Below the pieces are notes generated by a model. That model was not told the origin of the DNA, searched no databases, and saw nothing but the letters and a program-made list of their open reading frames with translations. A DNA stretch of 64,000 bases from a virus: the IMG/VR virus record IMGVR_UViG_3300036766_000416, positions 1 through 64,000 of that record, one strand, 5' to 3'. A program made the position numbers and the translations under genes. Of the stretch, positions 1-64,000 are shown piece after piece; within the stretch, counting starts at the first letter, position 1, and each line of letters begins with the position of its first letter.

Positions 1-52
1 TCCACGCCAAACATCAATGGCAACTCAAGGCCCATTTGAATTGAGGAGTCCG

Positions 53-232
53 ATGCAACACAAAAGCATTTGCTCAGAGTGTAATCGACCATGTACCATT
101 GAGTATGAAGAAAATGATGGTACTATTTTATTTTGTCCTTTTTGTGGATCTGACGATTTCGATGAGGATGGCGACCTCACCTACACCGATGACACTGATT
201 CATGGGATGACGACGAGGAGATACACTTGTGA
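53..232 (+). CDS. Small acidic Cys-motif protein
   Basis: This encodes 59 residues. It has two Cys pairs, CSEC near residue 6 and CPFC near residue 28, spaced like a zinc ribbon, followed by a strongly acidic C-terminus. The ATG at 53 is preferred over an upstream in-frame ATG because AGGAG lies 5 nt before it. The stop overlaps the GTG start of the next gene, which suggests translational coupling. The function is unknown, and zinc binding is inferred from the Cys spacing. Confidence 0.6.
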   Translation: MQHKSICSECNRPCTIEYEENDGTILFCPFCGSDDFDEDGDLTYTDDTDSWDDDEEIHL

Positions 233-648
233 GTGAATGGACCTATCGCGGAGTACCATTTACAGACCCGGGCAAGGCATTAGGTTTTATCTACGAGATT
301 GTCTGTCTGTCGAATGGTAGGAGGTATATTGGTAGGAAACTTTTTACTTCTGCGGCACACAAACAAGTCAAAGGCAAAAAGAAACGTTACCGTAAAGATT
401 CTGGATGGCGAGATTATTGGTCAAGCTCGGACGATGTGAAAGCTGACATTGCTCGATACAGCACCTCGGTGTTTACCAGAGAAATTCTGCATCTCTGTGA
501 CACAAAATCAGAACTTACATACATGGAAAACTATTTCATATTTACCAATCATGCGTTGATTCGTCGAGAATTCTACAACAAATGGCTTGTGGCGCGTGTG
601 AGAAAAGAAAATCTGCTCAAAACAAAATTGGTCACATTATTCTCTTGA
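229..648 (+). CDS. GIY-YIG-like nuclease domain protein
   Basis: This is a 139-residue basic protein. Residues 19-37 (GFIYEIVCLSNGRRYIGRK) match the first two strands and turn of a GIY-YIG domain, with IYEI in place of GIY and RYIG in place of YIG. A conserved-looking Trp/Tyr block (WRDYWSSS) and a Glu in YMENY follow, as in phage GIY-YIG proteins. It starts with GTG overlapping the previous stop. It lacks NUMOD repeats, so it may be a minimal nuclease and not a typical homing enzyme. A promoter for the next gene lies in its last codons. Confidence 0.6.
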   Translation: MSEWTYRGVPFTDPGKALGFIYEIVCLSNGRRYIGRKLFTSAAHKQVKGKKKRYRKDSGWRDYWSSSDDVKADIARYSTSVFTREILHLCDTKSELTYMENYFIFTNHALIRREFYNKWLVARVRKENLLKTKLVTLFS

Positions 649-673
649 CAAGTGCTCGAAACTGTGCCATCAT
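645..673 (+). promoter_or_regulatory. sigma70-like promoter
   Basis: TTGACA at 645-650 and CATCAT at 668-673 are separated by 17 bp, with TGTG just before the -10. It overlaps the stop of the GIY-YIG-like gene and would drive the small membrane protein at 697. Confidence 0.6.
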
Positions 674-696
674 TGATCATTGATCGAGGTCACTGT

Positions 697-876
697 ATGC
701 TCACGTTCTTAGTGTGGTCAGTCATTCTGTTAATAGCATTCATCACGGTCCCCATGCTCCTTGGGTTCTTCCTGTTGATTATGAGTATCCTATCAGTCAT
801 GTTGTTTGCCGCAGTGATTACAGTGGTCTCGCATGTTGTCCAGTTCCTTGAATGGTCCGCAAGGAAGCTTACATGA
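697..876 (+). CDS. Small hydrophobic membrane protein
   Basis: This encodes 59 residues, almost entirely hydrophobic, with two probable transmembrane segments and a short basic C-terminal tail (WSARKLT). The ATG at 697 is chosen because a GAGGT ribosome site lies about 7 nt upstream; a GTG start at 652 would sit inside the promoter. The stop overlaps the next start (ATGA). The role is unknown. Confidence 0.55.
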   Translation: MLTFLVWSVILLIAFITVPMLLGFFLLIMSILSVMLFAAVITVVSHVVQFLEWSARKLT

Positions 877-1313
877 TGCACCAGCATCCCCACGACCCTA
901 AATATCTTGAGACACCACCAGACATTTACGATGGGTTTGGTTTTTTTAAGGACCCATTGGATGGCCAGGTGAAATTTTATTACTTTGACGACCAGGTGAA
1001 GCTTCATGGGGAACCCCCAAAAGACCCCACAACACCAACAGATCGTGAAGCGTATCATGTGCTACTCCAATCGGTACGCAAAGCCATTGTCTATATGGAC
1101 GCGCCGTTTCTGTCCAATTTTATTGATCCCTTTGTATATGCTGCCGGACTCGCACACGCCGGATTCAGTGGCATCATGTATAAGAAAACTCCATGGTCCG
1201 CAGACGTCGTCGCACAGGCTGTAGCGTATCTCAGAATGCTCCATGCGAAAACCACAGGGTACATGTTTACCGATGAGTCTGGACATGAAACGTTCTATGG
1301 GGCCAATACATGA
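873..1313 (+). CDS. Hypothetical protein, 146 aa
   Basis: This is a soluble-looking protein with a His/Pro-rich start and an aromatic-rich middle (YDGFGFFKDP, FYYFDDQVKL). The rest is predicted helical, and no known family is recognised. The ATG at 873 overlaps the previous stop and has AAGGA about 8 nt upstream. It belongs to a tightly packed operon that continues into a lipoprotein gene by another ATGA overlap. Confidence 0.55.
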   Translation: MMHQHPHDPKYLETPPDIYDGFGFFKDPLDGQVKFYYFDDQVKLHGEPPKDPTTPTDREAYHVLLQSVRKAIVYMDAPFLSNFIDPFVYAAGLAHAGFSGIMYKKTPWSADVVAQAVAYLRMLHAKTTGYMFTDESGHETFYGANT

Positions 1314-1471
1314 TTCTGTTACTCGGACTGATGATGCTGCTTGTGAGTTGTATGCCCCTCGACACCAAACCCCTAGTGTACCAGTGTACCAAGGTCTGGA
1401 ACAAGCAAGACCAACGCGCAGTCTACGACTGTATAGATGCGAAACATTCAACCCTTGATGGACCACGATAG
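1310..1471 (+). CDS. Small lipoprotein
   Basis: This encodes 53 residues. It starts with a short hydrophobic signal (MILLLGLMMLLVSC) ending in the lipobox LVSC, so Cys14 would be lipidated and the rest exported. The mature part has two more Cys residues. The start overlaps the previous stop. Small phage lipoproteins can act in lysis (Rz1-type) or superinfection exclusion, but nothing here distinguishes these. Confidence 0.6.
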   Translation: MILLLGLMMLLVSCMPLDTKPLVYQCTKVWNKQDQRAVYDCIDAKHSTLDGPR

Positions 1472-1481
1472 GAGCCTTATC

Positions 1482-1811
1482 ATGATCAGTGAGTTTCAAA
1501 TACGACGACAGCGACTCAGGAACCAATTACAAGAAGGTCCTGTGACCGTCACATTCATCAAGAAATCGACAGGTCTCTCACGGACTATGCGATGCACGAC
1601 CAACAAAGGCTTGATACCCACAGAGCATCACCCCAAGCCCCCAGTAGTGGTACATGTGGTACATGAATCCAATTTTGATACAATGGAGGTGCTAGAGTCG
1701 GAAATTATTATTACCGATGAGCACCTCGTCAAGGTCTATGACCTAGAGGCCAAAGGTTGGCGTAGCTTTCGATGGGAGACCATTACGAATGTAGATGCGG
1801 CTGGCTACTAA
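1482..1811 (+). CDS. WYL_2 / Sm-like SH3 beta-barrel phage protein
   Basis: This is a 109-residue protein. It contains VTVTFIKKSTGLSRTMRCTT near residues 21-40 and ends with a VYDLEAKGWRSFRW motif. This combination is typical of the small SH3-barrel family (formerly DUF2693, WYL_2) common in T4-like phages. Family members are thought to bind nucleic acid or regulate it, but the role is unproven. GGAGCC precedes the ATG. A sigma70-like promoter follows immediately. Confidence 0.75.
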   Translation: MISEFQIRRQRLRNQLQEGPVTVTFIKKSTGLSRTMRCTTNKGLIPTEHHPKPPVVVHVVHESNFDTMEVLESEIIITDEHLVKVYDLEAKGWRSFRWETITNVDAAGY

Positions 1812-1818
1812 AGTAGTA

Positions 1819-1848
1819 TTGACCAGAACCAAAGAATTGTGCTACAAT
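1819..1848 (+). promoter_or_regulatory. sigma70-like promoter
   Basis: TTGACC at 1819-1824 and TACAAT at 1843-1848 are spaced 18 bp, with TGTGC just upstream of the -10. It lies in the gap before the lipoprotein gene at 1921. Confidence 0.65.
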
Positions 1849-1920
1849 AAGTATTAAGTCAATCTTCCTCAATCACGGGGTCGATCAGTGTGCCATTCAT
1901 TTTCACCAGGGAGTTATACA

Positions 1921-2520
1921 ATGAAATTCTTATCCATGTTCGTAACAGGAGCTTCATTGCTCGCACTGGTTGGCTGCTCCGGTCAATCCTTTGTGGTCAT
2001 TGAGGATGCCCCTCATGGCTTCGCAGCCACCCAAACACTGGGTATGCGTTCAGCCACAGACCTCGGTGCACTCGCCCCGACAACCAAGATGGCCTGGTTG
2101 GAAGTCTGTGATAAAGTTGTGACTAAGACTGGGAAGCAACCTGCCCCCGTTTATGAAACAACCAACTATGTGAATTGTGCCCCGGCCGACCATCTACAGG
2201 CGATTGCGGACAAGTCAACCAGCACGGGTTACATTGCTGGAGTTGCAGCACCAGTTATTCAGGGTGCAGCGATTGCGTATGCAGGACATGAGATTGGTCG
2301 AGGAATCGCTCAATCGGGTTCACGCACAACCAACAACGCGGCCAACGGTAACACTAACACAAACTCGAACGTCAACGGCAACAATGCCAATGGTGGTGCG
2401 GGTGGCAACGGGAACGGTGGCGTCGGCAACGGCGGACAAGGCGGAAACGGTGGTAATGGTGGCGTCGGCAACGGCGGCACTCCTCCAGGATGCAATAACA
2501 ACAACCCCAAGGGTTGCTAA
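1921..2520 (+). CDS. Lipoprotein with Asn/Gly-rich tail
   Basis: This encodes 199 residues. It has a signal peptide ending in lipobox LVGC (Cys at residue 19), a folded-looking middle with a hydrophobic AGVAAPVIQGAAIAYAG stretch near residues 114-130, and then about 70 residues dominated by Asn and Gly (NGGVGNGG-type repeats). GGGAG precedes the ATG at 1921. It is likely anchored in the envelope with a flexible low-complexity tail. The function is unknown; exclusion or envelope remodelling would fit the context. Confidence 0.65.
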   Translation: MKFLSMFVTGASLLALVGCSGQSFVVIEDAPHGFAATQTLGMRSATDLGALAPTTKMAWLEVCDKVVTKTGKQPAPVYETTNYVNCAPADHLQAIADKSTSTGYIAGVAAPVIQGAAIAYAGHEIGRGIAQSGSRTTNNAANGNTNTNSNVNGNNANGGAGGNGNGGVGNGGQGGNGGNGGVGNGGTPPGCNNNNPKGC

Positions 2521-2550
2521 TTCCTGAAGCCCAAATAATACACTCTGGGC

Positions 2551-2579
2551 TTGACAACAGGCTCAGAGTGTGCTATCAT
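2551..2579 (+). promoter_or_regulatory. sigma70-like promoter
   Basis: TTGACA at 2551-2556 and TATCAT at 2574-2579 are spaced 17 bp, with TGTGC before the -10. It drives the secreted protein at 2637. Confidence 0.7.
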
Positions 2580-2636
2580 CAGAGCACATTATGAACACAG
2601 ACCAATAGACCGTATGGATTCTGAGAGGAAGGTCTC

Positions 2637-2942
2637 ATGATACGATTGTTACCAGGATTGCTGATACTGACCGTGCTGCTGCTGGTCACCCATGCACACG
2701 CAGCCGGACTCAAGGAACCCGTCTATCCACCCTATTGCTGGGTACAACCAACCGGACAAGACCTCTGGTACACCTGTGATTCAGAAGAGGCCAAAGATAA
2801 AGCCTGCCTCAATCTTATGGAATCAGCCATGAAGGCCAGAGAACAAGAGCCGATCACAGAACAGACACAAAAACTGTGGGATCGTGCCAAGAACTTCTGT
2901 TGGTCAGACCTCAAAGATAAACAACCACAACATTACCACTAA
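2637..2942 (+). CDS. Secreted Cys-containing protein
   Basis: This encodes 101 residues. A classical signal peptide (hydrophobic LLPGLLILTVLLLVTHAHA) with an AHA cleavage site is followed by a mature domain with four Cys residues (YCW, TCD, ACL, FCW), probably paired as disulfides in the periplasm. AGGAAGG lies upstream of the ATG. No family is recognised. Confidence 0.65.
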   Translation: MIRLLPGLLILTVLLLVTHAHAAGLKEPVYPPYCWVQPTGQDLWYTCDSEEAKDKACLNLMESAMKAREQEPITEQTQKLWDRAKNFCWSDLKDKQPQHYH

Positions 2943-2953
2943 GAGAAATAACC

Positions 2954-3127
2954 ATGAGCACCAAAGTTAAAGAGACTGTCAGACTCAAGCGCGAGCAAGC
3001 CGAGGATCGACAAAAACACCGAGCCACCCTGACACCACAACAGCAGCTAGATAGACTCACCACACGACCAGGGGAGAGTCTCAAGGAACGTGCTAGACTC
3101 AACAAACTAATAACATCCCATGAATGA
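2954..3127 (+). CDS. Small highly charged helical protein
   Basis: This encodes 57 residues rich in Arg, Lys, Glu and Gln, probably a single long helix or coiled coil. It starts 11 nt after the previous gene, with AGAGAAA as a weak ribosome site. Its end overlaps the next ORF by 8 nt. The function is unknown. Confidence 0.45.
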   Translation: MSTKVKETVRLKREQAEDRQKHRATLTPQQQLDRLTTRPGESLKERARLNKLITSHE

Positions 3128-3284
3128 CCAATATCGAATCGTGTGCCGCAACCAGGAAGATGAAGAAATCTTTACGATTCAAGACTATGAGACCGAACAC
3201 GAAGCCCAGACTATGGCCCAGGTCCTGAATGCCGTCAGTGCTTCGTGGAATAGATGGACGGTGGAACCCTTGGTGTTCAACTAA
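3120..3284 (+). CDS. Small hypothetical protein, 54 aa
   Basis: The sequence (MNDQYRIVCRNQEDEE...) looks like a small alpha/beta protein with two Trp residues near the C-terminus. It overlaps the previous gene by 8 nt in another frame. The overlapping arrangement and clean reading frame support coding. No family is recognised. Confidence 0.45.
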   Translation: MNDQYRIVCRNQEDEEIFTIQDYETEHEAQTMAQVLNAVSASWNRWTVEPLVFN

Positions 3285-3293
3285 ATACGTATA

Positions 3294-3338
3294 GTTACCG
3301 ATAAAGTAGATTTTGTATCCATTGGATACACGTTACCG
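3294..3338. promoter_or_regulatory. Dyad with flanking direct repeats (operator-like)
   Basis: The gap before the gene at 3378 contains a perfect 7-bp inverted repeat, TGTATCC-ATT-GGATACA (3314-3330). It is flanked by two copies of GTTACCG at 3294-3300 and 3332-3338. This has the symmetry of a repressor site or small hairpin. No clear promoter is seen next to it. Confidence 0.4.
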
Positions 3339-3377
3339 TGATGCCCTACCAGTACCCTAGAATCCAGGAGTCCCCTG

Positions 3378-3668
3378 ATGTACCCTGAAGATGAGTACCT
3401 AGATCCAATCAACCCTGATAGACCCCTGCTAGACCCTAAAAGCTCTGAGGCACTCATGAGGATGCTTATAGGGGCCCTACTTTTTAGGTTGGGTGGGGAG
3501 GAATCGTTCACTGAGTCGGCACTCCAGGAGATCATGCTGGCCGTCGGTGGCGTGCAGATACTTTATGTGGCCTCTAAGGACCCCGGTAACCCTCAGGGTC
3601 GCTATGTGCTCCGAGTCAGAGACCCACAAAGGGCCGCTGAGATTGTCAAAAGGGGCATCACACTGTGA
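3378..3668 (+). CDS. Hypothetical protein, 96 aa
   Basis: The N-terminus is acidic and Pro-rich (MYPEDEYLDP...), followed by a helical region and a C-terminal strand-rich part ending VKRGITL. AGGAGT lies 7 nt upstream of the ATG. The stop overlaps a GTG start of the next gene. No family is recognised. Confidence 0.5.
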   Translation: MYPEDEYLDPINPDRPLLDPKSSEALMRMLIGALLFRLGGEESFTESALQEIMLAVGGVQILYVASKDPGNPQGRYVLRVRDPQRAAEIVKRGITL

Positions 3669-3889
3669 CCCCGGTCACTCAGGACTGTAGCACCGGTGAC
3701 CACCCAGACTCGCTGATTTACTTTGATAAGGTCTATGGTGCTCAGTGCTCCTGGGAAATCTGCCAGGTTTGCGGTGAGAAGCATCACCTGGTTGAACTGA
3801 AACCGGTTGATGAGGACCGTGACACGACCTGTGGGTACTACGACGACCGCGACGGCTATCATTACTATGCGAGTGGAGATGACCAATGA
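3665..3889 (+). CDS. Small Cys/His-rich acidic protein
   Basis: This encodes 74 residues with CSWEICQVCGEKHH near the middle, which could hold a metal ion, and a Tyr/Asp-rich end. The GTG start overlaps the preceding stop (GTGA). The function is unknown. Confidence 0.5.
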   Translation: MTPVTQDCSTGDHPDSLIYFDKVYGAQCSWEICQVCGEKHHLVELKPVDEDRDTTCGYYDDRDGYHYYASGDDQ

Positions 3890-3907
3890 CGAGTCGTGGA
3901 GGTACCT

Positions 3908-4150
3908 ATGACAACTTGTGATATCAAACGGCCCTCCAAGCCTACAATGAAACATAGCGCACCGGCACTGTCGGTCTGGGTATCACAGTTCAACTGGCTG
4001 AACTTTATAGGGCTCGCTATGTTCCTGGCACCTATACTCTTCGGCTATGGAGCGGTGCACTACTGGCTCTTACAGCACGACACGCAGTTATACTATGGCT
4101 CGCTGTACGCGCAATTGGGTTTACTCTTGATGGCCTTTAGGCAGCTATGA
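3908..4150 (+). CDS. Membrane protein with two transmembrane helices
   Basis: This encodes 80 residues. Hydrophobic segments near residues 35-52 (FIGLAMFLAPILFGYGA) and 63-78 (YGSLYAQLGLLLMAF) give a two-helix hairpin with a short basic N-terminal tail. A strong GGAGG site supports the ATG at 3908. It is coupled to the next gene by an ATGA overlap. Holin-like topology is possible, but it is far from the lysin gene. Confidence 0.55.
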   Translation: MTTCDIKRPSKPTMKHSAPALSVWVSQFNWLNFIGLAMFLAPILFGYGAVHYWLLQHDTQLYYGSLYAQLGLLLMAFRQL

Positions 4151-4632
4151 GTTTCCTTGATGAATCATTGGCGATCGCCAAATTGGCGAGGTCTCTGGAG
4201 GCGATCAAGAGAGGCCTTGAAACTCCCCTAGAGAAATCTTTGAGAGCCGAGGTCTCAAAGCTCACTGAGAGACTAGAGGCACTGACCAAGGCCTATGACA
4301 CCGCGCGCCGAGATGCTGTTGGACTCCATGAGCAGATCCGTCATCGCCATCATTCCAACAAATTGCATCATGACGACGTCATGATACCACCGATGAATGC
4401 TACGGTCTCGATTGAACAGACACCTTTTGATAATCAACGACAGTACGTAGCCCGGGTCATGGTAAATACCGAAGCGTTACGCGGCGTGCCTGAACGAGCG
4501 GTTGTTGACTGTCTCGCCGAGCAACTCGTGCACGAATTCACAAGGGCTTGGCAAGAGGACCCGAAACAGGGGCCAGAACGAACAACGCGGGCTTCTGGGG
4601 GCACTTCAACCCTAACCGGGGTCACACTATAG
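4147..4632 (+). CDS. Hypothetical protein with N-terminal coiled coil
   Basis: This encodes 161 residues. Residues 1-65 are a heptad-like Leu/Ala/Lys/Glu stretch predicted as coiled coil. A His-rich turn (RHRHHSNKLHH) follows, then a compact alpha/beta part, then a low-complexity end. The start overlaps the previous stop. The first half may mediate oligomerisation. No family is recognised. Confidence 0.5.
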   Translation: MSFLDESLAIAKLARSLEAIKRGLETPLEKSLRAEVSKLTERLEALTKAYDTARRDAVGLHEQIRHRHHSNKLHHDDVMIPPMNATVSIEQTPFDNQRQYVARVMVNTEALRGVPERAVVDCLAEQLVHEFTRAWQEDPKQGPERTTRASGGTSTLTGVTL

Positions 4633-4911
4633 GCCCTTTGTGTGGATGTCCGGCAACCACCCATAAACACAGGGAATTTTCATTAGCAACTTTTCTTTTC
4701 GAGCACCTTCGCAACCCGGCCCTCATCCTGCCCCCATTTCTCTAGCTCAGTACCCTTCGAATCATTGGGGTTTTGAGTTATATCTACCGATATAACAAAC
4801 TTTTTAATGAACTTGCCATACCGGTATGTGGACCTACTTGGTCAACAATCATTTTGAACACTGTCTCATAAATCACACACATTTTTAATATGCCAGGATA
4901 CTCTCAGCCAC
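4633..4911. other. Non-coding regulatory gap
   Basis: No convincing gene is seen here. The gap holds an 8-bp inverted repeat GTTATATC-TACC-GATATAAC (4777-4796), followed by a run of T that could terminate transcription, and a 12-bp palindrome CATACCGGTATG (4817-4828). It ends with the upstream part of regulatory cassette copy A (from about 4849). Confidence 0.5.
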
Positions 4912-4957
4912 TTGACAAAGGGCCCTGGTTATGACATAATTAGATCATGGATAGCAG
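4849..4957 (+). repeat. Repeated regulatory cassette, copy A
   Basis: This is one of three related segments of about 110 bp; the others are at 6340 and 10688. Shared parts in order are a TGAACA half-site, AAATCACACAnA, an ATTTAAT-like block, the -35, GACATAATTAGATCATGG at the -10 and start region, and a codon-like ATGGATAG. In copy A the TGTTCA/TGAACA dyad is degenerate. Confidence 0.75.
4912..4940 (+). promoter_or_regulatory. sigma70-like promoter, cassette A
   Basis: TTGACA at 4912-4917 and CATAAT at 4935-4940 are spaced 17 bp. An ATG lies at 4947, 6 nt after the -10, in phase with the ribosome-site-preceded ATG at 4977. Confidence 0.75.
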
Positions 4958-4976
4958 CCAAAACAAAGAGGAACCC

Positions 4977-5042
4977 ATGAAAACCATCTATCAATACAAC
5001 ATCGACCGCGGGATTGAACACCTGCCGGAGCCCAAGTCATGA
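4977..5042 (+). CDS. Very short ORF, 21 (or 31) aa
   Basis: ATG at 4977 follows AGAGGAA and encodes MKTIYQYNIDRGIEHLPEPKS. An in-phase ATG at 4947, at the predicted transcription start, would add ten residues (MDSSQNKEEP). It overlaps the next gene by ATGA. It may be a leader peptide or a real small protein. Confidence 0.4.
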   Translation: MKTIYQYNIDRGIEHLPEPKS

Positions 5043-5296
5043 CCGCGCTCAAGTGGACCACAGAGACACCAACGAAACCTGGATGGTACTGGGAGTATCA
5101 CTTTGGGTACGCGAGAGTCATTGAGGTTTACACCTGGACCTATATGCCGACGTATGATGACCCAACGTATCGTATGGGCTGGGCCAACGAACGCCTGTGG
5201 GTGACAAGGCCTCACACAAGAGAGCACCCCATTCCTGTAGGACAAGCCTTTGCGAAAGATACTCAATGGGCTGGACCTCTGGAGGCACCGTCATGA
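5039..5296 (+). CDS. Hypothetical Trp/Tyr-rich protein
   Basis: This encodes 85 residues. It opens with PTKPGWYWEYHFGYARVIEV, a pattern seen in small phage proteins of unknown function that share a P-GWYW start. It is rich in Trp and Tyr and probably forms a small beta fold. GGAGCCC precedes the ATG, which overlaps the short ORF before it. Confidence 0.55.
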   Translation: MTALKWTTETPTKPGWYWEYHFGYARVIEVYTWTYMPTYDDPTYRMGWANERLWVTRPHTREHPIPVGQAFAKDTQWAGPLEAPS

Positions 5297-5379
5297 TGAA
5301 CTTTTTGAAACTTGAATGGACCTTGAACATGCTCTGGCTAGAGCTTTGGTGGCTCAACAGAACCTATAGTAAACGCTAA
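5293..5379 (+). CDS. Short hydrophobic-aromatic ORF, 28 aa
   Basis: The ORF MMNFLKLEWTLNMLWLELWW... overlaps the previous stop by ATGA and could form one amphipathic or membrane helix. It lies in the style of neighbouring coupled small genes. No function can be given. Confidence 0.35.
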   Translation: MMNFLKLEWTLNMLWLELWWLNRTYSKR

Positions 5380-5385
5380 CGCCCG

Positions 5386-5450
5386 GGGTTCGATATTCGC
5401 TGGTGCCTCTCTTCACCAGCGGCCTTCCTGTGGAAGTCCTGAGAACCCCA
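5386..5450 (+). ncRNA. Three-way-junction structured element
   Basis: A 7-bp outer stem, GGGGTTC (5386-5392) with GAACCCC (5444-5450), encloses two hairpins: CGCTGGTG/CACCAGCG (8 bp) and CTTCC/GGAAG (loop TGT). There is no CCA end and no tRNA anticodon arm. It lies between a gene end and a promoter, so it could end the upstream transcript or be a small RNA. The structure was read by eye. Confidence 0.45.
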
Positions 5451-5501
5451 GTGGTGCCTTTCAGAAACACTCAATACCTACCCACATACTTCACTTTTCC
5501 C

Positions 5502-5530
5502 TTGACAATCCCCCTCGAAAGTGTTATGCT
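5502..5530 (+). promoter_or_regulatory. sigma70-like promoter
   Basis: TTGACA at 5502-5507 and TATGCT at 5525-5530 are spaced 17 bp. Immediately downstream is a small inverted repeat, CCTAT-ATCTC-ATAGG. An ATG at 5537, 6 nt after the -10, is in phase with the gene at 5579. Confidence 0.7.
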
Positions 5531-5578
5531 AGAGTTATGCCTATATCTCATAGGTATTATATCAATGGAGGTTTCTCG

Positions 5579-5797
5579 ATGACCTATATGACCGAACTCA
5601 GAGGATTAGTCGCCCGGGCATATGCCGTAGGGCTTCCTGTGAGTCTCTACATGAACCCTCAGGGTAGTCCTGATCAAGCCTATATTCCTGGAAAGGGTTT
5701 CTTGGACGCCTGGAGTACCACAGTGTACCTGAGACAATTTCTTCACACCAACAACGATTTCAAGCTTGAAATCCCCAACGAAAGTGATCCGTCATGA
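5579..5797 (+). CDS. Hypothetical protein, 72 aa
   Basis: The sequence MTYMTELRGLVARAYAVGLPV... suggests a helix followed by a strand-rich part. GGAGG lies 6 nt before the ATG at 5579. An in-phase ATG at 5537 would give a 14-residue extension from the predicted transcription start. It overlaps the next gene by ATGA. No family is recognised. Confidence 0.55.
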   Translation: MTYMTELRGLVARAYAVGLPVSLYMNPQGSPDQAYIPGKGFLDAWSTTVYLRQFLHTNNDFKLEIPNESDPS

Positions 5798-6264
5798 ATA
5801 ACCGCGACCGCATGAAAATCCTGAGTAGCCGGGCTCTCAAGTGTGCGATCAACCTAGGCCATAGTGTTCTGATGCTCGTGGTCCTCTGGGTGCTGATGGA
5901 CTTGCTGCAATCGTCTGTCAGAGACCCCGCTAAAGTGTTCTTGACCGCCAACAAAGCCCAACGGTCTCAAGTGGCTTCTGTGACCACTGCAATGAACAGT
6001 GAGATACCTGAGGTCCAGATGCATGGGTATGGCTATCACGCCAAGCAAGTTCGATTAAACCTTGATCCACCTACAGTGCCTAAGGTCGCCATGGTTCCTG
6101 TCAAGCACCTGACATGCCCTGTGCCTTCGAAGGTCGTCCTGGCGAAAGCGATTCCCAAGCCAGAGAAAGTCACCAAGATACCTGAGGTCATAGTGAAGCG
6201 TGTGGTGCCTCAGTGGCATGATGCCAGAGGTGTTCAGGCTGTCTATGCTCGTGCAGACCTATGA
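5794..6264 (+). CDS. Single-pass membrane protein with Lys/Pro/Val-rich domain
   Basis: This encodes 156 residues. A basic N-terminus is followed by a transmembrane helix near residues 22-38 (GHSVLMLVVLWVLMDLL), then a long Val/Lys/Pro-rich region resembling a rigid periplasmic spacer (VPKVAMVPVK, PKPEKVTKIPEV). The topology resembles TonB or spanin-like spanning proteins, but no diagnostic motif is seen. The start overlaps the previous stop. Confidence 0.5.
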   Translation: MNNRDRMKILSSRALKCAINLGHSVLMLVVLWVLMDLLQSSVRDPAKVFLTANKAQRSQVASVTTAMNSEIPEVQMHGYGYHAKQVRLNLDPPTVPKVAMVPVKHLTCPVPSKVVLAKAIPKPEKVTKIPEVIVKRVVPQWHDARGVQAVYARADL

Positions 6265-6479
6265 CCCTTGATGAAGTGTTGCTGGACTCTCACCGGAGGG
6301 TCCGGCCGCACTACTCACAGATACCCTGGGGTTGGTGTTCAAAAATGAACAGTGTGTCCCAAATCACACACAAATTTAATGTGGCCAGACTCCTAGAGCC
6401 CTTGACACCGGCCCTAGAGTGTGACATAATTAGATCATGGATAGTAGAGAAAAACAGGAGATCCCAATGGAAACCGTGA
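6261..6479 (+). CDS. Doubtful ORF running into the promoter cassette
   Basis: ATG at 6261 overlaps the previous stop as in other coupled genes here. However, the reading frame passes through the dyad, promoter and start region of cassette B, so at least its C-terminal half is probably not selected as protein. It may be a decayed gene. Confidence 0.25.
   Translation: MTLDEVLLDSHRRVRPHYSQIPWGWCSKMNSVSQITHKFNVARLLEPLTPALECDIIRSWIVEKNRRSQWKP
6340..6447 (+). repeat. Repeated regulatory cassette, copy B
   Basis: It contains the complete dyad TGTTCA-AAAA-TGAACA, then AAATCACACA, AATTTAAT, TTGACA, GACATAATTAGATCATGG and ATAGTAGAG. It matches copy C (10688) closely and copy A more loosely. The upstream dyad suggests binding of a dimeric regulator. 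Confidence 0.8.
6402..6430 (+). promoter_or_regulatory. sigma70-like promoter, cassette B
   Basis: TTGACA at 6402-6407 and CATAAT at 6425-6430 are spaced 17 bp. ATG at 6437 lies 6 nt after the -10, in phase with ATG 6467. Confidence 0.8.
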
Positions 6480-6709
6480 AAGACCTGACCCCCACCGAAC
6501 AGACTGCTAAGTTGCTTACTCAGTTGCTTGTAGTGACCCCTGACGCGCAACGCGCCGTTACGACCTTAGAAAGTGTCGAATCGTTTTTGAAACGAGGAGG
6601 GGTTGCGACCGTAGCGAAGCCCCGTAACGCCTTTCAAGCTCAGAAACCCCAAACCATCAAGAAAGCCAAGCGCGTTCGTTCCTTCGCGTTCGTCTATGGA
6701 AACCGCTGA
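6467..6709 (+). CDS. Hypothetical protein, 80 aa, basic C-terminus
   Basis: A helical N-terminus (TEQTAKLLTQLLVV) is followed by a Lys/Arg-rich tail (KKAKRVRSFAFVYGNR), compatible with nucleic-acid binding. AGGAG lies 7 nt before ATG 6467. An in-phase ATG at 6437 at the expected transcript start would add MDSREKQEIP. No family is recognised. Confidence 0.55.
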   Translation: METVKDLTPTEQTAKLLTQLLVVTPDAQRAVTTLESVESFLKRGGVATVAKPRNAFQAQKPQTIKKAKRVRSFAFVYGNR

Positions 6710-6710
6710 C

Positions 6711-6791
6711 ATGACACAGAAAGTACACATTCTCAACCTGCATAAGCGAATTGACCAACTCATTGAGGACCTCAGAGGTGAGGTGAGGTGA
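6711..6791 (+). CDS. Short coiled-coil-like ORF, 26 aa
   Basis: It encodes MTQKVHILNLHKRIDQLIED..., one helix with heptad-like Leu/Ile spacing. It sits directly between two genes and overlaps the next start (GTGA). It is plausible as a small coupled gene and cannot be assigned. Confidence 0.35.
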   Translation: MTQKVHILNLHKRIDQLIEDLRGEVR

Positions 6792-7084
6792 GTGTGCGCC
6801 ATGCAGTCAATACAGAGAACGAGGTTCTCTATGCCAAGATTGATCGCCTTCAAGATACCGTGATCAAGCTCAGACAAGACAATAAGACCATGCGAACCAG
6901 AACACCTTTATTGGATGTAACCATGATCTATAGAACCTTTGTGATGGCCGGCCGTATAATGTCCTTGGTGGTAGACCCAGACCATAACCAAGTCTCTGTG
7001 ATCGTTGGGCGACCTGCGACAAGCCAGGAAATCAATACCATTGAGTACCAACCATGCTACATACCCACTGGGGTGTTGGTATGA
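6788..7084 (+). CDS. Hypothetical protein, 98 aa
   Basis: GTG start. The N-terminal third is a predicted coiled coil (NEVLYAKIDRLQDTVIKLRQ), followed by a strand-rich domain. Repeated GGTGAGGTGAGGT upstream can act as a ribosome site. It overlaps genes on both sides. No family is recognised. Confidence 0.5.
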   Translation: MSVRHAVNTENEVLYAKIDRLQDTVIKLRQDNKTMRTRTPLLDVTMIYRTFVMAGRIMSLVVDPDHNQVSVIVGRPATSQEINTIEYQPCYIPTGVLV

Positions 7085-7245
7085 GCGAACCGATTGTCCT
7101 CTTCTACAAGATTCGGGGTGCCAGGGCCCAGCGACGTGTGGTATCTGCTGAGACCTTCCAGTCAACCTATACGAACCTAAAGGGACTGGGTGCCACGATT
7201 CTCATTGACGTCTCCGTGACCCCTATCAAGGAACAAGCGGCATGA
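7081..7245 (+). CDS. Small hypothetical protein, 54 aa
   Basis: It encodes MSEPIVLFYKIRGARAQRRV..., a small alpha/beta protein with a basic loop. ATG 7081 overlaps the previous stop. The function is unknown. Confidence 0.45.
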   Translation: MSEPIVLFYKIRGARAQRRVVSAETFQSTYTNLKGLGATILIDVSVTPIKEQAA

Positions 7246-7334
7246 CTATACTCTATGTGCTCGAAATGATCGAAGACCCTGCCACACAACGGTCGCCGGT
7301 CGACGAAGCGGAACTTGTACTTATAAAATTTTGA
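7242..7334 (+). CDS. Short ORF, 30 aa
   Basis: The ORF begins MTILYVLEMIEDP and overlaps the previous stop by ATGA. It is acidic. It is supported only by its position within a chain of coupled small genes. Confidence 0.3.
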   Translation: MTILYVLEMIEDPATQRSPVDEAELVLIKF

Positions 7335-7341
7335 AAGGATT

Positions 7342-7482
7342 ATGATGACCGAACAGACACCGGCGCGAAGTGCCTTTGACATTCCAGGCTTTGCAGAGTT
7401 TATTGCGGCTCTGGCACAGAAACTCGATGACAGCAAGAACAGTGAACAACCAACAGTAAAGGAACCCAATGAGGACGCTTAA
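7342..7482 (+). CDS. Small hypothetical protein, 46 aa
   Basis: It encodes MMTEQTPARSAFDIPGFAEF..., with one amphipathic helix and an acidic tail. AAAGGAT lies before the paired ATG codons at 7342 and 7345. The end overlaps the next gene by 14 nt. Confidence 0.45.
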   Translation: MMTEQTPARSAFDIPGFAEFIAALAQKLDDSKNSEQPTVKEPNEDA

Positions 7483-7795
7483 GCATACACCCAAGCACCT
7501 GAGACAGTATGAGTACAAACCGAGACCTGAGGCACCGGTGGTCCTTGCAGACCCACGGTTAATTCTCAGTGCCCTCTATGGTGATACCTATGTCGGACCC
7601 CATGGCCATGTGACACACAAGGAGGCCTTTGAGGCCCGGCGGGCCAAGCGAACCTTGGCGGGCAAACCAGAACCTGCGAGACGGAGCATGAAAAGGCAGG
7701 CGTGGCCGGTCTATGAGTCAGAGTCCACGATCACCACGAGGCTCGCTGCTCAAGAATCCTCGATTGATACCATCGAGTCATTGGAGACCGAGTAA
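7469..7795 (+). CDS. Hypothetical basic protein, 108 aa
   Basis: The protein has many Arg/Lys and Pro residues (HTPKHLRQYEYKPRPEAP; FEARRAKRTLAGKPEPARR) and an acidic Ser/Thr-rich end. It may bind nucleic acid. AAAGGAA lies about 8 nt upstream of the ATG. No family is recognised. Confidence 0.5.
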   Translation: MRTLKHTPKHLRQYEYKPRPEAPVVLADPRLILSALYGDTYVGPHGHVTHKEAFEARRAKRTLAGKPEPARRSMKRQAWPVYESESTITTRLAAQESSIDTIESLETE

Positions 7796-8070
7796 TGAGG
7801 CGCCCAAAGTATTACAAGACGGGCATGAAGTTTACCGGTCGTGGTGTCGATGGTGAATTTCTGTTGGCTCAAGTGGACAGCGGTGCCATGAACCTCATTA
7901 GCCTGAAGAATGGTAATCGGTGGAACAATGTTCCCCTGAAAGCAGCCAATAGCCAGAAGATTTCTTCCAAATTGTTTCACGCGCACTTTGCTCCCCTGAC
8001 ACCCAATACCCCCAAGGATCGTTGGTCCTGGAAGTTGGTTGACAAACAGGCTGATAGTGTGCTATACTAG
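7795..8070 (+). CDS. Hypothetical protein sharing an NRW motif with the gene at 11561
   Basis: This encodes 91 residues, probably a small beta barrel. The segment MNLISLKNGNRW near residues 32-43 resembles CKLICLPSANRW in the protein at 11561, and the surrounding hydrophobic pattern is similar. This suggests two diverged members of one family. It overlaps the previous stop (TAATG). The promoter at 8039 lies in its last codons. Confidence 0.5.
   Translation: MRRPKYYKTGMKFTGRGVDGEFLLAQVDSGAMNLISLKNGNRWNNVPLKAANSQKISSKLFHAHFAPLTPNTPKDRWSWKLVDKQADSVLY
8039..8068 (+). promoter_or_regulatory. sigma70-like promoter
   Basis: TTGACA at 8039-8044 and TATACT at 8063-8068 are spaced 18 bp, with TGTGC before the -10. 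The ATG of the next gene lies at 8076, only 7 nt downstream. Confidence 0.65.
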
Positions 8071-8075
8071 AACCC

Positions 8076-8360
8076 ATGATCACTACAAGTGATTCGCGCA
8101 ATCGCCTCAGGGTATCGTCACACAATCTCACGGATGGAATGGGGACCAGGATGGGACTGATACTGACACCAGGATCAAAGAAACAATTCCTGTCCAAACT
8201 TGTCGAATTGACTGAGTATGTCAATGAGGACATGGATCGTGAAACGATTATGTATTGGACCGCACACCTCATGCCCATTGTGGTGAATCAGTTTGCCTTC
8301 TATGACCCAGAGAAGCATGGGGTTCTGAGGCCAGCCAAGAAGAAACGTATCCGTTTGTAG
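8076..8360 (+). CDS. Hypothetical protein, 94 aa
   Basis: It contains a Ser/Arg-rich N-terminus, a central helix-rich part (KKQFLSKLVELTEYVNEDMD) and a basic end (KKKRIRL). ATG 8076 has no ribosome site and sits where transcription should start, so translation may be leaderless. A later in-phase ATG at 8151 would shorten it by 25 residues. Confidence 0.5.
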   Translation: MITTSDSRNRLRVSSHNLTDGMGTRMGLILTPGSKKQFLSKLVELTEYVNEDMDRETIMYWTAHLMPIVVNQFAFYDPEKHGVLRPAKKKRIRL

Positions 8361-8471
8361 CCATTTATTCGGGGTTATACTCGCTATGAGGTATAATGTC
8401 TTATAAACCATTGATATCCTGAATGGTTAACGTAGCAACGGTGGATACTGCGTATAACTCAAAGGTACTGG

Positions 8472-8500
8472 TTGACAATACCTGTGAAATGTGACATAAT
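8472..8500 (+). promoter_or_regulatory. sigma70-like promoter
   Basis: TTGACA at 8472-8477 and CATAAT at 8495-8500 are spaced 17 bp, preceded by TGTGA as in the cassette promoters. The gap before it (8361-8471) holds a TTATAC/GTATAA inverted repeat near 8375-8396 and nothing else recognised. Confidence 0.75.
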
Positions 8501-8507
8501 GAGAGGC

Positions 8508-8708
8508 ATGAGAGTCAGACTGACAGGCAAGACGCGCAAAGGCAAAACCCGTATCGGCACCCATGGTGCGCTGTGGAACGTGGACCTCCGCGCTGCTGAA
8601 GCCTTGAGTCCGAGACCTACCAAGATTCTGATTCGCTCGTTGAATGGCACCGCGTGTCGCTGGGTGCATCCCACCAACGATCCCGATTTCACCGTAGAAG
8701 AAGCATGA
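8508..8708 (+). CDS. Small basic hypothetical protein, 66 aa
   Basis: It encodes MRVRLTGKTRKGKTRIGTHG..., an Arg/Lys-rich beta-type protein that may bind nucleic acid. ATG 8508 lies 7 nt after the -10 hexamer with only GAGAGG in between, too close for a normal ribosome site, so leaderless initiation is likely. It overlaps the next gene. Confidence 0.5.
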   Translation: MRVRLTGKTRKGKTRIGTHGALWNVDLRAAEALSPRPTKILIRSLNGTACRWVHPTNDPDFTVEEA

Positions 8709-8794
8709 CACTCCATCAACGTGCACAGTTTATGGCGGTCTCACTGATTATGTGGGGCTTCATTATTTACAGCATTATGAGGATACTCGCATGA
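8705..8794 (+). CDS. One-helix membrane peptide, 29 aa
   Basis: It encodes MTLHQRAQFMAVSLIMWGFI..., a single hydrophobic helix with a short basic start. It overlaps both neighbours by ATGA, as do many genes in this region. Confidence 0.4.
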   Translation: MTLHQRAQFMAVSLIMWGFIIYSIMRILA

Positions 8795-8967
8795 CCCAAT
8801 ATCAAGTCTCCAAAACCATTACCTACACCCTCGTCGTGAACGCCCAGACACCTGCGGACGCCGCGATCATTGCGGATAGCCATGAGTTGTCCGACTGGGA
8901 AAAGTATGAGTTTAATGTGGATGTGGAATCACTCGGTCCAGAGAACGAGGAAATCGATGAGTATTAA
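8791..8967 (+). CDS. Small acidic hypothetical protein, 58 aa
   Basis: It encodes MTQYQVSKTITYTLVVNAQT..., a predicted small alpha/beta protein with a highly acidic end. The pattern of strand, helix with PADAAIIAD and strand is common in small phage proteins of unknown role. ATG 8791 overlaps the previous stop. Confidence 0.5.
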   Translation: MTQYQVSKTITYTLVVNAQTPADAAIIADSHELSDWEKYEFNVDVESLGPENEEIDEY

Positions 8968-9151
8968 AGGTGGGATACCCGCGCCGGAGTTGCCGTGGGA
9001 AATGAAAGTGTTTGTGTGGGGCTTGTCGGTGATCCTGACAGTGGCCGCACTGGTGTCGATGATGTGGATGATTGACCTTGCGTGTCAGGTCGGCACAGAC
9101 AGACTAGATGAGATTGCAAATTGTTGGTTCAACCTGAAGTGGGGTCGCTAG
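8957..9151 (+). CDS. Single-pass membrane protein, 64 aa
   Basis: A hydrophobic segment (VFVWGLSVILTVAALVSMM) near residues 18-36 is followed by a short domain with two Cys residues. It overlaps the previous gene by 11 nt. The role is unknown. Confidence 0.5.
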   Translation: MSIKGGIPAPELPWEMKVFVWGLSVILTVAALVSMMWMIDLACQVGTDRLDEIANCWFNLKWGR

Positions 9152-9152
9152 T

Positions 9153-9302
9153 ATGCGGTCGCGTAAATTGAATATTACCTTGAACTGGGTGCTGCTATTG
9201 GTGCCCCTGGGGTTTATCTGGTTCCTGTTGGCTCATCAGTACCCTCAGATGCGCCTGGACCTCCATGACTATCTCACGTTATTCCGTTGGGGGCACCTAT
9301 GA
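9153..9302 (+). CDS. Single-pass membrane protein, 49 aa
   Basis: A basic N-terminus (MRSRKLN) is followed by one hydrophobic helix (WVLLLVPLGFIWFLLA) and an amphipathic end. It begins directly after the preceding stop and ends in an ATGA overlap. Confidence 0.5.
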   Translation: MRSRKLNITLNWVLLLVPLGFIWFLLAHQYPQMRLDLHDYLTLFRWGHL

Positions 9303-9487
9303 GTGAGCTAATGTGGTGGGGGTATCTCCATGCGAATGGCTCTGTGCAGTTGAAACGATGGTTTGGTGACCACAAAGATTACACGGACGACTGTGATGGT
9401 AATGATTGTGTAGTGCAGGTCGTTCGACCATTCGCCGCTGCGACCCGAGAGGATGCCATCGATGTCCTGAAAGCAAGGTTGCGATGA
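9299..9487 (+). CDS. Hypothetical protein, 62 aa
   Basis: It encodes MSELMWWGYLHANGSVQLKR..., a compact beta-type protein with two Cys in DDCDGNDC. It resembles small phage proteins that begin with a WWGY-H-NG-Q-K pattern, whose function is unknown. ATG 9299 overlaps the previous stop. Confidence 0.5.
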   Translation: MSELMWWGYLHANGSVQLKRWFGDHKDYTDDCDGNDCVVQVVRPFAAATREDAIDVLKARLR

Positions 9488-9849
9488 AGTTTGAGAAGAC
9501 CTCCTGTTCTCAGTGTGGCCAAGAGTTTGGTCCCGGTGACCATGGGTTCTCGCATTGCTCTGACCACTTGAAGAATCCGGTGCGCTACACCGCCCTGACG
9601 AATGGGACTGCGTTTATGGGTATGGGTTCGAACACAGGTCTCAATGAGGGTCACGAGTATCCCTATGTGTTATGGACAGACTATGAGGCACTACAGTTTG
9701 CGCTGGCGCAAGAAAAAGAACACCGGCAAGCCGACAGTCTTTACTGGGAGTCTGTAGCAACTCCTGGATGCCTTTCAATTTCAGGGGTCTATGACAAAGG
9801 TCTTACTGGAAGAGACCGACGAGCAAAGGCTGACAATCAGAGAACTTGA
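9484..9849 (+). CDS. Cys/His zinc-motif protein, 121 aa
   Basis: Residues 8-11 are CSQC and residues 25-27 are HCSDH, arranged like a small zinc ribbon. A helical region follows (ALQFALAQEKEHRQADSLYW). ATG 9484 overlaps the previous stop. An overlapping short ORF begins within its end. Confidence 0.5.
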   Translation: MKFEKTSCSQCGQEFGPGDHGFSHCSDHLKNPVRYTALTNGTAFMGMGSNTGLNEGHEYPYVLWTDYEALQFALAQEKEHRQADSLYWESVATPGCLSISGVYDKGLTGRDRRAKADNQRT

Positions 9850-9874
9850 ACGACAACTCAGGGAGCCCCGATGA
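9791..9874 (+). CDS. Short helical ORF, 27 aa
   Basis: It encodes MTKVLLEETDEQRLTIRELE..., a charged helix in another frame of the previous gene. It couples to the following ORF through ATGA. The case for real coding is modest. Confidence 0.25.
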   Translation: MTKVLLEETDEQRLTIRELERQLREPR

Positions 9875-10014
9875 GCATGATTGATTTTCTCCGATCACCC
9901 GTCAAATTTCTCAAGTCTCGCCGGAAAGCGAAAAAGATTATGCAGCGAGCCGTTCGCTGTATGGTGGCCTCAGGTGTGTTACGGCGTATTCACATTATGT
10001 CACGAATAGGATAA
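9871..10014 (+). CDS. Small basic protein, 47 aa
   Basis: It is very rich in Lys and Arg (FLKSRRKAKKIMQRAVRC), probably helical and nucleic-acid or membrane binding. GGGAG precedes ATG 9871. Confidence 0.4.
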   Translation: MSMIDFLRSPVKFLKSRRKAKKIMQRAVRCMVASGVLRRIHIMSRIG

Positions 10015-10019
10015 ATATT

Positions 10020-10211
10020 ATGAGGGCACAGATTGACAGCATTGAACGGTTGTTGAGTATTTTGGATACCCAGGAAACCCTGATTAAGGCCCAGAAAGAC
10101 CACATCTATGCGTTGCAGACAAAGCTGAAGAAGGTGGTGCTAGGGCAGCAACCTCTCAGCGATCACTCGACTCGTGCCGCGGCCCTAGAGTCCGAGTGTT
10201 GGGAACCATGA
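10020..10211 (+). CDS. Small coiled-coil protein, 63 aa
   Basis: The sequence MRAQIDSIERLLSILDTQET... shows regular heptads for about 40 residues, so a dimeric coiled coil is likely. It overlaps the next gene by ATGA. Confidence 0.45.
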   Translation: MRAQIDSIERLLSILDTQETLIKAQKDHIYALQTKLKKVVLGQQPLSDHSTRAAALESECWEP

Positions 10212-10354
10212 ATTATTTTGTGATAGCCACCGGGTCTCTGTATCTCTGTGCTGCTGTGTATTCAGTATACCAGAGGCACTATGGTTGGGCGATGGTGTGG
10301 GGATGCTACGGTATTTCTGCGTTAGTCTTGAGTACCATGGAGGGCCGCGGATGA
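10208..10354 (+). CDS. Membrane protein with two short helices, 48 aa
   Basis: Two hydrophobic stretches (FVIATGSLYLCAAVYSV and WAMVWGCYGISALVL) are separated by a short basic turn, giving a hairpin in the membrane. It overlaps both neighbours by ATGA. Confidence 0.5.
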   Translation: MNYFVIATGSLYLCAAVYSVYQRHYGWAMVWGCYGISALVLSTMEGRG

Positions 10355-10485
10355 CTGATCGAGAATATTTTCAACGGTTACTGGAGCACTCAAAGGACCA
10401 TGAGATGCGGGCCTTCTATCTGGCGCAATTATCCGTGTTGAAAGACGTGGCGCCACACCAAGAATGTGCAGAAGGTGACCAATGA
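10351..10485 (+). CDS. Small hypothetical protein, 44 aa
   Basis: It encodes MTDREYFQRLLEHSKDHEMR..., which is helical and rich in charged residues. It overlaps both neighbours by ATGA. The function is unknown. Confidence 0.4.
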   Translation: MTDREYFQRLLEHSKDHEMRAFYLAQLSVLKDVAPHQECAEGDQ

Positions 10486-10697
10486 ATATGTCATTCAAGA
10501 AATCGGTCTGGCACAAACTTGACGAAATCGAGCAATGGATGTCTGCCTGCACCAAGTCCCTGAAACATACCCCGCGTTTCACCGCTGCTGAACGCCGGCA
10601 CCTCGCGGGCCTCGCTGACAGTATTGGTGGTTCCGCTGGCGTGTTGTCCCTGTATGCGGCCCTCACTCCACCAAAGAAGAAATCTGTTCAAAAATGA
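10482..10697 (+). CDS. Hypothetical helical protein, 71 aa
   Basis: The protein (MNMSFKKSVWHKLDEIEQWM...) is mostly helical with a basic end (PPKKKSVQK). Its stop codon is part of the TGTTCAAAAATGAACA dyad of cassette C, so the regulatory repeat begins exactly at the gene end. Confidence 0.5.
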   Translation: MNMSFKKSVWHKLDEIEQWMSACTKSLKHTPRFTAAERRHLAGLADSIGGSAGVLSLYAALTPPKKKSVQK

Positions 10698-10799
10698 ACA
10701 GTGTCTCCTAAATCACACAGAAATTTAATGTTGGTAACCCTGGCTCTCTCTCATGACTCTAGCCCCGGTATGTGACATAATTAGAACATGGATAGTAGA
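10688..10799 (+). repeat. Repeated regulatory cassette, copy C
   Basis: It contains TGTTCA-AAAA-TGAACA, TAAATCACACA, AAATTTAATG, a weaker -35 (ATGACT), GACATAATTAGAACATGG and ATAGTAGAG. It is the closest relative of copy B. Confidence 0.8.
10753..10781 (+). promoter_or_regulatory. sigma70-like promoter, cassette C
   Basis: ATGACT at 10753-10758 (weak -35) and CATAAT at 10776-10781 are spaced 17 bp. ATG at 10788 lies 6 nt after the -10. Confidence 0.65.
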
Positions 10800-10928
10800 G
10801 AACCAGAAACTAAGGGCCTTGGGATTATGACACCAAAAACTAAAAAGTCAAAATTGCTTAGACTGTCACGGAAAGATTTGATGTTTATTATTCAAATGTT
10901 GGAATGGGAGAAGAGTTGTAATGCTTGA
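10788..10928 (+). CDS. Small basic protein, 46 (or 33) aa
   Basis: From ATG 10788, at the predicted transcript start, it encodes MDSREPETKGLGIM..., sharing MDSRE with the cassette B gene. A second in-phase ATG at 10827 has only a poor ribosome site, so here the leaderless start may be the main one. The C-terminus overlaps the next gene. Confidence 0.4.
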   Translation: MDSREPETKGLGIMTPKTKKSKLLRLSRKDLMFIIQMLEWEKSCNA

Positions 10929-11001
10929 ATTTGTTGTGACGGTGGTGATGATTCTGGTGACCATTGTGGTCCTAGATTATGTGAATGGAGCCCGAAAATG
11001 A
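10921..11001 (+). CDS. One-helix membrane peptide, 26 aa
   Basis: It encodes MLEFVVTVVMILVTIVVLDY..., a single transmembrane helix. GAGAAGAG lies upstream. It overlaps the PagL-like gene by ATGA, suggesting they are co-expressed. Confidence 0.45.
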   Translation: MLEFVVTVVMILVTIVVLDYVNGARK

Positions 11002-11450
11002 TTCGAGAAGTGATGAGTATGTGTTTGGCCCCTGTGGTGCTTGCGGGGTACCTCATGTCCACGGACGTCCACTTCCGCAAGGATGTGACGAATCCGCAGG
11101 GTGTCAATAACGCTGCGATGATCGAGGTCCAGACCTGTGAAACCGGATTAGGGTTTGACGCCAAAGCAGCCACTAATGGATTATACGGCGCGGGCCTTCA
11201 ATACGGATTCAGCAAGACCTTTGCCGACGACTATCGACTCACCTTCACACCGAAAGCGGGACTGAGTTATACGGACCATACGGTCTATGAGTTACCCCAG
11301 GACTTCCAATTCGGCATTGGAGCACAGGTTCTCTTTGGGTACAAACAGTTTCGAGTGGGTGCTGAGTTGTGGCACCTCAGTAATGCGGGGATGACCAGAC
11401 CGAACATCGGCCTCAATCTCCCGATTATTCAAGCCGGCTGGGCGTTCTGA
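10998..11450 (+). CDS. PagL-like outer-membrane lipid A deacylase family protein
   Basis: This encodes 150 residues. A short hydrophobic start is followed by beta strands of alternating pattern and a C-terminal AELWHLSNAGMTRPNIGLN segment ending in aromatic Phe, as in small outer-membrane barrels. The HLSNAG block matches the His-x-Ser of PagL lipid A 3-O-deacylase. From memory of the Pseudomonas enzyme, its catalytic Glu sits 14 residues after that His; here the position is Asn. It could modify lipid A or be an inactive barrel. The signal peptide is weak. Confidence 0.6.
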   Translation: MIREVMSMCLAPVVLAGYLMSTDVHFRKDVTNPQGVNNAAMIEVQTCETGLGFDAKAATNGLYGAGLQYGFSKTFADDYRLTFTPKAGLSYTDHTVYELPQDFQFGIGAQVLFGYKQFRVGAELWHLSNAGMTRPNIGLNLPIIQAGWAF

Positions 11451-11560
11451 GAAATATTTACAGAGCCCTCAGATGAGCATGTGAATCAATTGAAAGTGGA
11501 GCTACGCTAGCGAGCGACCGAGATCCGCAAACTCAAAGGTATCCCTGCACGGGAACGGAA

Positions 11561-11935
11561 ATGATGAGCACTCTATCCGAACGATTGCTGGAGATCCTTG
11601 AACGAGAACAGGGTGGACCGGTTGTGAAAAAGATTACTACTTCAATCCCTCTGGAAGGTGAGCCGAGGTACGAGATCGGCACGGTGTTTGTCCGGGCGGG
11701 TTCTTCGATCAATGCGGATAACCATACAGGTATTCTGGTGCGTACCGCGCGTGGTGAATGTAAATTGATATGCCTGCCTTCGGCGAACCGTTGGACTGAT
11801 GAAAATGCATTTTTGGTGCCAGACGGAAGACTCGGACCAACGATTCGAGAGTTTCACAGTGTTTTCGGTGGTATGTGGATTGTGAGCAAGCGTGGCACAG
11901 AGTCTCTCGCAGAATGGTCAAGGACCGACGTGTAA
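11561..11935 (+). CDS. Hypothetical protein, 124 aa, NRW motif
   Basis: The N-terminal helix (LSERLLEILEREQGG) is followed by a beta-rich domain with CKLICLPSANRW near residues 68-79. This is similar to MNLISLKNGNRW in the protein at 7795, which suggests a shared fold. Paired ATG codons are at 11561 and 11564, with GGAACGGAA upstream. The 110 bp before it contain a frame interrupted by TAG at 11508. Confidence 0.5.
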   Translation: MMSTLSERLLEILEREQGGPVVKKITTSIPLEGEPRYEIGTVFVRAGSSINADNHTGILVRTARGECKLICLPSANRWTDENAFLVPDGRLGPTIREFHSVFGGMWIVSKRGTESLAEWSRTDV

Positions 11936-11943
11936 AATAGGGC

Positions 11944-11972
11944 TTGACAAGGGCCCGGAAGTGTGATAGAGT
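11944..11972 (+). promoter_or_regulatory. sigma70-like promoter
   Basis: TTGACA at 11944-11949 and TAGAGT at 11967-11972 are spaced 17 bp, preceded by TGTGA. It is followed directly by a TATAAATA box (11972-11979). Confidence 0.5.
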
Positions 11973-11979
11973 ATAAATA
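11972..11979 (+). promoter_or_regulatory. T4-type late promoter box
   Basis: TATAAATA followed by C. A second copy lies at 12001-12008. Together with two sigma70-like promoters they form an alternating early/late promoter block in front of the tRNA array. Confidence 0.5.
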
Positions 11980-12000
11980 CAAGGTCGAGCAGACAAAGTG

Positions 12001-12008
12001 TATAAATA
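12001..12008 (+). promoter_or_regulatory. T4-type late promoter box
   Basis: TATAAATA followed by G, 5 nt before the next -35. It could supply late transcripts of the tRNA region if the terminator at 12209 is read through. Confidence 0.5.
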
Positions 12009-12012
12009 GTTC

Positions 12013-12041
12013 TTGACAACGACCAAAAACTGTGCTATAGT
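12013..12041 (+). promoter_or_regulatory. sigma70-like promoter
   Basis: TTGACA at 12013-12018 and TATAGT at 12036-12041 are spaced 17 bp with TGTGC before the -10. It is the last good promoter before the tRNA array. Confidence 0.7.
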
Positions 12042-12062
12042 ATAGAGACAATCGAGACAACC

Positions 12063-12161
12063 ATGAGCCTTTATCAACGCGATAGAAAACTGAATACCAA
12101 CGAATGTCAAGGGACCCGGTCCTCGTGGCCAGCCCCCATACATTTTGGTACTATTATGTAA
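12063..12161 (+). CDS. Short ORF upstream of the tRNA array, 32 aa
   Basis: The ORF (MSLYQRDRKLNTNECQ...) starts 21 nt after a good -10 but has a weak ribosome site. It may be a real small gene or a chance frame in a leader region. Confidence 0.3.
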   Translation: MSLYQRDRKLNTNECQGTRSSWPAPIHFGTIM

Positions 12162-12208
12162 GCGACCTGTATTATACCACCCCGGGTATCATACAGGGGA
12201 TTCGAGAA

Positions 12209-12236
12209 GCCGGGGAAAATTTTCCCTGGCTTTTTT
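12209..12236 (+). terminator. Rho-independent terminator
   Basis: GCCGGGGAAAA pairs with TTTTCCCTGGC with almost no loop, followed by TTTTTT. It sits 8 nt before the first tRNA, so it ends the early transcript or attenuates transcription into the array. Confidence 0.8.
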
Positions 12237-12243
12237 ATTTTCA

Positions 12244-12319
12244 GGGGCTTTAGCTCAATCAGGAGAGCGTCTGCATGGCATGCAGAAGGCAGCGAGGGCG
12301 GAACTCGCAAGCTCCACCA
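12244..12319 (+). tRNA. tRNA-Ala(GGC)
   Basis: A full cloverleaf can be drawn. The acceptor GGGGCTT/AAGCTCC contains the G3-U70 alanine identity pair. The anticodon loop is ATGGCAT and CCA is encoded. The T-loop is GGCGGAA instead of TTCnAnn. Confidence 0.9.
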
Positions 12320-12327
12320 AATAGTAT

Positions 12328-12401
12328 ACGCATTTCGTACAACAGCAGTACCTCCGCCCGATTAGCGGATGATCACAGTGCAATTCTGTGAATGCGTACC
12401 A
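12328..12401 (+). tRNA. tRNA-Ile(GAT)
   Basis: The acceptor is ACGCATT/AATGCGT, the anticodon stem TCCGC/GCGGA with loop CCGATTA, and CCA is encoded. Position 33 is C and 37 is T, both unusual. The T-loop is TGCAATT (G55). Confidence 0.75.
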
Positions 12402-12414
12402 AATAGAGGTATCA

Positions 12415-12981
12415 ATGCCGTGGCATCATATTATTCCAAAGCATAAGTGGAAGTTCAGGTTTGGCGATCTGGGTGGCGTGAATGCTCATGATAATTTGGT
12501 CAATTTGACTACGGAACAACATTCCCAGGTTCATAGGATGATGGGGGAGTGTGGGTCGCAATATGATTATATTGCCTATTTGGCTATTTCTCGTCAGATC
12601 GGGAAGGAAGAAATTCAAAAGCGAATATCTTCTCATGCGTCCTCTGTTGCCAATGCTGGAAATAAATACGCACTGGGAACTAAACGAACGGAAGAACAGA
12701 AGAATAGGATGGTAGAGTTGGCAAGAGGCCGAAGGCAGACTGGGAAGCAGAAATTAGAATCCGCTAAACGCATGATAGGAAATAAATACTCCCTCAATAA
12801 GAAGAACGGTTTGGGGTATAAACACACCGAGAAATATAAGAAAGAGGCTTCTGAAAGACTGATCGGTAATACAAATGCTTTAGGGGCTAAACATACCGAT
12901 GAAATGAATCGTCTCAAATCAGAAAGATTGATCGGAAAGAAACGCGGCCCATACCGTAGGATACATATACCTGTGGTGTAA
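12415..12981 (+). CDS. HNH homing endonuclease with NUMOD-type repeats
   Basis: This encodes 188 residues. The N-terminus MPWHHIIPKHKW plus downstream EQHSQVHRMM gives the WHHIIP-type HNH site common in T4-like phages. Lys-rich repeats of a GNKY-LG-KHTEE type follow, as in NUMOD3 DNA-binding modules. AGAGGT lies 6 nt before ATG 12415. It stands between tRNA-Ile and tRNA-Trp. Its last 15 nt, including the stop, are the first 15 nt of tRNA-Trp. Confidence 0.85.
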   Translation: MPWHHIIPKHKWKFRFGDLGGVNAHDNLVNLTTEQHSQVHRMMGECGSQYDYIAYLAISRQIGKEEIQKRISSHASSVANAGNKYALGTKRTEEQKNRMVELARGRRQTGKQKLESAKRMIGNKYSLNKKNGLGYKHTEKYKKEASERLIGNTNALGAKHTDEMNRLKSERLIGKKRGPYRRIHIPVV

Positions 12982-13040
12982 TAGCAACATATTCGTCTCC
13001 AAAACGAATGATCGGGGTGCAATTCCTCGTAGGTATGCCA
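12967..13040 (+). tRNA. tRNA-Trp(CCA)
   Basis: The acceptor is ATACCTG/TAGGTAT, the D-stem GTGT/ACAT, and the anticodon loop CTCCAAA on stem TTCGT/ACGAA, with CCA encoded. The T-loop is TGCAATT. It overlaps the end of the HNH gene. The last A of CCA begins an out-of-use ATG. Confidence 0.85.
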
Positions 13041-13063
13041 TGTGCCTTACAAAGGAAGATATT

Positions 13064-13591
13064 ATGAGCGCATTCACATTAGTTCTGAATCACAGTTATG
13101 AACCCCTCCAGGTGGTTGGGTGGCAGCGAGCCGTGACCCTGTTGTTTCAGGGTAAGGCTGAAGTGATTGAGGAACACAATGAGGAGATCCACTCGATTTC
13201 CTTTAGCATGAAGATTCCTTCTGTGTTGCGTATGTTGAGTATGGTGCGCCTGAAGCGTAAGGTGCCTGTCAAGTTTACGCGACTGAACATCTTCACCCGT
13301 GATGGTTGGAAGTGTCAGTATTGTGGTGAAAAGTTCCCTAGTGAGAAATTGACGTTCGACCATGTGGTACCTGTGTCTCAGGGTGGCAAAAAACAATGGG
13401 AAAATATCGTGACCGCGTGTGTGGAGTGTAATTCGCACAAGGAAGGGCGCACGCCTCAGCAAGCTGGCATGAAGTTGCTCAAGAAGCCTAAACAGCCAAT
13501 CTGGGCGCAAGTAGTCACCGTGACCGTAGGGTTGCGAACGACACCAGATAGTTGGCGCGATTATTTATACTGGACTTGCGAGCTTGAGTGA
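13064..13591 (+). CDS. HNH endonuclease (Cys-type)
   Basis: This encodes 175 residues. A conserved-looking N-terminal domain (LNHSYEPLQVVGWQRAVTL) is followed by a C-x2-C ... H ... C-x2-C-N zinc-stabilised HNH core: CQYCGEKF, FDHVVP, ACVECNSHKEGR. This architecture is widespread in bacteria and differs from the WHHIIP homing enzymes nearby. AAAGGAAG precedes ATG 13064. It may be a free-standing nuclease and not a mobile one. Confidence 0.85.
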   Translation: MSAFTLVLNHSYEPLQVVGWQRAVTLLFQGKAEVIEEHNEEIHSISFSMKIPSVLRMLSMVRLKRKVPVKFTRLNIFTRDGWKCQYCGEKFPSEKLTFDHVVPVSQGGKKQWENIVTACVECNSHKEGRTPQQAGMKLLKKPKQPIWAQVVTVTVGLRTTPDSWRDYLYWTCELE

Positions 13592-13634
13592 GTTGATATG
13601 ACCAGGGCATGGAAGGGAATACAGAAGAAAAAAC

Positions 13635-13708
13635 GCCGGAATAGTGTAATGGAAACATCATACACTTGTAACGTATGGATTCGGGTTCGATTCCCGATTT
13701 CGGCTCCA
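13635..13708 (+). tRNA. tRNA-Thr(TGT)
   Basis: The acceptor is GCCGGAA/TTTCGGC and the anticodon loop CTTGTAA, with one A-C mismatch at the bottom of the anticodon stem. The T-loop TTCGATT is normal. TCCA end encoded. Confidence 0.85.
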
Positions 13709-13713
13709 TAACA

Positions 13714-13781
13714 GTCCGCAGATGGGGGTAGCGGGATAAGAAATAATCCCCCTTAATTTCCTCAGAGAAAAACTGAGGATC
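13714..13781 (+). other. Structured spacer with two hairpins
   Basis: GGGGG...CCCCC (about 13725-13753) and CCTCAG-AGAAAAA-CTGAGG (about 13760-13779) can form two stems, but there is no tRNA fold or CCA. It may be a processing signal or small RNA between tRNAs. Confidence 0.35.
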
Positions 13782-13785
13782 GAAT

Positions 13786-13860
13786 GTGACCGTAGCACAA
13801 GCAGTAGTGCGCTGGTTTGTGGCACCAGCTAAGTGGGTGCAAGTCCCACCGGTCACCCCA
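13786..13860 (+). tRNA. tRNA-His(GTG)
   Basis: The acceptor is GTGACCG/CGGTCAC with C73, stem CTGGT/ACCAG and loop TTGTGGC. The base before position 1 is T, so the usual extra G(-1) is not encoded. The T-loop is TGCAAGT (G55). Confidence 0.85.
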
Positions 13861-13862
13861 AA

Positions 13863-13944
13863 GCCAATCGAGAAGGTTGGCACGAAGCATGATAGCATCC
13901 ACCTTAGACGTGGACTCTGAGCAAGGGTGAAAGTGCTATCGAAA
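13863..13944 (+). other. Structured spacer, tRNA-like stem without CCA
   Basis: A hairpin GCCAA/TTGGC is followed by a 7-bp closing stem GATAGCA/TGCTATC. This encloses a 5-bp stem TCCAC/GTGGA with 7-nt loop CTTAGAC. It looks like an acceptor plus anticodon arm lacking D and T arms and CCA. It may be a decayed tRNA or a distinct small RNA. Confidence 0.35.
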
Positions 13945-13947
13945 TAT

Positions 13948-14023
13948 GGGCCCTTAGTTCATTCAGGAGAACGTCGCACTTGCACTGCGAAGGTGGTCGG
14001 AGCAAAGCCGACAGGGTCCACCA
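13948..14023 (+). tRNA. tRNA-Ala(TGC)
   Basis: The acceptor GGGCCCT/AGGGTCC has G3-U70, the anticodon loop is CTTGCAC and CCA is encoded. The T-loop AGCAAAG is non-canonical. Confidence 0.9.
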
Positions 14024-14029
14024 AATGGC

Positions 14030-14080
14030 GACTCGCCGCCCATAAGTGGTGCGCTACACATTGGTAGTGCTTAAAGAGTC
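14030..14080 (+). other. Structured spacer
   Basis: GACTC and GAGTC can close a stem around GTGGTGCGCTAC and GGTAGTGC segments. There is no tRNA fold. It lies between two alanine tRNAs. Confidence 0.25.
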
Positions 14081-14094
14081 GGTTGAAAATAATC

Positions 14095-14169
14095 GGGCCC
14101 TAGGTGTTGACAGGAGCACGCCTGCCTCGCACGTAGGAAGGGTCGGGGCAGTTCCGACAGGGTCCACCA
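14095..14169 (+). tRNA. tRNA-Ala(CGC)
   Basis: The acceptor GGGCCCT/AGGGTCC has G3-U70, with stem CCTGC/GTAGG and loop CTCGCAC. CCA is encoded. The T-loop is GGCAGTT. Its acceptor stem is identical to that of tRNA-Ala(TGC), suggesting duplication. Confidence 0.9.
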
Positions 14170-14175
14170 TAAGAA

Positions 14176-14253
14176 CAGGGTGTAGGAGAATCTGGTTACT
14201 CTACTCGCTTTGGAAGCGAGTGATTGTGGGTTCAAATCCCACCGCCCTGACCA
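14176..14253 (+). tRNA. tRNA-Pro(TGG)
   Basis: The acceptor is CAGGGTG/CGCCCTG, stem CTCGC/GCGAG, loop TTTGGAA and T-loop TTCAAAT, with CCA encoded. It is nearly identical to tRNA-Pro(CGG) at 18657. Confidence 0.9.
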
Positions 14254-14257
14254 TGAC

Positions 14258-14332
14258 GCTCCCATAGACTACTGGCTAGGTCGCTTGCCTTTCAAGCAGG
14301 AAGAGAGAGATCGATACTCTCTGGGAGCACCA
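14258..14332 (+). tRNA. tRNA-Glu(TTC)
   Basis: The acceptor is GCTCCCA/TGGGAGC, the anticodon loop CTTTCAA and the T-loop ATCGATA on stem GAGAG/CTCTC. CCA is encoded. Confidence 0.9.
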
Positions 14333-14337
14333 CGAAC

Positions 14338-14415
14338 GCCATTGTGATGGGAAATGGCATACCTAGTGTGTCGAGAACGCACTGAATGGGAGTTCGAGTC
14401 TCCCCAATGGCACCA
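14338..14415 (+). tRNA. tRNA-Leu(GAG), short variable arm
   Basis: The acceptor is GCCATTG/CAATGGC, stem GTGTG/CGCAC, loop TCGAGAA (C33), T-loop TTCGAGT and CCA. Only about 5 nt separate the anticodon and T stems. Bacterial leucine tRNAs normally have a long variable arm. Confidence 0.75.
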
Positions 14416-14424
14416 TAGTATATT

Positions 14425-14781
14425 ATGTGTGAATCAGAGATTGAACAGATTGACCGGGGCTCAGAGAGAGCCAAGCGAATAATCGCCGAGGTGATTCAAA
14501 CAATCACCTACAAGCCTGGGTACACGTTCACCTGGGATCAGTGTGATGATGGAAGGTTTTTATTCTACCTTCATACTCCGGCGATACAAGACGCGAAGCA
14601 TGTTGATAGGAAATTTACGATCAGACGGTTCGAGTATTTCCTCATAGAGTCGTGTCAGACACAAGCCGATGTTCGTCAGTGTTTTATTGATTTGATTTTG
14701 GGGTGGGAAAAACACGAATTGTATGAGTGGTTGAAGTTTGATGGTAAACAGTTCAAGGACCCACACATAGAAGAATTATAG
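14425..14781 (+). CDS. Hypothetical protein, 118 aa
   Basis: This is a soluble alpha/beta protein (MCESEIEQIDRGSERAKRII...) with several aromatic residues. It sits between tRNA-Leu and the initiator tRNA and lacks nuclease motifs. The ribosome site is weak. The last two bases of its stop overlap the initiator tRNA. No family is recognised. Confidence 0.55.
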   Translation: MCESEIEQIDRGSERAKRIIAEVIQTITYKPGYTFTWDQCDDGRFLFYLHTPAIQDAKHVDRKFTIRRFEYFLIESCQTQADVRQCFIDLILGWEKHELYEWLKFDGKQFKDPHIEEL

Positions 14782-14853
14782 CGGGGTAGAGAAGAGGCCC
14801 ATCTCGTCAGGCTCATAACCTGGAGACCGCTGGTTCAAATCCAGCCCCCGCGA
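14780..14853 (+). tRNA. Initiator tRNA-fMet(CAT)
   Basis: It closely resembles E. coli tRNA-fMet along its length (GCGGGGT-GAG, loop CTCATAA, T-loop TTCAAAT, GCCCCCGC). Base 1 (A) and base 72 (G) do not pair, the mark of initiator tRNAs. CCA is not encoded; the gene is followed by CTT. Confidence 0.85.
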
Positions 14854-14902
14854 CTTCCCTCTTGAGAGATAGAGGGAGTTCAATACCTCGGTGTTGAACT
14901 AT

Positions 14903-14910
14903 TATAAATA
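14903..14910 (+). promoter_or_regulatory. T4-type late promoter box
   Basis: TATAAATA directly upstream of the GIY-YIG gene at 14932. Confidence 0.65.
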
Positions 14911-14931
14911 GTGCATGGAGGGAGACTAACT

Positions 14932-15555
14932 ATGCACTATCTTGTATATTTGATTACGAATCTTGTCAATGGTAAACATTACATTGGATGCCACAAGACT
15001 AAAAATAAAGATGACGGCTACATGGGATCAGGTAAGTATTTGAAGAATGCTCAAAAGAAATATGGTCTAGAGATTTTCAAAAAAGACATTCTCTTTGAAG
15101 CATCTTCTTCCGAGGAGATGTTTGCAAAAGAAAAAGAATTGGTGATTTTGGGACCCCAGAGTTATAATCTTAATGAGGGTGGTCAAGGCGGATTCGATCA
15201 TATCAACAGAAACAGGACACCTGAGGAATGGCGTAGGCTTCATAGTTTGGGCGGAAAAGCAGCAAGACCTTTTTTGGGTAAAAGGCATACCCCCGAAACT
15301 ATAGAAATATGCAGACAAAAATCGAAAGATGCTTGGTCCAACGGATTGATGATAAATGGATTTACTGGAAAGCATCATACCAATGAATCCAAGGCAAAGA
15401 TCGCCGCAAGCAATTCCAAGACACACAAGGGGACAGGGAATCCGAATTTTGGTAAATGTTGGATTACGAATCTTCTTACTAAAGAAAATAGGTTGATTGA
15501 AAAGATTTCCGATATTCCAGATGGATGGGTAAGAGGACGAAGAATGGCTCATTGA
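14932..15555 (+). CDS. GIY-YIG homing endonuclease
   Basis: This encodes 207 residues. Residues 4-19 (LVYLITNLVNGKHYIG) form the GIY-YIG core, with LVYLI in the GIY position. A DDGYMGSGKYLKNA block and a Glu in EKELVIL follow. Middle repeats of the GKRHTPET and GKHHTNESKAKIA type match NUMOD3, and the end ITNLLTKENRLIEK...GWVRGR is a typical DNA-binding tail. GGAGGGAG supports ATG 14932. The stop lies inside the 5' end of tRNA-Met. Confidence 0.9.
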   Translation: MHYLVYLITNLVNGKHYIGCHKTKNKDDGYMGSGKYLKNAQKKYGLEIFKKDILFEASSSEEMFAKEKELVILGPQSYNLNEGGQGGFDHINRNRTPEEWRRLHSLGGKAARPFLGKRHTPETIEICRQKSKDAWSNGLMINGFTGKHHTNESKAKIAASNSKTHKGTGNPNFGKCWITNLLTKENRLIEKISDIPDGWVRGRRMAH

Positions 15556-15623
15556 CTGAAGGAAGTTTCAGACTTCTCTCATAAGGAAGATTGAGGTTGG
15601 TGCAAGTCCAACATGAGCCACCA
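15546..15623 (+). tRNA. tRNA-Met(CAT), elongator or Ile2
   Basis: The acceptor is GGCTCAT/ATGAGCC, stem CTTCT/GGAAG, loop CTCATAA, T-loop TGCAAGT and CCA. CAT with a paired 1-72 fits elongator Met, or an isoleucine tRNA whose C34 becomes lysidine. Its first 10 bases overlap the GIY-YIG gene end. Confidence 0.8.
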
Positions 15624-15630
15624 ATAGAAC

Positions 15631-15708
15631 GCCGTTGTGACGGGAATTGGCATACCTACTTGGCTTAGAACCAAGTGTTTAGGAGTTCGACTCTCCTCAA
15701 CGGCACCA
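15631..15708 (+). tRNA. tRNA-Leu(TAG), short variable arm
   Basis: The acceptor is GCCGTTG/CAACGGC, stem CTTGG/CCAAG, loop CTTAGAA, T-loop TTCGACT and CCA. The D-arm GGGAATTGG resembles bacterial leucine tRNAs, but the variable region is only TGTTT. Confidence 0.8.
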
Positions 15709-15718
15709 AAAATTATGC

Positions 15719-15786
15719 TAGGACCAACAATTGGTGAGACAGCGTTGGTTGCGAAGGAAGATGTAGTTACCAATCTTCCCCTAGTA
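15719..15786 (+). other. Structured spacer
   Basis: CTAGG and CCTAG close a region containing hairpins ACCAA-CAA-TTGGT and GGAAGAT/ATCTTCC (7 bp). It has no CCA and no tRNA fold. Confidence 0.35.
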
Positions 15787-15794
15787 GATTATAC

Positions 15795-15884
15795 GCTCCT
15801 GCGCCTTGATAGGCAGAGTGGCCTTATAAGCCAGTCGCTCTAGATGAGAGCCTTGACTGAGTTTGATTCTCAGCAGGAGTACCA
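15795..15884 (+). tRNA. Class II tRNA-like gene, anticodon TAT
   Basis: The acceptor is GCTCCTG/CAGGAGT, anticodon loop CTTATAA on TGGC/GCCA, T-loop TTTGATT on CTGAG/CTCAG, and CCA. A long variable arm (GCTCT/AGAGC) is present, yet TAT reads Ile AUA, normally a class I tRNA. The D-loop is short and lacks GG. Confidence 0.6.
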
Positions 15885-15890
15885 AAATAT

Positions 15891-15974
15891 GGGTGTGGAG
15901 CCTAACATGGGTGAAGGGGCCGGCTGTAACCCGGTCTAGCCATCAACAAGGTTCGATTCCTTGCACACCCACCA
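15891..15974 (+). tRNA. tRNA-Tyr(GTA)
   Basis: The acceptor is GGGTGTG/CACACCC, stem GCCGG/CCGGT, loop CTGTAAC, a longer variable region, T-loop TTCGATT and CCA. Confidence 0.9.
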
Positions 15975-15991
15975 TGTTGACAGGAGACTTG

Positions 15992-16129
15992 ATGAAAGTT
16001 TATCGAAGCAAACGGCGCTCTTGTCCGATGTGTAAACCGAACAAGATGGGTATTGAGCCCCGTTGGACACCAAAAGAGTTAGACAAGATTCGAAGGATGG
16101 AAAAGGAAGCGAGAGAAGAAAAGGAATAA
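15992..16129 (+). CDS. Small basic CxxC protein, 45 aa
   Basis: It encodes MKVYRSKRRSCPMCKPNKMG..., with a CPMC knuckle and a charged helical tail. AGGAG lies 5 nt before ATG 15992. It ends directly before tRNA-Asp. The function is unknown; RNA binding is possible from the charge. Confidence 0.5.
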   Translation: MKVYRSKRRSCPMCKPNKMGIEPRWTPKELDKIRRMEKEAREEKE

Positions 16130-16130
16130 G

Positions 16131-16206
16131 GCACTCGGAGTCATTTGGCATAGACACTTCCCTGTCGAGGAAGCCCAAGCGAGTTCGATTCTCGTCGAGT
16201 GCGCCA
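16131..16206 (+). tRNA. tRNA-Asp(GTC)
   Basis: The acceptor is GCACTCG/CGAGTGC with G73, stem CTTCC/GGAAG, loop CTGTCGA, T-loop TTCGATT and CCA. Confidence 0.9.
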
Positions 16207-16215
16207 TAACTTATT

Positions 16216-16602
16216 ATGTTAAAAAGACAAATCAATACGAATATGAAGGGGAATGTTGGAGTAGGATCGGCTATTCAATATTTCACTTCTCAGGGGTGGG
16301 TTGTTGCTCTACCTATCAATGATAGTCAGCCGTATGATTTGATCGTCGATATAGATGGTACTTTGAAGAGGGTTCAGGTTAAAACAACGACAAGTAATGA
16401 TGGAGTTTCTTGGGAGGTTGGGCTAAGGATTTCTTCCACAAACACCAAGAGAAACAAGAGCAAGTTGTTTGATGGGTCTTTAGTTGATTTGTTATTTATT
16501 TTAACAGAAGATGGTTCGAGGTGGTTGATTCCAACGGAAAAAATACAAGGAAGTAGCACGATAAGTGTTGGTGGAAAATTATATCAGGAATTCAAGATTT
16601 GA
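16216..16602 (+). CDS. PD-(D/E)XK endonuclease (homing type)
   Basis: This encodes 128 residues. GSAIQYFTSQGWVVALPI, QPYDLIVDIDG and RVQVKTTTS near residues 17-59 give the Glu/Asp-x-Lys core of the small PD-(D/E)XK family that includes the group I intron enzyme I-Ssp6803I. It lies alone between tRNA-Asp and tRNA-Cys with no intron signs. The start is uncertain: ATG 16216 or 16243, neither with a clear ribosome site. Confidence 0.75.
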   Translation: MLKRQINTNMKGNVGVGSAIQYFTSQGWVVALPINDSQPYDLIVDIDGTLKRVQVKTTTSNDGVSWEVGLRISSTNTKRNKSKLFDGSLVDLLFILTEDGSRWLIPTEKIQGSSTISVGGKLYQEFKI

Positions 16603-16603
16603 C

Positions 16604-16678
16604 GTCGCCGTGACTGAATAGCGAAGTAGCTGGCTGCAAACCAGTTCCATGCAGGTGCAATTCCTGTCGGCGACTCCA
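16604..16678 (+). tRNA. tRNA-Cys(GCA)
   Basis: The acceptor is GTCGCCG/CGGCGAC with the cysteine identity base U73, the anticodon loop CTGCAAA and T-loop TGCAATT. TCCA end encoded. Confidence 0.9.
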
Positions 16679-16692
16679 TAAAGAGGTGTTGA

Positions 16693-16818
16693 ATGTCTGG
16701 CACCGAAAAGAGAAACGACATGCCGCACATCCCTGTCAATTGGGACGGCACCCATGAAGACGAAGTGCTTCATGACGGAGATTTTGAGAGTGAATGGAAG
16801 GTGGACAGTGCAGGGTAA
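16693..16818 (+). CDS. Small acidic protein, 41 aa
   Basis: It encodes MSGTEKRNDMPHIPVNWDGT.... AGAGG precedes the ATG. Its last 23 nt are the 5' part of tRNA-Ser(GCT). The function is unknown. Confidence 0.45.
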   Translation: MSGTEKRNDMPHIPVNWDGTHEDEVLHDGDFESEWKVDSAG

Positions 16819-16882
16819 CTGGACCGATTGCTAATCGGATCGAGGGTAACACCTTGGGGTTCGAGTCCTCCGCCTTCCGCCA
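16796..16882 (+). tRNA. tRNA-Ser(GCT)
   Basis: The acceptor is GGAAGGT/GCCTTCC with G73, loop TTGCTAA, a long variable arm, T-loop TTCGAGT and CCA. Confidence 0.9.
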
Positions 16883-16891
16883 TGAGTGTTT

Positions 16892-16976
16892 GGAGAGGTA
16901 ACCAGTTAGGATGCTGGAACCGCCTCGAAAGCGGATTGACCGAAAGGTTGGGTTTCGATTACTCACCTCTCCGCCA
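16892..16976 (+). tRNA. tRNA-Ser(CGA)
   Basis: The acceptor is GGAGAGG/CCTCTCC with G73, loop CTCGAAA on CCGC/GCGG, variable arm GACCGAAAGGTT, T-loop TTCGATT and CCA. Confidence 0.9.
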
Positions 16977-16984
16977 TAATAAAT

Positions 16985-17069
16985 GGAGGGTAAACAGTAC
17001 AGGGTAGCTGGCCCGTCTGGAAAGCGGTGCGAACGAAAGTTTGTGTTTCGAGTACACTGCCCTCCGCCA
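16985..17069 (+). tRNA. tRNA-Ser(GGA)
   Basis: The acceptor is GGAGGGT/GCCCTCC with G73, loop CTGGAAA, a long variable arm, T-loop TTCGAGT and CCA. Confidence 0.9.
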
Positions 17070-17088
17070 TAAAGGAATTTGTGCAGAA

Positions 17089-17172
17089 TTGGAAAGTGTT
17101 ATTGATGTTTTTGGAGCCGCTGTCGCAATGGGTATAGCGATTGCGTTGACCCAGATACTACAGATGCCATAA
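17089..17172 (+). CDS. Possible one-helix peptide, 27 aa
   Basis: A TTG-initiated frame encodes a hydrophobic helix (VFGAAVAMGIAIALTQIL). AAGGA lies 12 nt upstream. This is weak evidence for a gene. Confidence 0.2.
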   Translation: MESVIDVFGAAVAMGIAIALTQILQMP

Positions 17173-17173
17173 T

Positions 17174-17263
17174 GGAGAAATAACCAGGCAAGCGCACTGG
17201 GACTGTTTTGAACACAGATCGACGGTGAAAGCCGTTGGGGAGCATCTCCTCATTTCTCCGCCA
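17174..17263 (+). tRNA. tRNA-Ser(TGA)
   Basis: The acceptor is GGAGAAA/TTTCTCC with G73, loop TTTGAAC on CTGT/ACAG, a long variable arm and CCA. The T-loop AGCATCT is non-canonical. Confidence 0.85.
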
Positions 17264-17282
17264 TGTCAGTCAACAATATAAC

Positions 17283-17619
17283 GGGGGTGAGTTAGTCTCG
17301 ACTGAGACCACAGACAAAGAAACGAACATGCCGAGCACCAGGCGCTCGTAAAAACTTGGAAAACCAGAATTCTCGAACAAGAATTCGCAATGGCAGCTTA
17401 ATCAGTTGCCCGTTGAACCACCGATGCCTATGAGTGGGGAAACGCAATTATAGGTTAGCGGTGAATGCTATGGAGATCGAGGCTTCACAGGCGAAATTAT
17501 CGGCTCAACACTCAAGTCAGTGTCACTCTTGACTTTGAGATCACAATGAGTGACTAGCATGGACATTCGGCTTTGAAAGTATCCCAGGACCGGAGTTGCA
17601 ATACTCCGCACCTCCACCA
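17283..17619 (+). ncRNA. ssrA: tmRNA (one-piece)
   Basis: This is 337 nt. The alanine-type acceptor GGGGGTG/CACCTCC has G3-U70 and an encoded CCA. The 5' half carries the tmRNA-like CATGCCGAG and CTCGTAAAAAC blocks. A tag frame, GAACAAGAATTCGCAATGGC then AGCTTAA at 17375-17401, encodes EQEFAMAA and stop, comparable to the -ALAA ends of bacterial tags. The 3' half has GTGACTAGCATGGACATTCGG, similar to the E. coli segment before the T-arm. It would rescue stalled ribosomes and tag proteins for proteolysis. The resume codon (GAA) is inferred. Confidence 0.88.
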
Positions 17620-17637
17620 ATAGAATAGTATATAAGA

Positions 17638-18174
17638 ATGTGGCATCATGTGATTCCTAGACACGAATGGAGAAAACGATTTGGAAATTTGAATGGATTC
17701 AACCGTCTAGATAATCTTGTTGAATTGACCACAGAGCAGCATGCCCAGGTACATGAATTACTTTTTGAGTTGAATGGAAACCAATTTGACAAAATTGCTT
17801 TTCGGGCGATACGAGGAATGATAGGAAAAGAAGAGGCAAATAAGCAAGCATCTTCTGTTGCCAATAAAGGAAATAAATATAACATCGGTCATAAGAATGC
17901 GTTGGGGTCAAAGCGTGATGAAGAGTGGAAAGTAAAGTATGGAAAGAAAGTTGTTCCGCGTATTCCTAAACCTTATGTGAATCCATTTCAGGGAAAGACT
18001 CATACAGCAGAAGCAAGAGCAAAGACTGGTGCCGCGAATGCAAAAACTCATAGGGGATCGGGCAATCCGAATTATGGAAAGCGGTCTTCAGTGGAAAAGA
18101 GGCAGAAAATAAGTGAATCTTTGAAAGAGTATTTCAGAAAAAAGAAATTATCGCCTCCTGGCCGAGCAGCTTAG
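17638..18174 (+). CDS. HNH homing endonuclease with NUMOD3 repeats
   Basis: This encodes 178 residues. MWHHVIPRHEWRKRFGNLNG and TTEQHAQVH form the WHHIIP-type HNH site, followed by GKEEANKQAS and GKTHTAEARAKTGAANAKTH repeats. ATG 17638 has no ribosome site, but TATATAAG lies just upstream. It follows the tmRNA, and its last 23 nt overlap tRNA-Gln. Confidence 0.85.
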   Translation: MWHHVIPRHEWRKRFGNLNGFNRLDNLVELTTEQHAQVHELLFELNGNQFDKIAFRAIRGMIGKEEANKQASSVANKGNKYNIGHKNALGSKRDEEWKVKYGKKVVPRIPKPYVNPFQGKTHTAEARAKTGAANAKTHRGSGNPNYGKRSSVEKRQKISESLKEYFRKKKLSPPGRAA

Positions 18175-18226
18175 GCATCCGGCTTTGACCCGGATTAGGT
18201 TGGTGCAACTCCAACGGAGGCCTCCA
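18152..18226 (+). tRNA. tRNA-Gln(TTG)
   Basis: The acceptor is CGCCTCC/GGAGGCC with a mismatched 1-72 position, D-stem GCC/GGC, stem TCCGG/CCGGA, loop CTTTGAC and T-loop TGCAACT. TCCA end encoded. A weak first pair is normal for glutamine tRNAs. Confidence 0.8.
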
Positions 18227-18234
18227 TGAGTTAT

Positions 18235-18308
18235 AGGGATGTGGCAGATCGGCGATGCACTGGTCTCTGACACCAGCCAGAAAGGTTCAACTCCTTTCAT
18301 CCCTGCCA
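18235..18308 (+). tRNA. tRNA-Gln(CTG)
   Basis: The acceptor is AGGGATG/CATCCCT with G73, stem CTGGT/ACCAG, loop CTCTGAC, T-loop TTCAACT and CCA. Confidence 0.9.
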
Positions 18309-18326
18309 TGAGTTTGTTGAGTAGAT

Positions 18327-18401
18327 TGGCGAGTACCCAAGTGGTATGGGACCTGGCCGTTAACCAGGAAGTCGCACGTTCGATCCGTGCCTCGCCAGCC
18401 A
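18327..18401 (+). tRNA. tRNA-Asn(GTT)
   Basis: The acceptor is TGGCGAG/CTCGCCA with G73, stem CCTGG/CCAGG, loop CCGTTAA (C33), T-loop TTCGATC and CCA. Confidence 0.88.
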
Positions 18402-18405
18402 AAAC

Positions 18406-18480
18406 CGAGCATTGGTGTAACGAGTAACACAACAGTTTGAAGAACTGTCCTACGGGGTGCAAGTCCTCGATGCTCGACCA
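18406..18480 (+). tRNA. tRNA-Phe(GAA)
   Basis: The acceptor is CGAGCAT/ATGCTCG with A73, stem ACAGT/ACTGT, loop TTGAAGA, T-loop TGCAAGT and CCA. Confidence 0.9.
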
Positions 18481-18487
18481 AAGATAT

Positions 18488-18562
18488 GCGGTGGTAGCCT
18501 AGTAGTCAGGCACCTCGTTGCCAACGAGGATCACGCCGGGGCAGATCCGGTCCACCGCTCCA
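18488..18562 (+). tRNA. tRNA-Gly(GCC)
   Basis: The acceptor is GCGGTGG/CCACCGC with U73, stem CCTCG/CGAGG, loop TTGCCAA and CCA. The T-loop is GGCAGAT. Confidence 0.9.
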
Positions 18563-18577
18563 TGTGCAGTAAAATAT

Positions 18578-18651
18578 GCGGTCATAGTATAGAAGAAATA
18601 CGGCTGGCTTCCAACCAGCAATCCCGGTGGCAGAATCCGGTGACCGCTCCA
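18578..18651 (+). tRNA. tRNA-Gly(TCC)
   Basis: The acceptor is GCGGTCA/TGACCGC with U73, stem GCTGG/CCAGC, loop CTTCCAA and CCA. The T-arm has a T-T mismatch and loop GGCAGAA. Confidence 0.88.
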
Positions 18652-18656
18652 ATAAT

Positions 18657-18734
18657 CAGGGCGTAGGAGAATCTGGTTACTCTACTCGCTTCGGAGGCGA
18701 GTGATTGGTGGTTCAAATCCACCCGCCCTGACCA
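18657..18734 (+). tRNA. tRNA-Pro(CGG)
   Basis: The acceptor is CAGGGCG/CGCCCTG, loop TTCGGAG, T-loop TTCAAAT and CCA. It is a near copy of tRNA-Pro(TGG) at 14176 with compensating changes. Confidence 0.9.
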
Positions 18735-18738
18735 ACGT

Positions 18739-18813
18739 GCCCTCTAGGTGTAGATAGCGACACGCGACTTTCGTAAAGTTGAGAGATCGGCGCACGTCCG
18801 ATAGAGGGCTCCA
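18739..18813 (+). tRNA. tRNA-Thr(CGT)
   Basis: The acceptor is GCCCTCT/AGAGGGC, stem CGACT/AGTTG and loop TTCGTAA. TCCA end encoded. The T-loop CGCACGT is strongly non-canonical. Confidence 0.85.
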
Positions 18814-18817
18814 TTAT

Positions 18818-18894
18818 GCGCCTGTAGACCAGCGGCAGGAGTCGGCTGACTTAAAACCAGCACAGGGTGGGTTCGAATCCCACCAGGCGCACCA
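18818..18894 (+). tRNA. tRNA-Leu(TAA), short variable arm
   Basis: The acceptor is GCGCCTG/CAGGCGC, loop CTTAAAA with an A-C mismatch closing it, T-loop TTCGAAT and CCA. The variable region is about 5 nt (ACAGG). Confidence 0.78.
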
Positions 18895-18907
18895 ACAAGA
18901 GGTACTG

Positions 18908-19156
18908 TTGCGAACGAAGAAGGATAAAGCGTATTCTTTTCGACATACGCAAGAACGATTGAAGGAACGGTACCAACTGGATATCACTCGACCAGAGTAT
19001 GATACGATTTGTCAGAACGCAAAAGCACTTAGGGGAGAATTGGAACGTAATGGAAAGCAGATGCAGAAAATTGTAAAAGCCCGATTCAAGGGAAAGTATG
19101 TCACCTTTGTCTATGGTCTTGGGTGTGATTATGTGACCACTGTATTGCCGGCGTGA
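18908..19156 (+). CDS. DUF4258-like small protein, 82 aa
   Basis: TTG 18908 with GAGG 5 nt upstream is the likely start. The pattern SFRHTQERLKERYQLDITRP followed by a beta part (KARFKGKYVTFVYG) resembles small RelE/DUF4258-type folds, but the catalytic role is unproven. It lies between two leucine tRNAs, and its stop lies within the 5' end of tRNA-Leu(CAA). Confidence 0.5.
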   Translation: MRTKKDKAYSFRHTQERLKERYQLDITRPEYDTICQNAKALRGELERNGKQMQKIVKARFKGKYVTFVYGLGCDYVTTVLPA

Positions 19157-19221
19157 TGCAATGCAGACATAACTACCTCAAAAGTAGTTTCCTGGGAGTG
19201 CAAGTCTCCCCGCCGGCACCA
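19147..19221 (+). tRNA. tRNA-Leu(CAA), short variable arm
   Basis: The acceptor is GCCGGCG/CGCCGGC, stem ACTAC/GTAGT, loop CTCAAAA, T-loop TGCAAGT and CCA. The variable region is about 5 nt. Confidence 0.82.
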
Positions 19222-19244
19222 ATTAGGTTGTGCGTAGAAAATAT

Positions 19245-19318
19245 GCTACGATATTTCAATAGGAGAAAACCGCATTGGTAATGCGGAAACCCGGGGGCAG
19301 TACCCGGTCGTAGCTCCA
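19245..19318 (+). tRNA. tRNA-Thr(GGT)
   Basis: The acceptor is GCTACGA/TCGTAGC, stem CCGCA/TGCGG, loop TTGGTAA and T-loop GGCAGTA. TCCA end encoded. Confidence 0.9.
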
Positions 19319-19323
19319 GTTAT

Positions 19324-19398
19324 GCGTCCTGGGCAGGTTAGATATGCGCCTCCCCTACAAGGAGAACCAAGAAGGTGCAATTCCTTCAGGACGCACCA
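19324..19398 (+). tRNA. tRNA-Val(TAC)
   Basis: The acceptor is GCGTCCT/AGGACGC, loop CCTACAA (C33), T-loop TGCAATT and CCA. Confidence 0.85.
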
Positions 19399-19404
19399 AA
19401 ATAT

Positions 19405-19481
19405 GTCCTTGTAGTGAAGCCTGAACATCACACTGGCCTGCGAAGCCGGAGACGTGGGTTTGAATCCCACCGAGGACACCA
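19405..19481 (+). tRNA. tRNA-Arg(GCG)
   Basis: The acceptor is GTCCTTG/CGAGGAC, stem CTGGC/GCCGG, loop CTGCGAA, T-loop TTTGAAT and CCA. G34 replaces the A34 (inosine) used by most bacteria for CGY codons. Confidence 0.85.
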
Positions 19482-19485
19482 TAAC

Positions 19486-19560
19486 GGTCTGCAAGCTTTA
19501 GCAGATGAGCACCGGTCTCTTAAACCGGGGAACGGGGTGCAATTCCCTGGCGGACCACCA
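19486..19560 (+). tRNA. tRNA-Lys(CTT)
   Basis: The acceptor is GGTCTGC/GCGGACC, stem CCGGT/ACCGG, loop CTCTTAA, T-loop TGCAATT and CCA. Confidence 0.88.
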
Positions 19561-19563
19561 ATT

Positions 19564-19622
19564 ACGGCTCGCCTGCCATGTGTAGGAAATGAGCATACGG
19601 GGCCCTCAAGTTGGGGGTCCTA
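19564..19622 (+). other. Structured spacer
   Basis: GCTC/GAGC and CCC-TCAAGTT-GGG stems can form, but there is no acceptor stem or CCA. It may be a decayed tRNA. Confidence 0.25.
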
Positions 19623-19632
19623 GCAAAAATAC

Positions 19633-19706
19633 GCTCCCATAGATTATCAGTAGATCGCTAGATTCTCAATCTAGAGAGCCGAGGGCAGCACTCGGTGGGA
19701 GCACCA
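19633..19706 (+). tRNA. tRNA-Glu(CTC)
   Basis: The acceptor is GCTCCCA/TGGGAGC (same as the other Glu tRNA), stem CTAGA/TCTAG, loop TTCTCAA, T-loop GGCAGCA and CCA. Confidence 0.9.
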
Positions 19707-19711
19707 AATAC

Positions 19712-19787
19712 GTCCCCGTGGACCAACTGAAAGGTCACCTCTCTTCTAAAGAGGACTATGCGAGTTTGAGTCTCGCCGGGGACACCA
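19712..19787 (+). tRNA. tRNA-Arg(TCT)
   Basis: The acceptor is GTCCCCG/CGGGGAC, stem CCTCT/AGAGG, loop CTTCTAA, T-loop TTTGAGT and CCA. Confidence 0.9.
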
Positions 19788-19791
19788 TGAC

Positions 19792-19868
19792 GCCGCTGTA
19801 GATCAACGGACGATCACCCCTCTCCTAAAGGGGTTATTCTGTGGGTTCGACTCCCATCAGCGGCACCA
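19792..19868 (+). tRNA. tRNA-Arg(CCT)
   Basis: The acceptor is GCCGCTG/CAGCGGC, stem CCCCT/AGGGG, loop CTCCTAA, T-loop TTCGACT and CCA. Confidence 0.9.
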
Positions 19869-19872
19869 ATAT

Positions 19873-19951
19873 CTCCCTGTGATGGCAATTGGACGCCGAC
19901 TTCGCTTCGAACGAAGGCTTGATGCAGGTTCGAATCCTGTCAGGGAGACCA
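19873..19951 (+). tRNA. tRNA-Arg(TCG)
   Basis: The acceptor is CTCCCTG/CAGGGAG, stem CTTCG/CGAAG, loop CTTCGAA, T-loop TTCGAAT and CCA. Confidence 0.88.
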
Positions 19952-19967
19952 ATATCATGGAGGCACG

Positions 19968-20114
19968 ATGAGATTCGCTGACAGTAAAGAAATCGTCGCT
20001 AATGAGACTGTTGAGCCGATAGACGAACAGTTTCAGAAATCGAAAATACCGACCCTTAGCTCAAAAGAAGAGCACCACTTTGACACGGTGGGGACAGTGG
20101 AGCATTACCACTAG
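19968..20114 (+). CDS. Small protein overlapping tRNA-Val, 48 aa
   Basis: It has a perfect GGAGG site before ATG 19968. It encodes MRFADSKEIVANETVEPIDE..., and its second half runs through tRNA-Val(GAC). The N-terminal part may be selected; the rest is constrained by the tRNA. Confidence 0.4.
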   Translation: MRFADSKEIVANETVEPIDEQFQKSKIPTLSSKEEHHFDTVGTVEHYH

Positions 20115-20123
20115 GGTTGACCA
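20050..20123 (+). tRNA. tRNA-Val(GAC)
   Basis: The acceptor is CGACCCT/AGGGTTG, D-arm GCTC/GAGC, stem CCACT/GGTGG, loop TTGACAC and CCA. The T-loop AGCATTA is non-canonical. Confidence 0.82.
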
Positions 20124-20126
20124 TAC

Positions 20127-20201
20127 GGGCCGCAAAATTTAGTAGATGATTACCAGACTTTTAATCTGGGGAACCGGGTGCAATTCCTGGGCGGCCCACC
20201 A
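20127..20201 (+). tRNA. tRNA-Lys(TTT)
   Basis: The acceptor is GGGCCGC/GCGGCCC, stem CCAGA/TCTGG, loop CTTTTAA, T-loop TGCAATT and CCA. It is similar to tRNA-Lys(CTT) in its D and T arms. Confidence 0.9.
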
Positions 20202-20240
20202 AATCCCACTAAATCAACCACTTACACCCTCAAATAGCCC

Positions 20241-20269
20241 TTGACACCGACCACCCAATATGATAGACT
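20241..20269 (+). promoter_or_regulatory. sigma70-like promoter
   Basis: TTGACA at 20241-20246 and TAGACT at 20264-20269 are spaced 17 bp. A GTG at 20276, 6 nt after the -10, is in phase with ATG 20303. Confidence 0.55.
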
Positions 20270-20302
20270 TTATATGTGAGTCGGACAAACAAGGAGTTCC
20301 CA

Positions 20303-20611
20303 ATGAAAGACCAGCAATTCACTCAAATGCACCTCGATGCGTATGCGAACTATATTGTTCAGGATTATAAGAAGATGTATGGTGGTGATTTACCAGCGCA
20401 TAGCACTGGATTCTCGGTCGAATTCGAACCGGGCTCCAAGTTTATTCGAGTGGTGACCAATACCGGCAATTCCCGCTCATCCCATTCCTTTCTTGATGCT
20501 CAGGGGAATATCTGGAAGTCTGCGTCCTGGAAAACACCCGCCAAGAATTTTATTCGTGGAAACATCGTAACTCAGGATTTTTCTCGTATCTCATGGACAG
20601 GAGCCCGCTAA
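20303..20611 (+). CDS. Hypothetical protein, 102 aa
   Basis: A helical start (FTQMHLDAYANYIVQDYKKM) leads to a beta-rich domain with FSVEFEPGSKFIRVV and a C-terminal GNIWKSASWKTPAKNFIRGN segment. This pattern recurs in phage proteins of unknown function. AAGGAG precedes ATG 20303; the in-phase GTG 20276 at the transcript start would extend it by 9 residues. Confidence 0.6.
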   Translation: MKDQQFTQMHLDAYANYIVQDYKKMYGGDLPAHSTGFSVEFEPGSKFIRVVTNTGNSRSSHSFLDAQGNIWKSASWKTPAKNFIRGNIVTQDFSRISWTGAR

Positions 20612-20838
20612 TGTTAGATAATAATGACGGCACACCCGAAGCTCGGTTCGAAGGTCTCATGACCGAACTTGGTAAGAGATTCCCACACCCCCACCCCTTC
20701 GATTCCTCTGTGATGCTCGAACTTTATTACATCGAAGAAATCGACAAGGTGATAAGGGATGCGAAGGAACTGAACGCGGCAAAGAGGACCATCGTCAACG
20801 TATTCACTAGAGGAGCCAACAGAGGAGCCAACAAGTGA
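20611..20838 (+). CDS. Hypothetical protein, 75 aa
   Basis: It encodes MLDNNDGTPEARFEGLMTEL..., an acidic helical protein ending in a short GANRGANK repeat. AGGAGCCC precedes the ATG. It overlaps the ligase start by 4 nt. The function is unknown. Confidence 0.5.
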   Translation: MLDNNDGTPEARFEGLMTELGKRFPHPHPFDSSVMLELYYIEEIDKVIRDAKELNAAKRTIVNVFTRGANRGANK

Positions 20839-21983
20839 CCAAAACATTTCCTACATTATACGGGGTTTCCTCGAAGGGTGTCACGAAAGTCTGGAACATC
20901 CAGGTCACGGCTGGGTCGGATGTCTGTAAAGGTGATGCGGTGATTCTTGTTGAGCACGGACAGCTTGATGGGAAGATCCAATCTTCTCCTGAGATTATCC
21001 GCGAGGGTAAGAACGTTGGCAAAGCGAACGAGACAAGCCCCTATGAACAGGCTGTTCTTGAGGCCGAATCCAAGTGGAAGAAGAAGCACGACAGTAACTA
21101 TTCTGAACACCTCCCGAAAATTGACGCGGGGATGGGCAAGATCACACTCAAGATTCTCCCGATGCTCGCACAGAAGTTCAAAGAGCGCAAACAGCACCTC
21201 GTGTGGCCCGCCTATATCCAACCGAAACTCAATGGAGTTCGGTGTCTCGTGGAACGCAAAGGCAACAAAATTTTCTTTTGGTCTCGCAAAGCGAAACTCT
21301 ACAAGAACTTCAATCTCTACATGGAGCAGGATTTTTTGAGTTTTATGAAAGACGGTGAGATTCTTGATGGTGAGATGTATAACCATGGTGATATCACGTT
21401 TCAGGAATTGATGTCGCTGATCAAGGACGAAAAGACTCCAGACCTTGAGGGATTGAAAAAGTATGTGAAGTTCTGGTGCTATGATCGACCGACGACCGAG
21501 AAACTGGGATTTGAAGAACGGTATATCAAGTATCGCTATGATATTCCGAATGGCCTGAACTATCTCCGCTTGGTCGAGACAATCAAGTTGCCTTCTGACT
21601 CGCATCTTGCCAAAATTCACGCCGAATATACGCAGGCAGGTTACGAAGGTTCTATCATCCGCTCAGGTGGAAACGAACCCTACAATTTCCAGTATCGTGA
21701 CAACCAACTTCAAAAGCACAAGGACTTCCTGGATGACGAATTCGAGATCGTGGGTTGTGACCAAGGTGTTGGAAAGGACGAGGGTAAAGCGATTTTCGTC
21801 TGCAAGATCAAAGGTGGCCTAGAATTCAGTGTTCGCTGTAAAGGGGCCGATGCGGTCCGACAGGAACAATGGACGAACCGTAAGAAGTATATGGGTAAGG
21901 AATTGACTGTGCGCTACCAGACACTCAGCGACGACGGCATCCCGATTTTCCCTGTGGGTATCATTGTTCGTGACTACGAATGA
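20835..21983 (+). CDS. ATP-dependent DNA ligase with WGR-like N-terminus
   Basis: This encodes 382 residues. The N-terminal 85 residues (LYGVSSKGVTKVWNIQV ... NETSPYEQAVLEAESKW) form the small WGR-like module seen in large-phage ligases. The catalytic domain has motif I QPKLNGVR (the Lys receives AMP), motif III DGEMYNHG, motif IV YEGSIIRS and motif V QKHKDFLDDEFEIVG, followed by an OB fold. It seals nicks in phage DNA replication and repair. It starts with GTG. Confidence 0.9.
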   Translation: MTKTFPTLYGVSSKGVTKVWNIQVTAGSDVCKGDAVILVEHGQLDGKIQSSPEIIREGKNVGKANETSPYEQAVLEAESKWKKKHDSNYSEHLPKIDAGMGKITLKILPMLAQKFKERKQHLVWPAYIQPKLNGVRCLVERKGNKIFFWSRKAKLYKNFNLYMEQDFLSFMKDGEILDGEMYNHGDITFQELMSLIKDEKTPDLEGLKKYVKFWCYDRPTTEKLGFEERYIKYRYDIPNGLNYLRLVETIKLPSDSHLAKIHAEYTQAGYEGSIIRSGGNEPYNFQYRDNQLQKHKDFLDDEFEIVGCDQGVGKDEGKAIFVCKIKGGLEFSVRCKGADAVRQEQWTNRKKYMGKELTVRYQTLSDDGIPIFPVGIIVRDYE

Positions 21984-22000
21984 GTGCTAAATAACAGATT

Positions 22001-22339
22001 ATGAATTGTAGCTGCACAGGTGCTTGTCGGAGAACGGGGAGATGCGACGGTGGGTCTGCCGGAGGTCCAGCTAGCTTTGGGGAACCTTGTGCCATATGGC
22101 CTCAAGGTGCCGGTGGTTGGTCTGTGTTTCCGTGGCCCTCTTACGACTCCCCAGGTAATTTCTGTGAGCAACGTATGTCTACAGGTCGAGAAGGCTGGCT
22201 CTGCCCAAGGTGTAATGCGGTTAACGCCCCACAGACCCTCCAGTGCCCCTGTAGCCCCGGTACCTTTACCGTGTATCCTCCAGTGATTGATGCACCCTGC
22301 GAAGCCAAAGACCCTCCATACCCCGAAATCCTCTCATAA
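22001..22339 (+). CDS. Cys-rich phage protein with zinc ribbon
   Basis: This encodes 112 residues. The N-terminus has CSCTGACRRTGRC. The C-terminal half has GWLCPRCNAVNAP followed by CPC, a ribbon common in small phage proteins. There is no ribosome site at ATG 22001, but CTAAATA lies 7 nt upstream. The function is unknown. Confidence 0.6.
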   Translation: MNCSCTGACRRTGRCDGGSAGGPASFGEPCAIWPQGAGGWSVFPWPSYDSPGNFCEQRMSTGREGWLCPRCNAVNAPQTLQCPCSPGTFTVYPPVIDAPCEAKDPPYPEILS

Positions 22340-22347
22340 AATAATGC

Positions 22348-22376
22348 TTGACAATTGTTACCAACTGTGTTATCAT
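22348..22376 (+). promoter_or_regulatory. sigma70-like promoter
   Basis: TTGACA at 22348-22353 and TATCAT at 22371-22376 are spaced 17 bp with TGTGT before the -10. Confidence 0.7.
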
Positions 22377-22395
22377 AAACTGAATTGGAGAACCC

Positions 22396-22593
22396 ATGCC
22401 TACTGAAATCCCTGATATAGACCTGGTCCTTGAGTGGAACAGAACCAAGGAACACCTGAAGGTCTCAGTGCCCGTTGGTGGCCTGCTCTTTAACAGTGTG
22501 ACTGGATTTGCCTCACCAGTGCTCTCAGAGAGGCAAGTGAAGTGGATTACCGAGCACTATGAACAGAAAAGAAGGAAGTATGTCTTCGCTTAA
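22396..22593 (+). CDS. Hypothetical protein, 65 aa
   Basis: It encodes MPTEIPDIDLVLEWNRTKEH..., with beta strands and a basic helical end (KWITEHYEQKRRKY). GGAGAACCC precedes the ATG. It overlaps the next gene by 14 nt. Confidence 0.5.
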   Translation: MPTEIPDIDLVLEWNRTKEHLKVSVPVGGLLFNSVTGFASPVLSERQVKWITEHYEQKRRKYVFA

Positions 22594-22891
22594 AATGTTT
22601 CAGGAATACGAGCCGATTCCCTTTCGCGTTTGGCACGAAGAGAACCGCGAGGACCTGGAAAAAGAATTCACGGTGTTGGATTTTGTTGCTGATGACCTGG
22701 ACTGTCCGAAGTGTGATGGATTTGGTGTTCTGGAGTGTGATTTGGACCATGATCATGAATGCTCTGACTGTGAAGGAACCGGAAAGAATGACCAGAGTTA
22801 TGATGAAGCCTTGAGCGACTATTCACACAACCAATATCACGAGCAAGTTAAGAAAGACAAAGAAAAATTGAAGGTGTATTGTGCCTCATAA
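22580..22891 (+). CDS. DnaJ-type zinc-finger protein
   Basis: This encodes 103 residues. Two CxxCxGxG-type motifs, CPKCDGFG and CSDCEGTG, are separated by an acidic/His segment. They form one zinc site like the central domain of DnaJ, without a J domain. AGAAGGAAG precedes ATG 22580. It overlaps rtcB by 11 nt and is likely co-translated. The role is unknown; an RNA or protein chaperone adaptor is possible. Confidence 0.65.
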   Translation: MSSLKMFQEYEPIPFRVWHEENREDLEKEFTVLDFVADDLDCPKCDGFGVLECDLDHDHECSDCEGTGKNDQSYDEALSDYSHNQYHEQVKKDKEKLKVYCAS

Positions 22892-24062
22892 TGTTGTAAC
22901 GGGGGAGAACCGCAAGCCTATCAAGGTTTGGTCACCTATCCATGAAGTAGAATCTCAGGCTCTTGACCAACTCAAGAACACGGCTTCGCTTCCATTTATT
23001 TTCAAGCATGTCGCAGTCATGCCTGATGTTCACTATGGTATTGGTGCCACTGTGGGTTCTGTGGTGGCCACGAAGGGTGCTGTGGTTCCGGCGTGTGTCG
23101 GTGTCGATATTGGTTGTGGCATGATGGCTGCGAAGATGCCGTTCAAGTCCAACCGGCTACCTGACAATCTCCAAGCGTTATTTGATTCGATCAGCAAAGC
23201 GGTCCCTGTAGGTCAGGATATGCACCAACATGCCCCGCACGTCTGGCAGCAGTCTTGTAGTGTGGTGGATTTGCCAAAGAAACTTCAGGATGCTCCTGAG
23301 CGTGTGGCGAGACAGCTTGGCACTCTTGGTGGTGGAAACCACTTTATTGAGATTTGTCTGGACCTTGATGAGAATGTGTGGATCATGCTCCATTCGGGTT
23401 CTCGTGGCATCGGGAACAAAATTGGAAATTATTATATCGACCGAGCGAAAGAAATCATGTCTCAATACATGATCAAGTTGCTTGACCCGAACTTGGCGTA
23501 CCTTGTCGAGGATTCTCAATTGTTCAAAGATTATTGGCGTGACCTCCAGTGGGCACAGAACTACGCGATGAAGAACCGCGAGGTTATGATGGCCTTGGTG
23601 AAGCAGTCGGTGGCTGAAGTGATCTTTGGTGACAAGACCACGGTCATTGCTCCTGAGGTGACTATTTCATGTCATCATAATTATGCTGAGAAGGAAAACC
23701 ATTACGGTGAGAATGTCATAGTGACTCGGAAAGGTGCGATTAGGGCTCGTGTTGGTGATATGGGCATTATTCCTGGATCGATGGGCACCCGCTCGTATAT
23801 CGTCAAGGGATTGGGTTGCCAGGATTCTTTTTGTTCTGCTCCCCATGGTGCGGGTCGTGTCATGTCTCGTGGCAAGGCGAAGCAGATGGTGACCGCTGAG
23901 ATGTTTGACGAGCAGACCAAGGGGATATTATGCCGCAAGGATTCTGGTGTATATGATGAGGCTCCTATGGCTTATAAACCCATAGATCAGGTGATGTATA
24001 ATGCGAATGGTCTTGTTGAAGTTATGGCAGAACTACGCCAGGTTCTTTGTATCAAAGGATGA
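22881..24062 (+). CDS. rtcB: RtcB-family RNA ligase
   Basis: This encodes 393 residues. Signature blocks are MPDVHYGIGATVGSVV, VGVDIGCGMMA, LGTLGGGNHFIE, LHSGSRGIGN and SCHHNYAE. RtcB joins a 2',3'-cyclic phosphate or 3'-phosphate to a 5'-OH using GTP and Mn, and repairs cleaved tRNAs. Being close to a huge tRNA array, it could reverse host anticodon-nuclease damage. GTG start overlapping the zinc-finger gene. Somewhat shorter than the roughly 400-480 residues of many bacterial members. Confidence 0.92.
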   Translation: MPHNVVTGENRKPIKVWSPIHEVESQALDQLKNTASLPFIFKHVAVMPDVHYGIGATVGSVVATKGAVVPACVGVDIGCGMMAAKMPFKSNRLPDNLQALFDSISKAVPVGQDMHQHAPHVWQQSCSVVDLPKKLQDAPERVARQLGTLGGGNHFIEICLDLDENVWIMLHSGSRGIGNKIGNYYIDRAKEIMSQYMIKLLDPNLAYLVEDSQLFKDYWRDLQWAQNYAMKNREVMMALVKQSVAEVIFGDKTTVIAPEVTISCHHNYAEKENHYGENVIVTRKGAIRARVGDMGIIPGSMGTRSYIVKGLGCQDSFCSAPHGAGRVMSRGKAKQMVTAEMFDEQTKGILCRKDSGVYDEAPMAYKPIDQVMYNANGLVEVMAELRQVLCIKG

Positions 24063-24093
24063 TTACCAGTTTGTTTGCGGGCCTGTGAACGAG

Positions 24094-24101
24094 CATAAAT
24101 A
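24094..24101 (+). promoter_or_regulatory. T4-type late promoter box
   Basis: CATAAATA followed by A, upstream of the gene at 24147. Confidence 0.5.
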
Positions 24102-24146
24102 ACGCTGGACCTGGATGACCGCTAATTGTATAAAGGGATGCTGATG

Positions 24147-24896
24147 ATGCGAGTGAAAAATACCGCAACTACAACTGAGCGCGTGAACCAACTCATGAGC
24201 ACGGAGGAACCTACGTACCCAGGACTCCCTACGGAATTATCGTCACATGATATCGCCCTCGCGCTCAATTGGTACAGTTCAAACAGTGACAAAGAGCAAT
24301 CCCATAAATACCTCGCAGATTACTGCAAGACCAAAAAGATCAAAGTCTCCCAAAGGCAACTAGAGATGCAGGTACCTACCTTAGGTTTTGTGTGTAGGAT
24401 GCTCACCCGCGGCGCCATCCTCGATAAGAAGTCTCAAGATTGGCTCGATACGCGATTGAAAACGATGTCCTTGGTGCGAGAGTCCCTGTTCAATGAACAA
24501 CAAGAAACCCATGCACCAGAACCTGTTGTCAAACCTGTCAGTGTTCAGGACCGCATCAAAGCAAAATCTAGTCGGTGTATCGGGGCCCTTGAAGGTCTCG
24601 TCGATGAGTTTATCCTCTCCGAATTTAAGACCCAACCTAATATCCTCTCTGTGCTTCGGTCCCACGAAATTAAAGGGCCAACAGGTCCAGCGATTATCAA
24701 TTTTTTCAAGAAAAACCGCGATGAATTCAAGGTGGCCCATGAGGGCACCGATAAAGTCCTCAATGAGGGCTATAGCAACTACACGGTCCCTCAACTTAGA
24801 AAGATGGAACGGTTGTATGATGATATCATGTCGGATACCCTGACAGCCATGGGTGAATCCAAGGCATCGAAGAAAAAGAGTAAGAAGACAAAATGA
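24147..24896 (+). CDS. Conserved-looking hypothetical protein upstream of RNase H
   Basis: This encodes about 249 residues. It is mostly helical with Lys/Ser-rich ends (KASKKKSKKTK). The middle part (QDRIKAKSSRCIGALEGLVD) and YTVPQLRKMERLYDD look well conserved in style, but no family is recognised. The start is uncertain (ATG 24138, 24147 or 24150). It overlaps RNase H by 4 nt, implying co-expression with replication genes. Confidence 0.55.
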   Translation: MRVKNTATTTERVNQLMSTEEPTYPGLPTELSSHDIALALNWYSSNSDKEQSHKYLADYCKTKKIKVSQRQLEMQVPTLGFVCRMLTRGAILDKKSQDWLDTRLKTMSLVRESLFNEQQETHAPEPVVKPVSVQDRIKAKSSRCIGALEGLVDEFILSEFKTQPNILSVLRSHEIKGPTGPAIINFFKKNRDEFKVAHEGTDKVLNEGYSNYTVPQLRKMERLYDDIMSDTLTAMGESKASKKKSKKTK

Positions 24897-25744
24897 TTTT
24901 GGTTGATTGGGGACAGATTTTTTATGCGACCATGTTCGGTCACCTTGCACACACCAAGCAGACCGAACCGGACGTCGCCATGATTAGGCACCTGATGCTC
25001 AATAGTTTGAGGTCCACTGTGAAACGCTTCAAGGCAACCTATGGTGAGGTCGTCGTGATCTGTGATGACACCAACTACTGGCGCAAAGATGTGTTCCAAC
25101 ACTACAAGGCTCATCGAAAGAGTGATCGTGACAAGTCACCATTCAATTGGGTTGCGGTGTTCAACTGCATGGATACGCTGCGTGGTGAGATTCAGCAACA
25201 CCTGATGTATAAGGTCTTACAGGTACCTAGAGCGGAAGCCGATGATATTATCGGGGTGCTGGCCCCATTGGTTGCTGCGGAGCAATCCGTGATGATCGTC
25301 AGTGGTGACAAAGATTTTATTCAATGTCAGGCGTACCCAAATGTCCGACAGTATTCGCCGCAGCTTGAGAAGCAATTAGTGGAACAGAATCCCATGTCCA
25401 TTCTCAAGGAACATGTGATCCGCGGTGACTCTGGTGACGGGATACCCAACATACTCTCGGCCGATGATGTGTTTGTGTCGGGTGGACGCCAGACACCTAT
25501 ACAGTCGAAGAAAGTCGCCGTGTGGTTGACTCAGACACCAGAGGAATTCTGTACCTCGGGCGATATGTTGCGGAACTATAGAAGAAACGAGATGTTGATT
25601 GACCTGAGACAGATACCTACTCACATGAAGGTTGAGATCGTGCAGGCCTATGAATCAGCGACCCGTGCGAGCCGTAGCCAGTTTTTGACGTACCTGATGG
25701 TTTCGGGATTGAGAGAGTTGACGAGATCGATAGAAGATTTTTAA
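24893..25744 (+). CDS. rnh: T4-type RNase H (5'-3' exonuclease, FEN-1 family)
   Basis: This encodes 283 residues. It contains VDWGQIFYATMFG, an Asp pair in VICDDTNYWRK, AEADDIIGVLAP, SGDKDFIQCQ and RGDSGDGIPNI, the acidic metal-binding clusters of FEN-1 enzymes. It removes RNA primers from lagging-strand fragments. T4 rnh is about 305 residues, so it is full length. Confidence 0.9.
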   Translation: MILVDWGQIFYATMFGHLAHTKQTEPDVAMIRHLMLNSLRSTVKRFKATYGEVVVICDDTNYWRKDVFQHYKAHRKSDRDKSPFNWVAVFNCMDTLRGEIQQHLMYKVLQVPRAEADDIIGVLAPLVAAEQSVMIVSGDKDFIQCQAYPNVRQYSPQLEKQLVEQNPMSILKEHVIRGDSGDGIPNILSADDVFVSGGRQTPIQSKKVAVWLTQTPEEFCTSGDMLRNYRRNEMLIDLRQIPTHMKVEIVQAYESATRASRSQFLTYLMVSGLRELTRSIEDF

Positions 25745-25758
25745 CAATTGGAGATTTT

Positions 25759-26304
25759 ATGAAGTATAGCAATGTTCTTTTCAGTGAGATAATGGCCGAA
25801 TTTGGAAAATGTAGGACGCGGGAGAAACGTATAGAAGTATTGCGAAAGTATGGGGATAACCGGTGGTTTTTAGAATTCTGCAACTACGCATTCAACCCTC
25901 GGATTCAATTCGACATCGACAATATTCCGAACTACAAGCCCGCGGTGGAACCCGCGGGTCTCAATTACGCCTCATTGACCAATGAGATTCGCCGGTTGTA
26001 TATTTTTATTACTGGCCACCCTAAGCGCACAGGAAAATTGGACCCGAAAAGAGAAGCGAGGATTCTCCATGCGTTGCTGAGTTCCCTCCACAGGGATGAA
26101 GCAGCGTTGTTGGTGAAGTTGTTCGTCAAGAAACTTGAGGTGCCCTATCTCTCAGCGCGATTAGTGAAAGAAGCGTTTCCTCAGTTGCCGTTTGAGGTCA
26201 ATGATCCTATTGTTGAGCCTCCATTGGAGCAAGGTGACCCAGTGGTTGAAACACCTGTGGTACTCACAGGACCCAAGAGAACAATCAAAACCAAAAAGGT
26301 GTGA
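25759..26304 (+). CDS. T4-like hypothetical protein (DUF6433-like)
   Basis: This encodes 181 residues. The pattern of a helical start (FSEIMAEFGKCRTREKRIEVL), a central IPNYKPAVEPAGLNYASL and a VPYLSARLVKEAFPQLPF end is like a protein common in T4-like phages of unknown role. GGAGAT precedes the ATG. The C-terminal tail is Pro/Val/Glu-rich. Confidence 0.6.
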   Translation: MKYSNVLFSEIMAEFGKCRTREKRIEVLRKYGDNRWFLEFCNYAFNPRIQFDIDNIPNYKPAVEPAGLNYASLTNEIRRLYIFITGHPKRTGKLDPKREARILHALLSSLHRDEAALLVKLFVKKLEVPYLSARLVKEAFPQLPFEVNDPIVEPPLEQGDPVVETPVVLTGPKRTIKTKKV

Positions 26305-26306
26305 TT

Positions 26307-26531
26307 ATGTATGCGTGGGTGATTGAAAAGAGTCACAAGGATCATTACTCTGGTCCCCTGTATTATGCGATGGGGGAGTTTCCTGGTGAAGCTGAATATT
26401 GGACGACTGACCCCTATAAGGCTGTGCGATTCTCACGACAGCAGGATGCCCAGGACGTGATGCGAGGATTCAACATTTCTCTCGCCTCAGCGGTCGAGCA
26501 CGAGTTTGATGAGCGATATAAGGTGAGATAG
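26307..26531 (+). CDS. Hypothetical protein, 74 aa
   Basis: It encodes MYAWVIEKSHKDHYSGPLYY..., a small alpha/beta protein. The WTTDPYKAVRFSRQQDAQDV part resembles small phage proteins that pair a strand with a helix. AAAAAGG precedes ATG 26307. Confidence 0.55.
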   Translation: MYAWVIEKSHKDHYSGPLYYAMGEFPGEAEYWTTDPYKAVRFSRQQDAQDVMRGFNISLASAVEHEFDERYKVR

Positions 26532-27295
26532 TGAAAACCTTTGCGATTATCACCCCCACGATTGGGGGTCCTGAATTAGAACGGTGTATTCTCTCATTGC
26601 GCGGGCAGGACTGTAGGCATATCATCGTGGTTGATGGTTCAGTTTATAATGCGAAAGTCAATAATATACTGCTGAGGGTCGGTCTAACAAACCAAATTCG
26701 TTGTATTTGGTTAGAAGATAATATTGGTCGCACTGGTGGGAATTTTTATGGTCACCGAGCATTCGCAGCAGCGTCGTTCCTGGTCAATGAGGATGTGTTG
26801 TGCTACCTCGACCCAGACAATTGGGTGGAACCAGAGTATATTGAGTCGTTTCGTGAGGTCCTGAGTGATCCTAAATATCAGTGGGCTTACACCCTTCGCA
26901 GGGTTGTGGACCCTCAAGGGAACTACATTTGCCATGACGATTGTGAGAGCTTGGGTCACTGGCCTGTGATGGGAGACCCTAATAGGTATCACATTGATAC
27001 GGGGTGCTTTGCGGTACCACGAGAGATTGCGTTGAAGGTGGGTCATAATTGGCATGGACAATGGGGTGCTGACAGGCAGTTCTTTGGTGCACTGAAAGAC
27101 TTTGCGCCGATGTTTGGATGTACCAATCACTATACACTCAATTATCGGTTGGGTGGGGCCACGAACATGGCGACCCAAGAGATGTTTCTTCGTGGGAACA
27201 AGATCACATCCGACATGTATAAGGGAGAATTTCCTTGGCGAAACCTACGCGAACGCAAGAAGTTGATTCTGAATTATCAGACAACTCAGGAGTAA
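26531..27295 (+). CDS. Family 2-type glycosyltransferase
   Basis: This encodes 254 residues. The GT-A start MKTFAIITPTIGGPELERCI, a DPDN motif in LCYLDPDNWVEPEY (metal/nucleotide binding) and HGQWGADRQFF near the acceptor site are visible. It may glycosylate phage DNA, proteins or the host surface; the acceptor is not evident. GTG start overlaps the previous stop. Confidence 0.8.
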   Translation: MKTFAIITPTIGGPELERCILSLRGQDCRHIIVVDGSVYNAKVNNILLRVGLTNQIRCIWLEDNIGRTGGNFYGHRAFAAASFLVNEDVLCYLDPDNWVEPEYIESFREVLSDPKYQWAYTLRRVVDPQGNYICHDDCESLGHWPVMGDPNRYHIDTGCFAVPREIALKVGHNWHGQWGADRQFFGALKDFAPMFGCTNHYTLNYRLGGATNMATQEMFLRGNKITSDMYKGEFPWRNLRERKKLILNYQTTQE

Positions 27296-27300
27296 TCAAC

Positions 27301-27873
27301 GTGATCCCTGATGGGGCCATGTCGATTGAGGACGTCGTTCAACTGGGATTGTTGAATCACCACACCCATTTCCTCATTGGGGAAATTGACTATGTGAATG
27401 TGTCTCGGGCGATTCAGTGGATTCTGTATGAGAATCGGAATACTGAGCAACCAGATCACCTGACGTTGTATGTGAATTCTGGTGGTGGTGATTTGTATAA
27501 TTCCTTTGCGCTCATTGATATTATTTTGAATTCGAAGATTCCTGTGTGGACTGTGGGTGTAGGAAATGTCATGTCAGGGGCCGCATTGATTTTTGCGTGT
27601 GGGGCCAAAGGGCACCGATACCTGGGGAAGCACACAGGTATTATGATCCACCAGTTCACCACGAGCATTGAAGGTAAAGAGCACGAAATTACAGCTTCAA
27701 TGCGTGAAATGGATTTGTGCCGAGAGCGTGTGAATGACCTGCTTGTAAAGCAATGTAAGATTACTGACAAGACGGTGCGAGAAAAGCTCCTCAATCCATC
27801 AGACGTGTGGATGACAGCCCAAGAGGCGATTCAGTATCACCTGGCTGATAAATTACTGACCACCATTATTTGA
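27301..27873 (+). CDS. clpP: ClpP-like serine protease
   Basis: This encodes 190 residues. YVNSGGGDLYNSFALIDII, then GNVMSGAALIFACG with the nucleophile Ser, GIMIHQF with the His, and ADKLL at the end match ClpP. AGGAG precedes GTG 27301; an upstream TTG at 27235 would overlap the glycosyltransferase. It could process virion proteins or work with a host Clp ATPase. Confidence 0.85.
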   Translation: MIPDGAMSIEDVVQLGLLNHHTHFLIGEIDYVNVSRAIQWILYENRNTEQPDHLTLYVNSGGGDLYNSFALIDIILNSKIPVWTVGVGNVMSGAALIFACGAKGHRYLGKHTGIMIHQFTTSIEGKEHEITASMREMDLCRERVNDLLVKQCKITDKTVREKLLNPSDVWMTAQEAIQYHLADKLLTTII

Positions 27874-27887
27874 AAGGAACAGTGCCC

Positions 27888-28058
27888 GTGTTGATGTCTA
27901 GAAACCTAGAAAAAACTCCCAAGACGAAGTTTAGAAAAACTCAGTCGGAAGAAAAGATTGTTGAAAAAGTTAAGAATCTCCCCAAGAATCCAGGTCGCGT
28001 AGAGCCCCGTGGTTTTGATATGTGGGAGGATGAGGAGGTATCAAGCGATGGGTGTTGA
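27888..28058 (+). CDS. Small charged protein, 56 aa
   Basis: It is Lys/Glu-rich (KTPKTKFRKTQSEEKIVEKV) with an acidic end. AAAGGA lies before GTG 27888; ATG 27894 is another option. It overlaps the next gene by 11 nt. The function is unknown. Confidence 0.45.
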   Translation: MLMSRNLEKTPKTKFRKTQSEEKIVEKVKNLPKNPGRVEPRGFDMWEDEEVSSDGC

Positions 28059-28236
28059 TCTAGTCACCGAAATTGCGGTGGCTCAGTCGGACGTGCGTCG
28101 AGCCGAAGTTGCGTTGGCACAGGCCCAGTTAGAGTGCCATAGGGTCCAGAGGCACCTAGAGTCCCTGTTGCGCCAGGGTCGGGAGGGTGGTGTCTACGAG
28201 CAGACGCATGATGACCGCCGGTTGTTGAATGGCTAA
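28048..28236 (+). CDS. Small coiled-coil protein, 62 aa
   Basis: The sequence MGVDLVTEIAVAQSDVRRAE... is Ala/Gln/Glu/Leu-rich with heptad spacing. GAGGAGGT supports ATG 28048. It overlaps the TusA-like gene. Confidence 0.5.
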   Translation: MGVDLVTEIAVAQSDVRRAEVALAQAQLECHRVQRHLESLLRQGREGGVYEQTHDDRRLLNG

Positions 28237-28480
28237 CACAGTCACCGATGTCTCACATATTCCTCTGGTGGATTGCCGAGGGTTGTTGTGCCCTCTGCCT
28301 ATCGTCAAGGTTAGGCTGAAGCTCAACCTGCTCCAGAAGGGTGACGAGATATTGATACTCGCTGATGACCCTGTATTCGCCACTGATTTCAAGAGGTTCT
28401 GCTACCTTGCGAGTTTGTCTATCCTAGCATCAGAGAAAACCCCAGAATATCAAGCTTACCATGTCCAGGTGACCCTCTAA
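28229..28480 (+). CDS. TusA/SirA-like sulfur-carrier protein
   Basis: This encodes 83 residues. VDCRGLLCPLPIVKVRLKL contains the CPLP motif whose Cys carries persulfide sulfur in TusA. GDEILILADDP and DFKRFCYLA follow as in the two-layer fold. Host TusA feeds sulfur to 2-thiouridine at U34 of Lys, Glu and Gln tRNAs, all of which this phage encodes. The phage protein could support or divert that pathway. Confidence 0.8.
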   Translation: MANTVTDVSHIPLVDCRGLLCPLPIVKVRLKLNLLQKGDEILILADDPVFATDFKRFCYLASLSILASEKTPEYQAYHVQVTL

Positions 28481-28509
28481 CCCCTTGATTTTATTGAGAA
28501 ACTTAACAC

Positions 28510-28538
28510 TTGACAATACCTGCCAAGTATGACATAAT
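28510..28538 (+). promoter_or_regulatory. sigma70-like promoter, cassette-type core
   Basis: TTGACA at 28510-28515 and CATAAT at 28533-28538 are spaced 17 bp. GACATAATTAGATCATG matches the cassette copies, and the gene's own ATG is at 28545. Confidence 0.75.
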
Positions 28539-28544
28539 TAGATC

Positions 28545-29075
28545 ATGTATACTAATAAAACTACTGCCGATATGATTGAGAACGCCAGAGTGTTTGCTAC
28601 CGCGGCCCATGCCGCCGTTGGACAGAAGCGTAAGTATACCTTCGAGCCCTATGTTGTTCACCCCATCCAAGTCGCTGAAATTGTCAAGTCTGTTGGTGGA
28701 ACCCCCGCGATGATCTGTGCTGCGTTGCTCCATGATGTCCTTGAGGACACCAAGGTGCCCGAGTGGGTGCTGAGAGAGGAGTTTGGTGACCTTGTGACTG
28801 ATATGGTTGTGTGGCTCACCAAGGTTGAGGTTCCTGGAAACCGCAAAGTCTGTAAAGAGGCCGAGTTGAGACGATTGTATGGAGCCCCTGAAGAAGTTCA
28901 GACGATCAAGTTGGCCGACCTGATTGCGAATACCCCGTCGATTGTGTTTCACGACCCCAAGTTTGCGAAAACTTTCTTGCGCGAAAAACTAGAATTATTG
29001 GAAGTGCTCACCAAGGGTGACCGTACACTATTGGATCGGGCGCATAAGCAACTTACGGAAACGGAGAATGTATAA
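28545..29075 (+). CDS. MESH1/SpoT-like HD hydrolase
   Basis: This encodes 176 residues. AAHAAVGQKRKYTFEPYVVH, CAALLHDVLEDT and a later KLADLIANT form the HD metal site of SpoT/MESH1-type (p)ppGpp hydrolases. There is no synthetase domain. It may lower alarmone levels and keep host translation active. ATG 28545 lies 6 nt after the -10 with no ribosome site, so the mRNA may be leaderless. Confidence 0.85.
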   Translation: MYTNKTTADMIENARVFATAAHAAVGQKRKYTFEPYVVHPIQVAEIVKSVGGTPAMICAALLHDVLEDTKVPEWVLREEFGDLVTDMVVWLTKVEVPGNRKVCKEAELRRLYGAPEEVQTIKLADLIANTPSIVFHDPKFAKTFLREKLELLEVLTKGDRTLLDRAHKQLTETENV

Positions 29076-29308
29076 TGCCCAGGTTTGAAGTGAGATCGAC
29101 CACGGTCTATCAATATGATGCCGATTCGCAAGACCACGCGAAGTGGTTGATGGAGTATGGTGAAATTCCCTCCAAGGACAATGATCCATTGCGAGTATTT
29201 GTGTCCAGTGTTGAGCGTATTGTGACAGATGAAGAACGGGAGCAGGAACAAAAAATGATCGAACAATCTATTATGTTGTCTAAGGTGAAATCATGTCTAG
29301 ACCAGTGA
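29075..29308 (+). CDS. Hypothetical protein, 77 aa
   Basis: It encodes MPRFEVRSTTVYQYDADSQD..., a small alpha/beta protein with an acidic helical end. It overlaps the HD gene stop by one base (TAATG). No family is recognised. Confidence 0.5.
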   Translation: MPRFEVRSTTVYQYDADSQDHAKWLMEYGEIPSKDNDPLRVFVSSVERIVTDEEREQEQKMIEQSIMLSKVKSCLDQ

Positions 29309-29493
29309 AACGAAAAGTTAGTAAAAAAATTCCCAAGGTCGCCAAGCGAAAAGCGAAGTTGGTCGTTCCTGAGACAATCGCTATCCTGGAGCAAGGTGAG
29401 GACCTGGATAATCTCTACTCGGTGTTCGGTGTGATCGATCAGAATGACATTGATCGGATTCTCGATGGTTCAGTGGGCGTCGATTCTGAATAG
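29293..29493 (+). CDS. Hypothetical protein, 66 aa
   Basis: A very basic N-terminus (RPVKRKVSKKIPKVAKRKAK) is followed by an acidic helical half. The bipolar charge suggests a nucleic-acid-binding tail. It overlaps the previous gene by 16 nt. Confidence 0.5.
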   Translation: MSRPVKRKVSKKIPKVAKRKAKLVVPETIAILEQGEDLDNLYSVFGVIDQNDIDRILDGSVGVDSE

Positions 29494-29505
29494 AAAGGAT
29501 AAATA

Positions 29506-29766
29506 ATGGTACAGCAGCAGAAGTCTCAACAGCAACAGGGTACCCGTGCGGTGTTTCGCTCGTGGTTGTCCACGGTCAAGAGTATGACCTATACCAAGTA
29601 TTCGCGCATGAATCCTGCTGAGAAGCTCGTGATCTACAAAGAATACGGGTCGCGCCAAGGTGTCGCTGGGTTAAAGAAAGCACAAGGTAAGGTCAATGAG
29701 TCTGGACAAAGCGATCAAGCACAAGAAGTCACGGAGGTCTCCGTATCGAAGGTCCAAGTCGTTTGA
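29506..29766 (+). CDS. Hypothetical protein, 86 aa
   Basis: The N-terminus is Gln-rich (MVQQQKSQQQQGTR), followed by a helical basic part and a Glu/Val-rich end. AAAGGAT precedes the ATG. It overlaps the next ORF by 71 nt. Confidence 0.5.
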   Translation: MVQQQKSQQQQGTRAVFRSWLSTVKSMTYTKYSRMNPAEKLVIYKEYGSRQGVAGLKKAQGKVNESGQSDQAQEVTEVSVSKVQVV

Positions 29767-29875
29767 CCCGTCGTGCAGAAACCACAAAGGTTGTCCATGG
29801 TGTCGAGGTAATCGCACCCATCAATCACACAAGGCTGAAGAGTCAGCCGATAGCCGAGTTCAAGAGTCTGAGTAG
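29696..29875 (+). CDS. Conserved small Cys/His phage protein, 59 aa
   Basis: MSLDKAIKHKKSRRSPYRRS then SFDPSCRNHKGCPWCRGNRT is the recognisable pattern of a small protein found in many phages and prophages, with Cys/His residues probably binding zinc. It is encoded in another frame of the previous gene's end. Its 3' end overlaps the leftward HNH gene. Confidence 0.7.
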   Translation: MSLDKAIKHKKSRRSPYRRSKSFDPSCRNHKGCPWCRGNRTHQSHKAEESADSRVQESE

Positions 29876-30316
29876 GCGTTGTTTTTTCTTAGAGGCTACC
29901 ATGTTAGCGATGCGGGTGGGGGTTTGAGGTCCGAGTTTTTTGGTTTTGTAGGGTGCTCGTTTTTTGCCAAGTTGACGAATCGAGCAGGCCTCTCGGTGTT
30001 CCTTGGATAATTTCTTTCCTGTCTGCATAATACGCAGTTTTTCTTTATGAGCTTGGGATAGATGTCTTCCCTTATTAGCAAAGAAGATGACTTGTCGAAT
30101 GAGTTCTTCTTTCCCTATTTGACCGGAAATGCTAAGGGACACTAAATGATCGTATTTTATTCCATTCAACTCATAGCATAGCTGATGGGCCTGAGAGTGT
30201 TGTTCTGTTGTAAGGTTTACCCGGTTATCAGGAGAATTGAACTCTTTATTCCAGCGAGTTGCTCTAGGATTTATTCTCTTTTTCCATTCATGAAGGGGAA
30301 TAATGTGATGTATCAT
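29843..30316 (-). CDS. HNH homing endonuclease (leftward)
   Basis: This encodes 157 residues. MIHHIIPLHEWKKRINPRAT and TTEQHSQAHQLCYEL give the HHIIP-type HNH site, followed by GKKLSKEHREACSIRQLGKK repeats. It is the only leftward gene in a rightward block, which fits insertion. Its ATG at 30316 lies 5 nt after a TATAAATA box and has no ribosome site. Confidence 0.85.
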   Translation of the reverse strand: MIHHIIPLHEWKKRINPRATRWNKEFNSPDNRVNLTTEQHSQAHQLCYELNGIKYDHLVSLSISGQIGKEELIRQVIFFANKGRHLSQAHKEKLRIMQTGKKLSKEHREACSIRQLGKKRAPYKTKKLGPQTPTRIANMVASKKKQRLLRLLNSAIG

Positions 30317-30321
30317 GTTTC

Positions 30322-30329
30322 TATTTATA
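30322..30329 (-). promoter_or_regulatory. T4-type late promoter box (leftward)
   Basis: TATAAATA read leftward, then GAAAC and ATG. It drives the HNH gene. Confidence 0.7.
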
Positions 30330-30351
30330 ATACAAGGAGGAATCATAGACA

Positions 30352-30600
30352 ATGGTGAATAAAGAATTGTTGGCTCCAAAGGAAATTACCCGCGCCGAAC
30401 TGAAAGCGTTGGTGGATGAGTGGACCGAAAAGGGCGGCAAGATCACACAATGCCCACCGGGTGTCGCACTGAATTTTAGGTCGGCTGAGTTGGAGAACAA
30501 TCCGGCTCAGGCAAAGCGTCGGTTTCCCAAGCCTGTCACCACAAAAAAGGCAGGGAAGGATGGGAAGGCCAAGGATAAGTCCAAGAAAAAGTGGAAGTAG
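30352..30600 (+). CDS. Hypothetical protein with basic tail, 82 aa
   Basis: The N-terminal helix pair (ELKALVDEWTEKGGKITQCP) is followed by a Lys-rich end (KKAGKDGKAKDKSKKKWK). AAGGAGG lies 12 nt upstream of ATG 30352. It resembles small basic phage proteins of unknown function. Confidence 0.55.
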   Translation: MVNKELLAPKEITRAELKALVDEWTEKGGKITQCPPGVALNFRSAELENNPAQAKRRFPKPVTTKKAGKDGKAKDKSKKKWK

Positions 30601-30603
30601 GCC

Positions 30604-30632
30604 TTGACAAGTGTGTGTAAGTGTGCTATAAT
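30604..30632 (+). promoter_or_regulatory. sigma70-like promoter
   Basis: TTGACA at 30604-30609 and TATAAT at 30627-30632 are spaced 17 bp with TGTGC before the -10, close to consensus. Confidence 0.8.
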
Positions 30633-30652
30633 ATCATGGTTGGAGGTGTATA

Positions 30653-30973
30653 ATGTCAGTAGGACGTGGTCGAAGTAAGCAAGTTTCTCAGGCGGAAAAA
30701 ATTCTGTTGGTGCTCCTGGATGGCCATGAGGCTCCCATTGGTGAGATCGAAACTCTTCTGGGTGCCCAGATTGTCTTGGCTCGTTTCTCAGCGTACCTAT
30801 GGGACCTCAAGCAAGTGGGTGCCGTGGTCAAGCGGAACAAGGTTGGTCGCAAGGTGGTCTCGTTGCAGTTGATGAACATGGAGCCGATGGTAGAGTATAT
30901 GAGAGCCCGTGGTCTCATTGCTCCTCTCCCTGTAGTCCTCAAAGCTGAGGACCTGATGGTCGCTTCCGTTTAA
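30653..30973 (+). CDS. Winged-helix-like phage protein
   Basis: This encodes 106 residues. A helix-turn-helix-like region (SQAEKILLVLLDGHEAPIGE ... FSAYLWDLKQVGAVV) is followed by basic strands (KRNKVGRKVVSLQL). It is probably DNA binding. GGAGG supports ATG 30653. It may regulate phage or host genes. Confidence 0.55.
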   Translation: MSVGRGRSKQVSQAEKILLVLLDGHEAPIGEIETLLGAQIVLARFSAYLWDLKQVGAVVKRNKVGRKVVSLQLMNMEPMVEYMRARGLIAPLPVVLKAEDLMVASV

Positions 30974-30984
30974 TTGGGGTGGAG

Positions 30985-31056
30985 TTGAGTGAGATTCATA
31001 ACTCTTGGCGGCACCCGCTTTAAGGGTGTTTTGCTGGAAGTCGAATGCTCACTCAA
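30985..31056 (+). ncRNA. Long-stem structured RNA element
   Basis: TTGAGTGAG-ATTC (30985-30997) pairs with GAAT-G-CTCACTCAA (31043-31056), a 13-bp stem with one bulge. It encloses a 5-bp hairpin CACCC-GCTTTAA-GGGTG. There is no CCA or terminator T-run. It could be a leader element for the WGR gene at 31079 or a small RNA. Confidence 0.5.
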
Positions 31057-31078
31057 CGGTCCATCTCTCTAGGACATT

Positions 31079-31408
31079 ATGAGTTTTTTATCCGATAGCC
31101 TTGAAAGACACCTGAGGGAAATTCAAAACCCCTCCAAGGTGGTCGCTGCGAAACCAGAAGTTTCGTTTGAATACATTGTCGCAACCAAGTCGTTGTTTTT
31201 CAAAGAAGGAACCTCTGACAAAGAGTATCACGTTCAGGTCGTTCGGGTCAGTGCTAACAATCTTGATTGCCACGTTAGATTTCAGTATGGTCGACGAGGA
31301 AAAACTCTCATCGAAGGGTCGAAAACATCCGAGCCCGTTTCGATAGATGAGGCCAGAAGACTTTTCAATGAAGTGGTGAACTCAAAAATTGTCAAGGGGT
31401 ACAGATAG
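31079..31408 (+). CDS. WGR-domain protein
   Basis: This encodes 109 residues. The WGR core is SLFFKEGTSDKEYHVQVV then VRFQYGRRGKTLIEGSKT and FNEVVNSKIVKGYR. WGR modules bind nucleic acid in PARP and ligase proteins; the phage ligase at 20835 has a related N-terminus. It overlaps the phosphoesterase start. Confidence 0.8.
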   Translation: MSFLSDSLERHLREIQNPSKVVAAKPEVSFEYIVATKSLFFKEGTSDKEYHVQVVRVSANNLDCHVRFQYGRRGKTLIEGSKTSEPVSIDEARRLFNEVVNSKIVKGYR

Positions 31409-32061
31409 TGCGAATCGTAGCAATGAGCGATACCCACGGGTACCACAAGCGTTTGACCATCCCTGATGGTGACCTGTTGATCCATTGTGGTGACTTTTCA
31501 ATGAGGGCCAAGCACCACGACCTCATTCAATTTGCACAGTGGTTCAAGGCACTCCCTCATAAGCACAAGATTTTCGTGCCGGGCAACCACGACATGATCT
31601 GTGAGACTGATCCGCATTGGGCTCGCCAAGAATTGGGTGGGGTGATCTATCTGGACCATAGCGTGACTGGAAGGGTTGAAGGTTATCGTATCTTTGGGTC
31701 CCCCTATACGCAAGCCATCTATGACCCGTCACCGTGGTTCTTTGACTATCAAAAAGGTCCTCGTTCAAGAGAACTGTGGGACCAGATTCCTGATGGCATA
31801 GACATTTTGATTACCCATGGGCCGCCTAAGGGCATCATGGATTTGGTACCCTCTCCTATGCCCGGGGAATCACCGAACGTGGGTGATGTGAACCTTTTGA
31901 CTCGCGTGATGGACGTCAAACCGGCATTGATGTTTTTTGGTCATATTCACGAGGGCTACGGGTCTTATATTCGTGAATATTGGGATACCAAGTTCTATAA
32001 TGTGGCAATTTGCGATGGTCAGTATCAACCAGTGAACCCTGTAACTGTGATGGACATCTGA
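31408..32061 (+). CDS. Calcineurin-like metallophosphoesterase
   Basis: This encodes 217 residues. Metal ligands are in SDTHG, HCGDF, PGNHDM, THGPP and FGHIHEG. It is related to the MPPED1/cyclic-nucleotide phosphodiesterase branch. The substrate is unknown; nucleotides or RNA ends are possible. GTG start. Confidence 0.88.
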   Translation: MRIVAMSDTHGYHKRLTIPDGDLLIHCGDFSMRAKHHDLIQFAQWFKALPHKHKIFVPGNHDMICETDPHWARQELGGVIYLDHSVTGRVEGYRIFGSPYTQAIYDPSPWFFDYQKGPRSRELWDQIPDGIDILITHGPPKGIMDLVPSPMPGESPNVGDVNLLTRVMDVKPALMFFGHIHEGYGSYIREYWDTKFYNVAICDGQYQPVNPVTVMDI

Positions 32062-32073
32062 TAGGAGAACGAT

Positions 32074-32220
32074 ATGCCCCAGTACCTCGTCAAGAATATC
32101 GAGACCCAAGTGGTCTCAGAGTTGCCCCTGATGTCATGGGAACAGTTTCAGAAATTCCTTAGTGACAATTCAAACTACGAGCAGGTACTCACAAGACCTG
32201 CGTTCGTCAAGGTGAACTGA
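32074..32220 (+). CDS. Small hypothetical protein, 48 aa
   Basis: It encodes MPQYLVKNIETQVVSELPLM... and has the same strand-helix layout as the next protein (32220), including MSWEQFQKFLSDNSNYEQVL against ISGLETFVKEHPELEQVFLS. The two may be tandem relatives. GGAGAACG precedes the ATG. Confidence 0.55.
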   Translation: MPQYLVKNIETQVVSELPLMSWEQFQKFLSDNSNYEQVLTRPAFVKVN

Positions 32221-32480
32221 TGCCACGCTACGACTTCAAAAACAAAGAGACCGGTGAGGTGTCTGAACACGCCATGACGATTTCTGGACTGGAGACCTTT
32301 GTCAAGGAACACCCAGAGCTTGAACAAGTCTTTCTGTCCCTGAACGTAGGGGACCCTGTGTTGCTGGGTGTCAAGAAGGTGCCTAGCGATTTCACGAATT
32401 ATATCATTTCTCCCATAGAAAAACATTATTTCAAGAAACGTCGAGAGACCCGTTTCGGAACTAGCAAGCAGCAAGTATGA
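32220..32480 (+). CDS. Hypothetical protein, 86 aa (FmdB-like pattern without Cys)
   Basis: It starts MPRYDFKNKETGEVSEHAMT, typical of small T4-like phage proteins, and has a basic C-terminus. It overlaps the previous stop by one base and the nuclease gene by 4 nt. Confidence 0.55.
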   Translation: MPRYDFKNKETGEVSEHAMTISGLETFVKEHPELEQVFLSLNVGDPVLLGVKKVPSDFTNYIISPIEKHYFKKRRETRFGTSKQQV

Positions 32481-33166
32481 TCTTCGAGCGAACCACAATA
32501 CCCGGTCTCCAGTTTGAGCTTCCTGTGTTGACCCGTGCGGGAGCTAGGTACTATGTGACACCTGAGGGTGCCAAGTACCCGTCAGCTTCAACGGTCGCTG
32601 GGCTCCTGACTCGTGATGGTATCAACGCCTGGAGGGCTCGTGTAGGCACCGAAGAGGCTGATCGAATCTCCAAGCGTGGTGCTGACCGTGGGACCAATGT
32701 CCATGCAGTCTGTGAGAGGTACCTCGATGGTACTCTGACGACACTTCAGCGACTTGGTATCATGCCGACGATTAAAGAGATGTTCCTGTCACTGCAGCAC
32801 AAATTTGACGCGAATATTTCGATGGTCTATGCGATTGAGCAACCTCTGTATTCTGACCGACTCAAGATTGCTGGACGCACCGACGCAGTGGTACGCTGGG
32901 CTGGGGAGACGGTGATTCTTGACGTCAAGACCGCGAATCGCCACAAGCCCGATGAGTGGATACTGAACTACTTTGTGCAGACCTCCGCCTATGCGGAGAT
33001 GTTTGAAGAGCGCACAGGTATGCCCATTGATCGTATTGTGCTCTCAACGGCCATTGAGGGTGAGACCCACGCGGTGATCCACAACAAACCAAAAGCAGAG
33101 TATCTGCCTATTCTTCGTCGGTGTATCGACCAATACTACAAGGAAAACGGTTCACAGTTCGTCTAG
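32477..33166 (+). CDS. PD-(D/E)XK exonuclease (RecB/Cas4-like)
   Basis: This encodes 229 residues. The motifs are GADRGTNVHAVCERYLDG, GRTDAVVRW and VILDVKTAN (the D-x-K core), then QTSAYAEMFEERTG. This is the exonuclease type seen in many T4-like phages. It probably acts in recombination or host DNA breakdown. Confidence 0.85.
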   Translation: MIFERTTIPGLQFELPVLTRAGARYYVTPEGAKYPSASTVAGLLTRDGINAWRARVGTEEADRISKRGADRGTNVHAVCERYLDGTLTTLQRLGIMPTIKEMFLSLQHKFDANISMVYAIEQPLYSDRLKIAGRTDAVVRWAGETVILDVKTANRHKPDEWILNYFVQTSAYAEMFEERTGMPIDRIVLSTAIEGETHAVIHNKPKAEYLPILRRCIDQYYKENGSQFV

Positions 33167-33177
33167 GAGGTCACTCC

Positions 33178-33720
33178 ATGCGACACGAAATCCTACATTT
33201 GGTTCGAGTGGTGTTCGCCCTTGTGTTGATCGTGTACCCTCTTGCCGAGGTCTCCACGTTCGATACAGCGGACTCTCCGTACCGTGAGAAGCCTCAAACG
33301 ACCCCATACACCCCCACTTCCCAGGATGAGTATTGCCTGACGCAGGCCATCTACTATGAAGCAGGTAACCAAACGGTCATGGGCAAGGAAGCGGTCGCCT
33401 GGGTTGTGGTGAATCGTGTGGGTCGCCGTGGGTACCCTAAGAGTGTCTGTGGGGTCATTGCTCAGTCTCGCAGGGTGGAAGAGGTCAAAGTCTGCCAGTT
33501 CTCGTTCTGGTGCGAGGCTCGCTACAAGCCCAATAGGGTGATCTGGAAAGAATCAAAAGAAATCGCTCACCGGGTCTTGCAAAATGTCGGGATTCATGCT
33601 ATAATAGATCAATATGGTGAAGCGACCTATTTCCATGCGGATTATGTCAGACCGAAGTGGCGCAAGTCCAAAGAGTTTTTGGGGAAGATTGACAACCATT
33701 TATTCTATAAGGAACCATGA
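33178..33720 (+). CDS. SleB-type cell-wall hydrolase (endolysin)
   Basis: This encodes 180 residues. An N-terminal hydrophobic segment (LVRVVFALVLIVYPLA) acts as a signal or signal-anchor. The catalytic domain follows: TQAIYYEAGNQTVMGKEAVA, WVVVNRVGRRGYP and VKVCQFSFWCE with the conserved Glu and Cys/aromatic residues. GGAGGTC precedes ATG 33178. The two small membrane proteins after it suggest a lysis cassette. Confidence 0.85.
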   Translation: MRHEILHLVRVVFALVLIVYPLAEVSTFDTADSPYREKPQTTPYTPTSQDEYCLTQAIYYEAGNQTVMGKEAVAWVVVNRVGRRGYPKSVCGVIAQSRRVEEVKVCQFSFWCEARYKPNRVIWKESKEIAHRVLQNVGIHAIIDQYGEATYFHADYVRPKWRKSKEFLGKIDNHLFYKEP

Positions 33721-33818
33721 TGAGAATTGAGAGTTGGCTGTTTGCAGTGTCACTGATGATTTTGGTGATCGTGTTCTCGTTGGCGATAGTGGGTCTAGTG
33801 AAATACTTTTTTGAGTGA
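33717..33818 (+). CDS. Small one-helix membrane protein, 33 aa (holin/pinholin candidate)
   Basis: A single transmembrane helix (WLFAVSLMILVIVFSLAIVG) with a charged short tail. It overlaps the lysin stop (ATGATGA). Position next to the lysin suggests a lysis role, which is not proven. Confidence 0.5.
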   Translation: MMRIESWLFAVSLMILVIVFSLAIVGLVKYFFE

Positions 33819-33828
33819 TGGAGATTCG

Positions 33829-33969
33829 ATGAGCACAAAGCAGCAGTGGTTATACTGGGGCCCAGTGGCGGTTATGTTGTCATTGATAGCGGTTGTGATG
33901 TTCCATTTGCAGTTGTGGGCGTTCGCGGTGTTGTATCGGTTGGCTTTATATTTTCATTATTTACCATAG
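33829..33969 (+). CDS. Small membrane protein, 46 aa (holin candidate)
   Basis: A hydrophobic core (WGPVAVMLSLIAVVMFHLQLWAF broken by His) makes one or two helices with a basic start. GGAG precedes ATG 33829. Together with the preceding gene it could form a holin/antiholin pair. Confidence 0.5.
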   Translation: MSTKQQWLYWGPVAVMLSLIAVVMFHLQLWAFAVLYRLALYFHYLP

Positions 33970-33977
33970 GGGGTATC

Positions 33978-34244
33978 ATGTCATTGACAGCAGTTGTAAG
34001 AAGTTTATCACAGGAAGAAAAGGATCGTTTGCTGAAGGCGATCAAGGAAATGTCGAACTCTCTGGCACGTGCCGAAGGTGAAGCCGAGTATGTTCGAGAG
34101 GCTACAAAGAAAATATCCGATGATGTGAAACTCGATAAGAAGTTGGTGACTAAATTGGTTCGAGCCCACCACAAACAAAATTTTGATGAGCTTGTGGCTA
34201 TTCAAGATCAATTCGAGGACCTCTATAAGGCGGTCGTAAAATAG
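33978..34244 (+). CDS. dsbA: DsbA-like late-promoter DNA-binding protein
   Basis: This encodes 88 residues. The C-terminal half (DVKLDKKLVTKLVRAHHKQN, then DQFEDLYKAV) follows the pattern of T4 DsbA (89 residues), which binds double-stranded DNA near late promoters. It lies upstream of gp33 and gp59-like genes as in T4. AGGGGG precedes ATG 33978. Confidence 0.75.
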   Translation: MSLTAVVRSLSQEEKDRLLKAIKEMSNSLARAEGEAEYVREATKKISDDVKLDKKLVTKLVRAHHKQNFDELVAIQDQFEDLYKAVVK

Positions 34245-34831
34245 TGTTTACGATTTATCAGGTTACTAACACGCTCAACGGGCACTCATACATCGGATTT
34301 ACTTCTGGACCCGTAGAGGACCGATGGATGGCACATAAAGCTGCGGCACGTAAAGGCGCTCGATGGTCTCTTTCGCGTGCTATTCGGATGTATGGATCGG
34401 ATGTATTTTTGGTGGAAAAACTCGAAGAAGGTTGGGACCCTGAAATTGGTAAGAACATTCGAGAGCCATATTGGATTTCCGTCTTGAATCCAGAATATAA
34501 TATGACTCCAGGAGGTGAAGGGGTTAGGGCTGGAACGAAGCACACTGAGGAACAAAACAAGGAAAAGTCGTTGAGAATGAAGGGGAAGGGATTGGGGAAC
34601 AAGAATTGTATTGGAAAACAAAATTTCAAAGGTAAGAAGCACACGGAGCAGTGGAAAAAGGATAAATCTGCAATGATGATGGGTAGGCGACACACTTTAG
34701 GACGTAGATTTACAACAGAGCAGCTATTAGCACATTCGTTGTTACGCCTGGGGAAAAAACACAAGCCTCATAGAAAAGAAATCAAACCAAGAAAACCTTA
34801 TAAGAAAAGAAATAACAATGCCGACTCGTGA
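34244..34831 (+). CDS. GIY-YIG homing endonuclease
   Basis: This encodes 195 residues. MFTIYQVTNTLNGHSYIGFT is the GIY-YIG core, with an Arg in the catalytic helix (VEDRWMAHK). Lys-rich NUMOD3-type repeats (GTKHTEEQNKEKSLRMKG, GKKHTEQWKKDKSAMMMG) and a basic tail follow. GTG start overlaps the dsbA stop. It sits between dsbA and the gp33-like gene. Confidence 0.9.
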   Translation: MFTIYQVTNTLNGHSYIGFTSGPVEDRWMAHKAAARKGARWSLSRAIRMYGSDVFLVEKLEEGWDPEIGKNIREPYWISVLNPEYNMTPGGEGVRAGTKHTEEQNKEKSLRMKGKGLGNKNCIGKQNFKGKKHTEQWKKDKSAMMMGRRHTLGRRFTTEQLLAHSLLRLGKKHKPHRKEIKPRKPYKKRNNNADS

Positions 34832-35051
34832 GGAAATTCAGAATTTTTCCCTTATGCTTCGTGAGATGGCCGCGCACCAACACATGAGTCTTTGGGATAC
34901 TTTGCTCCATTACTGTGAAAAGACGGGCATGGAGTCTGAGGTCGCTGCTTCGTTGCTCACCAGGGCTGTTCGTGCTGACCTGACGATTGAGATTCAGGAC
35001 CTCAATTTGCTCAAGCGGCGCGGGAAGAAAGATGGCCGACTGCCTCTATGA
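34818..35051 (+). CDS. 33: gp33-like late transcription coactivator
   Basis: This encodes 77 residues. The helical pattern LWDTLLHYCEKTGMESEVAA ... TIEIQDLNLLKRRG and hydrophobic C-terminus (GRLPL) match small gp33 proteins of T4-like phages, which link the sliding clamp and RNA polymerase at late promoters. Position between dsbA and gp59 supports this. It is shorter than T4 gp33 (112). Confidence 0.65.
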   Translation: MPTREEIQNFSLMLREMAAHQHMSLWDTLLHYCEKTGMESEVAASLLTRAVRADLTIEIQDLNLLKRRGKKDGRLPL

Positions 35052-35659
35052 GTGCGACGGGTTTCGAAGCCTTCAAGTTGTATCAATCTCTTCACCTCCA
35101 TTTCACAGACCCTAGGTACGATTTCTTTCGTTACAAGGGGTCTGTGAAACATTGTACCCCCGAAAAGTTTGAGATCCGCCGGGACAAGTTTTTCTTCCAT
35201 CGGTTAGCCAAAAGGTATCCGAACACCGAGGACCTTGTGTTCTTCCTGGCGGCCAACTTCTTCTCACAGAAGGTTGATTGGGTGCGCGATGTCACCTCTG
35301 ATGAGTCCGAGGACGTCTACATGCGCTGTCTGCGTATAAAAGAGTCCCTGGAGTATGTGGTGAACGGTGACCTCAGAGAGCAGGGGTATACCATAGATAC
35401 CCTCCAAGCAGCCATCAGGGTGACCAATGGACAGTACCCACCTTTGTTGACCAAGGCTCTGGAGCATGACATACACGAAGAGACCGTGATCGTGCTGAAT
35501 ACCCTGATAGAATTTCTGCCGTCCTGGGGTAAGCTGGTCACTGATACCATCCTATTTCCACCAATCAAACTTCGCTATGAACGCTATGCGCCGTTTTTAG
35601 AAATAAACCTGAACAAGTTCAGAGGATCACTACGAACACAATTGATGCAGAATAAATAA
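35048..35659 (+). CDS. 59: gp59-like helicase loader
   Basis: This encodes 203 residues. TGFEAFKLYQSLHLHFTDPR and EIRRDKFFFHRLAKRYPN match the start of T4 gp59 (217 residues), an all-helical protein that loads gp41 helicase on gp32-covered DNA. The gene order gp33-gp59-gp32 is as in T4, with an HNH gene inserted before gp32. Confidence 0.85.
   Translation: MSATGFEAFKLYQSLHLHFTDPRYDFFRYKGSVKHCTPEKFEIRRDKFFFHRLAKRYPNTEDLVFFLAANFFSQKVDWVRDVTSDESEDVYMRCLRIKESLEYVVNGDLREQGYTIDTLQAAIRVTNGQYPPLLTKALEHDIHEETVIVLNTLIEFLPSWGKLVTDTILFPPIKLRYERYAPFLEINLNKFRGSLRTQLMQNK
35651..35658 (+). promoter_or_regulatory. Late-promoter-like box
   Basis: AATAAATA, 5 nt before the ATG of the HNH gene. It matches TATAAATA in 7 of 8 positions. 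Confidence 0.45.
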
Positions 35660-35663
35660 ATTT

Positions 35664-36221
35664 ATGGCATATAATTATTCCTACGAACACCACATCATTC
35701 CTCTCCATGAGTGGAAGCGACGAATCAATCCAAAAGCCACCAGGCGTGATAAGGATTTTAATGCCCCCAATAATATTGTGTGGCTAACCTCGGAGCAGCA
35801 TATTCAGGTTCACCAGTTACTTTGGGAATTAAATAATTCGAAGTTCGACTTAATGGCGGCGCGCCTGATGTCTAAGCAAATTACAGACGAAGAGTCTTTT
35901 ATGGAACTCTGCCGAATTGGTGGTGTAATGAGTGGTTTGGCAAATAGAGGAAAGAAATATGCCGCGTGGACAAGAGAACGCCGCCATAGTCAGTCCGAAC
36001 GTATGGTTGGTAATCAGAACACTCTGGGTTATAAACACACAGAGGAATGGAAACAGGAGAAGTCTGCCAGCACGGTGGGTAACCAATATGCTAAAGGTAG
36101 CAAGCGAACTTTAGAACAAAGCATGGCACGAAAAGTCGCCAGACCTAGAAAGGAGCGAGAACCTCACATTTACAAACGTGGCCCTTACAAAAAGAAAAAT
36201 CTTGACAAGCTAACTAAATAG
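35664..36221 (+). CDS. HNH homing endonuclease
   Basis: This encodes 185 residues. YEHHIIPLHEWKRRINPKAT and TSEQHIQVHQLLWEL form the HNH site, followed by GNQNTLGYKHTEEWKQEKSA repeats and a basic end. It is inserted between gp59 and gp32, and its last codons contain the gp32 promoter, so insertion did not break gp32 expression. Confidence 0.87.
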   Translation: MAYNYSYEHHIIPLHEWKRRINPKATRRDKDFNAPNNIVWLTSEQHIQVHQLLWELNNSKFDLMAARLMSKQITDEESFMELCRIGGVMSGLANRGKKYAAWTRERRHSQSERMVGNQNTLGYKHTEEWKQEKSASTVGNQYAKGSKRTLEQSMARKVARPRKEREPHIYKRGPYKKKNLDKLTK

Positions 36222-36230
36222 TGTTATACT
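36202..36230 (+). promoter_or_regulatory. sigma70-like promoter for gene 32
   Basis: TTGACA at 36202-36207 and TATACT at 36225-36230 are spaced 17 bp. It overlaps the end of the HNH gene and leaves a 56-nt leader before gp32. Confidence 0.75.
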
Positions 36231-36286
36231 TGCATCCACATACGGGTTTTCAATAACCATATACTATCACCAATAGGAGGTTTCTT

Positions 36287-37198
36287 ATGTCTACGCCAAC
36301 ATCGTTTTCGGCATTAAAAAGGTCTAGGGGTAGTGTTGAAAAACTTACCCAGGCCATCCAGAGTCTCAATACAAAAAACGACAAGAAAGAGGACGAACGG
36401 TTTTGGGAACCTACAGTCGATAAGGCTGGTAACGGTATCGCCGTTCTTCGGTTCCTTCCAGCACCACAGCAAGACGGTGAGGATGGGTTGCCATGGGTTC
36501 GGACCTTCTCACATGGATTCAAGGGTCCAGGTGGATGGTTGATCGACTTGTGCTTGACCACAGTAGACCAGAAGTGCCCTGTCTGTGAACACAACACCGC
36601 ACTCTGGAATTCTGGAGTTGAGGCGAACAAGACCATTGCGAGAGACCGAAAACGCAAGCTGTCGTATTTTGCGAACATCTTGGTGGTGTCTGATCCAGCC
36701 AAGCCAGAGTTTGATGGTAAGGTGAAGTTGTTCAGATTTGGCAGCAAGATTTTCGACAAGATTTCCGAAAAGATGCATCCAGAATTTGCCGATGAAAAGG
36801 CATTCAGCCCATTCGATTTGTGGGATGGTGCGAACTTCAAGCTCAAGATTCGCCAGGTCGAGGGGTACCGCAACTACGACAAGAGCGAGTTCACCACACA
36901 GGCCCCAGTCTCTACAGACGACGCCGTGCTCGAAAAGCTTTGGCAACAGGAGTTCTCACTGAGGGAGTTTGTATCCCCTAAGCACTTCAAGACCTATGAG
37001 CAGATTGCTGCTCGTATGACCCTGGTGCTTGGGAGTGTCACGGTCAACACCTCAGCGGAAAAGTCTGTGTCAGCAGCTCTCACGGATGACACCGATATGG
37101 GAGTGGTCTCACCTGTCAGTCACCCGGGGTTGCCAACTTCCGCACCGCCGGATGAGGACGATATGAGTTTTTTCCAGAACTTGGCGGAGTCTGAGTAA
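36287..37198 (+). CDS. 32: gp32-like single-stranded DNA-binding protein
   Basis: This encodes 303 residues, close to T4 gp32 (301). The core holds DERFWEPTVDKAGNGIAVLR, HGFKGPGGWLIDLCL and KCPVCEHN (His and Cys zinc ligands), then WDGANFKLKIRQVEGYRNYD, and an acidic C-terminal tail ending DEDDMSFFQNL that binds partner proteins. AGGAGG precedes the ATG. Confidence 0.93.
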   Translation: MSTPTSFSALKRSRGSVEKLTQAIQSLNTKNDKKEDERFWEPTVDKAGNGIAVLRFLPAPQQDGEDGLPWVRTFSHGFKGPGGWLIDLCLTTVDQKCPVCEHNTALWNSGVEANKTIARDRKRKLSYFANILVVSDPAKPEFDGKVKLFRFGSKIFDKISEKMHPEFADEKAFSPFDLWDGANFKLKIRQVEGYRNYDKSEFTTQAPVSTDDAVLEKLWQQEFSLREFVSPKHFKTYEQIAARMTLVLGSVTVNTSAEKSVSAALTDDTDMGVVSPVSHPGLPTSAPPDEDDMSFFQNLAESE

Positions 37199-37227
37199 CC
37201 GAATCGGGGTAATCATAGAGACATAGG

Positions 37228-37257
37228 ATGCCACCGGGTCTCATGATCTGGTGGCAT
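37228..37257 (+). terminator. Hairpin terminator after gp32
   Basis: ATGCCACC (37228-37235) pairs with GGTGGCAT (37250-37257), followed by TT. It lies between convergent gp32 and the leftward structural gene. The rest of the gap (37258-37349) holds a CCCC-GTGA-GGGG hairpin and a TAGGTACCTA palindrome. Confidence 0.6.
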
Positions 37258-37349
37258 TTGTGGGTCTAAATGAACCCCGTGAGGGGCCAGAAAGGGCTCA
37301 GGAGGGCACTTGAGGTAGGTACCTATGGCAAGCTATAGATATCAATGGG

Positions 37350-39257
37350 TTACGCAGGAGCAAAGCCCCTGTCCAGAGACCGCAAATAGCTCGATTCGCC
37401 GCTCCTGGCTGGGGGCATATTTTGATGTGTGGTAGTAGAGTTTGTGGTCTGGTTTTTCACATTATTGATGATTGTTGGTGCCACGATACCCTGTGTCGCG
37501 GGTGTCATAGCTGCATTTCTTTGAAGATCATTCGCTTGCGTGAGGGTTTGTCCTGTCTGTGGAGTCGCCGCCGGAAGTTCGGTGGGTGACGATGACATGA
37601 GGGTTTGAGGTACACTGCTATTCTCATAGGAATTTTCACCACCCATAGATGCAGGTGTTACAGACGAACCAGTTTGGCCTACGATAGCATCCAACCTCGC
37701 TGCGTCATCCCCAACAGCAGTCGGTGATTCGGACTTTGTTTTAGCTTCACCCATGAGCCAATCAGAGACAGACTCTTTGGCCATGGTCATCAGGCTGGGC
37801 AACCTTTCGGCGATCAGAGGATCGGTGAATGGATCAGCGTTGTAGATTTCCATATACGCATCACGTACCAGTGAGGCCACCAGTGACGGGATAGCCGCGC
37901 CAGGAATTGGAAGTGCTCCAGCGGCGTCGATGCCCGCACCCACCAGATCACCTTGAAGTAAGCGTGATGCAGCGAACGCAAGACCTACTGCGGACCCCAC
38001 TACAGGGATCAAAGTTGCAGCTTTCGACCCCAGAATCTTCGGAGCGATTCTTCCGAGGACCCCGGCAATTTTACTCTTGGGGGCAATCTTAGCCACCCCC
38101 TCAACGGCGACACCCACACCTTTGGTGATCTTGGAGGCGCTGCTGAGTTCTTTTGCTGCAATTTTTCCGGCAGCTTTTTCTCCGGCTTCTCCAACAACCT
38201 TCGCACCAGTTCCCAGGATTTTACCTGCGAGATCCTTGACACCACCTATAATGGCTTTTCCACCTTTGAGAATGGCTGAGCCTCCTTTGGTGACCGCACC
38301 TATTGCACCCTTACCTAAGGATTTCAAGGCACCGGTGATGGAGGGAAGAAGTCTGGTCAATGCTCCACCGAGAAGTGATAGTGGATTGAGGAGTTTACCC
38401 AGTGAAGCTGCGAATTCTAAAGCTGCGGCACCAAGTATCTTGAACCACCCCATGAGCGTTTCGAGCCAGGAGGGACCTTCTTTTTTCTCCTCGCCTTTGA
38501 TAATTTGTTTGGGTGTAACCTTTTTGAATTTTGCGCTTTCAGCAGCTTCTTTGTCCCTGATGCGTTCTGCTTCTGCCTTGGCTAATCCAACTCCCTGCTC
38601 CTCAAATTTTTCTATGTTATGGAGCGACAACACCATTTTTTCTAATAGATTGAGAACCTTTGTTGAAGAGACTGGCGAGGCACCACCTTCCGTGCCCTCG
38701 TTTGCTGGGCTTGGGCTTCCGGCTGCCCCTGCAGCACCATCCAGACCTGGAGGAAGGACACCTTGTAAACCCGCTGCACTGCGTATTGATTGCTCAGAGC
38801 GACCCATGATGCGGCCAGCCAAGACAGTAGCGAGCTTTGAGCCACCGGTGAGTCTGTGAACGATGTTGAGAGGATCGAACCGTTTCTTGATTGATGTTTT
38901 GATTTTTCGAGTTTTGAATCCTGCAGCAGCGCCAATTGCACCCTTGACGGAACCTCCACCCGCGAGGTGTTCGGCTGCTACATCAGCCATTGTGTTTTCA
39001 CGTTGCTGACTTTCGACTATTCGGCTTCTAATATTTCTGAGGGCTGCAAGGATTTCTTTTTTTGTTTCTTTTCCAAGTTCTACTTTAGGAGGTTTGGGAT
39101 CTTTAGGAGCGCGAGGGGTTGGACGGTGCTCGTGTTTGATGTTCGCCTTGGCCACTTCTTCCACGGGCTTTGTTTGCGAGGCAATTTTCTCAAGGCTCTC
39201 GCGCATGTCAGCAAACTGATCTTTCATATCTTTGAATGGGTCTTTTTCTTCAGCCAT
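37350..39257 (-). CDS. Tape-measure-like virion structural protein
   Basis: This encodes 635 residues. The N-terminal charged helices (FKDMKDQFADMRESLEKIAS) lead to a long Gly/Ala/Leu-rich hydrophobic middle (about 265-470) and a C-terminal low-complexity part with INNVKNQTTNSTTTHQN, common in tail tape-measure and inner tail proteins. T4 gp29 is 590 residues and neighbours gp48, as here. ATG 39257 lies 5 nt after TATAAATA with no ribosome site. Confidence 0.55.
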   Translation of the reverse strand: MAEEKDPFKDMKDQFADMRESLEKIASQTKPVEEVAKANIKHEHRPTPRAPKDPKPPKVELGKETKKEILAALRNIRSRIVESQQRENTMADVAAEHLAGGGSVKGAIGAAAGFKTRKIKTSIKKRFDPLNIVHRLTGGSKLATVLAGRIMGRSEQSIRSAAGLQGVLPPGLDGAAGAAGSPSPANEGTEGGASPVSSTKVLNLLEKMVLSLHNIEKFEEQGVGLAKAEAERIRDKEAAESAKFKKVTPKQIIKGEEKKEGPSWLETLMGWFKILGAAALEFAASLGKLLNPLSLLGGALTRLLPSITGALKSLGKGAIGAVTKGGSAILKGGKAIIGGVKDLAGKILGTGAKVVGEAGEKAAGKIAAKELSSASKITKGVGVAVEGVAKIAPKSKIAGVLGRIAPKILGSKAATLIPVVGSAVGLAFAASRLLQGDLVGAGIDAAGALPIPGAAIPSLVASLVRDAYMEIYNADPFTDPLIAERLPSLMTMAKESVSDWLMGEAKTKSESPTAVGDDAARLDAIVGQTGSSVTPASMGGENSYENSSVPQTLMSSSPTELPAATPQTGQTLTQANDLQRNAAMTPATQGIVAPTIINNVKNQTTNSTTTHQNMPPARSGESSYLRSLDRGFAPA

Positions 39258-39262
39258 GGTAG

Positions 39263-39270
39263 TATTTATA
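39263..39270 (-). promoter_or_regulatory. T4-type late promoter box (leftward)
   Basis: TATAAATA, then CTACC, then the ATG of the structural gene at 39257. Confidence 0.75.
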
Positions 39271-40152
39271 TCACAGAAACGGAAGGTCTCTTTCGGTGAG
39301 CACTAGGAATTCCCAACCCTGGTCTTTGGCGAATATTGTGGCCGCGGCAAACTTTGCTTGATTGGTGGCTACAATTGCAGCCTCTTGTAGCAGTTTTTGC
39401 GACCTTCGTTTTGATTGACGTAGCACCGTATCATTAAAAGGTTTTATTTCGATGATAAAGACCTTGATACCTGTCTTTGTTTGAACCTTGGTTAGAAAAT
39501 CTGGATAGTATGTTCGTTGTTTCTGTTTGACGGGGTCAAAGTAAGGTATTTTTAATTCTTCGCTAGACCAAGAGATCGTGGCCGGAGATTCGTCGATCCA
39601 ATACATCACCCTTTTCTCCCACATAGAACGATACACGATTGTCTTGATATTCCCAACGTATTTTGTTGGGTTACGTGGGGTAAAAAACCCTTTGTAGGTC
39701 ATTCTTCCGTTATTCATTCTAAACGCTCCTCTTGTTGCCATAGATAGGGCAATTTTCTTGTATCGAGCATCGTAAAATTGCTGTAAAATCTCAGGAGACG
39801 ATTCTTTATGCCAACGATGGATGCTATTACGGGCAAGTTCTTGTCTTTGTTCTAGGGTCAATCTATTAGTATTCTTCTTTATTAGTTGTTCTTTTGACAT
39901 CAGACTATTTTGTAACCTTATAGTTTGTCCTATCTTTGTTCTTATATTAGCCCCCTCTACTGTCTCTTCCCTCTCTTTCCACAGTCGTTCCATGTTACCT
40001 CGAACCTTTTCTACAAATTGGGAATGCCGTATGGGGTCATTTTTGAGTTTGAGTCTATACAGCTTGGCCGCACAGGACCTAGAGCAACATGGTTGTTTGG
40101 TGGTAGGGATGTGGCAGAATTGGCACTGACCGAGGGTATAAATATCCGACAT
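39271..40152 (-). CDS. gp4-type head-completion nuclease with zinc-finger N-terminal extension
   Basis: This encodes 293 residues. The C-terminal 150 or so (GFFTPRNPTKYVGNIKTIVY, ISWSSEELKIPYF, TYYPDFLTKV, FIIEIKPFNDT) matches the T4 gp4/50 head-completion family with its PD-ExK-like core. The N-terminus adds about 130 residues with CQFCHIPTTKQPCCSRSCAA and a Lys/Arg helical linker resembling homing-nuclease DNA-binding modules. GGGAGG supports ATG 40152; ATG 40209 is 4 nt after the late box. Confidence 0.75.
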   Translation of the reverse strand: MSDIYTLGQCQFCHIPTTKQPCCSRSCAAKLYRLKLKNDPIRHSQFVEKVRGNMERLWKEREETVEGANIRTKIGQTIRLQNSLMSKEQLIKKNTNRLTLEQRQELARNSIHRWHKESSPEILQQFYDARYKKIALSMATRGAFRMNNGRMTYKGFFTPRNPTKYVGNIKTIVYRSMWEKRVMYWIDESPATISWSSEELKIPYFDPVKQKQRTYYPDFLTKVQTKTGIKVFIIEIKPFNDTVLRQSKRRSQKLLQEAAIVATNQAKFAAATIFAKDQGWEFLVLTERDLPFL

Positions 40153-40213
40153 AGCTGGACCTCCCGAAAGGTTTAGAGTGTCTGGGGTGGCGAAACCCGC
40201 GAGGCACATCTTC

Positions 40214-40221
40214 TATTTATG
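40214..40221 (-). promoter_or_regulatory. Divergent late promoter, leftward box
   Basis: CATAAATA read leftward. With the rightward copy 3 nt away it forms the near-palindrome TATTTATGTCACATAAATA. Confidence 0.7.
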
Positions 40222-40224
40222 TCA

Positions 40225-40232
40225 CATAAATA
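40225..40232 (+). promoter_or_regulatory. Divergent late promoter, rightward box
   Basis: CATAAATA followed by C, 27 nt before the gp48 start, which has its own GGAGG ribosome site. Confidence 0.7.
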
Positions 40233-40259
40233 CACTGATGCAGTCCATTGGAGGTATTT

Positions 40260-41339
40260 ATGGCGGACGAGAGTCTCGTTGGTGATATACAAAACTATGT
40301 GGTAGATAAGTTCAAACAGTTGGTGAATAGCGAGACAGCACGAAACGCTGCATTCGTTACCAGGGATGCGATCAATAGCATTACGGCTGAGGAGACGCAG
40401 GAGCAACGTGGTAAGAATGTAAAAGAACAAAAACTTTACCAATACAAGTATCACCAGTATCCCCTCGATTTAGCAAAAGGCGGCCGCCATCCATACTATA
40501 TGACATTTTTTATTGCGACTCAAGACTTGTCCCAATTCAAGCGCCCAAAGTCAAAAGGTCCGGCTCCTCTGTCTACCGTTGATATCAACGCCAGGGCTAC
40601 TAAGACTTTAGCTAAAAATTATAAGGACAGCAATATAGGTTTCGGTAGAAAAACCCATCGCACAACCAATGCGATCCGGTTATACATGCCCGATAGCTTG
40701 AGTTGGAATTTCCGCAACCAATTTGGTGACGTGAGTTTATCGGGGATTCCTGGTACGGCCCTAGCTCAGGCTATCGCCTCGGGTCCTGCTTTAGCCAATT
40801 CTCTTATCGAAGGCTACCAAAAGAGCGGTATTACTGGACTCCTGGCCAGTCTCAATTCCAAGGAAGCGCGCGCCGCGGCCGCTCCACTCGCCGAGGTTAT
40901 TGGAGATAAAATTCCAGGAGTTGGTTCTGGATTACTAACCTCGGCCCTAGGTGTGGCGGTAAATCCACAGATCGATGTCATTTATCAATCTCCATCTCTA
41001 CGAGAATTTATATTTGACTACCTTTTTGCCCCTCGTAATGCTCAAGAATCGGCTATGGTGTCCGATATTATCAAATTATTCAAATTTCATGCATCCCCCG
41101 AAATTCTTAGCACGGGGTTTGGTCGATATTTCATTCCACCATCGGAATTTGATATTGAATTTTCAGTAAATACCATGGGAAAGATTTCAACATGTGTGCT
41201 TGAGGAGGTGACCGTTGATTATGCACCATCAGGAGCCTCGTTTTACAGAAGCGATGATCAACCCGTCAATACGCATATGACCTTGAGATTCAAGGAACTC
41301 GAATTTATGACAAAGGAACTCATAGAAAGAGGATACTGA
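40260..41339 (+). CDS. 48: gp48-like tail-tube cap / baseplate protein
   Basis: This encodes 359 residues (T4 gp48 is 364). The C-terminal part SPSLREFIFDYLFAPRNAQE ... FGRYFIPPSEFDIEF ... VDYAPSGASFY ... MTLRFKELEFMTKELIERGY has the conserved order of gp48 proteins. It sits on the baseplate and starts the tail tube. GGAGG precedes ATG 40260. Confidence 0.82.
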   Translation: MADESLVGDIQNYVVDKFKQLVNSETARNAAFVTRDAINSITAEETQEQRGKNVKEQKLYQYKYHQYPLDLAKGGRHPYYMTFFIATQDLSQFKRPKSKGPAPLSTVDINARATKTLAKNYKDSNIGFGRKTHRTTNAIRLYMPDSLSWNFRNQFGDVSLSGIPGTALAQAIASGPALANSLIEGYQKSGITGLLASLNSKEARAAAAPLAEVIGDKIPGVGSGLLTSALGVAVNPQIDVIYQSPSLREFIFDYLFAPRNAQESAMVSDIIKLFKFHASPEILSTGFGRYFIPPSEFDIEFSVNTMGKISTCVLEEVTVDYAPSGASFYRSDDQPVNTHMTLRFKELEFMTKELIERGY

Positions 41340-41341
41340 AA

Positions 41342-41983
41342 GTGGCTGGACAATATTCCGAATTTCTTTCTTACATCAGTAGGTATGGGGTCGCTAAAAC
41401 CTCACACTTTCGATTATCCATACCCGCGGTGTTTAAGTTAGACAAAAAAAATAAATTCTCTGATATGGATAAACTACTGGGGCTAAGATGCGAAGCCACA
41501 GAATTACCTGGGCGGCAGATCATCTCCAATGATTCAAAGGTCTACGGTCCCACATATAAAACACCTTATCAGTCGCTCTATCAGGAAATTACATTGAATT
41601 TTATCGAAACTAGCTCATTCCTCATTCGTGATTTTTTTGAACAGTGGTTGAGCAACATCTTCAATCCAACCACAAACATGCTCGCTTATCCAGATGATTA
41701 TAGGTTTGAAGTGTCACTCAAACAATATGAAACATTTTTGGATGATGTAAATAATCCTAGTGCCAGCCTTGTAGCTACAGCAAAATGGAGACTCTATAAT
41801 TCGTTCCCCACTGCTGTCAACCAAATGCCAGTCGCATGGGCCGAAGATGGACTCCATCGAGTCACTGTCACCCTGGCCTATGAGTGGTACACACTCTCAA
41901 CAGGTGGTGATTCTCTGAGTGATGAAAGCCGAGAACGTCTCAAGTCTCCACAACAACCTCCAAAAGGAAGTGCTCGTCCATAA
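41342..41983 (+). CDS. 54: gp54/gp19-like tail-tube initiator
   Basis: This encodes 213 residues. FLSYISRYGVAKTSHFRLSI, LGLRCEATELPGRQI and SLYQEITLNFIETSSFLIRD are typical of tube-type proteins that polymerise on the baseplate. It follows gp48 as gp54 does in T4, but it is shorter (T4 gp54 is 320). GTG start. Assignment to gp54 and not gp19 rests on position. Confidence 0.7.
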   Translation: MAGQYSEFLSYISRYGVAKTSHFRLSIPAVFKLDKKNKFSDMDKLLGLRCEATELPGRQIISNDSKVYGPTYKTPYQSLYQEITLNFIETSSFLIRDFFEQWLSNIFNPTTNMLAYPDDYRFEVSLKQYETFLDDVNNPSASLVATAKWRLYNSFPTAVNQMPVAWAEDGLHRVTVTLAYEWYTLSTGGDSLSDESRERLKSPQQPPKGSARP

Positions 41984-42006
41984 TCATTCTAGAAAGGTGA
42001 ATTGTC

Positions 42007-42756
42007 ATGGCGTTACCCAAATTAACAGTGCCTCTGTATAATATCATGTGTCCGTCAGGATTGAAAGTCTCATTTAGACCATTCCTTGTCAAAGAAGAGA
42101 AACTTTTGATGATTGCCATGCAGTCAAGTGAAACAGAGACTATCATCAACACTGCTAAACAGATTCTTGAAAATTGTATTGGTAGTGTTTCGGGCATCGA
42201 TATTGATAAATTGCCCCTCTTCGATGTTGAGTTTTTGTTCCTGAATCTCCGGGCCCGTAGCATCGGTGAGCAAGTGACCTTGAGGTATAAGTGTAATCAA
42301 TCTGTGATTGATGCGAACACTGGTAATACAGAAATTTGTAATACCGTATCAGAATATCCCGTTGACTTACTGAGCATCCACCCGACGTTTGGTGTAGATC
42401 ACAACAAGTATATCCAATTGACAGAGAAGGTGGGCATCACCTTGAGATACCCTACATTCAAGGCATTTCGCAATATTGCTCGTCGAGACCTCCCAACCGA
42501 TGAGGCGTTTGCGTTTCTTGTGGAGTGTATTGAATCGATCAATGATAGCAATAGTGTAATTTTCACCAAGGACGTACCGGAATCCGAGGTGATCGAATTT
42601 ATCAATGATTTAAGTCATGCACAAGTCGAGAAGATGGATCATTTTTTCGACACGATGCCAAAGATTGAATTGACACTGCATTTCAAGTGCCCGAAGTGTC
42701 AGCACACAGAGGAAATTGTGGTGTCGGGGCTAGACAGTTTTTTCGTCTCATACTGA
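42007..42756 (+). CDS. 26: gp26-like baseplate hub protein (zero-frame product)
   Basis: This encodes 249 residues. KVSFRPFLVKEEKLLMIAMQ is the signature of the T4 baseplate-protein family (gp26-type), with a C-terminal zinc-like FKCPKCQHTEEI. The last codons contain T TTT TTC (42738-42744), where a -1 shift would join it to the frame that continues to 42941. AGAAAGG precedes the ATG. Confidence 0.82.
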   Translation: MALPKLTVPLYNIMCPSGLKVSFRPFLVKEEKLLMIAMQSSETETIINTAKQILENCIGSVSGIDIDKLPLFDVEFLFLNLRARSIGEQVTLRYKCNQSVIDANTGNTEICNTVSEYPVDLLSIHPTFGVDHNKYIQLTEKVGITLRYPTFKAFRNIARRDLPTDEAFAFLVECIESINDSNSVIFTKDVPESEVIEFINDLSHAQVEKMDHFFDTMPKIELTLHFKCPKCQHTEEIVVSGLDSFFVSY

Positions 42757-42941
42757 ACCATGATAATCTAGCGAACTACTACACCACAACGTTCGCTTTG
42801 GTTCAGGATCATAAATTTTCAATATCGGAACTTGAGAACCTCATGCCGTGGGAACGATTGGTGTATTTGACATTGGTGCAGCAACGTGTTGAAAAAGAGA
42901 ACGAACGAATCAGAGCCCTTAACGTACAAAGGAAACGATAA
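42744..42941 (+). CDS. Frameshift extension of gp26 (gp51-like tail)
   Basis: This -1 frame encodes 65 residues (RLILNHDNLANYYTTTFALV..., then MPWERLVYLTLVQQ and a charged end) with no start codon before an internal Met. It can be reached by -1 slippage on the heptamer T TTT TTC in the gp26 end, ten bases before the gp26 stop. The product would be a hub protein with a helical C-terminal domain, like tail-assembly chaperones made by frameshifting in other phages. Confidence 0.7.
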   Translation, partial: RLILNHDNLANYYTTTFALVQDHKFSISELENLMPWERLVYLTLVQQRVEKENERIRALNVQRKR

Positions 42942-42944
42942 ATA
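42937..42944 (+). promoter_or_regulatory. Late-promoter-like box
   Basis: GATAAATA, then CTCTT, then ATG of the next gene at 42950. Confidence 0.6.
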
Positions 42945-42949
42945 CTCTT

Positions 42950-43546
42950 ATGAGCACAATTATCCAACGTATCAATGAACAAGCTGTCACCAAAAAGGTG
43001 GATACCTCGACAGCCTTCGGTCGGTCTTGGCTTCTCCAAAAAATGGCGAAGCTGACACCATCGGCCAAAGACCGTATGGAGATTCTCCGTGACCGTGAAG
43101 CTCAACGCACTCGAACCATGGTGGGGAGATTCTATTTTTTCTTTTACTCACCCAAAGGGCACGAAACCCTCCCCTACTGGGACCGGTTTCCAATGGTGAT
43201 TCCTTTGATGAGGTACCATGACGGGTTCCTTGGCCTCAACCTTCATTACATTCCGCCAAAGGACCGATTGATACTCTTGACACAACTCAGGCGGTTCGCC
43301 ACGGGTCCGCTGACGGACGAACGCACTAGATTGCGATTATCGTATCCTATTTTGAAAGCCGCGCACCAAGCGTACCGCGCGACCCCCTGTATCAAGAGGT
43401 ACCTCGCGGGGCATGTACGTTCGAGGTTTATTGAGATACCCACAACCGAATGGGATATTGCAGCGTCCTTGCCAGTTCAAAGTTTTACCAGCAAAACTCG
43501 TATTCGCAAAGAAGAAGTATGGCAAGAGTCAAAGGAGCAATACTAA
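42950..43546 (+). CDS. Conserved T4-like structural-region protein, 198 aa
   Basis: The block GRFYFFFYSPKGHETLPYWD followed by YHDGFLGLNLHYIPPKDRLI, and an end with IKRYLAGHVRSRFIEIP and EWDIAASLPVQSF, is recognisable as a protein common in T4-like phages, sometimes linked to DNA-end or head functions. The role is unconfirmed. ATG 42950 lies 5 nt after a late box without a ribosome site. Confidence 0.6.
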   Translation: MSTIIQRINEQAVTKKVDTSTAFGRSWLLQKMAKLTPSAKDRMEILRDREAQRTRTMVGRFYFFFYSPKGHETLPYWDRFPMVIPLMRYHDGFLGLNLHYIPPKDRLILLTQLRRFATGPLTDERTRLRLSYPILKAAHQAYRATPCIKRYLAGHVRSRFIEIPTTEWDIAASLPVQSFTSKTRIRKEEVWQESKEQY

Positions 43547-44167
43547 GTGTCATCTGAATATTTTTCTGCATTTCCATACATAGGTTATTCCCTCAATGAG
43601 ACATCTCAACCAGGCGAGTTGATGTGGGTTACAGATATTTTTCGGCGTACCGCCCCCATTACGAATCTATTGAAGAATAGGCAATTATTTTATCGTTACC
43701 AGATTGTTGATGGCGAGACTCCAGAAATGATTGCCGGGCGAGTCTATGGTTCAACAAAGTATCACTGGGTTATCAATATTTTGAATAATATTACTGATCC
43801 GTTGCTTGATTGGCCCAAGGATTATTCTAACCTTGTGGCCTATATCAATGAGACATATGGTTCCATAGCAAGTGCTGCGGGTTCCATTCACCACTATACA
43901 ATGACATTGAGCAAGGTCGATTCTCTAGGTAACTCCAGTGAAGAAACTTTTATCATTGACCAGACGAAGTATGATACGCTCACCGGCCTCGTTCCTGTGG
44001 TGGTGACATTCAGTGATGGGGCGACAGTGACCACGACGACGACGCGTTCTACTGTAGATAATTACACTTACGAAATTGATAGAAATGAAGCGAAACGCAT
44101 TATTTTATTACTGAAAGAAGATTACCTTTCGCAAATCTCCTCAGAACTCGAAGGCCTATTGACATAA
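43547..44167 (+). CDS. 53: gp53-like baseplate wedge protein
   Basis: This encodes 206 residues (T4 gp53 is 196). FSAFPYIGYSLNE, VTDIFRRTAPITN, YQIVDGETPEMIAGRVYGST, WVINILNNITDPLLDWP and an end with YEIDRNEAKRIILLLKEDYL follow gp53. GTG start directly after the preceding gene. Confidence 0.85.
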   Translation: MSSEYFSAFPYIGYSLNETSQPGELMWVTDIFRRTAPITNLLKNRQLFYRYQIVDGETPEMIAGRVYGSTKYHWVINILNNITDPLLDWPKDYSNLVAYINETYGSIASAAGSIHHYTMTLSKVDSLGNSSEETFIIDQTKYDTLTGLVPVVVTFSDGATVTTTTTRSTVDNYTYEIDRNEAKRIILLLKEDYLSQISSELEGLLT

Positions 44168-44168
44168 C

Positions 44169-45482
44169 ATGCCTACACAAGATGGAATACAATACGCCAG
44201 CGAGTTTCAGCTTGACGCCCTCACCATTGTCAGTGCGAGTGGTGGTGTGGTGGACCTTCGTGAGGTCATGCGGGAATTGAACCTCTTTGAGGATTTGTTC
44301 AGTAATACCATGACGGGGAGCTTGTTCATTGCAGACACCCAAAATTTGATCAACATCCTTCCGATTGTGGGAGTTGAGCACTTGATTGTGACATTGATCA
44401 AACCTTCATCGCCATGGAAAATCAGTAAGACATTTCGTATTTATAAAATTACAGATCGTCGCAAAAGCGGCGCCGCCTCCGAAGATTATATCCTTCATTT
44501 TTGCTCCGAGGAATTGATTCTGAGTGAATCATTGAAAATATCAAAATCCTACAAGGGAATGACTGTCTCATCGATCATTAGTGACATCACCACAAATTAT
44601 CTCAAGATTGATTCACTCAAATTTCCCTTATCAGCACTCACTGCGACTGTCGGAAACTTTGATGTGGTGATACCTTATTGGACGCCATTTCAAGCCATCA
44701 ATTGGTTGTCGCGTATGGCACATACAGGTACGACCACTGGCTGTTCGTTCGTCTTTTTTGAAGATGGACTGGGGTATCACTTCAATGCGATTGAAACTAT
44801 GTCGCAACAAGAACCACTCCAGATTGTAAATTTTATGCCCATGAATCTCGCTGGAGAGACCAGTGAGAAGGGTGATAAATCCGACACACAAACACGATTG
44901 GAATCTGCAGAGGAGTATGAACTGAATCAGGCGCCAGATTTGCTCAAATCAATTTCTGGTGGTATGTATGCGAGTAAACTCAGACGAGTGAACACACTTG
45001 ACCAGCAAATCAAGACGACAACACAAAATGGAATAGAATTTTTTGGAAGAACCAAGCACCCCAACAAAAACACCTTCATGCAGACTGGGCAAGATAGAAC
45101 CCGCGTGATACAACCCGAGCATTTTGATGCGTTTCATCGTTCAGTTGTTGATAATTTGAGAGTTGAGACATGGTTATTGCAGCGTAATGCGTATATGGCA
45201 GCCCTACACGGATTTCAGGTGAAGGTTTCGCTACCCGGGAACATGAACTTGCGCGTGGGCCAAGTGGTGGTGCTGAACTTGCCTTCGGCTTCTATTGGTC
45301 TCAAGGATCAGAAACCTATGGATACTTTATTTTCTGGTAGATATATAATTACAGCGATTCGACATAAAGTAGATCGAACGAAGTATGCCTGTGTCCTCGA
45401 ATTGTCAAAGGATTCGCTCGAAGTAGCTTTGCCTGGACCTCTTGAGGGGAGTTCAGCTATGAAAACGATAAGGCAGGCATAA
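44169..45482 (+). CDS. 27: gp27-like baseplate hub protein
   Basis: This encodes 437 residues (T4 gp27 is 391). DLREVMRELNLFEDLFSNTM ... GSLFIADTQNLINILPIVG is the typical N-terminal tube-like domain of phage hub proteins, and the C-terminal part (VSLPGNMNLRVGQVVVLNLP) is also characteristic. It forms the central hub holding the gp5 spike. It overlaps gp5 by one base (TAATG). Confidence 0.82.
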   Translation: MPTQDGIQYASEFQLDALTIVSASGGVVDLREVMRELNLFEDLFSNTMTGSLFIADTQNLINILPIVGVEHLIVTLIKPSSPWKISKTFRIYKITDRRKSGAASEDYILHFCSEELILSESLKISKSYKGMTVSSIISDITTNYLKIDSLKFPLSALTATVGNFDVVIPYWTPFQAINWLSRMAHTGTTTGCSFVFFEDGLGYHFNAIETMSQQEPLQIVNFMPMNLAGETSEKGDKSDTQTRLESAEEYELNQAPDLLKSISGGMYASKLRRVNTLDQQIKTTTQNGIEFFGRTKHPNKNTFMQTGQDRTRVIQPEHFDAFHRSVVDNLRVETWLLQRNAYMAALHGFQVKVSLPGNMNLRVGQVVVLNLPSASIGLKDQKPMDTLFSGRYIITAIRHKVDRTKYACVLELSKDSLEVALPGPLEGSSAMKTIRQA

Positions 45483-46399
45483 TGGATACGAACATTGGTT
45501 CGCACTTTGTTTGGTGGGTAGGAGTCGTCGAGAGTCGCCAGGACCCTAAGAAAGTGGGTCGATGTCAGGTGCGTATTCTTGGTTCTCATACTGATTTGAA
45601 GTCTGTCATCCCCACAGAAAATCTTCCGTGGGCACAACCCTTGATTCCCCTCAATGACAATGCCTCACTGCAAATCAAAGAAGGTGATTATGTCGTAGGT
45701 TTCTATCTTGACGGACACGATTCTCAGGTACCCATCATCATGGGAATCCTTCCAGGTATTCCTGTGTCGCTTCCTGCTCCGACAGAAGGATTTGCAGACC
45801 CTAGAACAGGAAGGGAGCTATCCAGCGCACCTAGACAGCCAGGCGCTTCTACTGGAGTTCGGTATCCTTCGCGCCTGAACGAGTCCACATTGTCTCGTTT
45901 GGCGCGCAACGAAAAAATTAGTGATACCCCCATTCAATCGAAGAAAAGTAGCGTGTCCACAGTTTCTATCGCTGGTGGAGGTTCTTGGAGTGAGCCTCCG
46001 ACGCCATACGCTACAGTTTATCCTTACAATCGTGTCATGGAAACTGAATCGGGGCATATCCTGGAGTTTGACGAAACACCTGGGGCCGAGCGTGTCCATA
46101 TTTATCACCGTTCGGGAACGTTTGACGAGTATCATCCCGATGGCTCGAAGGTTACTAGAATCAATAAAGATGCCTATGAGATAGTGCTTTCAGATAAAAA
46201 TATCTATGTAAAGGGGTCCCTCAACATAACTGCGGACAAAGATGTTACGATCAAAGCTGGTCAGGATGTTACAATCGAAGCGGGCGGCAGTTTCAAAGTC
46301 AAAGCCGGAGTTTCGATTGAACAGGTTTCTGGAGCAGACACGAAACACACTGCTGGAGCCGGAATGTCCCTCAAGGGCGTTCCGATGAATTGGAACTAA
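45482..46399 (+). CDS. 5: gp5-like spike protein without lysozyme domain
   Basis: This encodes 305 residues (T4 gp5 is 575). The N-terminal OB fold (WWVGVVESRQDPKKVGRCQV ... LPWAQPLIP) is followed by a linker and a C-terminal beta-helix (ESGHILEFDETPGAERVHIY, DGSKVTRINKDAYEIV, then repeated short strands). There is no lysozyme domain between OB fold and helix, so the spike itself does not cut peptidoglycan. Confidence 0.85.
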   Translation: MDTNIGSHFVWWVGVVESRQDPKKVGRCQVRILGSHTDLKSVIPTENLPWAQPLIPLNDNASLQIKEGDYVVGFYLDGHDSQVPIIMGILPGIPVSLPAPTEGFADPRTGRELSSAPRQPGASTGVRYPSRLNESTLSRLARNEKISDTPIQSKKSSVSTVSIAGGGSWSEPPTPYATVYPYNRVMETESGHILEFDETPGAERVHIYHRSGTFDEYHPDGSKVTRINKDAYEIVLSDKNIYVKGSLNITADKDVTIKAGQDVTIEAGGSFKVKAGVSIEQVSGADTKHTAGAGMSLKGVPMNWN

Positions 46400-46400
46400 T

Positions 46401-46703
46401 ATGGGATTACCTGTTGTCAGAATGGGAATTGACATGTGCAGCGGGCATCCTGCTGGGCCGACGTATTTTCCTCCACGACCTGCAATTCAGGGGTCCACTG
46501 ATGTATTTGTTGATGGTCTTCCTGTTGTGCGTGTAGGGGATGTTTGGGCGATGCACACCGATATCATTAGTGTCCATTCAGGTCATGGTGTCTTGGGTTC
46601 TTTCACGGTCTTCTGTAATGGGCGGCCTGTTATGCGTATTTCGGACCCACTGGACTGTGGTTCGGTGTGCGCGATGGGTTCTTCGACTGTGTTTTGTGGA
46701 TAA
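46401..46703 (+). CDS. PAAR spike-tip protein
   Basis: This encodes 100 residues. GHPAGPTYFPPRPAIQGSTD, VFVDGLPVVRVGD, HTDIISVHSGHG and VFCNGRPVMRISDPLDCGS show the repeated PAAR pattern with His/Cys metal ligands. It caps the gp5 beta-helix and sharpens the spike, like gp5.4 in T4. Confidence 0.88.
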   Translation: MGLPVVRMGIDMCSGHPAGPTYFPPRPAIQGSTDVFVDGLPVVRVGDVWAMHTDIISVHSGHGVLGSFTVFCNGRPVMRISDPLDCGSVCAMGSSTVFCG

Positions 46704-46712
46704 GGAGGTAGC

Positions 46713-47495
46713 ATGGCGTTTTCATTAGACTTTGCTCACATACCTTCAGGGCTCGCTTTGCCGACCTTCCCGACCACCTCGTCTGGTATTAGCGATGTGT
46801 CAAAGAGTGTCATGGACAAAATCACGACCGATCCTGGAAGCCTCTTTACAAACCCCATGATTGGCTCGGTGAACTTTCTAGGTGATAGCACCACCAGATT
46901 GGAAACGACCCTTCAGAGTATTGCTTCAGGTGACCTGGTCAATGGGGGTATCTCCCAGTCTGAGGCCTCGAATTACCTGTCTCTGGACCCCCTCCAGGAC
47001 GTGCGAACCTCGATGGGAAATTTTATGATGCATACAGACCGACTGTCTGGATTGCTCAGGAGCCAGGGTATTCAGGCACCCGGGCTGCAGCAGGTGCTTT
47101 CTATTGGGGTGCAGATGCAAAATATGATGACCATACTTCAAGCAGGTTCTGGGTGCCTCCCGGTCATAGGTGGCTGCACCGGACTGTTCTCGGAGGAGGA
47201 TTTTCTAGGGTTCACCAATCAACTCAATAACATCCTGACCAGCCTAGAACGGGGGGCCGCAACGATTGCTAACATTACGGACACTGTGGCTACGGTGTCA
47301 AATTTTATTCGAGGCATCATGGACAAGGATAGTCAATTCTTGCAGAATTGCGTGAACCAGTTGCAGGCCGCGGGTGTTGGGTTGGTCTTGGAGGCCCTCG
47401 ATTCTAACCCGTGCGCCCATTTTTTATTTGATACAATTTCCAATAAAAACCCCGGTGGGTTGCTCAACGTCCTTTCGAAGCCCATCATCGGATAA
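46713..47495 (+). CDS. Baseplate-region structural protein, 260 aa
   Basis: It is mostly helical with many Ser/Thr/Asn residues. It contains SGCLPVIGGCTGLFSEEDFL and a C-terminal NPCAHFLFDTISNKNPGGLL block that look conserved between related phages. It lies between PAAR and gp25, so a baseplate role is likely, but the exact role is unknown. AGGAGGT precedes the ATG. Confidence 0.55.
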   Translation: MAFSLDFAHIPSGLALPTFPTTSSGISDVSKSVMDKITTDPGSLFTNPMIGSVNFLGDSTTRLETTLQSIASGDLVNGGISQSEASNYLSLDPLQDVRTSMGNFMMHTDRLSGLLRSQGIQAPGLQQVLSIGVQMQNMMTILQAGSGCLPVIGGCTGLFSEEDFLGFTNQLNNILTSLERGAATIANITDTVATVSNFIRGIMDKDSQFLQNCVNQLQAAGVGLVLEALDSNPCAHFLFDTISNKNPGGLLNVLSKPIIG

Positions 47496-47497
47496 CA

Positions 47498-47505
47498 TAT
47501 AAATA
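47498..47505 (+). promoter_or_regulatory. T4-type late promoter box
   Basis: TATAAATA, then AGTAAC, then ATG of gp25 at 47512, with no ribosome site in between. Confidence 0.72.
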
Positions 47506-47511
47506 AGTAAC

Positions 47512-47901
47512 ATGGCCACACCTATCATTTACCAGGATTTTACGTTAGATTTTTCTATCCACCCGATCAGGAAAGACCTGGTTCTCAAGAGCAATGAGGA
47601 TGTGGTCATAAGGGCGATTATGAACCTCTTGAGGACGAACCATTACGAAGTTCCCTTCCACCCCGAAATCGGGTGTAACATTAGAAAGCTGTTGTTTGAG
47701 AATGTCTCTGAATTCACGGCCCGTGATATTTCTCGATTTATCCAAGAATGTATAGAAAATTTTGAACCGAGGGCCACTATCCAATCGTTGGCGGTGTCAC
47801 CCAATGAAGATTTGAATGCCTATGAAGTGAGGTTGCGGGTGTTCGTAAACACGTTCGCTAACCCATTGACTGTGGATTTTATCCTGGAGAGAGTGAGATA
47901 A
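47512..47901 (+). CDS. 25: gp25-like baseplate wedge protein
   Basis: This encodes 129 residues (T4 gp25 is 132). DFTLDFSIHPIRKDLVLKSN, AIMNLLRTNHYEVPFHPEIG, EPRATIQSLAV and YEVRLRVFV follow the gp25/lysozyme-like wedge family, whose name does not imply lytic activity. It connects the wedge to the sheath. Confidence 0.9.
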   Translation: MATPIIYQDFTLDFSIHPIRKDLVLKSNEDVVIRAIMNLLRTNHYEVPFHPEIGCNIRKLLFENVSEFTARDISRFIQECIENFEPRATIQSLAVSPNEDLNAYEVRLRVFVNTFANPLTVDFILERVR

Positions 47902-48452
47902 TGCCCTGGCACCACGTGATACCGAAACATGAATGGAAAAGACGCTTTGGGAATCTTAATGGGTTCAATGCACATGATAATCAGATAAACCTGAGCCACG
48001 AGAATCATACTCAACTTCATGTAAGGTATGGAGAAGAAGGTTCTGGGCCAGATATGATTGCTGGAAAAGCCATGAGTGGGCGGATAGGAAAGGAAGAGGC
48101 TCAGAGGCAAGCAACTATATTGGCCAATACAGGAAAGAAGTATGCTCTCGGTCATAGATTCACTCGCCCAAAGGAGTGGAAACTTCAGAAATCAAAAGAT
48201 ATGGTGGGTAATAGGAATGCCTCGGGGCGCAGAACAGAAGCACAGAATTTAGTTAATTCAATTAGTCACATTGGGAAGAAACAGTCTCCCGAAACTGTTG
48301 CTAAGAGAGTTGCAAAACTGATAGGAAAGCAACCAACTTTAGGAAAAACATGGCAGCAACTTAAAGTTGGTTGCCCCCATTGTCCAAAGATTGGTGGAGC
48401 AGGTATAATGAAACGGTGGCACTTCAATAATTGTAAGAAGAGGATGAAGTAA
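47901..48452 (+). CDS. HNH homing endonuclease with C-terminal zinc motif
   Basis: This encodes 183 residues. MPWHHVIPKHEWKRRFGNLN and ENHTQLHVRYGEE make the HNH site, with GKEEAQRQATI and GKKQSPETVAKRVAKLIGKQ repeats. The end CPHCPKIGGAGIMKRWHFNN then CKKR is a Cys2-His-Cys type finger often found in such enzymes. It is inserted exactly between gp25 and gp6, sharing a base with the gp25 stop. Confidence 0.88.
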   Translation: MPWHHVIPKHEWKRRFGNLNGFNAHDNQINLSHENHTQLHVRYGEEGSGPDMIAGKAMSGRIGKEEAQRQATILANTGKKYALGHRFTRPKEWKLQKSKDMVGNRNASGRRTEAQNLVNSISHIGKKQSPETVAKRVAKLIGKQPTLGKTWQQLKVGCPHCPKIGGAGIMKRWHFNNCKKRMK

Positions 48453-48453
48453 A

Positions 48454-50493
48454 ATGTCCGAAAAACTTATCATCACAGATTTAGACTTCGAGACGATAAA
48501 GACAAATTTGAAGGAATTCCTCAGTTCTCAAACAACCTTCTTGGACTATAATTTCGAGGGTTCCGCTTTATCTATTCTAATAAATTTATTAAGTTATAAC
48601 ACTTATTATTCGGCTTATTATACCAACATGGTGGCCAATGAATTGTTCATCGATTCTGCCCAGGTTCGCAACTCGCTCTTATCTCATTCAAAGTCATTGA
48701 ATTATACCCCCGTATCTCGCCGGGCAGCCACTGCAATTGTTGATATCATGGTGACCCCTCCTGGTGGAAACTTACAGTCGGTGTTGACATTAGATCGGTT
48801 CACTGAATTTCAATCGCAAGCCATCGATGGGGTGAACTACACGTTCGTTCCAGTGGGTTCACAATCTGTGTATAAAGAAAATGGCGTGTTCACGTTTCAG
48901 GACGTGGAAATCAAATCGGGAACCCCTCAACTCGCCACACTCACCTATGATTCATCGAGCAACCCTGCTTCGCGGTTTGAACTCCCTAATGATGACATCG
49001 ACACCGACACCTTGTTGGTGACCGTTCAGGTATCGGACATCAATACGTCCTCTGAGGTCTTTCAACTTTCCTCTGATGTCACAGAGGTCGAATCAACATC
49101 AGCGGTTTATTACTTGAGCACCTCAACCAACAACAAGTACCAGCTAACATTTGGTGACGATGCCATTTCAAAGGCGCTGTCCAACGGAAACATTGTTATT
49201 GCGAGCTATCTGTCCACTCCTGGGGCCGCTGCGAACAAAGCGAATTCGTTTGCGACGGGGTCGATAGGTGGTTTTTCGAATGTCATCATTACTCCAGTTT
49301 CATCGGCCTCCGCTGGTGCTGAACGAGAGTCTGATGATTCAATCCGTCGCAACGCACCCCTGGCATATACTTCCCAAAACCGTGCAGTAACACAGAAAGA
49401 CTATGAATCACTACTCAAGTCCCTGTACCCCAATATTCAGAGTATCTTTGTGTGGGGCGGAGAGGACAATATTCCACCAGTCTATGGTAAGGTGTTTATC
49501 TCGATTGCTCCCAAGGAAGGTGTCATCATCAATGATGCCGAGAAAGTTCGGATTGCTTCTGAGATTCTTGGTCCCATTTCTATTCTCACCATCACACCCG
49601 AACTTGTGGACCCAGACTATGTATATCTCAAATTTGAAACGACCGTGGAAGTGGATGGCAAAAAGACCACGTTGACGGCTCCTCAGATTGTGACGACCGT
49701 GATGTCCTCTATTGTTGATTACTCCGAGGACACGTTCAATCAATTTGGTGCTATTTTCGTCATTTCAAAGTTCAGCCGTGCTATCGACGATTCCCTGACC
49801 GCGATCATCGGGTCTGATACCACGGTGCGATTGGAGAAACGCTTCACACCTACTCTCAACACACGTTCAACCTATACGGTGAGTTTTGCGACACCACTGC
49901 ACCATGCTCCGATTCAGACCGCCCTCAAGTCAACGGCGTTTACGGTGTTTGACGGAACAGACATTCTACGTACTGCATACCTAGAGGAGATGTTCAATTC
50001 TTCTACTGGGGTTGATTCGATTATGATTACTAACCCAGGATTCAATTATGTCGATCCACCAACAATCACGATCACTGGAGATGGAACGGGTGCGTTAGCT
50101 GAAGCGACGATTGTGAATGGACGCATTGAAACGATTACGGTGACGAAACGTGGGACTTCCTATACTTCAGCCATCGTAACAATTTCTGGAGGTGTTGGTG
50201 AGGGTGGGGAGGCCTCGGCAGTCGTCCAATCAAAATATGGGACCTTGCGGTTGTTCTACTACAACAGCAATTCAGAAAAAGTTGATATCGACCCAGAAAT
50301 TGGGACGATTGATTATTTCAAGGGTGAGATTGTGATTTCGGATTTGCGTGTTGTGGAGTCATTGACAGACACAGAGGATATTCGAATCAGCGTGGAGCCC
50401 GAAGAGTCGATCATTGAAACCCAGCAGAACCAATTGCTGCTACTTGACTCCAATGATCCAACTGCTATCAACATCTCTGTGGTTGTGCGGTAA
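48454..50493 (+). CDS. 6: gp6-like baseplate wedge protein
   Basis: This encodes 679 residues (T4 gp6 is 660). LKEFLSSQTTFLDYNFEGSA then LSYNTYYSAYYTNMVANELF is the signature start of the gp6/gpJ wedge family, followed by QKDYESLLKSLYPNIQSIFV. It forms the wedge core around the hub. The C-terminal extra strands (GGVGEGG, TITGDGTGALAE) are Gly-rich repeats also seen in downstream tail proteins. Confidence 0.9.
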   Translation: MSEKLIITDLDFETIKTNLKEFLSSQTTFLDYNFEGSALSILINLLSYNTYYSAYYTNMVANELFIDSAQVRNSLLSHSKSLNYTPVSRRAATAIVDIMVTPPGGNLQSVLTLDRFTEFQSQAIDGVNYTFVPVGSQSVYKENGVFTFQDVEIKSGTPQLATLTYDSSSNPASRFELPNDDIDTDTLLVTVQVSDINTSSEVFQLSSDVTEVESTSAVYYLSTSTNNKYQLTFGDDAISKALSNGNIVIASYLSTPGAAANKANSFATGSIGGFSNVIITPVSSASAGAERESDDSIRRNAPLAYTSQNRAVTQKDYESLLKSLYPNIQSIFVWGGEDNIPPVYGKVFISIAPKEGVIINDAEKVRIASEILGPISILTITPELVDPDYVYLKFETTVEVDGKKTTLTAPQIVTTVMSSIVDYSEDTFNQFGAIFVISKFSRAIDDSLTAIIGSDTTVRLEKRFTPTLNTRSTYTVSFATPLHHAPIQTALKSTAFTVFDGTDILRTAYLEEMFNSSTGVDSIMITNPGFNYVDPPTITITGDGTGALAEATIVNGRIETITVTKRGTSYTSAIVTISGGVGEGGEASAVVQSKYGTLRLFYYNSNSEKVDIDPEIGTIDYFKGEIVISDLRVVESLTDTEDIRISVEPEESIIETQQNQLLLLDSNDPTAINISVVVR

Positions 50494-50498
50494 ATTTT

Positions 50499-52847
50499 AT
50501 GGCTAATACAATTTCCCTACTGATTCGCCAACAGTTACCTGAATACATAAGATCAGATTATGATACATTTGTAGAGTTCGTAGAAAGTTATTACGAGTGG
50601 ATGGATTTGCAAGGCAATACCATTGATCTCAGCAAAAACATTCCCGCCTACATGGACCTCGACACAAGCCTCAATGCGTTTATTGAGTTTTTCACGAAGC
50701 AATTTTTGCCGCTGTTCCCACCAGATTTATTGACGAACCCCACATTCTTTATTCAGCACGCCAAAGAATTTTATCGCACCAAAGGTACCGCCAAAGCAGT
50801 GAGGTTGCTTTTTCGGTTACTTTACAACCAAGATATTGATATTTTCTATCCAAAAGAGAGTGTGCTGAGAGCATCATCAAGCGGTTGGACCAATACCCCT
50901 TCACTGAGGATGGACCCCACCATGTGGACCATCCAATATGGTGACGGGGCTAACACTCGGTTCAGGGCATTGGACACCTCTATTGGAACAACTGTAGTGG
51001 TCTATCTCAATTCGGTGTTGCAGACCTCTGGGTACAATCACAGCCCCAATGAACCCTATATTATTTTCACTGTTGCTCCAGGTGATGGTGTCGAAGTCAA
51101 AGTTGAATACATCGGAGAAGAACTGATCGATTTATTTGACACCAATGAAATTGTGGTGCGCTGGGTGGGTCAATCTTCGGGTGCTAGTGGAATCTCAGAA
51201 ACACTTCAAGAAGTTGTTGATAGTGGTATTACACAAATGGACATGCGTATATCTAAACCTCTGGGCACCCTAACACAATATGAGGTCGTGAAGGGCCGTT
51301 GGGTATACGATATAGATACGGGTGCGTATGTCGATATCTATGGTCGCCTCGTGTCGTACCTTATTGATATTCAAATCGTTGAAGGGGGATTGAGTTACAA
51401 TGTGGGGGACCCCGTGATTGTGACGGGTGGATTCCCTGCAAATAATGCCACAGCGGTCGTGGACTCTATTTTCTCGGCTCTTATTTCCAACATCACGGTT
51501 CTGAAAGGTGGAGCGGGGTATCAACCAGGCCAAGCAGCCTACATCACCTCCACACCTAACACGGGCTTGAATGCCTTTGTGCTTTCCGTTGATACCTCTG
51601 GAAATGTTCACCCCAATTCCTATCCAATCAATCAAGACGTGATCAATCTCTGGGCCAATGTGGCGATGTCGGACTCGGATTTCTATTTTACTCCGGGTGT
51701 GTCAGAGAATGTCAATACGCTTATGTCCGTTGCGTTCACGGATATGATCTTTGGTGAACAAGGTCCTGAGAGACTTGGACCTATCACCGCTATGACCATT
51801 ACGAGCAGCACACAGGTTTTTAATCCAGCACCAACGCTGAATGTCGATTCTCCTATTGTGGTTGTGACAGGTATCAATGCGAATGGAAATGTTGCGGTTG
51901 CCAATGTCCCGTTATCTTATTTTGGGATATTGGGTCGCATGAATGTTGTTCATGGAGGTAGCGGATATGTCGGAGGAGATGAGGTTTCGTTCGAGAATAT
52001 ACCAGGCATAGGTCTTGGTATTGGTGCAGCAGCAGAGGTTATTTCAACACACTCTGCGAATTCGGGAATCAAGGAGGTTCGTTTTAGGCCCTCGCGTGTT
52101 ACAGGAAATGTCAACGTCAATATTTCCGTTTCGAATACACAGGTTGTGGGTACAGGAACATTCTTTACAACAGAATTATTTGCGAACGACCGTATTGAAA
52201 TCAACAGCGAATCGACCTATGCGACCACGATTATCAACAACACTCACCTGACCGTGAATACTGCGTTTACCAAGAATTCCACTTCAAGAAAGCTGGGTGT
52301 CTATGGACGATATTTTATTGGTGGCATGAATTATCGTCAGGACAAACGCCCCATTGTTCATGTCAGTTCGATCAATCCAGCGGCGTCTGATGCGAACCTT
52401 GAGGTTGAAGTGGTTATTTCAAATGGTGCGTCTTTCTTGCTGGAGCCCCAGACCGAGGAACCGTTTGGAAAGATCAAAACCATCAGAATCACCAACCATG
52501 GTTATGGGTACCAAACCGCTCCAACGATTGATCTTAGTGGGAGTGGCAACGGAAGGGCCAACGCAGTTGCGGTTATGTTGAGCAATCTATTCTCTGCACC
52601 CGGCCGGTTCCAAACTACAGAGGGGTTTTTGAGTTCAGATCAAAAGCTCCAGAATGCAGATTACTATATGACGTTCTCCTATGTGGTGAGGTCTCAGACA
52701 GAACTTGGAAAATATAAGTCTATTCTCAAGGACCTCGTACACCCTGCTGGTGTAAAGTTGTGGGGGGAATATCTCATCGACTCGGTGCTTCCGGGCGATT
52801 TGGGGTTGTCAGCAAATATTGCTAATACATACCAAACGTCCAGCTAG
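50499..52847 (+). CDS. Large baseplate wedge protein (gp7 position)
   Basis: This encodes 782 residues. The start IRQQLPEYIRSDYDTFVEFV, ESYYEWMDLQGNT and HAKEFYRTKGTAKAVRLLFR then LYNQDIDIFYPKESVLRASS is a recognisable myophage baseplate pattern. The C-terminal half holds repeated Gly-rich beta units (GGAGYQPGQ, GGSGYVGGDEV, GYGYQTAPTIDLSGSG). The position between gp6 and gp8 is that of T4 gp7, but homology to gp7 was not established. Confidence 0.65.
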   Translation: MANTISLLIRQQLPEYIRSDYDTFVEFVESYYEWMDLQGNTIDLSKNIPAYMDLDTSLNAFIEFFTKQFLPLFPPDLLTNPTFFIQHAKEFYRTKGTAKAVRLLFRLLYNQDIDIFYPKESVLRASSSGWTNTPSLRMDPTMWTIQYGDGANTRFRALDTSIGTTVVVYLNSVLQTSGYNHSPNEPYIIFTVAPGDGVEVKVEYIGEELIDLFDTNEIVVRWVGQSSGASGISETLQEVVDSGITQMDMRISKPLGTLTQYEVVKGRWVYDIDTGAYVDIYGRLVSYLIDIQIVEGGLSYNVGDPVIVTGGFPANNATAVVDSIFSALISNITVLKGGAGYQPGQAAYITSTPNTGLNAFVLSVDTSGNVHPNSYPINQDVINLWANVAMSDSDFYFTPGVSENVNTLMSVAFTDMIFGEQGPERLGPITAMTITSSTQVFNPAPTLNVDSPIVVVTGINANGNVAVANVPLSYFGILGRMNVVHGGSGYVGGDEVSFENIPGIGLGIGAAAEVISTHSANSGIKEVRFRPSRVTGNVNVNISVSNTQVVGTGTFFTTELFANDRIEINSESTYATTIINNTHLTVNTAFTKNSTSRKLGVYGRYFIGGMNYRQDKRPIVHVSSINPAASDANLEVEVVISNGASFLLEPQTEEPFGKIKTIRITNHGYGYQTAPTIDLSGSGNGRANAVAVMLSNLFSAPGRFQTTEGFLSSDQKLQNADYYMTFSYVVRSQTELGKYKSILKDLVHPAGVKLWGEYLIDSVLPGDLGLSANIANTYQTSS

Positions 52848-52851
52848 ATCA

Positions 52852-52859
52852 CATAAATA
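52852..52859 (+). promoter_or_regulatory. T4-type late promoter box
   Basis: CATAAATA followed by G, 22 nt upstream of gp8 with an AAGGAA ribosome site. Confidence 0.65.
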
Positions 52860-52881
52860 GGACAATTAGACAAGGAATTCT

Positions 52882-54222
52882 ATGGCGAACAATTTCTCAA
52901 ATGTTTCCAGACGCCTCGGGTATGAGCGAGCTTTCACCTTCTATGATAGCTTTGTCACTACTGCGAACGATGCTGCAGTTGGTTACATAATGCTCGGAAG
53001 GAACATTTCTTGGAATGCGAATGACGAACCTATAGCCATCTACGATACTGAAAACACCTTATTCGATACCTATAACAATTTCCTAGGTGGAAAGAAAATC
53101 ACGGGTAATGACGTATTTCCCGTTATCCCCAGGGTCAATTGGGTGGCGAATACTGTCTGGACTCAATATGATGATGATAGCAATACCCTATTTACCTCAA
53201 CCAATTCCATGTATGTGTATGCTTCGGGCGGTAATGTCTACAAGTGTCTAAATAACGCTAATGGTGCTTACTCGACTATCGAACCCGCTAATAACTATTC
53301 AAGCGCAAATGGGTTCACATCACCAGGCGACGGGTACCTTTGGAAATATATGTATAAGGTGCCCAGTTCTAGTAAATTTCTTACGTCCGACTGGATACCA
53401 GTTCCATTAACCCAAACGGGGGCCTATTTCGGGTTTGCCAACAACCTTGTGGTTGGAGCCATCTCTCGCATTATCCTGACAAATGGTGGCGCCGGGTATT
53501 CAAACACCAACACCACGGTTTCTGTTACGGGTTCTGGGACCTCTGGGAATGTCACAGCCAACGTCAACGCAAACGGCAACGTGATTGCCGTGACACTCAA
53601 TAACAGGGGCGTAGGCTACTTGAGAAATAACACTCGAATCAGAGTAGTGGGTTCTGGGGCAAGTGCCGTTATCAGGTATATCTTGTCACCTTATGGTGGA
53701 CATGGGTACAACCCAGCCCGTGAATTGGGGTCCAATTCGGTGATGCTTTCGGTGAAAGTAGGAGAGGTTGATTCTACTGAAGGTCTCAAGATTACAGCCA
53801 ATAATGACTTCAGACAGATTGGGCTCCTTATGCGCCCTAATCGCTATGGTGAAAACACCACAGTTACCACGGCTAATGCTAACATTGCGGTGACCATGGT
53901 CACCCAGATCATCTTGACTTCTGGTCCATCATATCTTCAGGATGAGTTGGTGTATCAGGGTGCTAATGTGGCGTATTCCACCTTCTCAGCAAATGTATCT
54001 GACGTGTTCACCAACGCAGTTGAAACGACGCATCGGCGCGGAACTCCTATTCCAGGGGACCTGTTGATTGGGCAGACCTCGGGTATTTCACGCACATTGG
54101 TTGCTTTTACCAACCCCGACCTGGATGAGGAGTCTGGTGACCTGGTCTATGCAGAGAACCGATCCCTGGTCTTGCGTTCAGCGGGTCAGTCTGAGTGGGT
54201 GAAAATAGTCTTGAACTTCTAA
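52882..54222 (+). CDS. 8: gp8-like baseplate wedge protein with extra beta repeats
   Basis: This encodes 446 residues (T4 gp8 is 334). FYDSFVTTANDAAVGYIMLG, NDVFPVIPRVNWVANTVWTQ and SPGDGYLWKYMYKVPSSSKF match gp8. The additional length includes NGGAGYSNTNTTVSVTGSGT and NRGVGYLRNNTRIRVVGSGA, the same Gly-Tyr beta repeat as in neighbours. Confidence 0.82.
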   Translation: MANNFSNVSRRLGYERAFTFYDSFVTTANDAAVGYIMLGRNISWNANDEPIAIYDTENTLFDTYNNFLGGKKITGNDVFPVIPRVNWVANTVWTQYDDDSNTLFTSTNSMYVYASGGNVYKCLNNANGAYSTIEPANNYSSANGFTSPGDGYLWKYMYKVPSSSKFLTSDWIPVPLTQTGAYFGFANNLVVGAISRIILTNGGAGYSNTNTTVSVTGSGTSGNVTANVNANGNVIAVTLNNRGVGYLRNNTRIRVVGSGASAVIRYILSPYGGHGYNPARELGSNSVMLSVKVGEVDSTEGLKITANNDFRQIGLLMRPNRYGENTTVTTANANIAVTMVTQIILTSGPSYLQDELVYQGANVAYSTFSANVSDVFTNAVETTHRRGTPIPGDLLIGQTSGISRTLVAFTNPDLDEESGDLVYAENRSLVLRSAGQSEWVKIVLNF

Positions 54223-54231
54223 CACAGAGCA

Positions 54232-54239
54232 TATAAATA
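54232..54239 (+). promoter_or_regulatory. T4-type late promoter box
   Basis: TATAAATA followed by C, 28 nt upstream of the 2079-residue gene, which has a GGGAG ribosome site. Confidence 0.75.
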
Positions 54240-54267
54240 CTTTTATTCAAAGGCTGGGAGCAATTTC

Positions 54268-57200
54268 ATGGCTATCGACTTGACGCAGAATCCATATTTC
54301 GACGATTTTGACGAAACCAAGAATTATCACAAGATATTGTATCGTCCAAGTTTTGCCGTTCAGTCCCGTGAACTCACTCAATCTCAGACCATTCTCCAAG
54401 ACCAAATCAAGAAATTTGGTAACCACATCTTCCAAAATGGTTCTATTGTCTCTGGTGGGCAGTCGATGCTTGAAACCACCGCAACGAAATATGCGTGTAT
54501 TGAAGATACGGACCCCACGGGCAACGAAATTGACGTAGACAATTTTATTGGTCAGTTTATTGTTGACTCAGCTAACACCGGTGTCCGAGCTTATGTTATT
54601 GCCGGCGCCGCGGCCACTTTGACCTCCCCAACAGTCCTTATTCTCAAATACACCTCCGGTCAAACACTCAATGTCGCTAATACAATGCCTATTAGGACAG
54701 AAGATGGCTTATATTCAGCCAACCTGTTGTCCAACGTGGTTAGCTTTACAGATGTCACAAGTGGTAACACGCTCGGTAATGCGTCCGTCTGCAGCGTTGA
54801 TGAAGGGGTGTTCTTTGTTGATGGGTACTTTGTCCAGGTATCACCGCAAACTGTTATTCTCAATGCGTTTGATAATACCCCCACCTATCGTATCGGATTA
54901 CAGATTGATGAGGCTATTGTTGATGCGACCGAGGATGCATCGCTACTCGACCCAGCGCAAGAAGCGACAAATTTTCAGGCACCTGGCGCGGACCGCTATC
55001 AAATAAATTTGACCCTGGTCAAACGATCCTTGACGTCCACAGACGACACCAAGTTTATTGAGTTGATTCGCGTGTCGAATGGAACTCTCACCAAGAAAGT
55101 TGTCTATCCAGTCTACTCCGCATTAGAGGAAACCCTCGCCCGTCGAACAAACGACCAATCGGGTTCTTTCACTGTTCGTCCATTCAAGATTGCGACCGTC
55201 TCTCATCCAACGTATGCGAATGCGTATAACATTGTTGTGGAACCAGGTAAGGCCTATGTGCAGGGTTACGAATTTGAAACCATCGGACCAACAGTGATCA
55301 AGTCTGAACGAGCAAGAACCGCAGCGAATGTTACAAACTATAACACCACGATTGATTATCAGAACTGGTTAGAAGTCACTCGACTTGCTGGCCCCATCCC
55401 ATTCAAAACACTTCAGGCCGGAGTCATTCATTGCGTCAGCACTGCCAACATTGCAGTTTCCAATGCTGCTGTGGCATCAAATACAGTTATAGGAACACTT
55501 CGTATCCGTGCGTTGGATTTTCAAAGTGGTGCGAACGCTTCATCGATCATCAACTCAGTTTGGCGCGCCTACACATTTGATGTTGATGTGGGTGAGAGTG
55601 CGACGTGTAATTGTGGCGCAACAGGTTCCGCAAACACCATGTATCTTGCTCCAAATTTCTCGTCTATTGCCAATGCGTATGTAGGTGTCAAATTCACTGT
55701 CACAAATCATGCTGGAGCGGCGCTTGATGAAACACATACAATTGGACAGTATGACGGGGCCAACAATTTGGCAACTCTACAGGGCACGGAGACGTTCGCG
55801 TTTGGCACTCCTACGACCGCAACTCAATTCAGACTCAACTTCGAATTCAAAGACGCAGAGTGTGTTGTGTATGCGAACACCACCACAAACCAGCATATCT
55901 TTTCAACAACAATGGACGTCAGTTCTTCGAGCAAAGAAGCATTTTTGATTGACCGGTATGAGGGAGCATTCCTTACTGACACTGGATTCAACCGTTCGAT
56001 TCTTGAACTACCCTACCCGACTATTGCTGATCAAACTGTGGTGGGTGGTCTGCCGTTGACCAATACCGAGTACTTCGGACGTAAATCCTACACTGGGCAG
56101 AGTTTCACAGCGAATGTCACCACGATCACCAGTGCCGCAGGTATTACTTCCGCAGTCAATGGGTCACTATCGGGTTCTGATGCTGTAGACAATATTCTCG
56201 TGGTTGTGAAGAACAACACAGGTTCCCCTCTGGGTAATAACCAAGTTATCAATTTTTCATCTGGCAACCCAGACGGCAATACGGTTTCTGTCACCACCGT
56301 TAGCAATACCTCTACGTGGATTATTACGGTGCCTAATATGAACAGCGCGGCATCGGCCGATGTGTATGTGAAGGTCAAATTGCCCTATTCGCACGTCATT
56401 GGAAGTCTGCTTCGCAGCAAAACTGCGAGAATTGCGAACGTGGCCAGTGGGTTGAATTCTGGTGGTGTTCAGATACCTGATACGACTGGATTGGTTCAGT
56501 GGTTCTCACAAGGTTCCGGTACCCTAGGTGCTCAAATCACCATTTACGCGAACTCTGCAGCATGGCTCAATCTCAAGGACCCATCGAAGGCACAATCCCT
56601 CTTTACAGCAGACGTATCCTCGCTTCGCAAAGTCATTGATGTTGGAACGAATGTTATTGAAGATGGCAACGTCGCTATCGCCGCAGATATCACCAATCGC
56701 TATACCCTCGACAATGGACAACGCGACAATTCCTATGACCATGCCTCCATCACCTTGAAACCACAATCTCAGGGGCCAACAGGTAATGTGGTCATTTATG
56801 TGGATTACTTCGCACACTCTGGATTGGGATACCTCACGGTTGATTCGTATATTTCGGGAAACGTGAGCTATGCGAATATCCCATCATATACATCAGCCAC
56901 CACAGGGCAGGTGTTCTTGTTGCGCGATTGTATCGATTTCCGCCCTCGTCGCCAGGATGCCGATTTCCTAGGTATCTTTGATGAAGAGTTGTTTGGAATA
57001 TCTGGTCTCACATTTGAGACCGATTTTTCCTACTACCTAGCCCGCATTGACAAAATCATGTTGACAAAAGATCGGGTGTTTGAAGTGTTGTCTGGTGTTC
57101 CGTCCCTGTTCCCGGTATCTCCGGCGGACAAAGACAACGCGATGACGTTATACACCCTCGTATTGCCTCCATTTACTGCGACGACCAAAGAAATCCGACA

Positions 57201-60200
57201 ACGCTATAACGATAACCGGCGCTATACCATGCGCGACATTGGTACATTGGAAAAGCGTATTTCAAACTTGGAATACTACACCTCCTTGAACTTGCTTGAA
57301 CAAACCGCAAAGAACCAGGAAATCACGGATGATGTGGGTGGCAATCGTTTCAAGAATGGTATTCTTGTAGACCCATTCAAAGGACACTCGATTGGTGATG
57401 TGCTTAACGTGGATCACATTTGCTCTGTTGATCCGCAGAACGGTGAATTACGTCCACCATTCGTTCCACGTAGTTTGTTTCTTTCTTTAGTACCGACTAA
57501 CTCAACAAATTATGCGCGTAAGGGGGCATTCCTCACGCTACCCTATACCGTTCGAACCCTTATTGATCAATCATTCTCCTCACAGGCGATCAATGTCAAT
57601 CCATTCAATACGGTTTCGTTTATTGGCCAACTACAGCTTGATCCAACATCGGACATCTGGGTGGACCGAGACCAAGCACCCGATGTGAATGTGAACCTTG
57701 AGGGTGACGCCGATGCTTGGGAAGCTCTGGCATTTACTGTCAATAAATCGGCAGCCAATGGCACCTTTGGAGAAACTACATTCGGGACTATCTGGAATGA
57801 TTGGAACACATCATTCTATGGTGAAAATAAATTATCTGATAGGAAGATTGTTCCTAAAAACCGCGGTTGGTTGGGGCCATTGGGGCACTATGTTCCTGTA
57901 TATGGCAATGTTCTCAACCGTAGCACAACCGAGATCACTCAAACGCGGGCCCGCTCGGGCGTCACCTCCAAATTTTCAACTGAGGTGATCACCGAATCCA
58001 TTGGCAACAAGGTCAAAGATGTATCGGTCATCCCGTATATTCGTTCAAGGGGGGTGTTGTTTGTTGGAAAAATGTTCGCACCCAACACAAACCTCTATGC
58101 GTTCTTTGATGAAACGGCGGTGACGAATTATTGCAACAGACCGAACATTGTCAAGGTAGCCGATAATGATGTGGATTACCAAGACGATTACCAAGACACC
58201 GAAACAGTTCGTGTGTGGGACCCCGCAAGAGGCCAGAACACCGCCTTTGGTGTTGTCGCATTGAGCCGTAATGAGCCCGATTACAGCAACGTCAGTGTCA
58301 TCAATGTAACTGGGGGCGATGACGCGAACATTGCGAATGCGTATTTTGTTCACTCAACGAATTCGACGTTCTTGATTGGAGAAACCAGTGGAGCAAATTC
58401 GCGCATCTCTGGGTACTATCATAATGCAGGATTTGTTACGAATCCCAATGTGTCGAGCATTCTCTTGTCGCATGACATTGCCAATTCCAATAATGGCATC
58501 TCCAATACAACAATCGTGGGACAGACTATCTATTTCACTGCTGGTGAGGGTCTCGGTCAATCCTCAGTGATTACTTCATACAATTACATTACGCGTAACG
58601 CGTCGTTCAGTCCAGCGGTAACGGTAACACCAAACACCGAAACTGCCTATTCAATTGGACAATTCCAAAGTGATTATCGTGGTGAATTCTCGGGTATCTT
58701 TGTCATTCCATCCAATGATAACACAAGATTTCGCACCGGGGATAGACAATTCACATTCGTCGATTCCTTCTCTGGAAACCTAGAAGGTTCGGGAACCAAC
58801 GGTTCAGTCACCTATCAAGCTTCGGGTCTCTTGGAGACGTTGGAAAATACGATTATCTCGACGCGTGTTCCTGTTGTTCAGCGCACCGTGTTGAATCAAG
58901 CCAAAACCACTGTTACCTCAAAAATTACTGATACTGTTGTTGGGAAAATCCAAGTCGGCTATTGGGACCCTCTCGCCCAAACATTCCTGGTCGATCAGAC
59001 ATTCCATCCATCTGGTGTCATGATTACGGGTATTCGTTTGCTCATTAAGAGTACGGACCCTAATATCCCAATGGAAATACAGTTACGCCCTGTGGTCAAT
59101 GGATTCCCACATTCCTCTCAGGTTATACCTGGTTCTGATGTTGTGCTCAACGCCAGTGATATCAACCTTTGCTCTGAGGAATCCCTCGCTGCGGTGAACG
59201 CCGCGGGAGAGAATCCTTTGGATGATGGCACACTCTATACACAAATCGACTTTAGCGGACCTGTGTTCCTGCAGCAAGGGGCCGAGTATTGCGTGGTCCT
59301 AATGGCGAATTCTGTGAAGTACCAAGTCTACGTCTCACGAATGGGTGACAAGTTACTGGGCACAGAACGACTCATCTCTTCGCAACCATACCTGGGAGTC
59401 TTGTTCAAGTCACAGAACTCAACCACATGGAACCCAATTCAGGAAGAGGACTTGACGTTCCGCTTGCTGTATGCGGAGTTTGATACCAGCGTGCAGTCGA
59501 ACATCGAATTTCAATTGTCCTCTTCGAATGCTATTAGCGCCAATGTGCCACTGGATACGTTCTATATTTCATCAGGTAACCTCTTGTTGCCAAATACCAG
59601 TATCAATGCGTTGTTTGCTTCCACGACTTCTACAGGCGTCAAGGAAGAAAATAGGATCATTCCGTTGGATGAGAATATTTATTTCGATGATACAATCGGG
59701 CGCCGGGTGGCCACGAGCACTGCAACTTCTTTCAAGTTGCGCCTGCTCTTGTCGTCGTTAAATGAGGATATTTCACCTATTGTGGATATGGACCGGCTCT
59801 CATTGTTGGCTATTGAGAACCTTGTCAATAACTTGCCACTGACTAACAATTCATTGGTGGTGATCAGTTCAAGCAACAATTGGATCACTGCGGCAAACCT
59901 CACTGTCACGATTTCGGGTGGAGGTGGCAGCGGGGCTAATGCGTATATTGCCAACACACAAATCGATAGCAATAATAGAGTCCTCGCCAACGTAGTGGTC
60001 GATCTCTCAGGAAGCGGATATACCACCACTCCGACAGTGACCATCACGGGCAATAACACCATTACTGCGAACGTGCAGGTAGTTGGTGAGGATCGTTCAT
60101 CGGGTGGTCCGGCATACGCTCGTTACATTACACGAAAGGTCACCCTTGCTGATGGTCTGGACGCCGGAGATTTCCGTGTATTCTTTGAGGCCTATAAGCC

Positions 60201-60507
60201 GACTAATGCGGGTATCTATGTTTACTATAAGATTCTCTCGTCTGACGACGTCGATGTATTTGACAATAAAGGTTATCAACTGATGACCGTTATTCGGGGT
60301 GCCACCAACGTATCCTTGAACCAAGATGACTGGAAGGATTTTGTTCATGCCCCAGGCTCCGATAACATCGCTGCGGACCGTGTTCAATATGGGTCATTCG
60401 TGAGCTTCAAATATTTTGCGATAAAAATTGTAATGACTTCAACGGACACCACGAAGGTGCCTCGCATCAGAGATTTCCGAGTTGTGGCGTTGCCTTCTCT
60501 CTCATAA
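54268..60507 (+). CDS. Giant DUF4815-type virion structural protein
   Basis: This encodes 2079 residues. The N-terminus NPYFDDFDETKNYHKILYRP then QSRELTQSQTILQDQIKKFG and FQNGSIVSGGQ is the DUF4815 signature of large baseplate/tail proteins. Middle regions are Asn/Thr/Ala-rich beta repeats; a helical segment (YTMRDIGTLEKRISNLEYYT) lies near residue 990. It probably forms an outer baseplate part or fibre attachment. GGGAG precedes the ATG. Confidence 0.8.
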   Translation: MAIDLTQNPYFDDFDETKNYHKILYRPSFAVQSRELTQSQTILQDQIKKFGNHIFQNGSIVSGGQSMLETTATKYACIEDTDPTGNEIDVDNFIGQFIVDSANTGVRAYVIAGAAATLTSPTVLILKYTSGQTLNVANTMPIRTEDGLYSANLLSNVVSFTDVTSGNTLGNASVCSVDEGVFFVDGYFVQVSPQTVILNAFDNTPTYRIGLQIDEAIVDATEDASLLDPAQEATNFQAPGADRYQINLTLVKRSLTSTDDTKFIELIRVSNGTLTKKVVYPVYSALEETLARRTNDQSGSFTVRPFKIATVSHPTYANAYNIVVEPGKAYVQGYEFETIGPTVIKSERARTAANVTNYNTTIDYQNWLEVTRLAGPIPFKTLQAGVIHCVSTANIAVSNAAVASNTVIGTLRIRALDFQSGANASSIINSVWRAYTFDVDVGESATCNCGATGSANTMYLAPNFSSIANAYVGVKFTVTNHAGAALDETHTIGQYDGANNLATLQGTETFAFGTPTTATQFRLNFEFKDAECVVYANTTTNQHIFSTTMDVSSSSKEAFLIDRYEGAFLTDTGFNRSILELPYPTIADQTVVGGLPLTNTEYFGRKSYTGQSFTANVTTITSAAGITSAVNGSLSGSDAVDNILVVVKNNTGSPLGNNQVINFSSGNPDGNTVSVTTVSNTSTWIITVPNMNSAASADVYVKVKLPYSHVIGSLLRSKTARIANVASGLNSGGVQIPDTTGLVQWFSQGSGTLGAQITIYANSAAWLNLKDPSKAQSLFTADVSSLRKVIDVGTNVIEDGNVAIAADITNRYTLDNGQRDNSYDHASITLKPQSQGPTGNVVIYVDYFAHSGLGYLTVDSYISGNVSYANIPSYTSATTGQVFLLRDCIDFRPRRQDADFLGIFDEELFGISGLTFETDFSYYLARIDKIMLTKDRVFEVLSGVPSLFPVSPADKDNAMTLYTLVLPPFTATTKEIRQRYNDNRRYTMRDIGTLEKRISNLEYYTSLNLLEQTAKNQEITDDVGGNRFKNGILVDPFKGHSIGDVLNVDHICSVDPQNGELRPPFVPRSLFLSLVPTNSTNYARKGAFLTLPYTVRTLIDQSFSSQAINVNPFNTVSFIGQLQLDPTSDIWVDRDQAPDVNVNLEGDADAWEALAFTVNKSAANGTFGETTFGTIWNDWNTSFYGENKLSDRKIVPKNRGWLGPLGHYVPVYGNVLNRSTTEITQTRARSGVTSKFSTEVITESIGNKVKDVSVIPYIRSRGVLFVGKMFAPNTNLYAFFDETAVTNYCNRPNIVKVADNDVDYQDDYQDTETVRVWDPARGQNTAFGVVALSRNEPDYSNVSVINVTGGDDANIANAYFVHSTNSTFLIGETSGANSRISGYYHNAGFVTNPNVSSILLSHDIANSNNGISNTTIVGQTIYFTAGEGLGQSSVITSYNYITRNASFSPAVTVTPNTETAYSIGQFQSDYRGEFSGIFVIPSNDNTRFRTGDRQFTFVDSFSGNLEGSGTNGSVTYQASGLLETLENTIISTRVPVVQRTVLNQAKTTVTSKITDTVVGKIQVGYWDPLAQTFLVDQTFHPSGVMITGIRLLIKSTDPNIPMEIQLRPVVNGFPHSSQVIPGSDVVLNASDINLCSEESLAAVNAAGENPLDDGTLYTQIDFSGPVFLQQGAEYCVVLMANSVKYQVYVSRMGDKLLGTERLISSQPYLGVLFKSQNSTTWNPIQEEDLTFRLLYAEFDTSVQSNIEFQLSSSNAISANVPLDTFYISSGNLLLPNTSINALFASTTSTGVKEENRIIPLDENIYFDDTIGRRVATSTATSFKLRLLLSSLNEDISPIVDMDRLSLLAIENLVNNLPLTNNSLVVISSSNNWITAANLTVTISGGGGSGANAYIANTQIDSNNRVLANVVVDLSGSGYTTTPTVTITGNNTITANVQVVGEDRSSGGPAYARYITRKVTLADGLDAGDFRVFFEAYKPTNAGIYVYYKILSSDDVDVFDNKGYQLMTVIRGATNVSLNQDDWKDFVHAPGSDNIAADRVQYGSFVSFKYFAIKIVMTSTDTTKVPRIRDFRVVALPSLS

Positions 60508-60520
60508 GGATTTGAGGACC

Positions 60521-60760
60521 ATGCTAAATAATATTGTTCAGATTGAAAATAATCCCGATTTAGTGAGGGACATAGAATCGAAAGCGGTGTTGAGTGTCGA
60601 TGTATCGGGGTTATCGAGATACAAGGAAGCTCGCCGGCGCACACTTATGTCAAAACAAGAGATGATGGAGACGAAAATTCGTCTAGAACAAATAGAGCAA
60701 GAAATGACCTCATTGAAACGAATTGTGAATGAATTGTCGGTGTTGAGGAACGGGGTATAG
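60521..60760 (+). CDS. Small helical protein, 79 aa
   Basis: It encodes MLNNIVQIENNPDLVRDIES... and a coiled-coil-like end (KIRLEQIEQEMTSLKRIVNE). GAGG precedes ATG 60521. It is likely a structural or assembly partner of the giant protein before it. Confidence 0.55.
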   Translation: MLNNIVQIENNPDLVRDIESKAVLSVDVSGLSRYKEARRRTLMSKQEMMETKIRLEQIEQEMTSLKRIVNELSVLRNGV

Positions 60761-60761
60761 T

Positions 60762-61481
60762 ATGGAAGAATCTTTTGTGTATTGTTGGACCGATCATATT
60801 AAAAATATGAAATATATTGGATACCATAAAGGTTCACCAGACGATGGTTATGTGTGTTCCTCTAATCCAATGACACTAGAATATGAGAAAAGACCTGAGG
60901 ATTTTACACGGAAGGTTCTGCGTAGTGGTCCGGCAAAAGATATGTATATTTTTGAAACTTGGATTCTGGGGGCCGTGGATGCACGAAACAACCCAGAGTA
61001 TTATAACATGCACAATAACGAGGCGCCTTTCTGGAACCAAGGTTCGGAAAAATATTCGTTAGCGCTAAGTATGGGACTCAAGAGACGATGGTCTAGTGAA
61101 GCGGCACGGATTGAGCAAGGAGAAAAAGCAAAAAATGGATGGGCCGACCCTGAAGTGAGGTCAAGACGTATGATGGGAATAAAGAAGCATTGTGATAACC
61201 CAGTTGTGCGAGCCCATAGGAGTGCGATTGCTAAGTCCTCTCCTAAATCTATACTTCAACGAGAACGAAATCATAGTGATCCCAGTCGTATAGCAAAACA
61301 TGCAGCGGCAATGGCAAGAACGTACCGTGTTAGGTGGCCTGATGGCAAGCAAGAAGTTGTTACGAATATGAGGGAATTCTGTAGAACACATGAACTCAAT
61401 GCGGGTAATATGATCCAGGTGTCCAAAGGACGCTACGCACATTCTAAAGGCCTTAAGGTTATAAAAGTGGAGACACTATGA
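60762..61481 (+). CDS. GIY-YIG homing endonuclease
   Basis: This encodes 239 residues. FVYCWTDHIKNMKYIGYHKG with DDGYVCSSNPM is a variant GIY-YIG start (FVYCW...KYIG). The C-terminus (RVRWPDGKQEVVTNMREFCR, NAGNMIQVSKGRYAHSKGLK) is a NUMOD-type DNA-binding region. It is inserted between two tail genes and overlaps the next by 4 nt. Confidence 0.85.
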   Translation: MEESFVYCWTDHIKNMKYIGYHKGSPDDGYVCSSNPMTLEYEKRPEDFTRKVLRSGPAKDMYIFETWILGAVDARNNPEYYNMHNNEAPFWNQGSEKYSLALSMGLKRRWSSEAARIEQGEKAKNGWADPEVRSRRMMGIKKHCDNPVVRAHRSAIAKSSPKSILQRERNHSDPSRIAKHAAAMARTYRVRWPDGKQEVVTNMREFCRTHELNAGNMIQVSKGRYAHSKGLKVIKVETL

Positions 61482-63784
61482 GCATTTCACAAATAACAAC
61501 TGCGAACACTTTCGGAATGTTGATTTCTGCTGTATCTGCCCTCATTAGTGTGAGTAATAATTTTACAGACGGACCACAATCTCAAACGGGTTCAACGTGG
61601 ACCTTCACCAATGCTAATGTCGGTGTCAATGTCATTGGCACATTATTGTCAACGAATGCCAACGTCGGTATCTTGAATTGCTCCAATGCCAATGTCACCA
61701 ATGAGACCATTGGTCGCTCGAATATCTCCACTGCGAACGTGACCGTAGCGAACGTGGTAGCTGCAACGATCACCGACCTCAATGCGACCCGTATCACCAC
61801 AGCCAATGCGAACGTCACCTTACTGTTACAAGTGGATGACAGAGCGAATATTTTCTCAGCCAATATTCAATCTGCGAACATCACAACCTTGGGTGTATCG
61901 TTTCTGTCAGCTTCGGAACTAACTCTAGCGGTCCTGAACGCCTCGTTTGCGAATATCACGACCTTGTCGGTCACCGGAACTTCTCAACACCAGGCTCTGG
62001 TAGCCACCCTAGTCACCACAGACAACTGCAATGTGAGAATTTTGAACGCGTCCACTGCGAATATTTCCAACCTCACGGCACCCACTGTCAATGCTTCATT
62101 TGCAAACCTCACAACGGCCTCTATAGGAACCTTAACAATCACCACTACAGCAGTGGGTACGGTGACCACCGGAATCTTGAATGCTTCATTTGCGAACATC
62201 ACCAGTGCGAACATTGTTGCTGCGAACATTGGGCAGGCAAATATCACACAGATGACAGGCACCACAATTACAACTCTCAATGTTTCCTCGTTGAATGTTA
62301 CGGCAATCACCAGCGCACCAACGATGGCCGGCAACCCTACTGCGAACCTGCATATTGCAACCAAGAATTATGCGGATACGGGCGCTGGTGGTAACGTGGT
62401 CTGGAAGAATACATTCTCCGCGAAGGGGGATCTTCCTGTTGGTAACGGGGTCAATACGTTCACGAACATTCAATCCGGTGTCAATGGGCAATCACTCATC
62501 GTTGATACTCAAACATCTTCTGGGTTGCGCTGGTCAAACACTGCACCTTCACAGAGCTTTCGTGGTCTTTCCTTACAGACGTCTGTCACCGATTTCAAAA
62601 ATTCTAACGCCAATAATATCATTCTTGAACATGTTGATGAAATTACAATGGACGATGGAGAACTCGTTAGAGGTTGGACAGACAAGAGTGTGATTATCAA
62701 TACAGCAAACTCCGGCGTGGGTGGCCTAGACACCGGCACAATGTTAGCGAACACCTGGTATGAAATCTATGCGATTCGTAAACGTTCAGATGGCACAAAG
62801 GGGTTCATCATTCATCGTGCCTTGGATCGTTATGTTGATCAGAATACTGCTGGTGTCGCACAGTTCGCGCACAACGCCACAGTGCAGGTCAATCGAGTCA
62901 CCGCCCCAAATGTCAGAGTGGCACAGAGTTTTGTAGCGAACGTATCAGGTCCCTTGACAAGTTTTGAAATGAGAATGTTCAAGACTGGAACTCCAACCGG
63001 CAATGTGTGGATACAACTTCATGCTAATACCGCAGGAGACCCCGGGGCAAGTGCCCTTGCGATCAGTCGAAAATATGATGTGGCACGTATGGTAATCACA
63101 ACTCATTATCCAATACGATTTGTGTTTGATGTAACAGCCAACGTGGTCGCAACAACGAGCTATTTTGCTGTTGCTCAAACTGACTTTACAGCCAGTGACA
63201 CAAATCATATAACTTTGGAAGCCTCCTCAACTGACTATTTCAACGGAGTGGTGAAGGGGAATACGGGGGCATCGTGGGTCGATCTCTCACCTGGTATAGG
63301 TACTTTGATTTTCAAGGAGTACGTTGAAGCCAATAGCACTTCGTTGACATTCCCTGCTGGGTATGACCAGAAGTGTTTGGTTGGATATACTGCCACTGAT
63401 CAGGCCGGAAAACTTCGAGAATTTACGCAACGAGATAGGAAAATTATGTGCCCCCTCACTGCTCAATGGATGGGTTTTGCATCTATAGGTACTGAGAAGG
63501 AAGTGTCGGACCTTACGACTGTCCTGCCTCCGACTACTGCTGAAGTTATGTTTATGATAGTTGGTGGAACAGCAAGTCCTCAGGCTATGTCATTGGGAAG
63601 GCTTCATGCTATCGATCTGACTGCTGTTACCATAGCAGACACCTTGGGAGGTATCGTGTGGTGTCAGGCTAGTGGAGGCACAACCATATCACCCACACCT
63701 CCAATATGGGTTGAGCATCAGGCTCTCAATATGCGTGTTCAGACCGCTGCTGGTAAGCTCTATCCAGTATCGATCACATTCTAA
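61478..63784 (+). CDS. Tail-fibre-like protein with Asn-Ala/Asn-Ile repeats
   Basis: This encodes 768 residues. Residues about 40-290 are built of short repeats such as SNANVTNETI, NASFANITTLSV and TANISNLTAPTV, typical of a beta-solenoid shaft. Then come globular parts (GLRWSNTAPSQSFRGLSLQT, VTDFKNSNANNIILEHVDEI) and a C-terminal domain. It is probably a fibre or fibre-like receptor-binding part. Confidence 0.7.
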   Translation: MSISQITTANTFGMLISAVSALISVSNNFTDGPQSQTGSTWTFTNANVGVNVIGTLLSTNANVGILNCSNANVTNETIGRSNISTANVTVANVVAATITDLNATRITTANANVTLLLQVDDRANIFSANIQSANITTLGVSFLSASELTLAVLNASFANITTLSVTGTSQHQALVATLVTTDNCNVRILNASTANISNLTAPTVNASFANLTTASIGTLTITTTAVGTVTTGILNASFANITSANIVAANIGQANITQMTGTTITTLNVSSLNVTAITSAPTMAGNPTANLHIATKNYADTGAGGNVVWKNTFSAKGDLPVGNGVNTFTNIQSGVNGQSLIVDTQTSSGLRWSNTAPSQSFRGLSLQTSVTDFKNSNANNIILEHVDEITMDDGELVRGWTDKSVIINTANSGVGGLDTGTMLANTWYEIYAIRKRSDGTKGFIIHRALDRYVDQNTAGVAQFAHNATVQVNRVTAPNVRVAQSFVANVSGPLTSFEMRMFKTGTPTGNVWIQLHANTAGDPGASALAISRKYDVARMVITTHYPIRFVFDVTANVVATTSYFAVAQTDFTASDTNHITLEASSTDYFNGVVKGNTGASWVDLSPGIGTLIFKEYVEANSTSLTFPAGYDQKCLVGYTATDQAGKLREFTQRDRKIMCPLTAQWMGFASIGTEKEVSDLTTVLPPTTAEVMFMIVGGTASPQAMSLGRLHAIDLTAVTIADTLGGIVWCQASGGTTISPTPPIWVEHQALNMRVQTAAGKLYPVSITF

Positions 63785-63792
63785 ATGTGACT

Positions 63793-63800
63793 TATAAATA
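63793..63800 (+). promoter_or_regulatory. T4-type late promoter box
   Basis: TATAAATA followed by C, 9 nt before the ATG at 63810. Confidence 0.7.
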
Positions 63801-63809
63801 CCTTTCACT

Positions 63810-64000
63810 ATGTTTATATGGAATTCCAACCCAAATCCTCCTCCAGTTGTACCCGCACCGGTCATTGGCCCGGATGAGGTTTCCTTTGATGTTCATGTAG
63901 TCGCCAATACTGTCAATGTCCATGGTCTAGTCATTGGTACTCTTTCCTATAATACTGCAAACGAGGGGTATGATGTTATCTATGAACTCCCCTCACTGAA
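63810..64000 (+). CDS. Partial gene at window end (tail protein)
   Basis: An open frame begins MFIWNSNPNPPPVVPAPVIG and continues past the window edge (63 complete codons seen). It holds FDVHVVANTVNVHGLVIGTL, a beta repeat similar in style to the fibre protein before it. It is likely another tail or fibre component; its end is not visible. Confidence 0.55.
   Translation, partial: MFIWNSNPNPPPVVPAPVIGPDEVSFDVHVVANTVNVHGLVIGTLSYNTANEGYDVIYELPSL

Follow-up and report, generated by a model that had tools for sequence, protein, structure and literature searches.

In phage lambda, the tail-assembly chaperones G and GT are made as a short form and as a longer one that a 3'-terminal stretch of the gene extends in the -1 frame, with G GGA AAG as the slippery heptamer. 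Among T4-like phages, frameshifting is reportedly conserved in several groups, and T4 itself is said to use genes 26 and 51, which encode homologous short and long proteins. An excerpt of PMC3004832 lists T4 gp26 and gp51 as hub assembly chaperones, with gp51 absent from the final particle, and neither the short nor the long chaperone form of lambda is found in the virion according to a passage of PMC5009743. The work of Vladimirov, Gautam and Davidson (Virology 2022), available here through its title and the papers citing it, points by that title to a non-frameshifting mechanism for T4-like phages; the PRFect paper cites it for T4-like phages of which some have distinct genes for the short and the long form, and an excerpt of the phage Adele paper (PMC12846349) cites it for polyT -1 signals in T4-like TAC-N genes. 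The same excerpt likewise describes a conserved -1 shift with a polyT motif, GTTTTT, at the end of TAC-N in Vandenendeviridae and Andersonviridae, phage families other than that studied here. An earlier note on this DNA had known of no such arrangement for gp26/gp51; as seen through these citing papers, frameshifting was already in print for T4-like phages, so that our case is a further member and not new in kind. Our literature search for a gp26 and gp51 frameshift yielded only papers on unrelated phages, as judged by title.

The window, i.e. the whole 64,000-nt stretch of DNA that was analysed, belongs to the lineage of an uncultured virus and carries a gene pair of the same kind as TAC-N/TAC-NC of T4-like phages (Table 1). 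As in lambda G/GT, a conserved in-frame -1 heptamer near the 3' end is followed by a protein-coding -1 extension, but the heptamer is T TTT TTC, gp26 (249 aa) is the larger protein and extends past its chaperone-like domain into a second part, and the gene that follows is not the tape measure. T4, in contrast, has genes 26 and 51 separate and no heptamer at the end of 26. We consider it very likely that -1 programmed frameshifting at T TTT TTC produces a short and a long tail-assembly chaperone at this locus, as for lambda G/GT. The frameshift proposed in the earlier note was supported by a conserved slippery site, a gp51 tail under selection and the lack of a conserved start for that tail.

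Table 1 Features of the gp26/gp51 junction (positions in the window)
Feature	Position	Strand	Details
gp26, short form (TAC-N), frame 0, 249 aa	42007..42756	+	PF12322 E 2.3e-56; phrog_150 E 4.8e-63, profile positions 5-233
Slippery heptamer T TTT TTC	42738..42744	+	Phase X_XXY_YYZ; conserved in relatives
TGA, frame-0 stop of the short form	42754..42756	+	
gp51-type tail, C-terminal domain of TAC-NC, the predicted long form	42744..42941	+	-1 frame, 65 codons and TAA at 42939-42941
Weak Shine-Dalgarno-like run GGGG, possible stimulator	42726..42729	+	8 nt upstream of the slippery site
Predicted two-part stem-loop	42753..42806	+	42753-42760 with 42799-42806; 42770-42776 with 42791-42797; -17.7 kcal/mol, z -3.0

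The heptamer lies 9 nt ahead of the gp26 TGA, in frame for a tandem slip of Phe-tRNAs, and both its site and the junction coordinates had been given correctly in the earlier note, as had the 65-codon extension in the -1 frame up to its TAA. Since the window contains 15 copies of TTTTTTC where 15.8 are expected, the heptamer alone proves nothing; its abundance was dropped as evidence, and it is conservation that carries the case. A second in-frame T TTT TTC was found within gp26 (FFDTMPK, 42642-42648), where a -1 slip leads to a stop at 42666.

Relatives were collected by scanning viral contigs with gp26 peptide patterns away from the junction, which gave 80 loci. Two of these (L014 and L081) were excluded because their contigs end before the junction, and the remaining 78 together with two Synechococcus phage records and the window made up 81 junctions. 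T6C or T6T was present in phase at all 81, 0 to 24 nt ahead of the stop, and the -1 frame went on for another 56 to 73 codons wherever its end is visible (at L074 the contig ends first). A separate search of this kind, made with the 65-residue tail, also returned 80 loci, and at every one of them the heptamer (T6C in 78, T6T in 2) stands exactly 6 nt ahead of the codon with which the tail begins. Nine contigs, compared by name, were common to both scans, and the distinct junction sequences including the window numbered 56. The look for the heptamer in related phages that had been suggested earlier was positive at every locus of these two scans (81/81 and 80/80). A sequencing error or a broken gene would account for the frame break itself and nothing more; the same break at all loci of both scans, drawn from many datasets and with both frames under selection, refuted this explanation, whose probability is practically nil.

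Annotated phage records picked by hand (20; L084-L103) extended the comparison. The heptamer was present in 14 of them, covering pelagiphage, Methylophilales, Vibrio, Aeromonas, Caulobacter, Sinorhizobium, Pseudomonas and Stenotrophomonas phages, one unassigned phage and cyanophages, and was absent in the other six. Klebsiella May, Vibrio K493, Salmonella S115 and Serratia Kevin keep the tail in the -1 frame without six T, while in T4 and an Acinetobacter phage of the T4 type gp26 ends without the heptamer and the tail is not in that place. The four that keep the tail are Ackermannviridae-like records (L086, L087, L089, L094), in which the tail is gp51-like and four T stand where the others have six. 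With the six heptamer-less records left out, 95 junctions entered the statistics and were reduced to 48 representatives below 80% identity. In each of the 48, the first Phe codon was TTT and was preceded directly by T, compared with TTT at 325/528 Phe codons and a final T in 1367/1977 two-fold NNY codons elsewhere in the same genes. Other FF dipeptides of the same proteins were encoded as T TTT TTN in 6/43 cases, which indicates that the conserved thing is the site and not the FF peptide; at the FFxTMPK position, that of the second heptamer of the window, 2/24 relatives had the heptamer.

The -1 frame had been called protein-like in the earlier note, and this was borne out by selection and by family membership. 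Among 11 sequences of the window's group of relatives, pN/pS was 0.19 for the -1 tail and 0.26 for gp26, whereas the other two frames of the tail stretch gave 1.4 and 2.2 and were interrupted by 48 and 55 stops. The protein encoded in the -1 frame is under purifying selection. The tail matched phrog_634 (baseplate hub assembly catalyst) with an E value of 2.9e-22, the single such match in the whole 178,609-base record, which contains one gp26 and one gp51 tail; no second gp26 or gp51 was found in this record, which may be a fragment. The phrog_150 profile continues over the shift, with positions 5-233 in frame 0 and 234-278 in frame -1, and the predicted fusion aligned to it as one stretch (5-278) with 245.7 bits, compared with 214.2 for gp26 alone. 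Since T4 gp51 aligns along positions 13-280 of phrog_150, it represents the long protein as a single gene. When profiles were compared directly, the tails gave a weak match to T4 gp51 (probability 14.6, E 0.0019), and the match of the gp26 alignment was stronger (probability 89). On these matches, the window locus is assigned to the gp26/gp51 family of T4-like phages.

An alternative explanation is that gp51 is a separate small gene with a start of its own, which ribosomes reach through coupling or reinitiation once gp26 has terminated. In the records of S-SM2, S-ShM2 and P-SSM4 a nearby ATG is indeed annotated as the start of a gene of its own, named baseplate hub assembly catalyst, and 19/48 representatives have an ATG in the -1 frame between -60 and +45 of the stop. 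However, the annotated starts vary by record and fall downstream of where the conserved tail begins, homology sets in at the slip point, and a separate gene leaves the fixed heptamer unexplained. Over the interval from the preceding -1 stop to tail residue 14, moreover, 27/28 loci of the window's group lack an ATG and 20/28 lack any ATG, GTG or TTG. In the window, the -1 frame is open already from 42669, inside gp26, and the earlier statement that no start codon precedes an internal Met held for ATG (first at 42843) but not for GTG (42687 and 42696, both inside gp26) or TTG (42798); the GTG codons are not conserved as starts in the window's group. Separate translation is thus very unlikely as the general explanation. 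As only 44 of all 81 loci compared for starts lack an ATG over the same interval, and 33 lack any start, the tail may have its own start in some lineages. A start for the second frame, or a separate ATG gene in relatives, had been named beforehand as counter-evidence: the former is not conserved in the window's group, whereas the latter is annotated in some relatives.

The predicted fold of gp26 is supportive of a chaperone role, though at a level below what counts as safe. The AlphaFold2 model of gp26 (pLDDT 85.8) resembled the HK97 tail assembly chaperone 2ob9 over residues 1-86 (Z 6.9, rmsd 4.1, 83 residues), although a Z under 8 can reflect a common arrangement. The first ~90 residues also matched 3fgx (Z 7.3) and 3klu (6.8), which we take to be chaperone relatives, as well as 5ir0 (5.5), with all other rows at 4.3 or less. 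Foldseek found many matching gp26-type viral models and no PDB match at E below 0.001 (E 0.81), and a sequence search for a solved structure gave nothing convincing (best E 0.1). The label of hub gene used in the earlier note would fit less well than that of a tail-assembly chaperone pair. Frameshifted chaperone genes of the G/GT kind are usually, though not by strict definition, neighbours of the tape measure gene. In the window, the following gene encodes a DNA end protector (phrog_429) and not a tape measure, while in HTVC008M and Cr30 the annotated tape measure lies one small gene beyond gp51. A 635-residue protein with hydrophobic glycine-rich stretches, encoded at 37350-39257 (-) on the strand opposite gp26, is possibly the tape measure; it was without match in the phage collection. 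Two further genes were observed in this region: a TnsA-like endonuclease domain (PF08722, E 2.1e-18) at 39271-40209 (-), beside the tail genes, such a gene being present ahead of gp26 also in Synechococcus phage RB11-B, and a PAAR-motif spike tip protein (PF05488, E 5.7e-15) at 46401-46703 (+), directly after a gp5-type protein (PF06714).

Downstream of the slippery site, the predicted stem-loop starts 8 nt after the heptamer, and in relatives its outer stem can reach the columns equivalent to 42750/42809. Compared with synonymous shuffles, 15/19 distinct sequences of the window's group reached z below -1.5, which the other four (L106, L108, L128, L130) did not; gp26 control stretches of the same group did so in 5/46 cases, against shuffles with codon pools mixed across GC contents. 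In the alignment, 87% of stem cells pair, compared with 24 to 42% in slid versions, and one outer-stem pair was seen as U-A, A-U, C-G, G-C and G-U. The number of stem cells changed on both sides (18) was reached by 0/500 shuffles, whereas the 4 pairs in which such double changes occur were not an exceptional count (73/500 shuffles). Taken together, these comparisons indicate that the putative stem-loop of the window's group is covarying. It also bears on the proposal that RNA polymerase, rather than the ribosome, slips on the T run and adds a base. The run is indeed homopolymeric, and at four loci (L028, L031, L066, L083) nine T are followed by C and then directly by TAA. Polymerase slippage requires about eight or more such bases, and most sites, with six T and then C, are short for it; the phase is always X_XXY_YYZ, and in the window's group the covarying stem-loop stands at ribosomal spacing. 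We regard slippage of the polymerase as highly improbable overall, and as more plausible at the four loci with nine T than elsewhere.

The extent of such structure across lineages was assessed with the 48 representatives and codon pools of the same locus, in place of the test with pools mixed across GC contents. Where the heptamer stands directly at the stop, mean z was -0.46 (n=21; 6/21 below -1.5), while heptamers with a gap to the stop gave a mean of -1.97 (n=27; 13/27 below -1.5). The two sets differed with a Mann-Whitney p value of 0.002 overall and 0.013 outside the window's group, a comparison that ignores phylogeny and serves as a lead only. A general downstream structure was rejected, as structure is found in some lineages only. 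Upstream of the heptamer, anti-Shine-Dalgarno pairing was above the synonymous mean in 35/48 representatives (Wilcoxon p value 5e-5) and the putative stimulator was absent in L028 and L066; the Shine-Dalgarno-like run is weak as a stimulator, and a Gly codon explains most of the effect. We tentatively suggest, as a possibility short of probable, that the heptamer was retained among gp26/gp51 phages infecting very different hosts and that the stimulating signals turned over meanwhile. In this reading, some lineages with the stop right behind the heptamer (TTT TTC TAA) would mostly do without downstream structure, others, including the window's group, would combine a gap with a covarying stem-loop, and the Ackermannviridae-like records would retain the -1 tail despite having lost or never had the T6 run. 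No earlier description of the covarying stem-loop or of stimulator exchange was found in the literature searched, which consisted mostly of listings and included Vladimirov et al. 2022 through citing papers.

In the mechanism that we propose from the sequence, most ribosomes would terminate at 42754 and release gp26 (TAC-N, 249 aa). A minority would slip back one base at T TTT TTC with both Phe-tRNAs re-pairing, which the stem-loop starting 8 nt further on, and possibly also the upstream purine-rich run, would aid. These ribosomes would read 65 more codons into a 311 aa gp26-gp51 fusion (TAC-NC) with the junction GLDSFF-RLIL. The longer version is thus probably made by some ribosomes; that slippage occurs on the ribosome, and at what rate, is what we infer. 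By analogy with lambda G/GT, many short and few long copies may cover the tape measure protein and bring in subunits of the tail tube.

Overall, the window locus adds a well-supported case to a strategy described in relatives of T4, and these T4-like phages, unlike T4, appear to use frameshifting. Frameshifting would also explain a 2010 comparison in which, according to an excerpt of PMC3037559, cyanophage gp51 reached only about 20% of the length that it has in non-cyanophages. The annotation of the records examined presents the gp51 tail as a gene apart, shortens it or omits it, so that the long chaperone is missing from the annotations of abundant aquatic phages. If stimulator turnover is true, one frameshift would provide a natural series for the exchange of stimulators without loss of the long product. 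For tests of tail assembly in T4-like phages, the alignment supplies the exact junction and a candidate covarying stem-loop.
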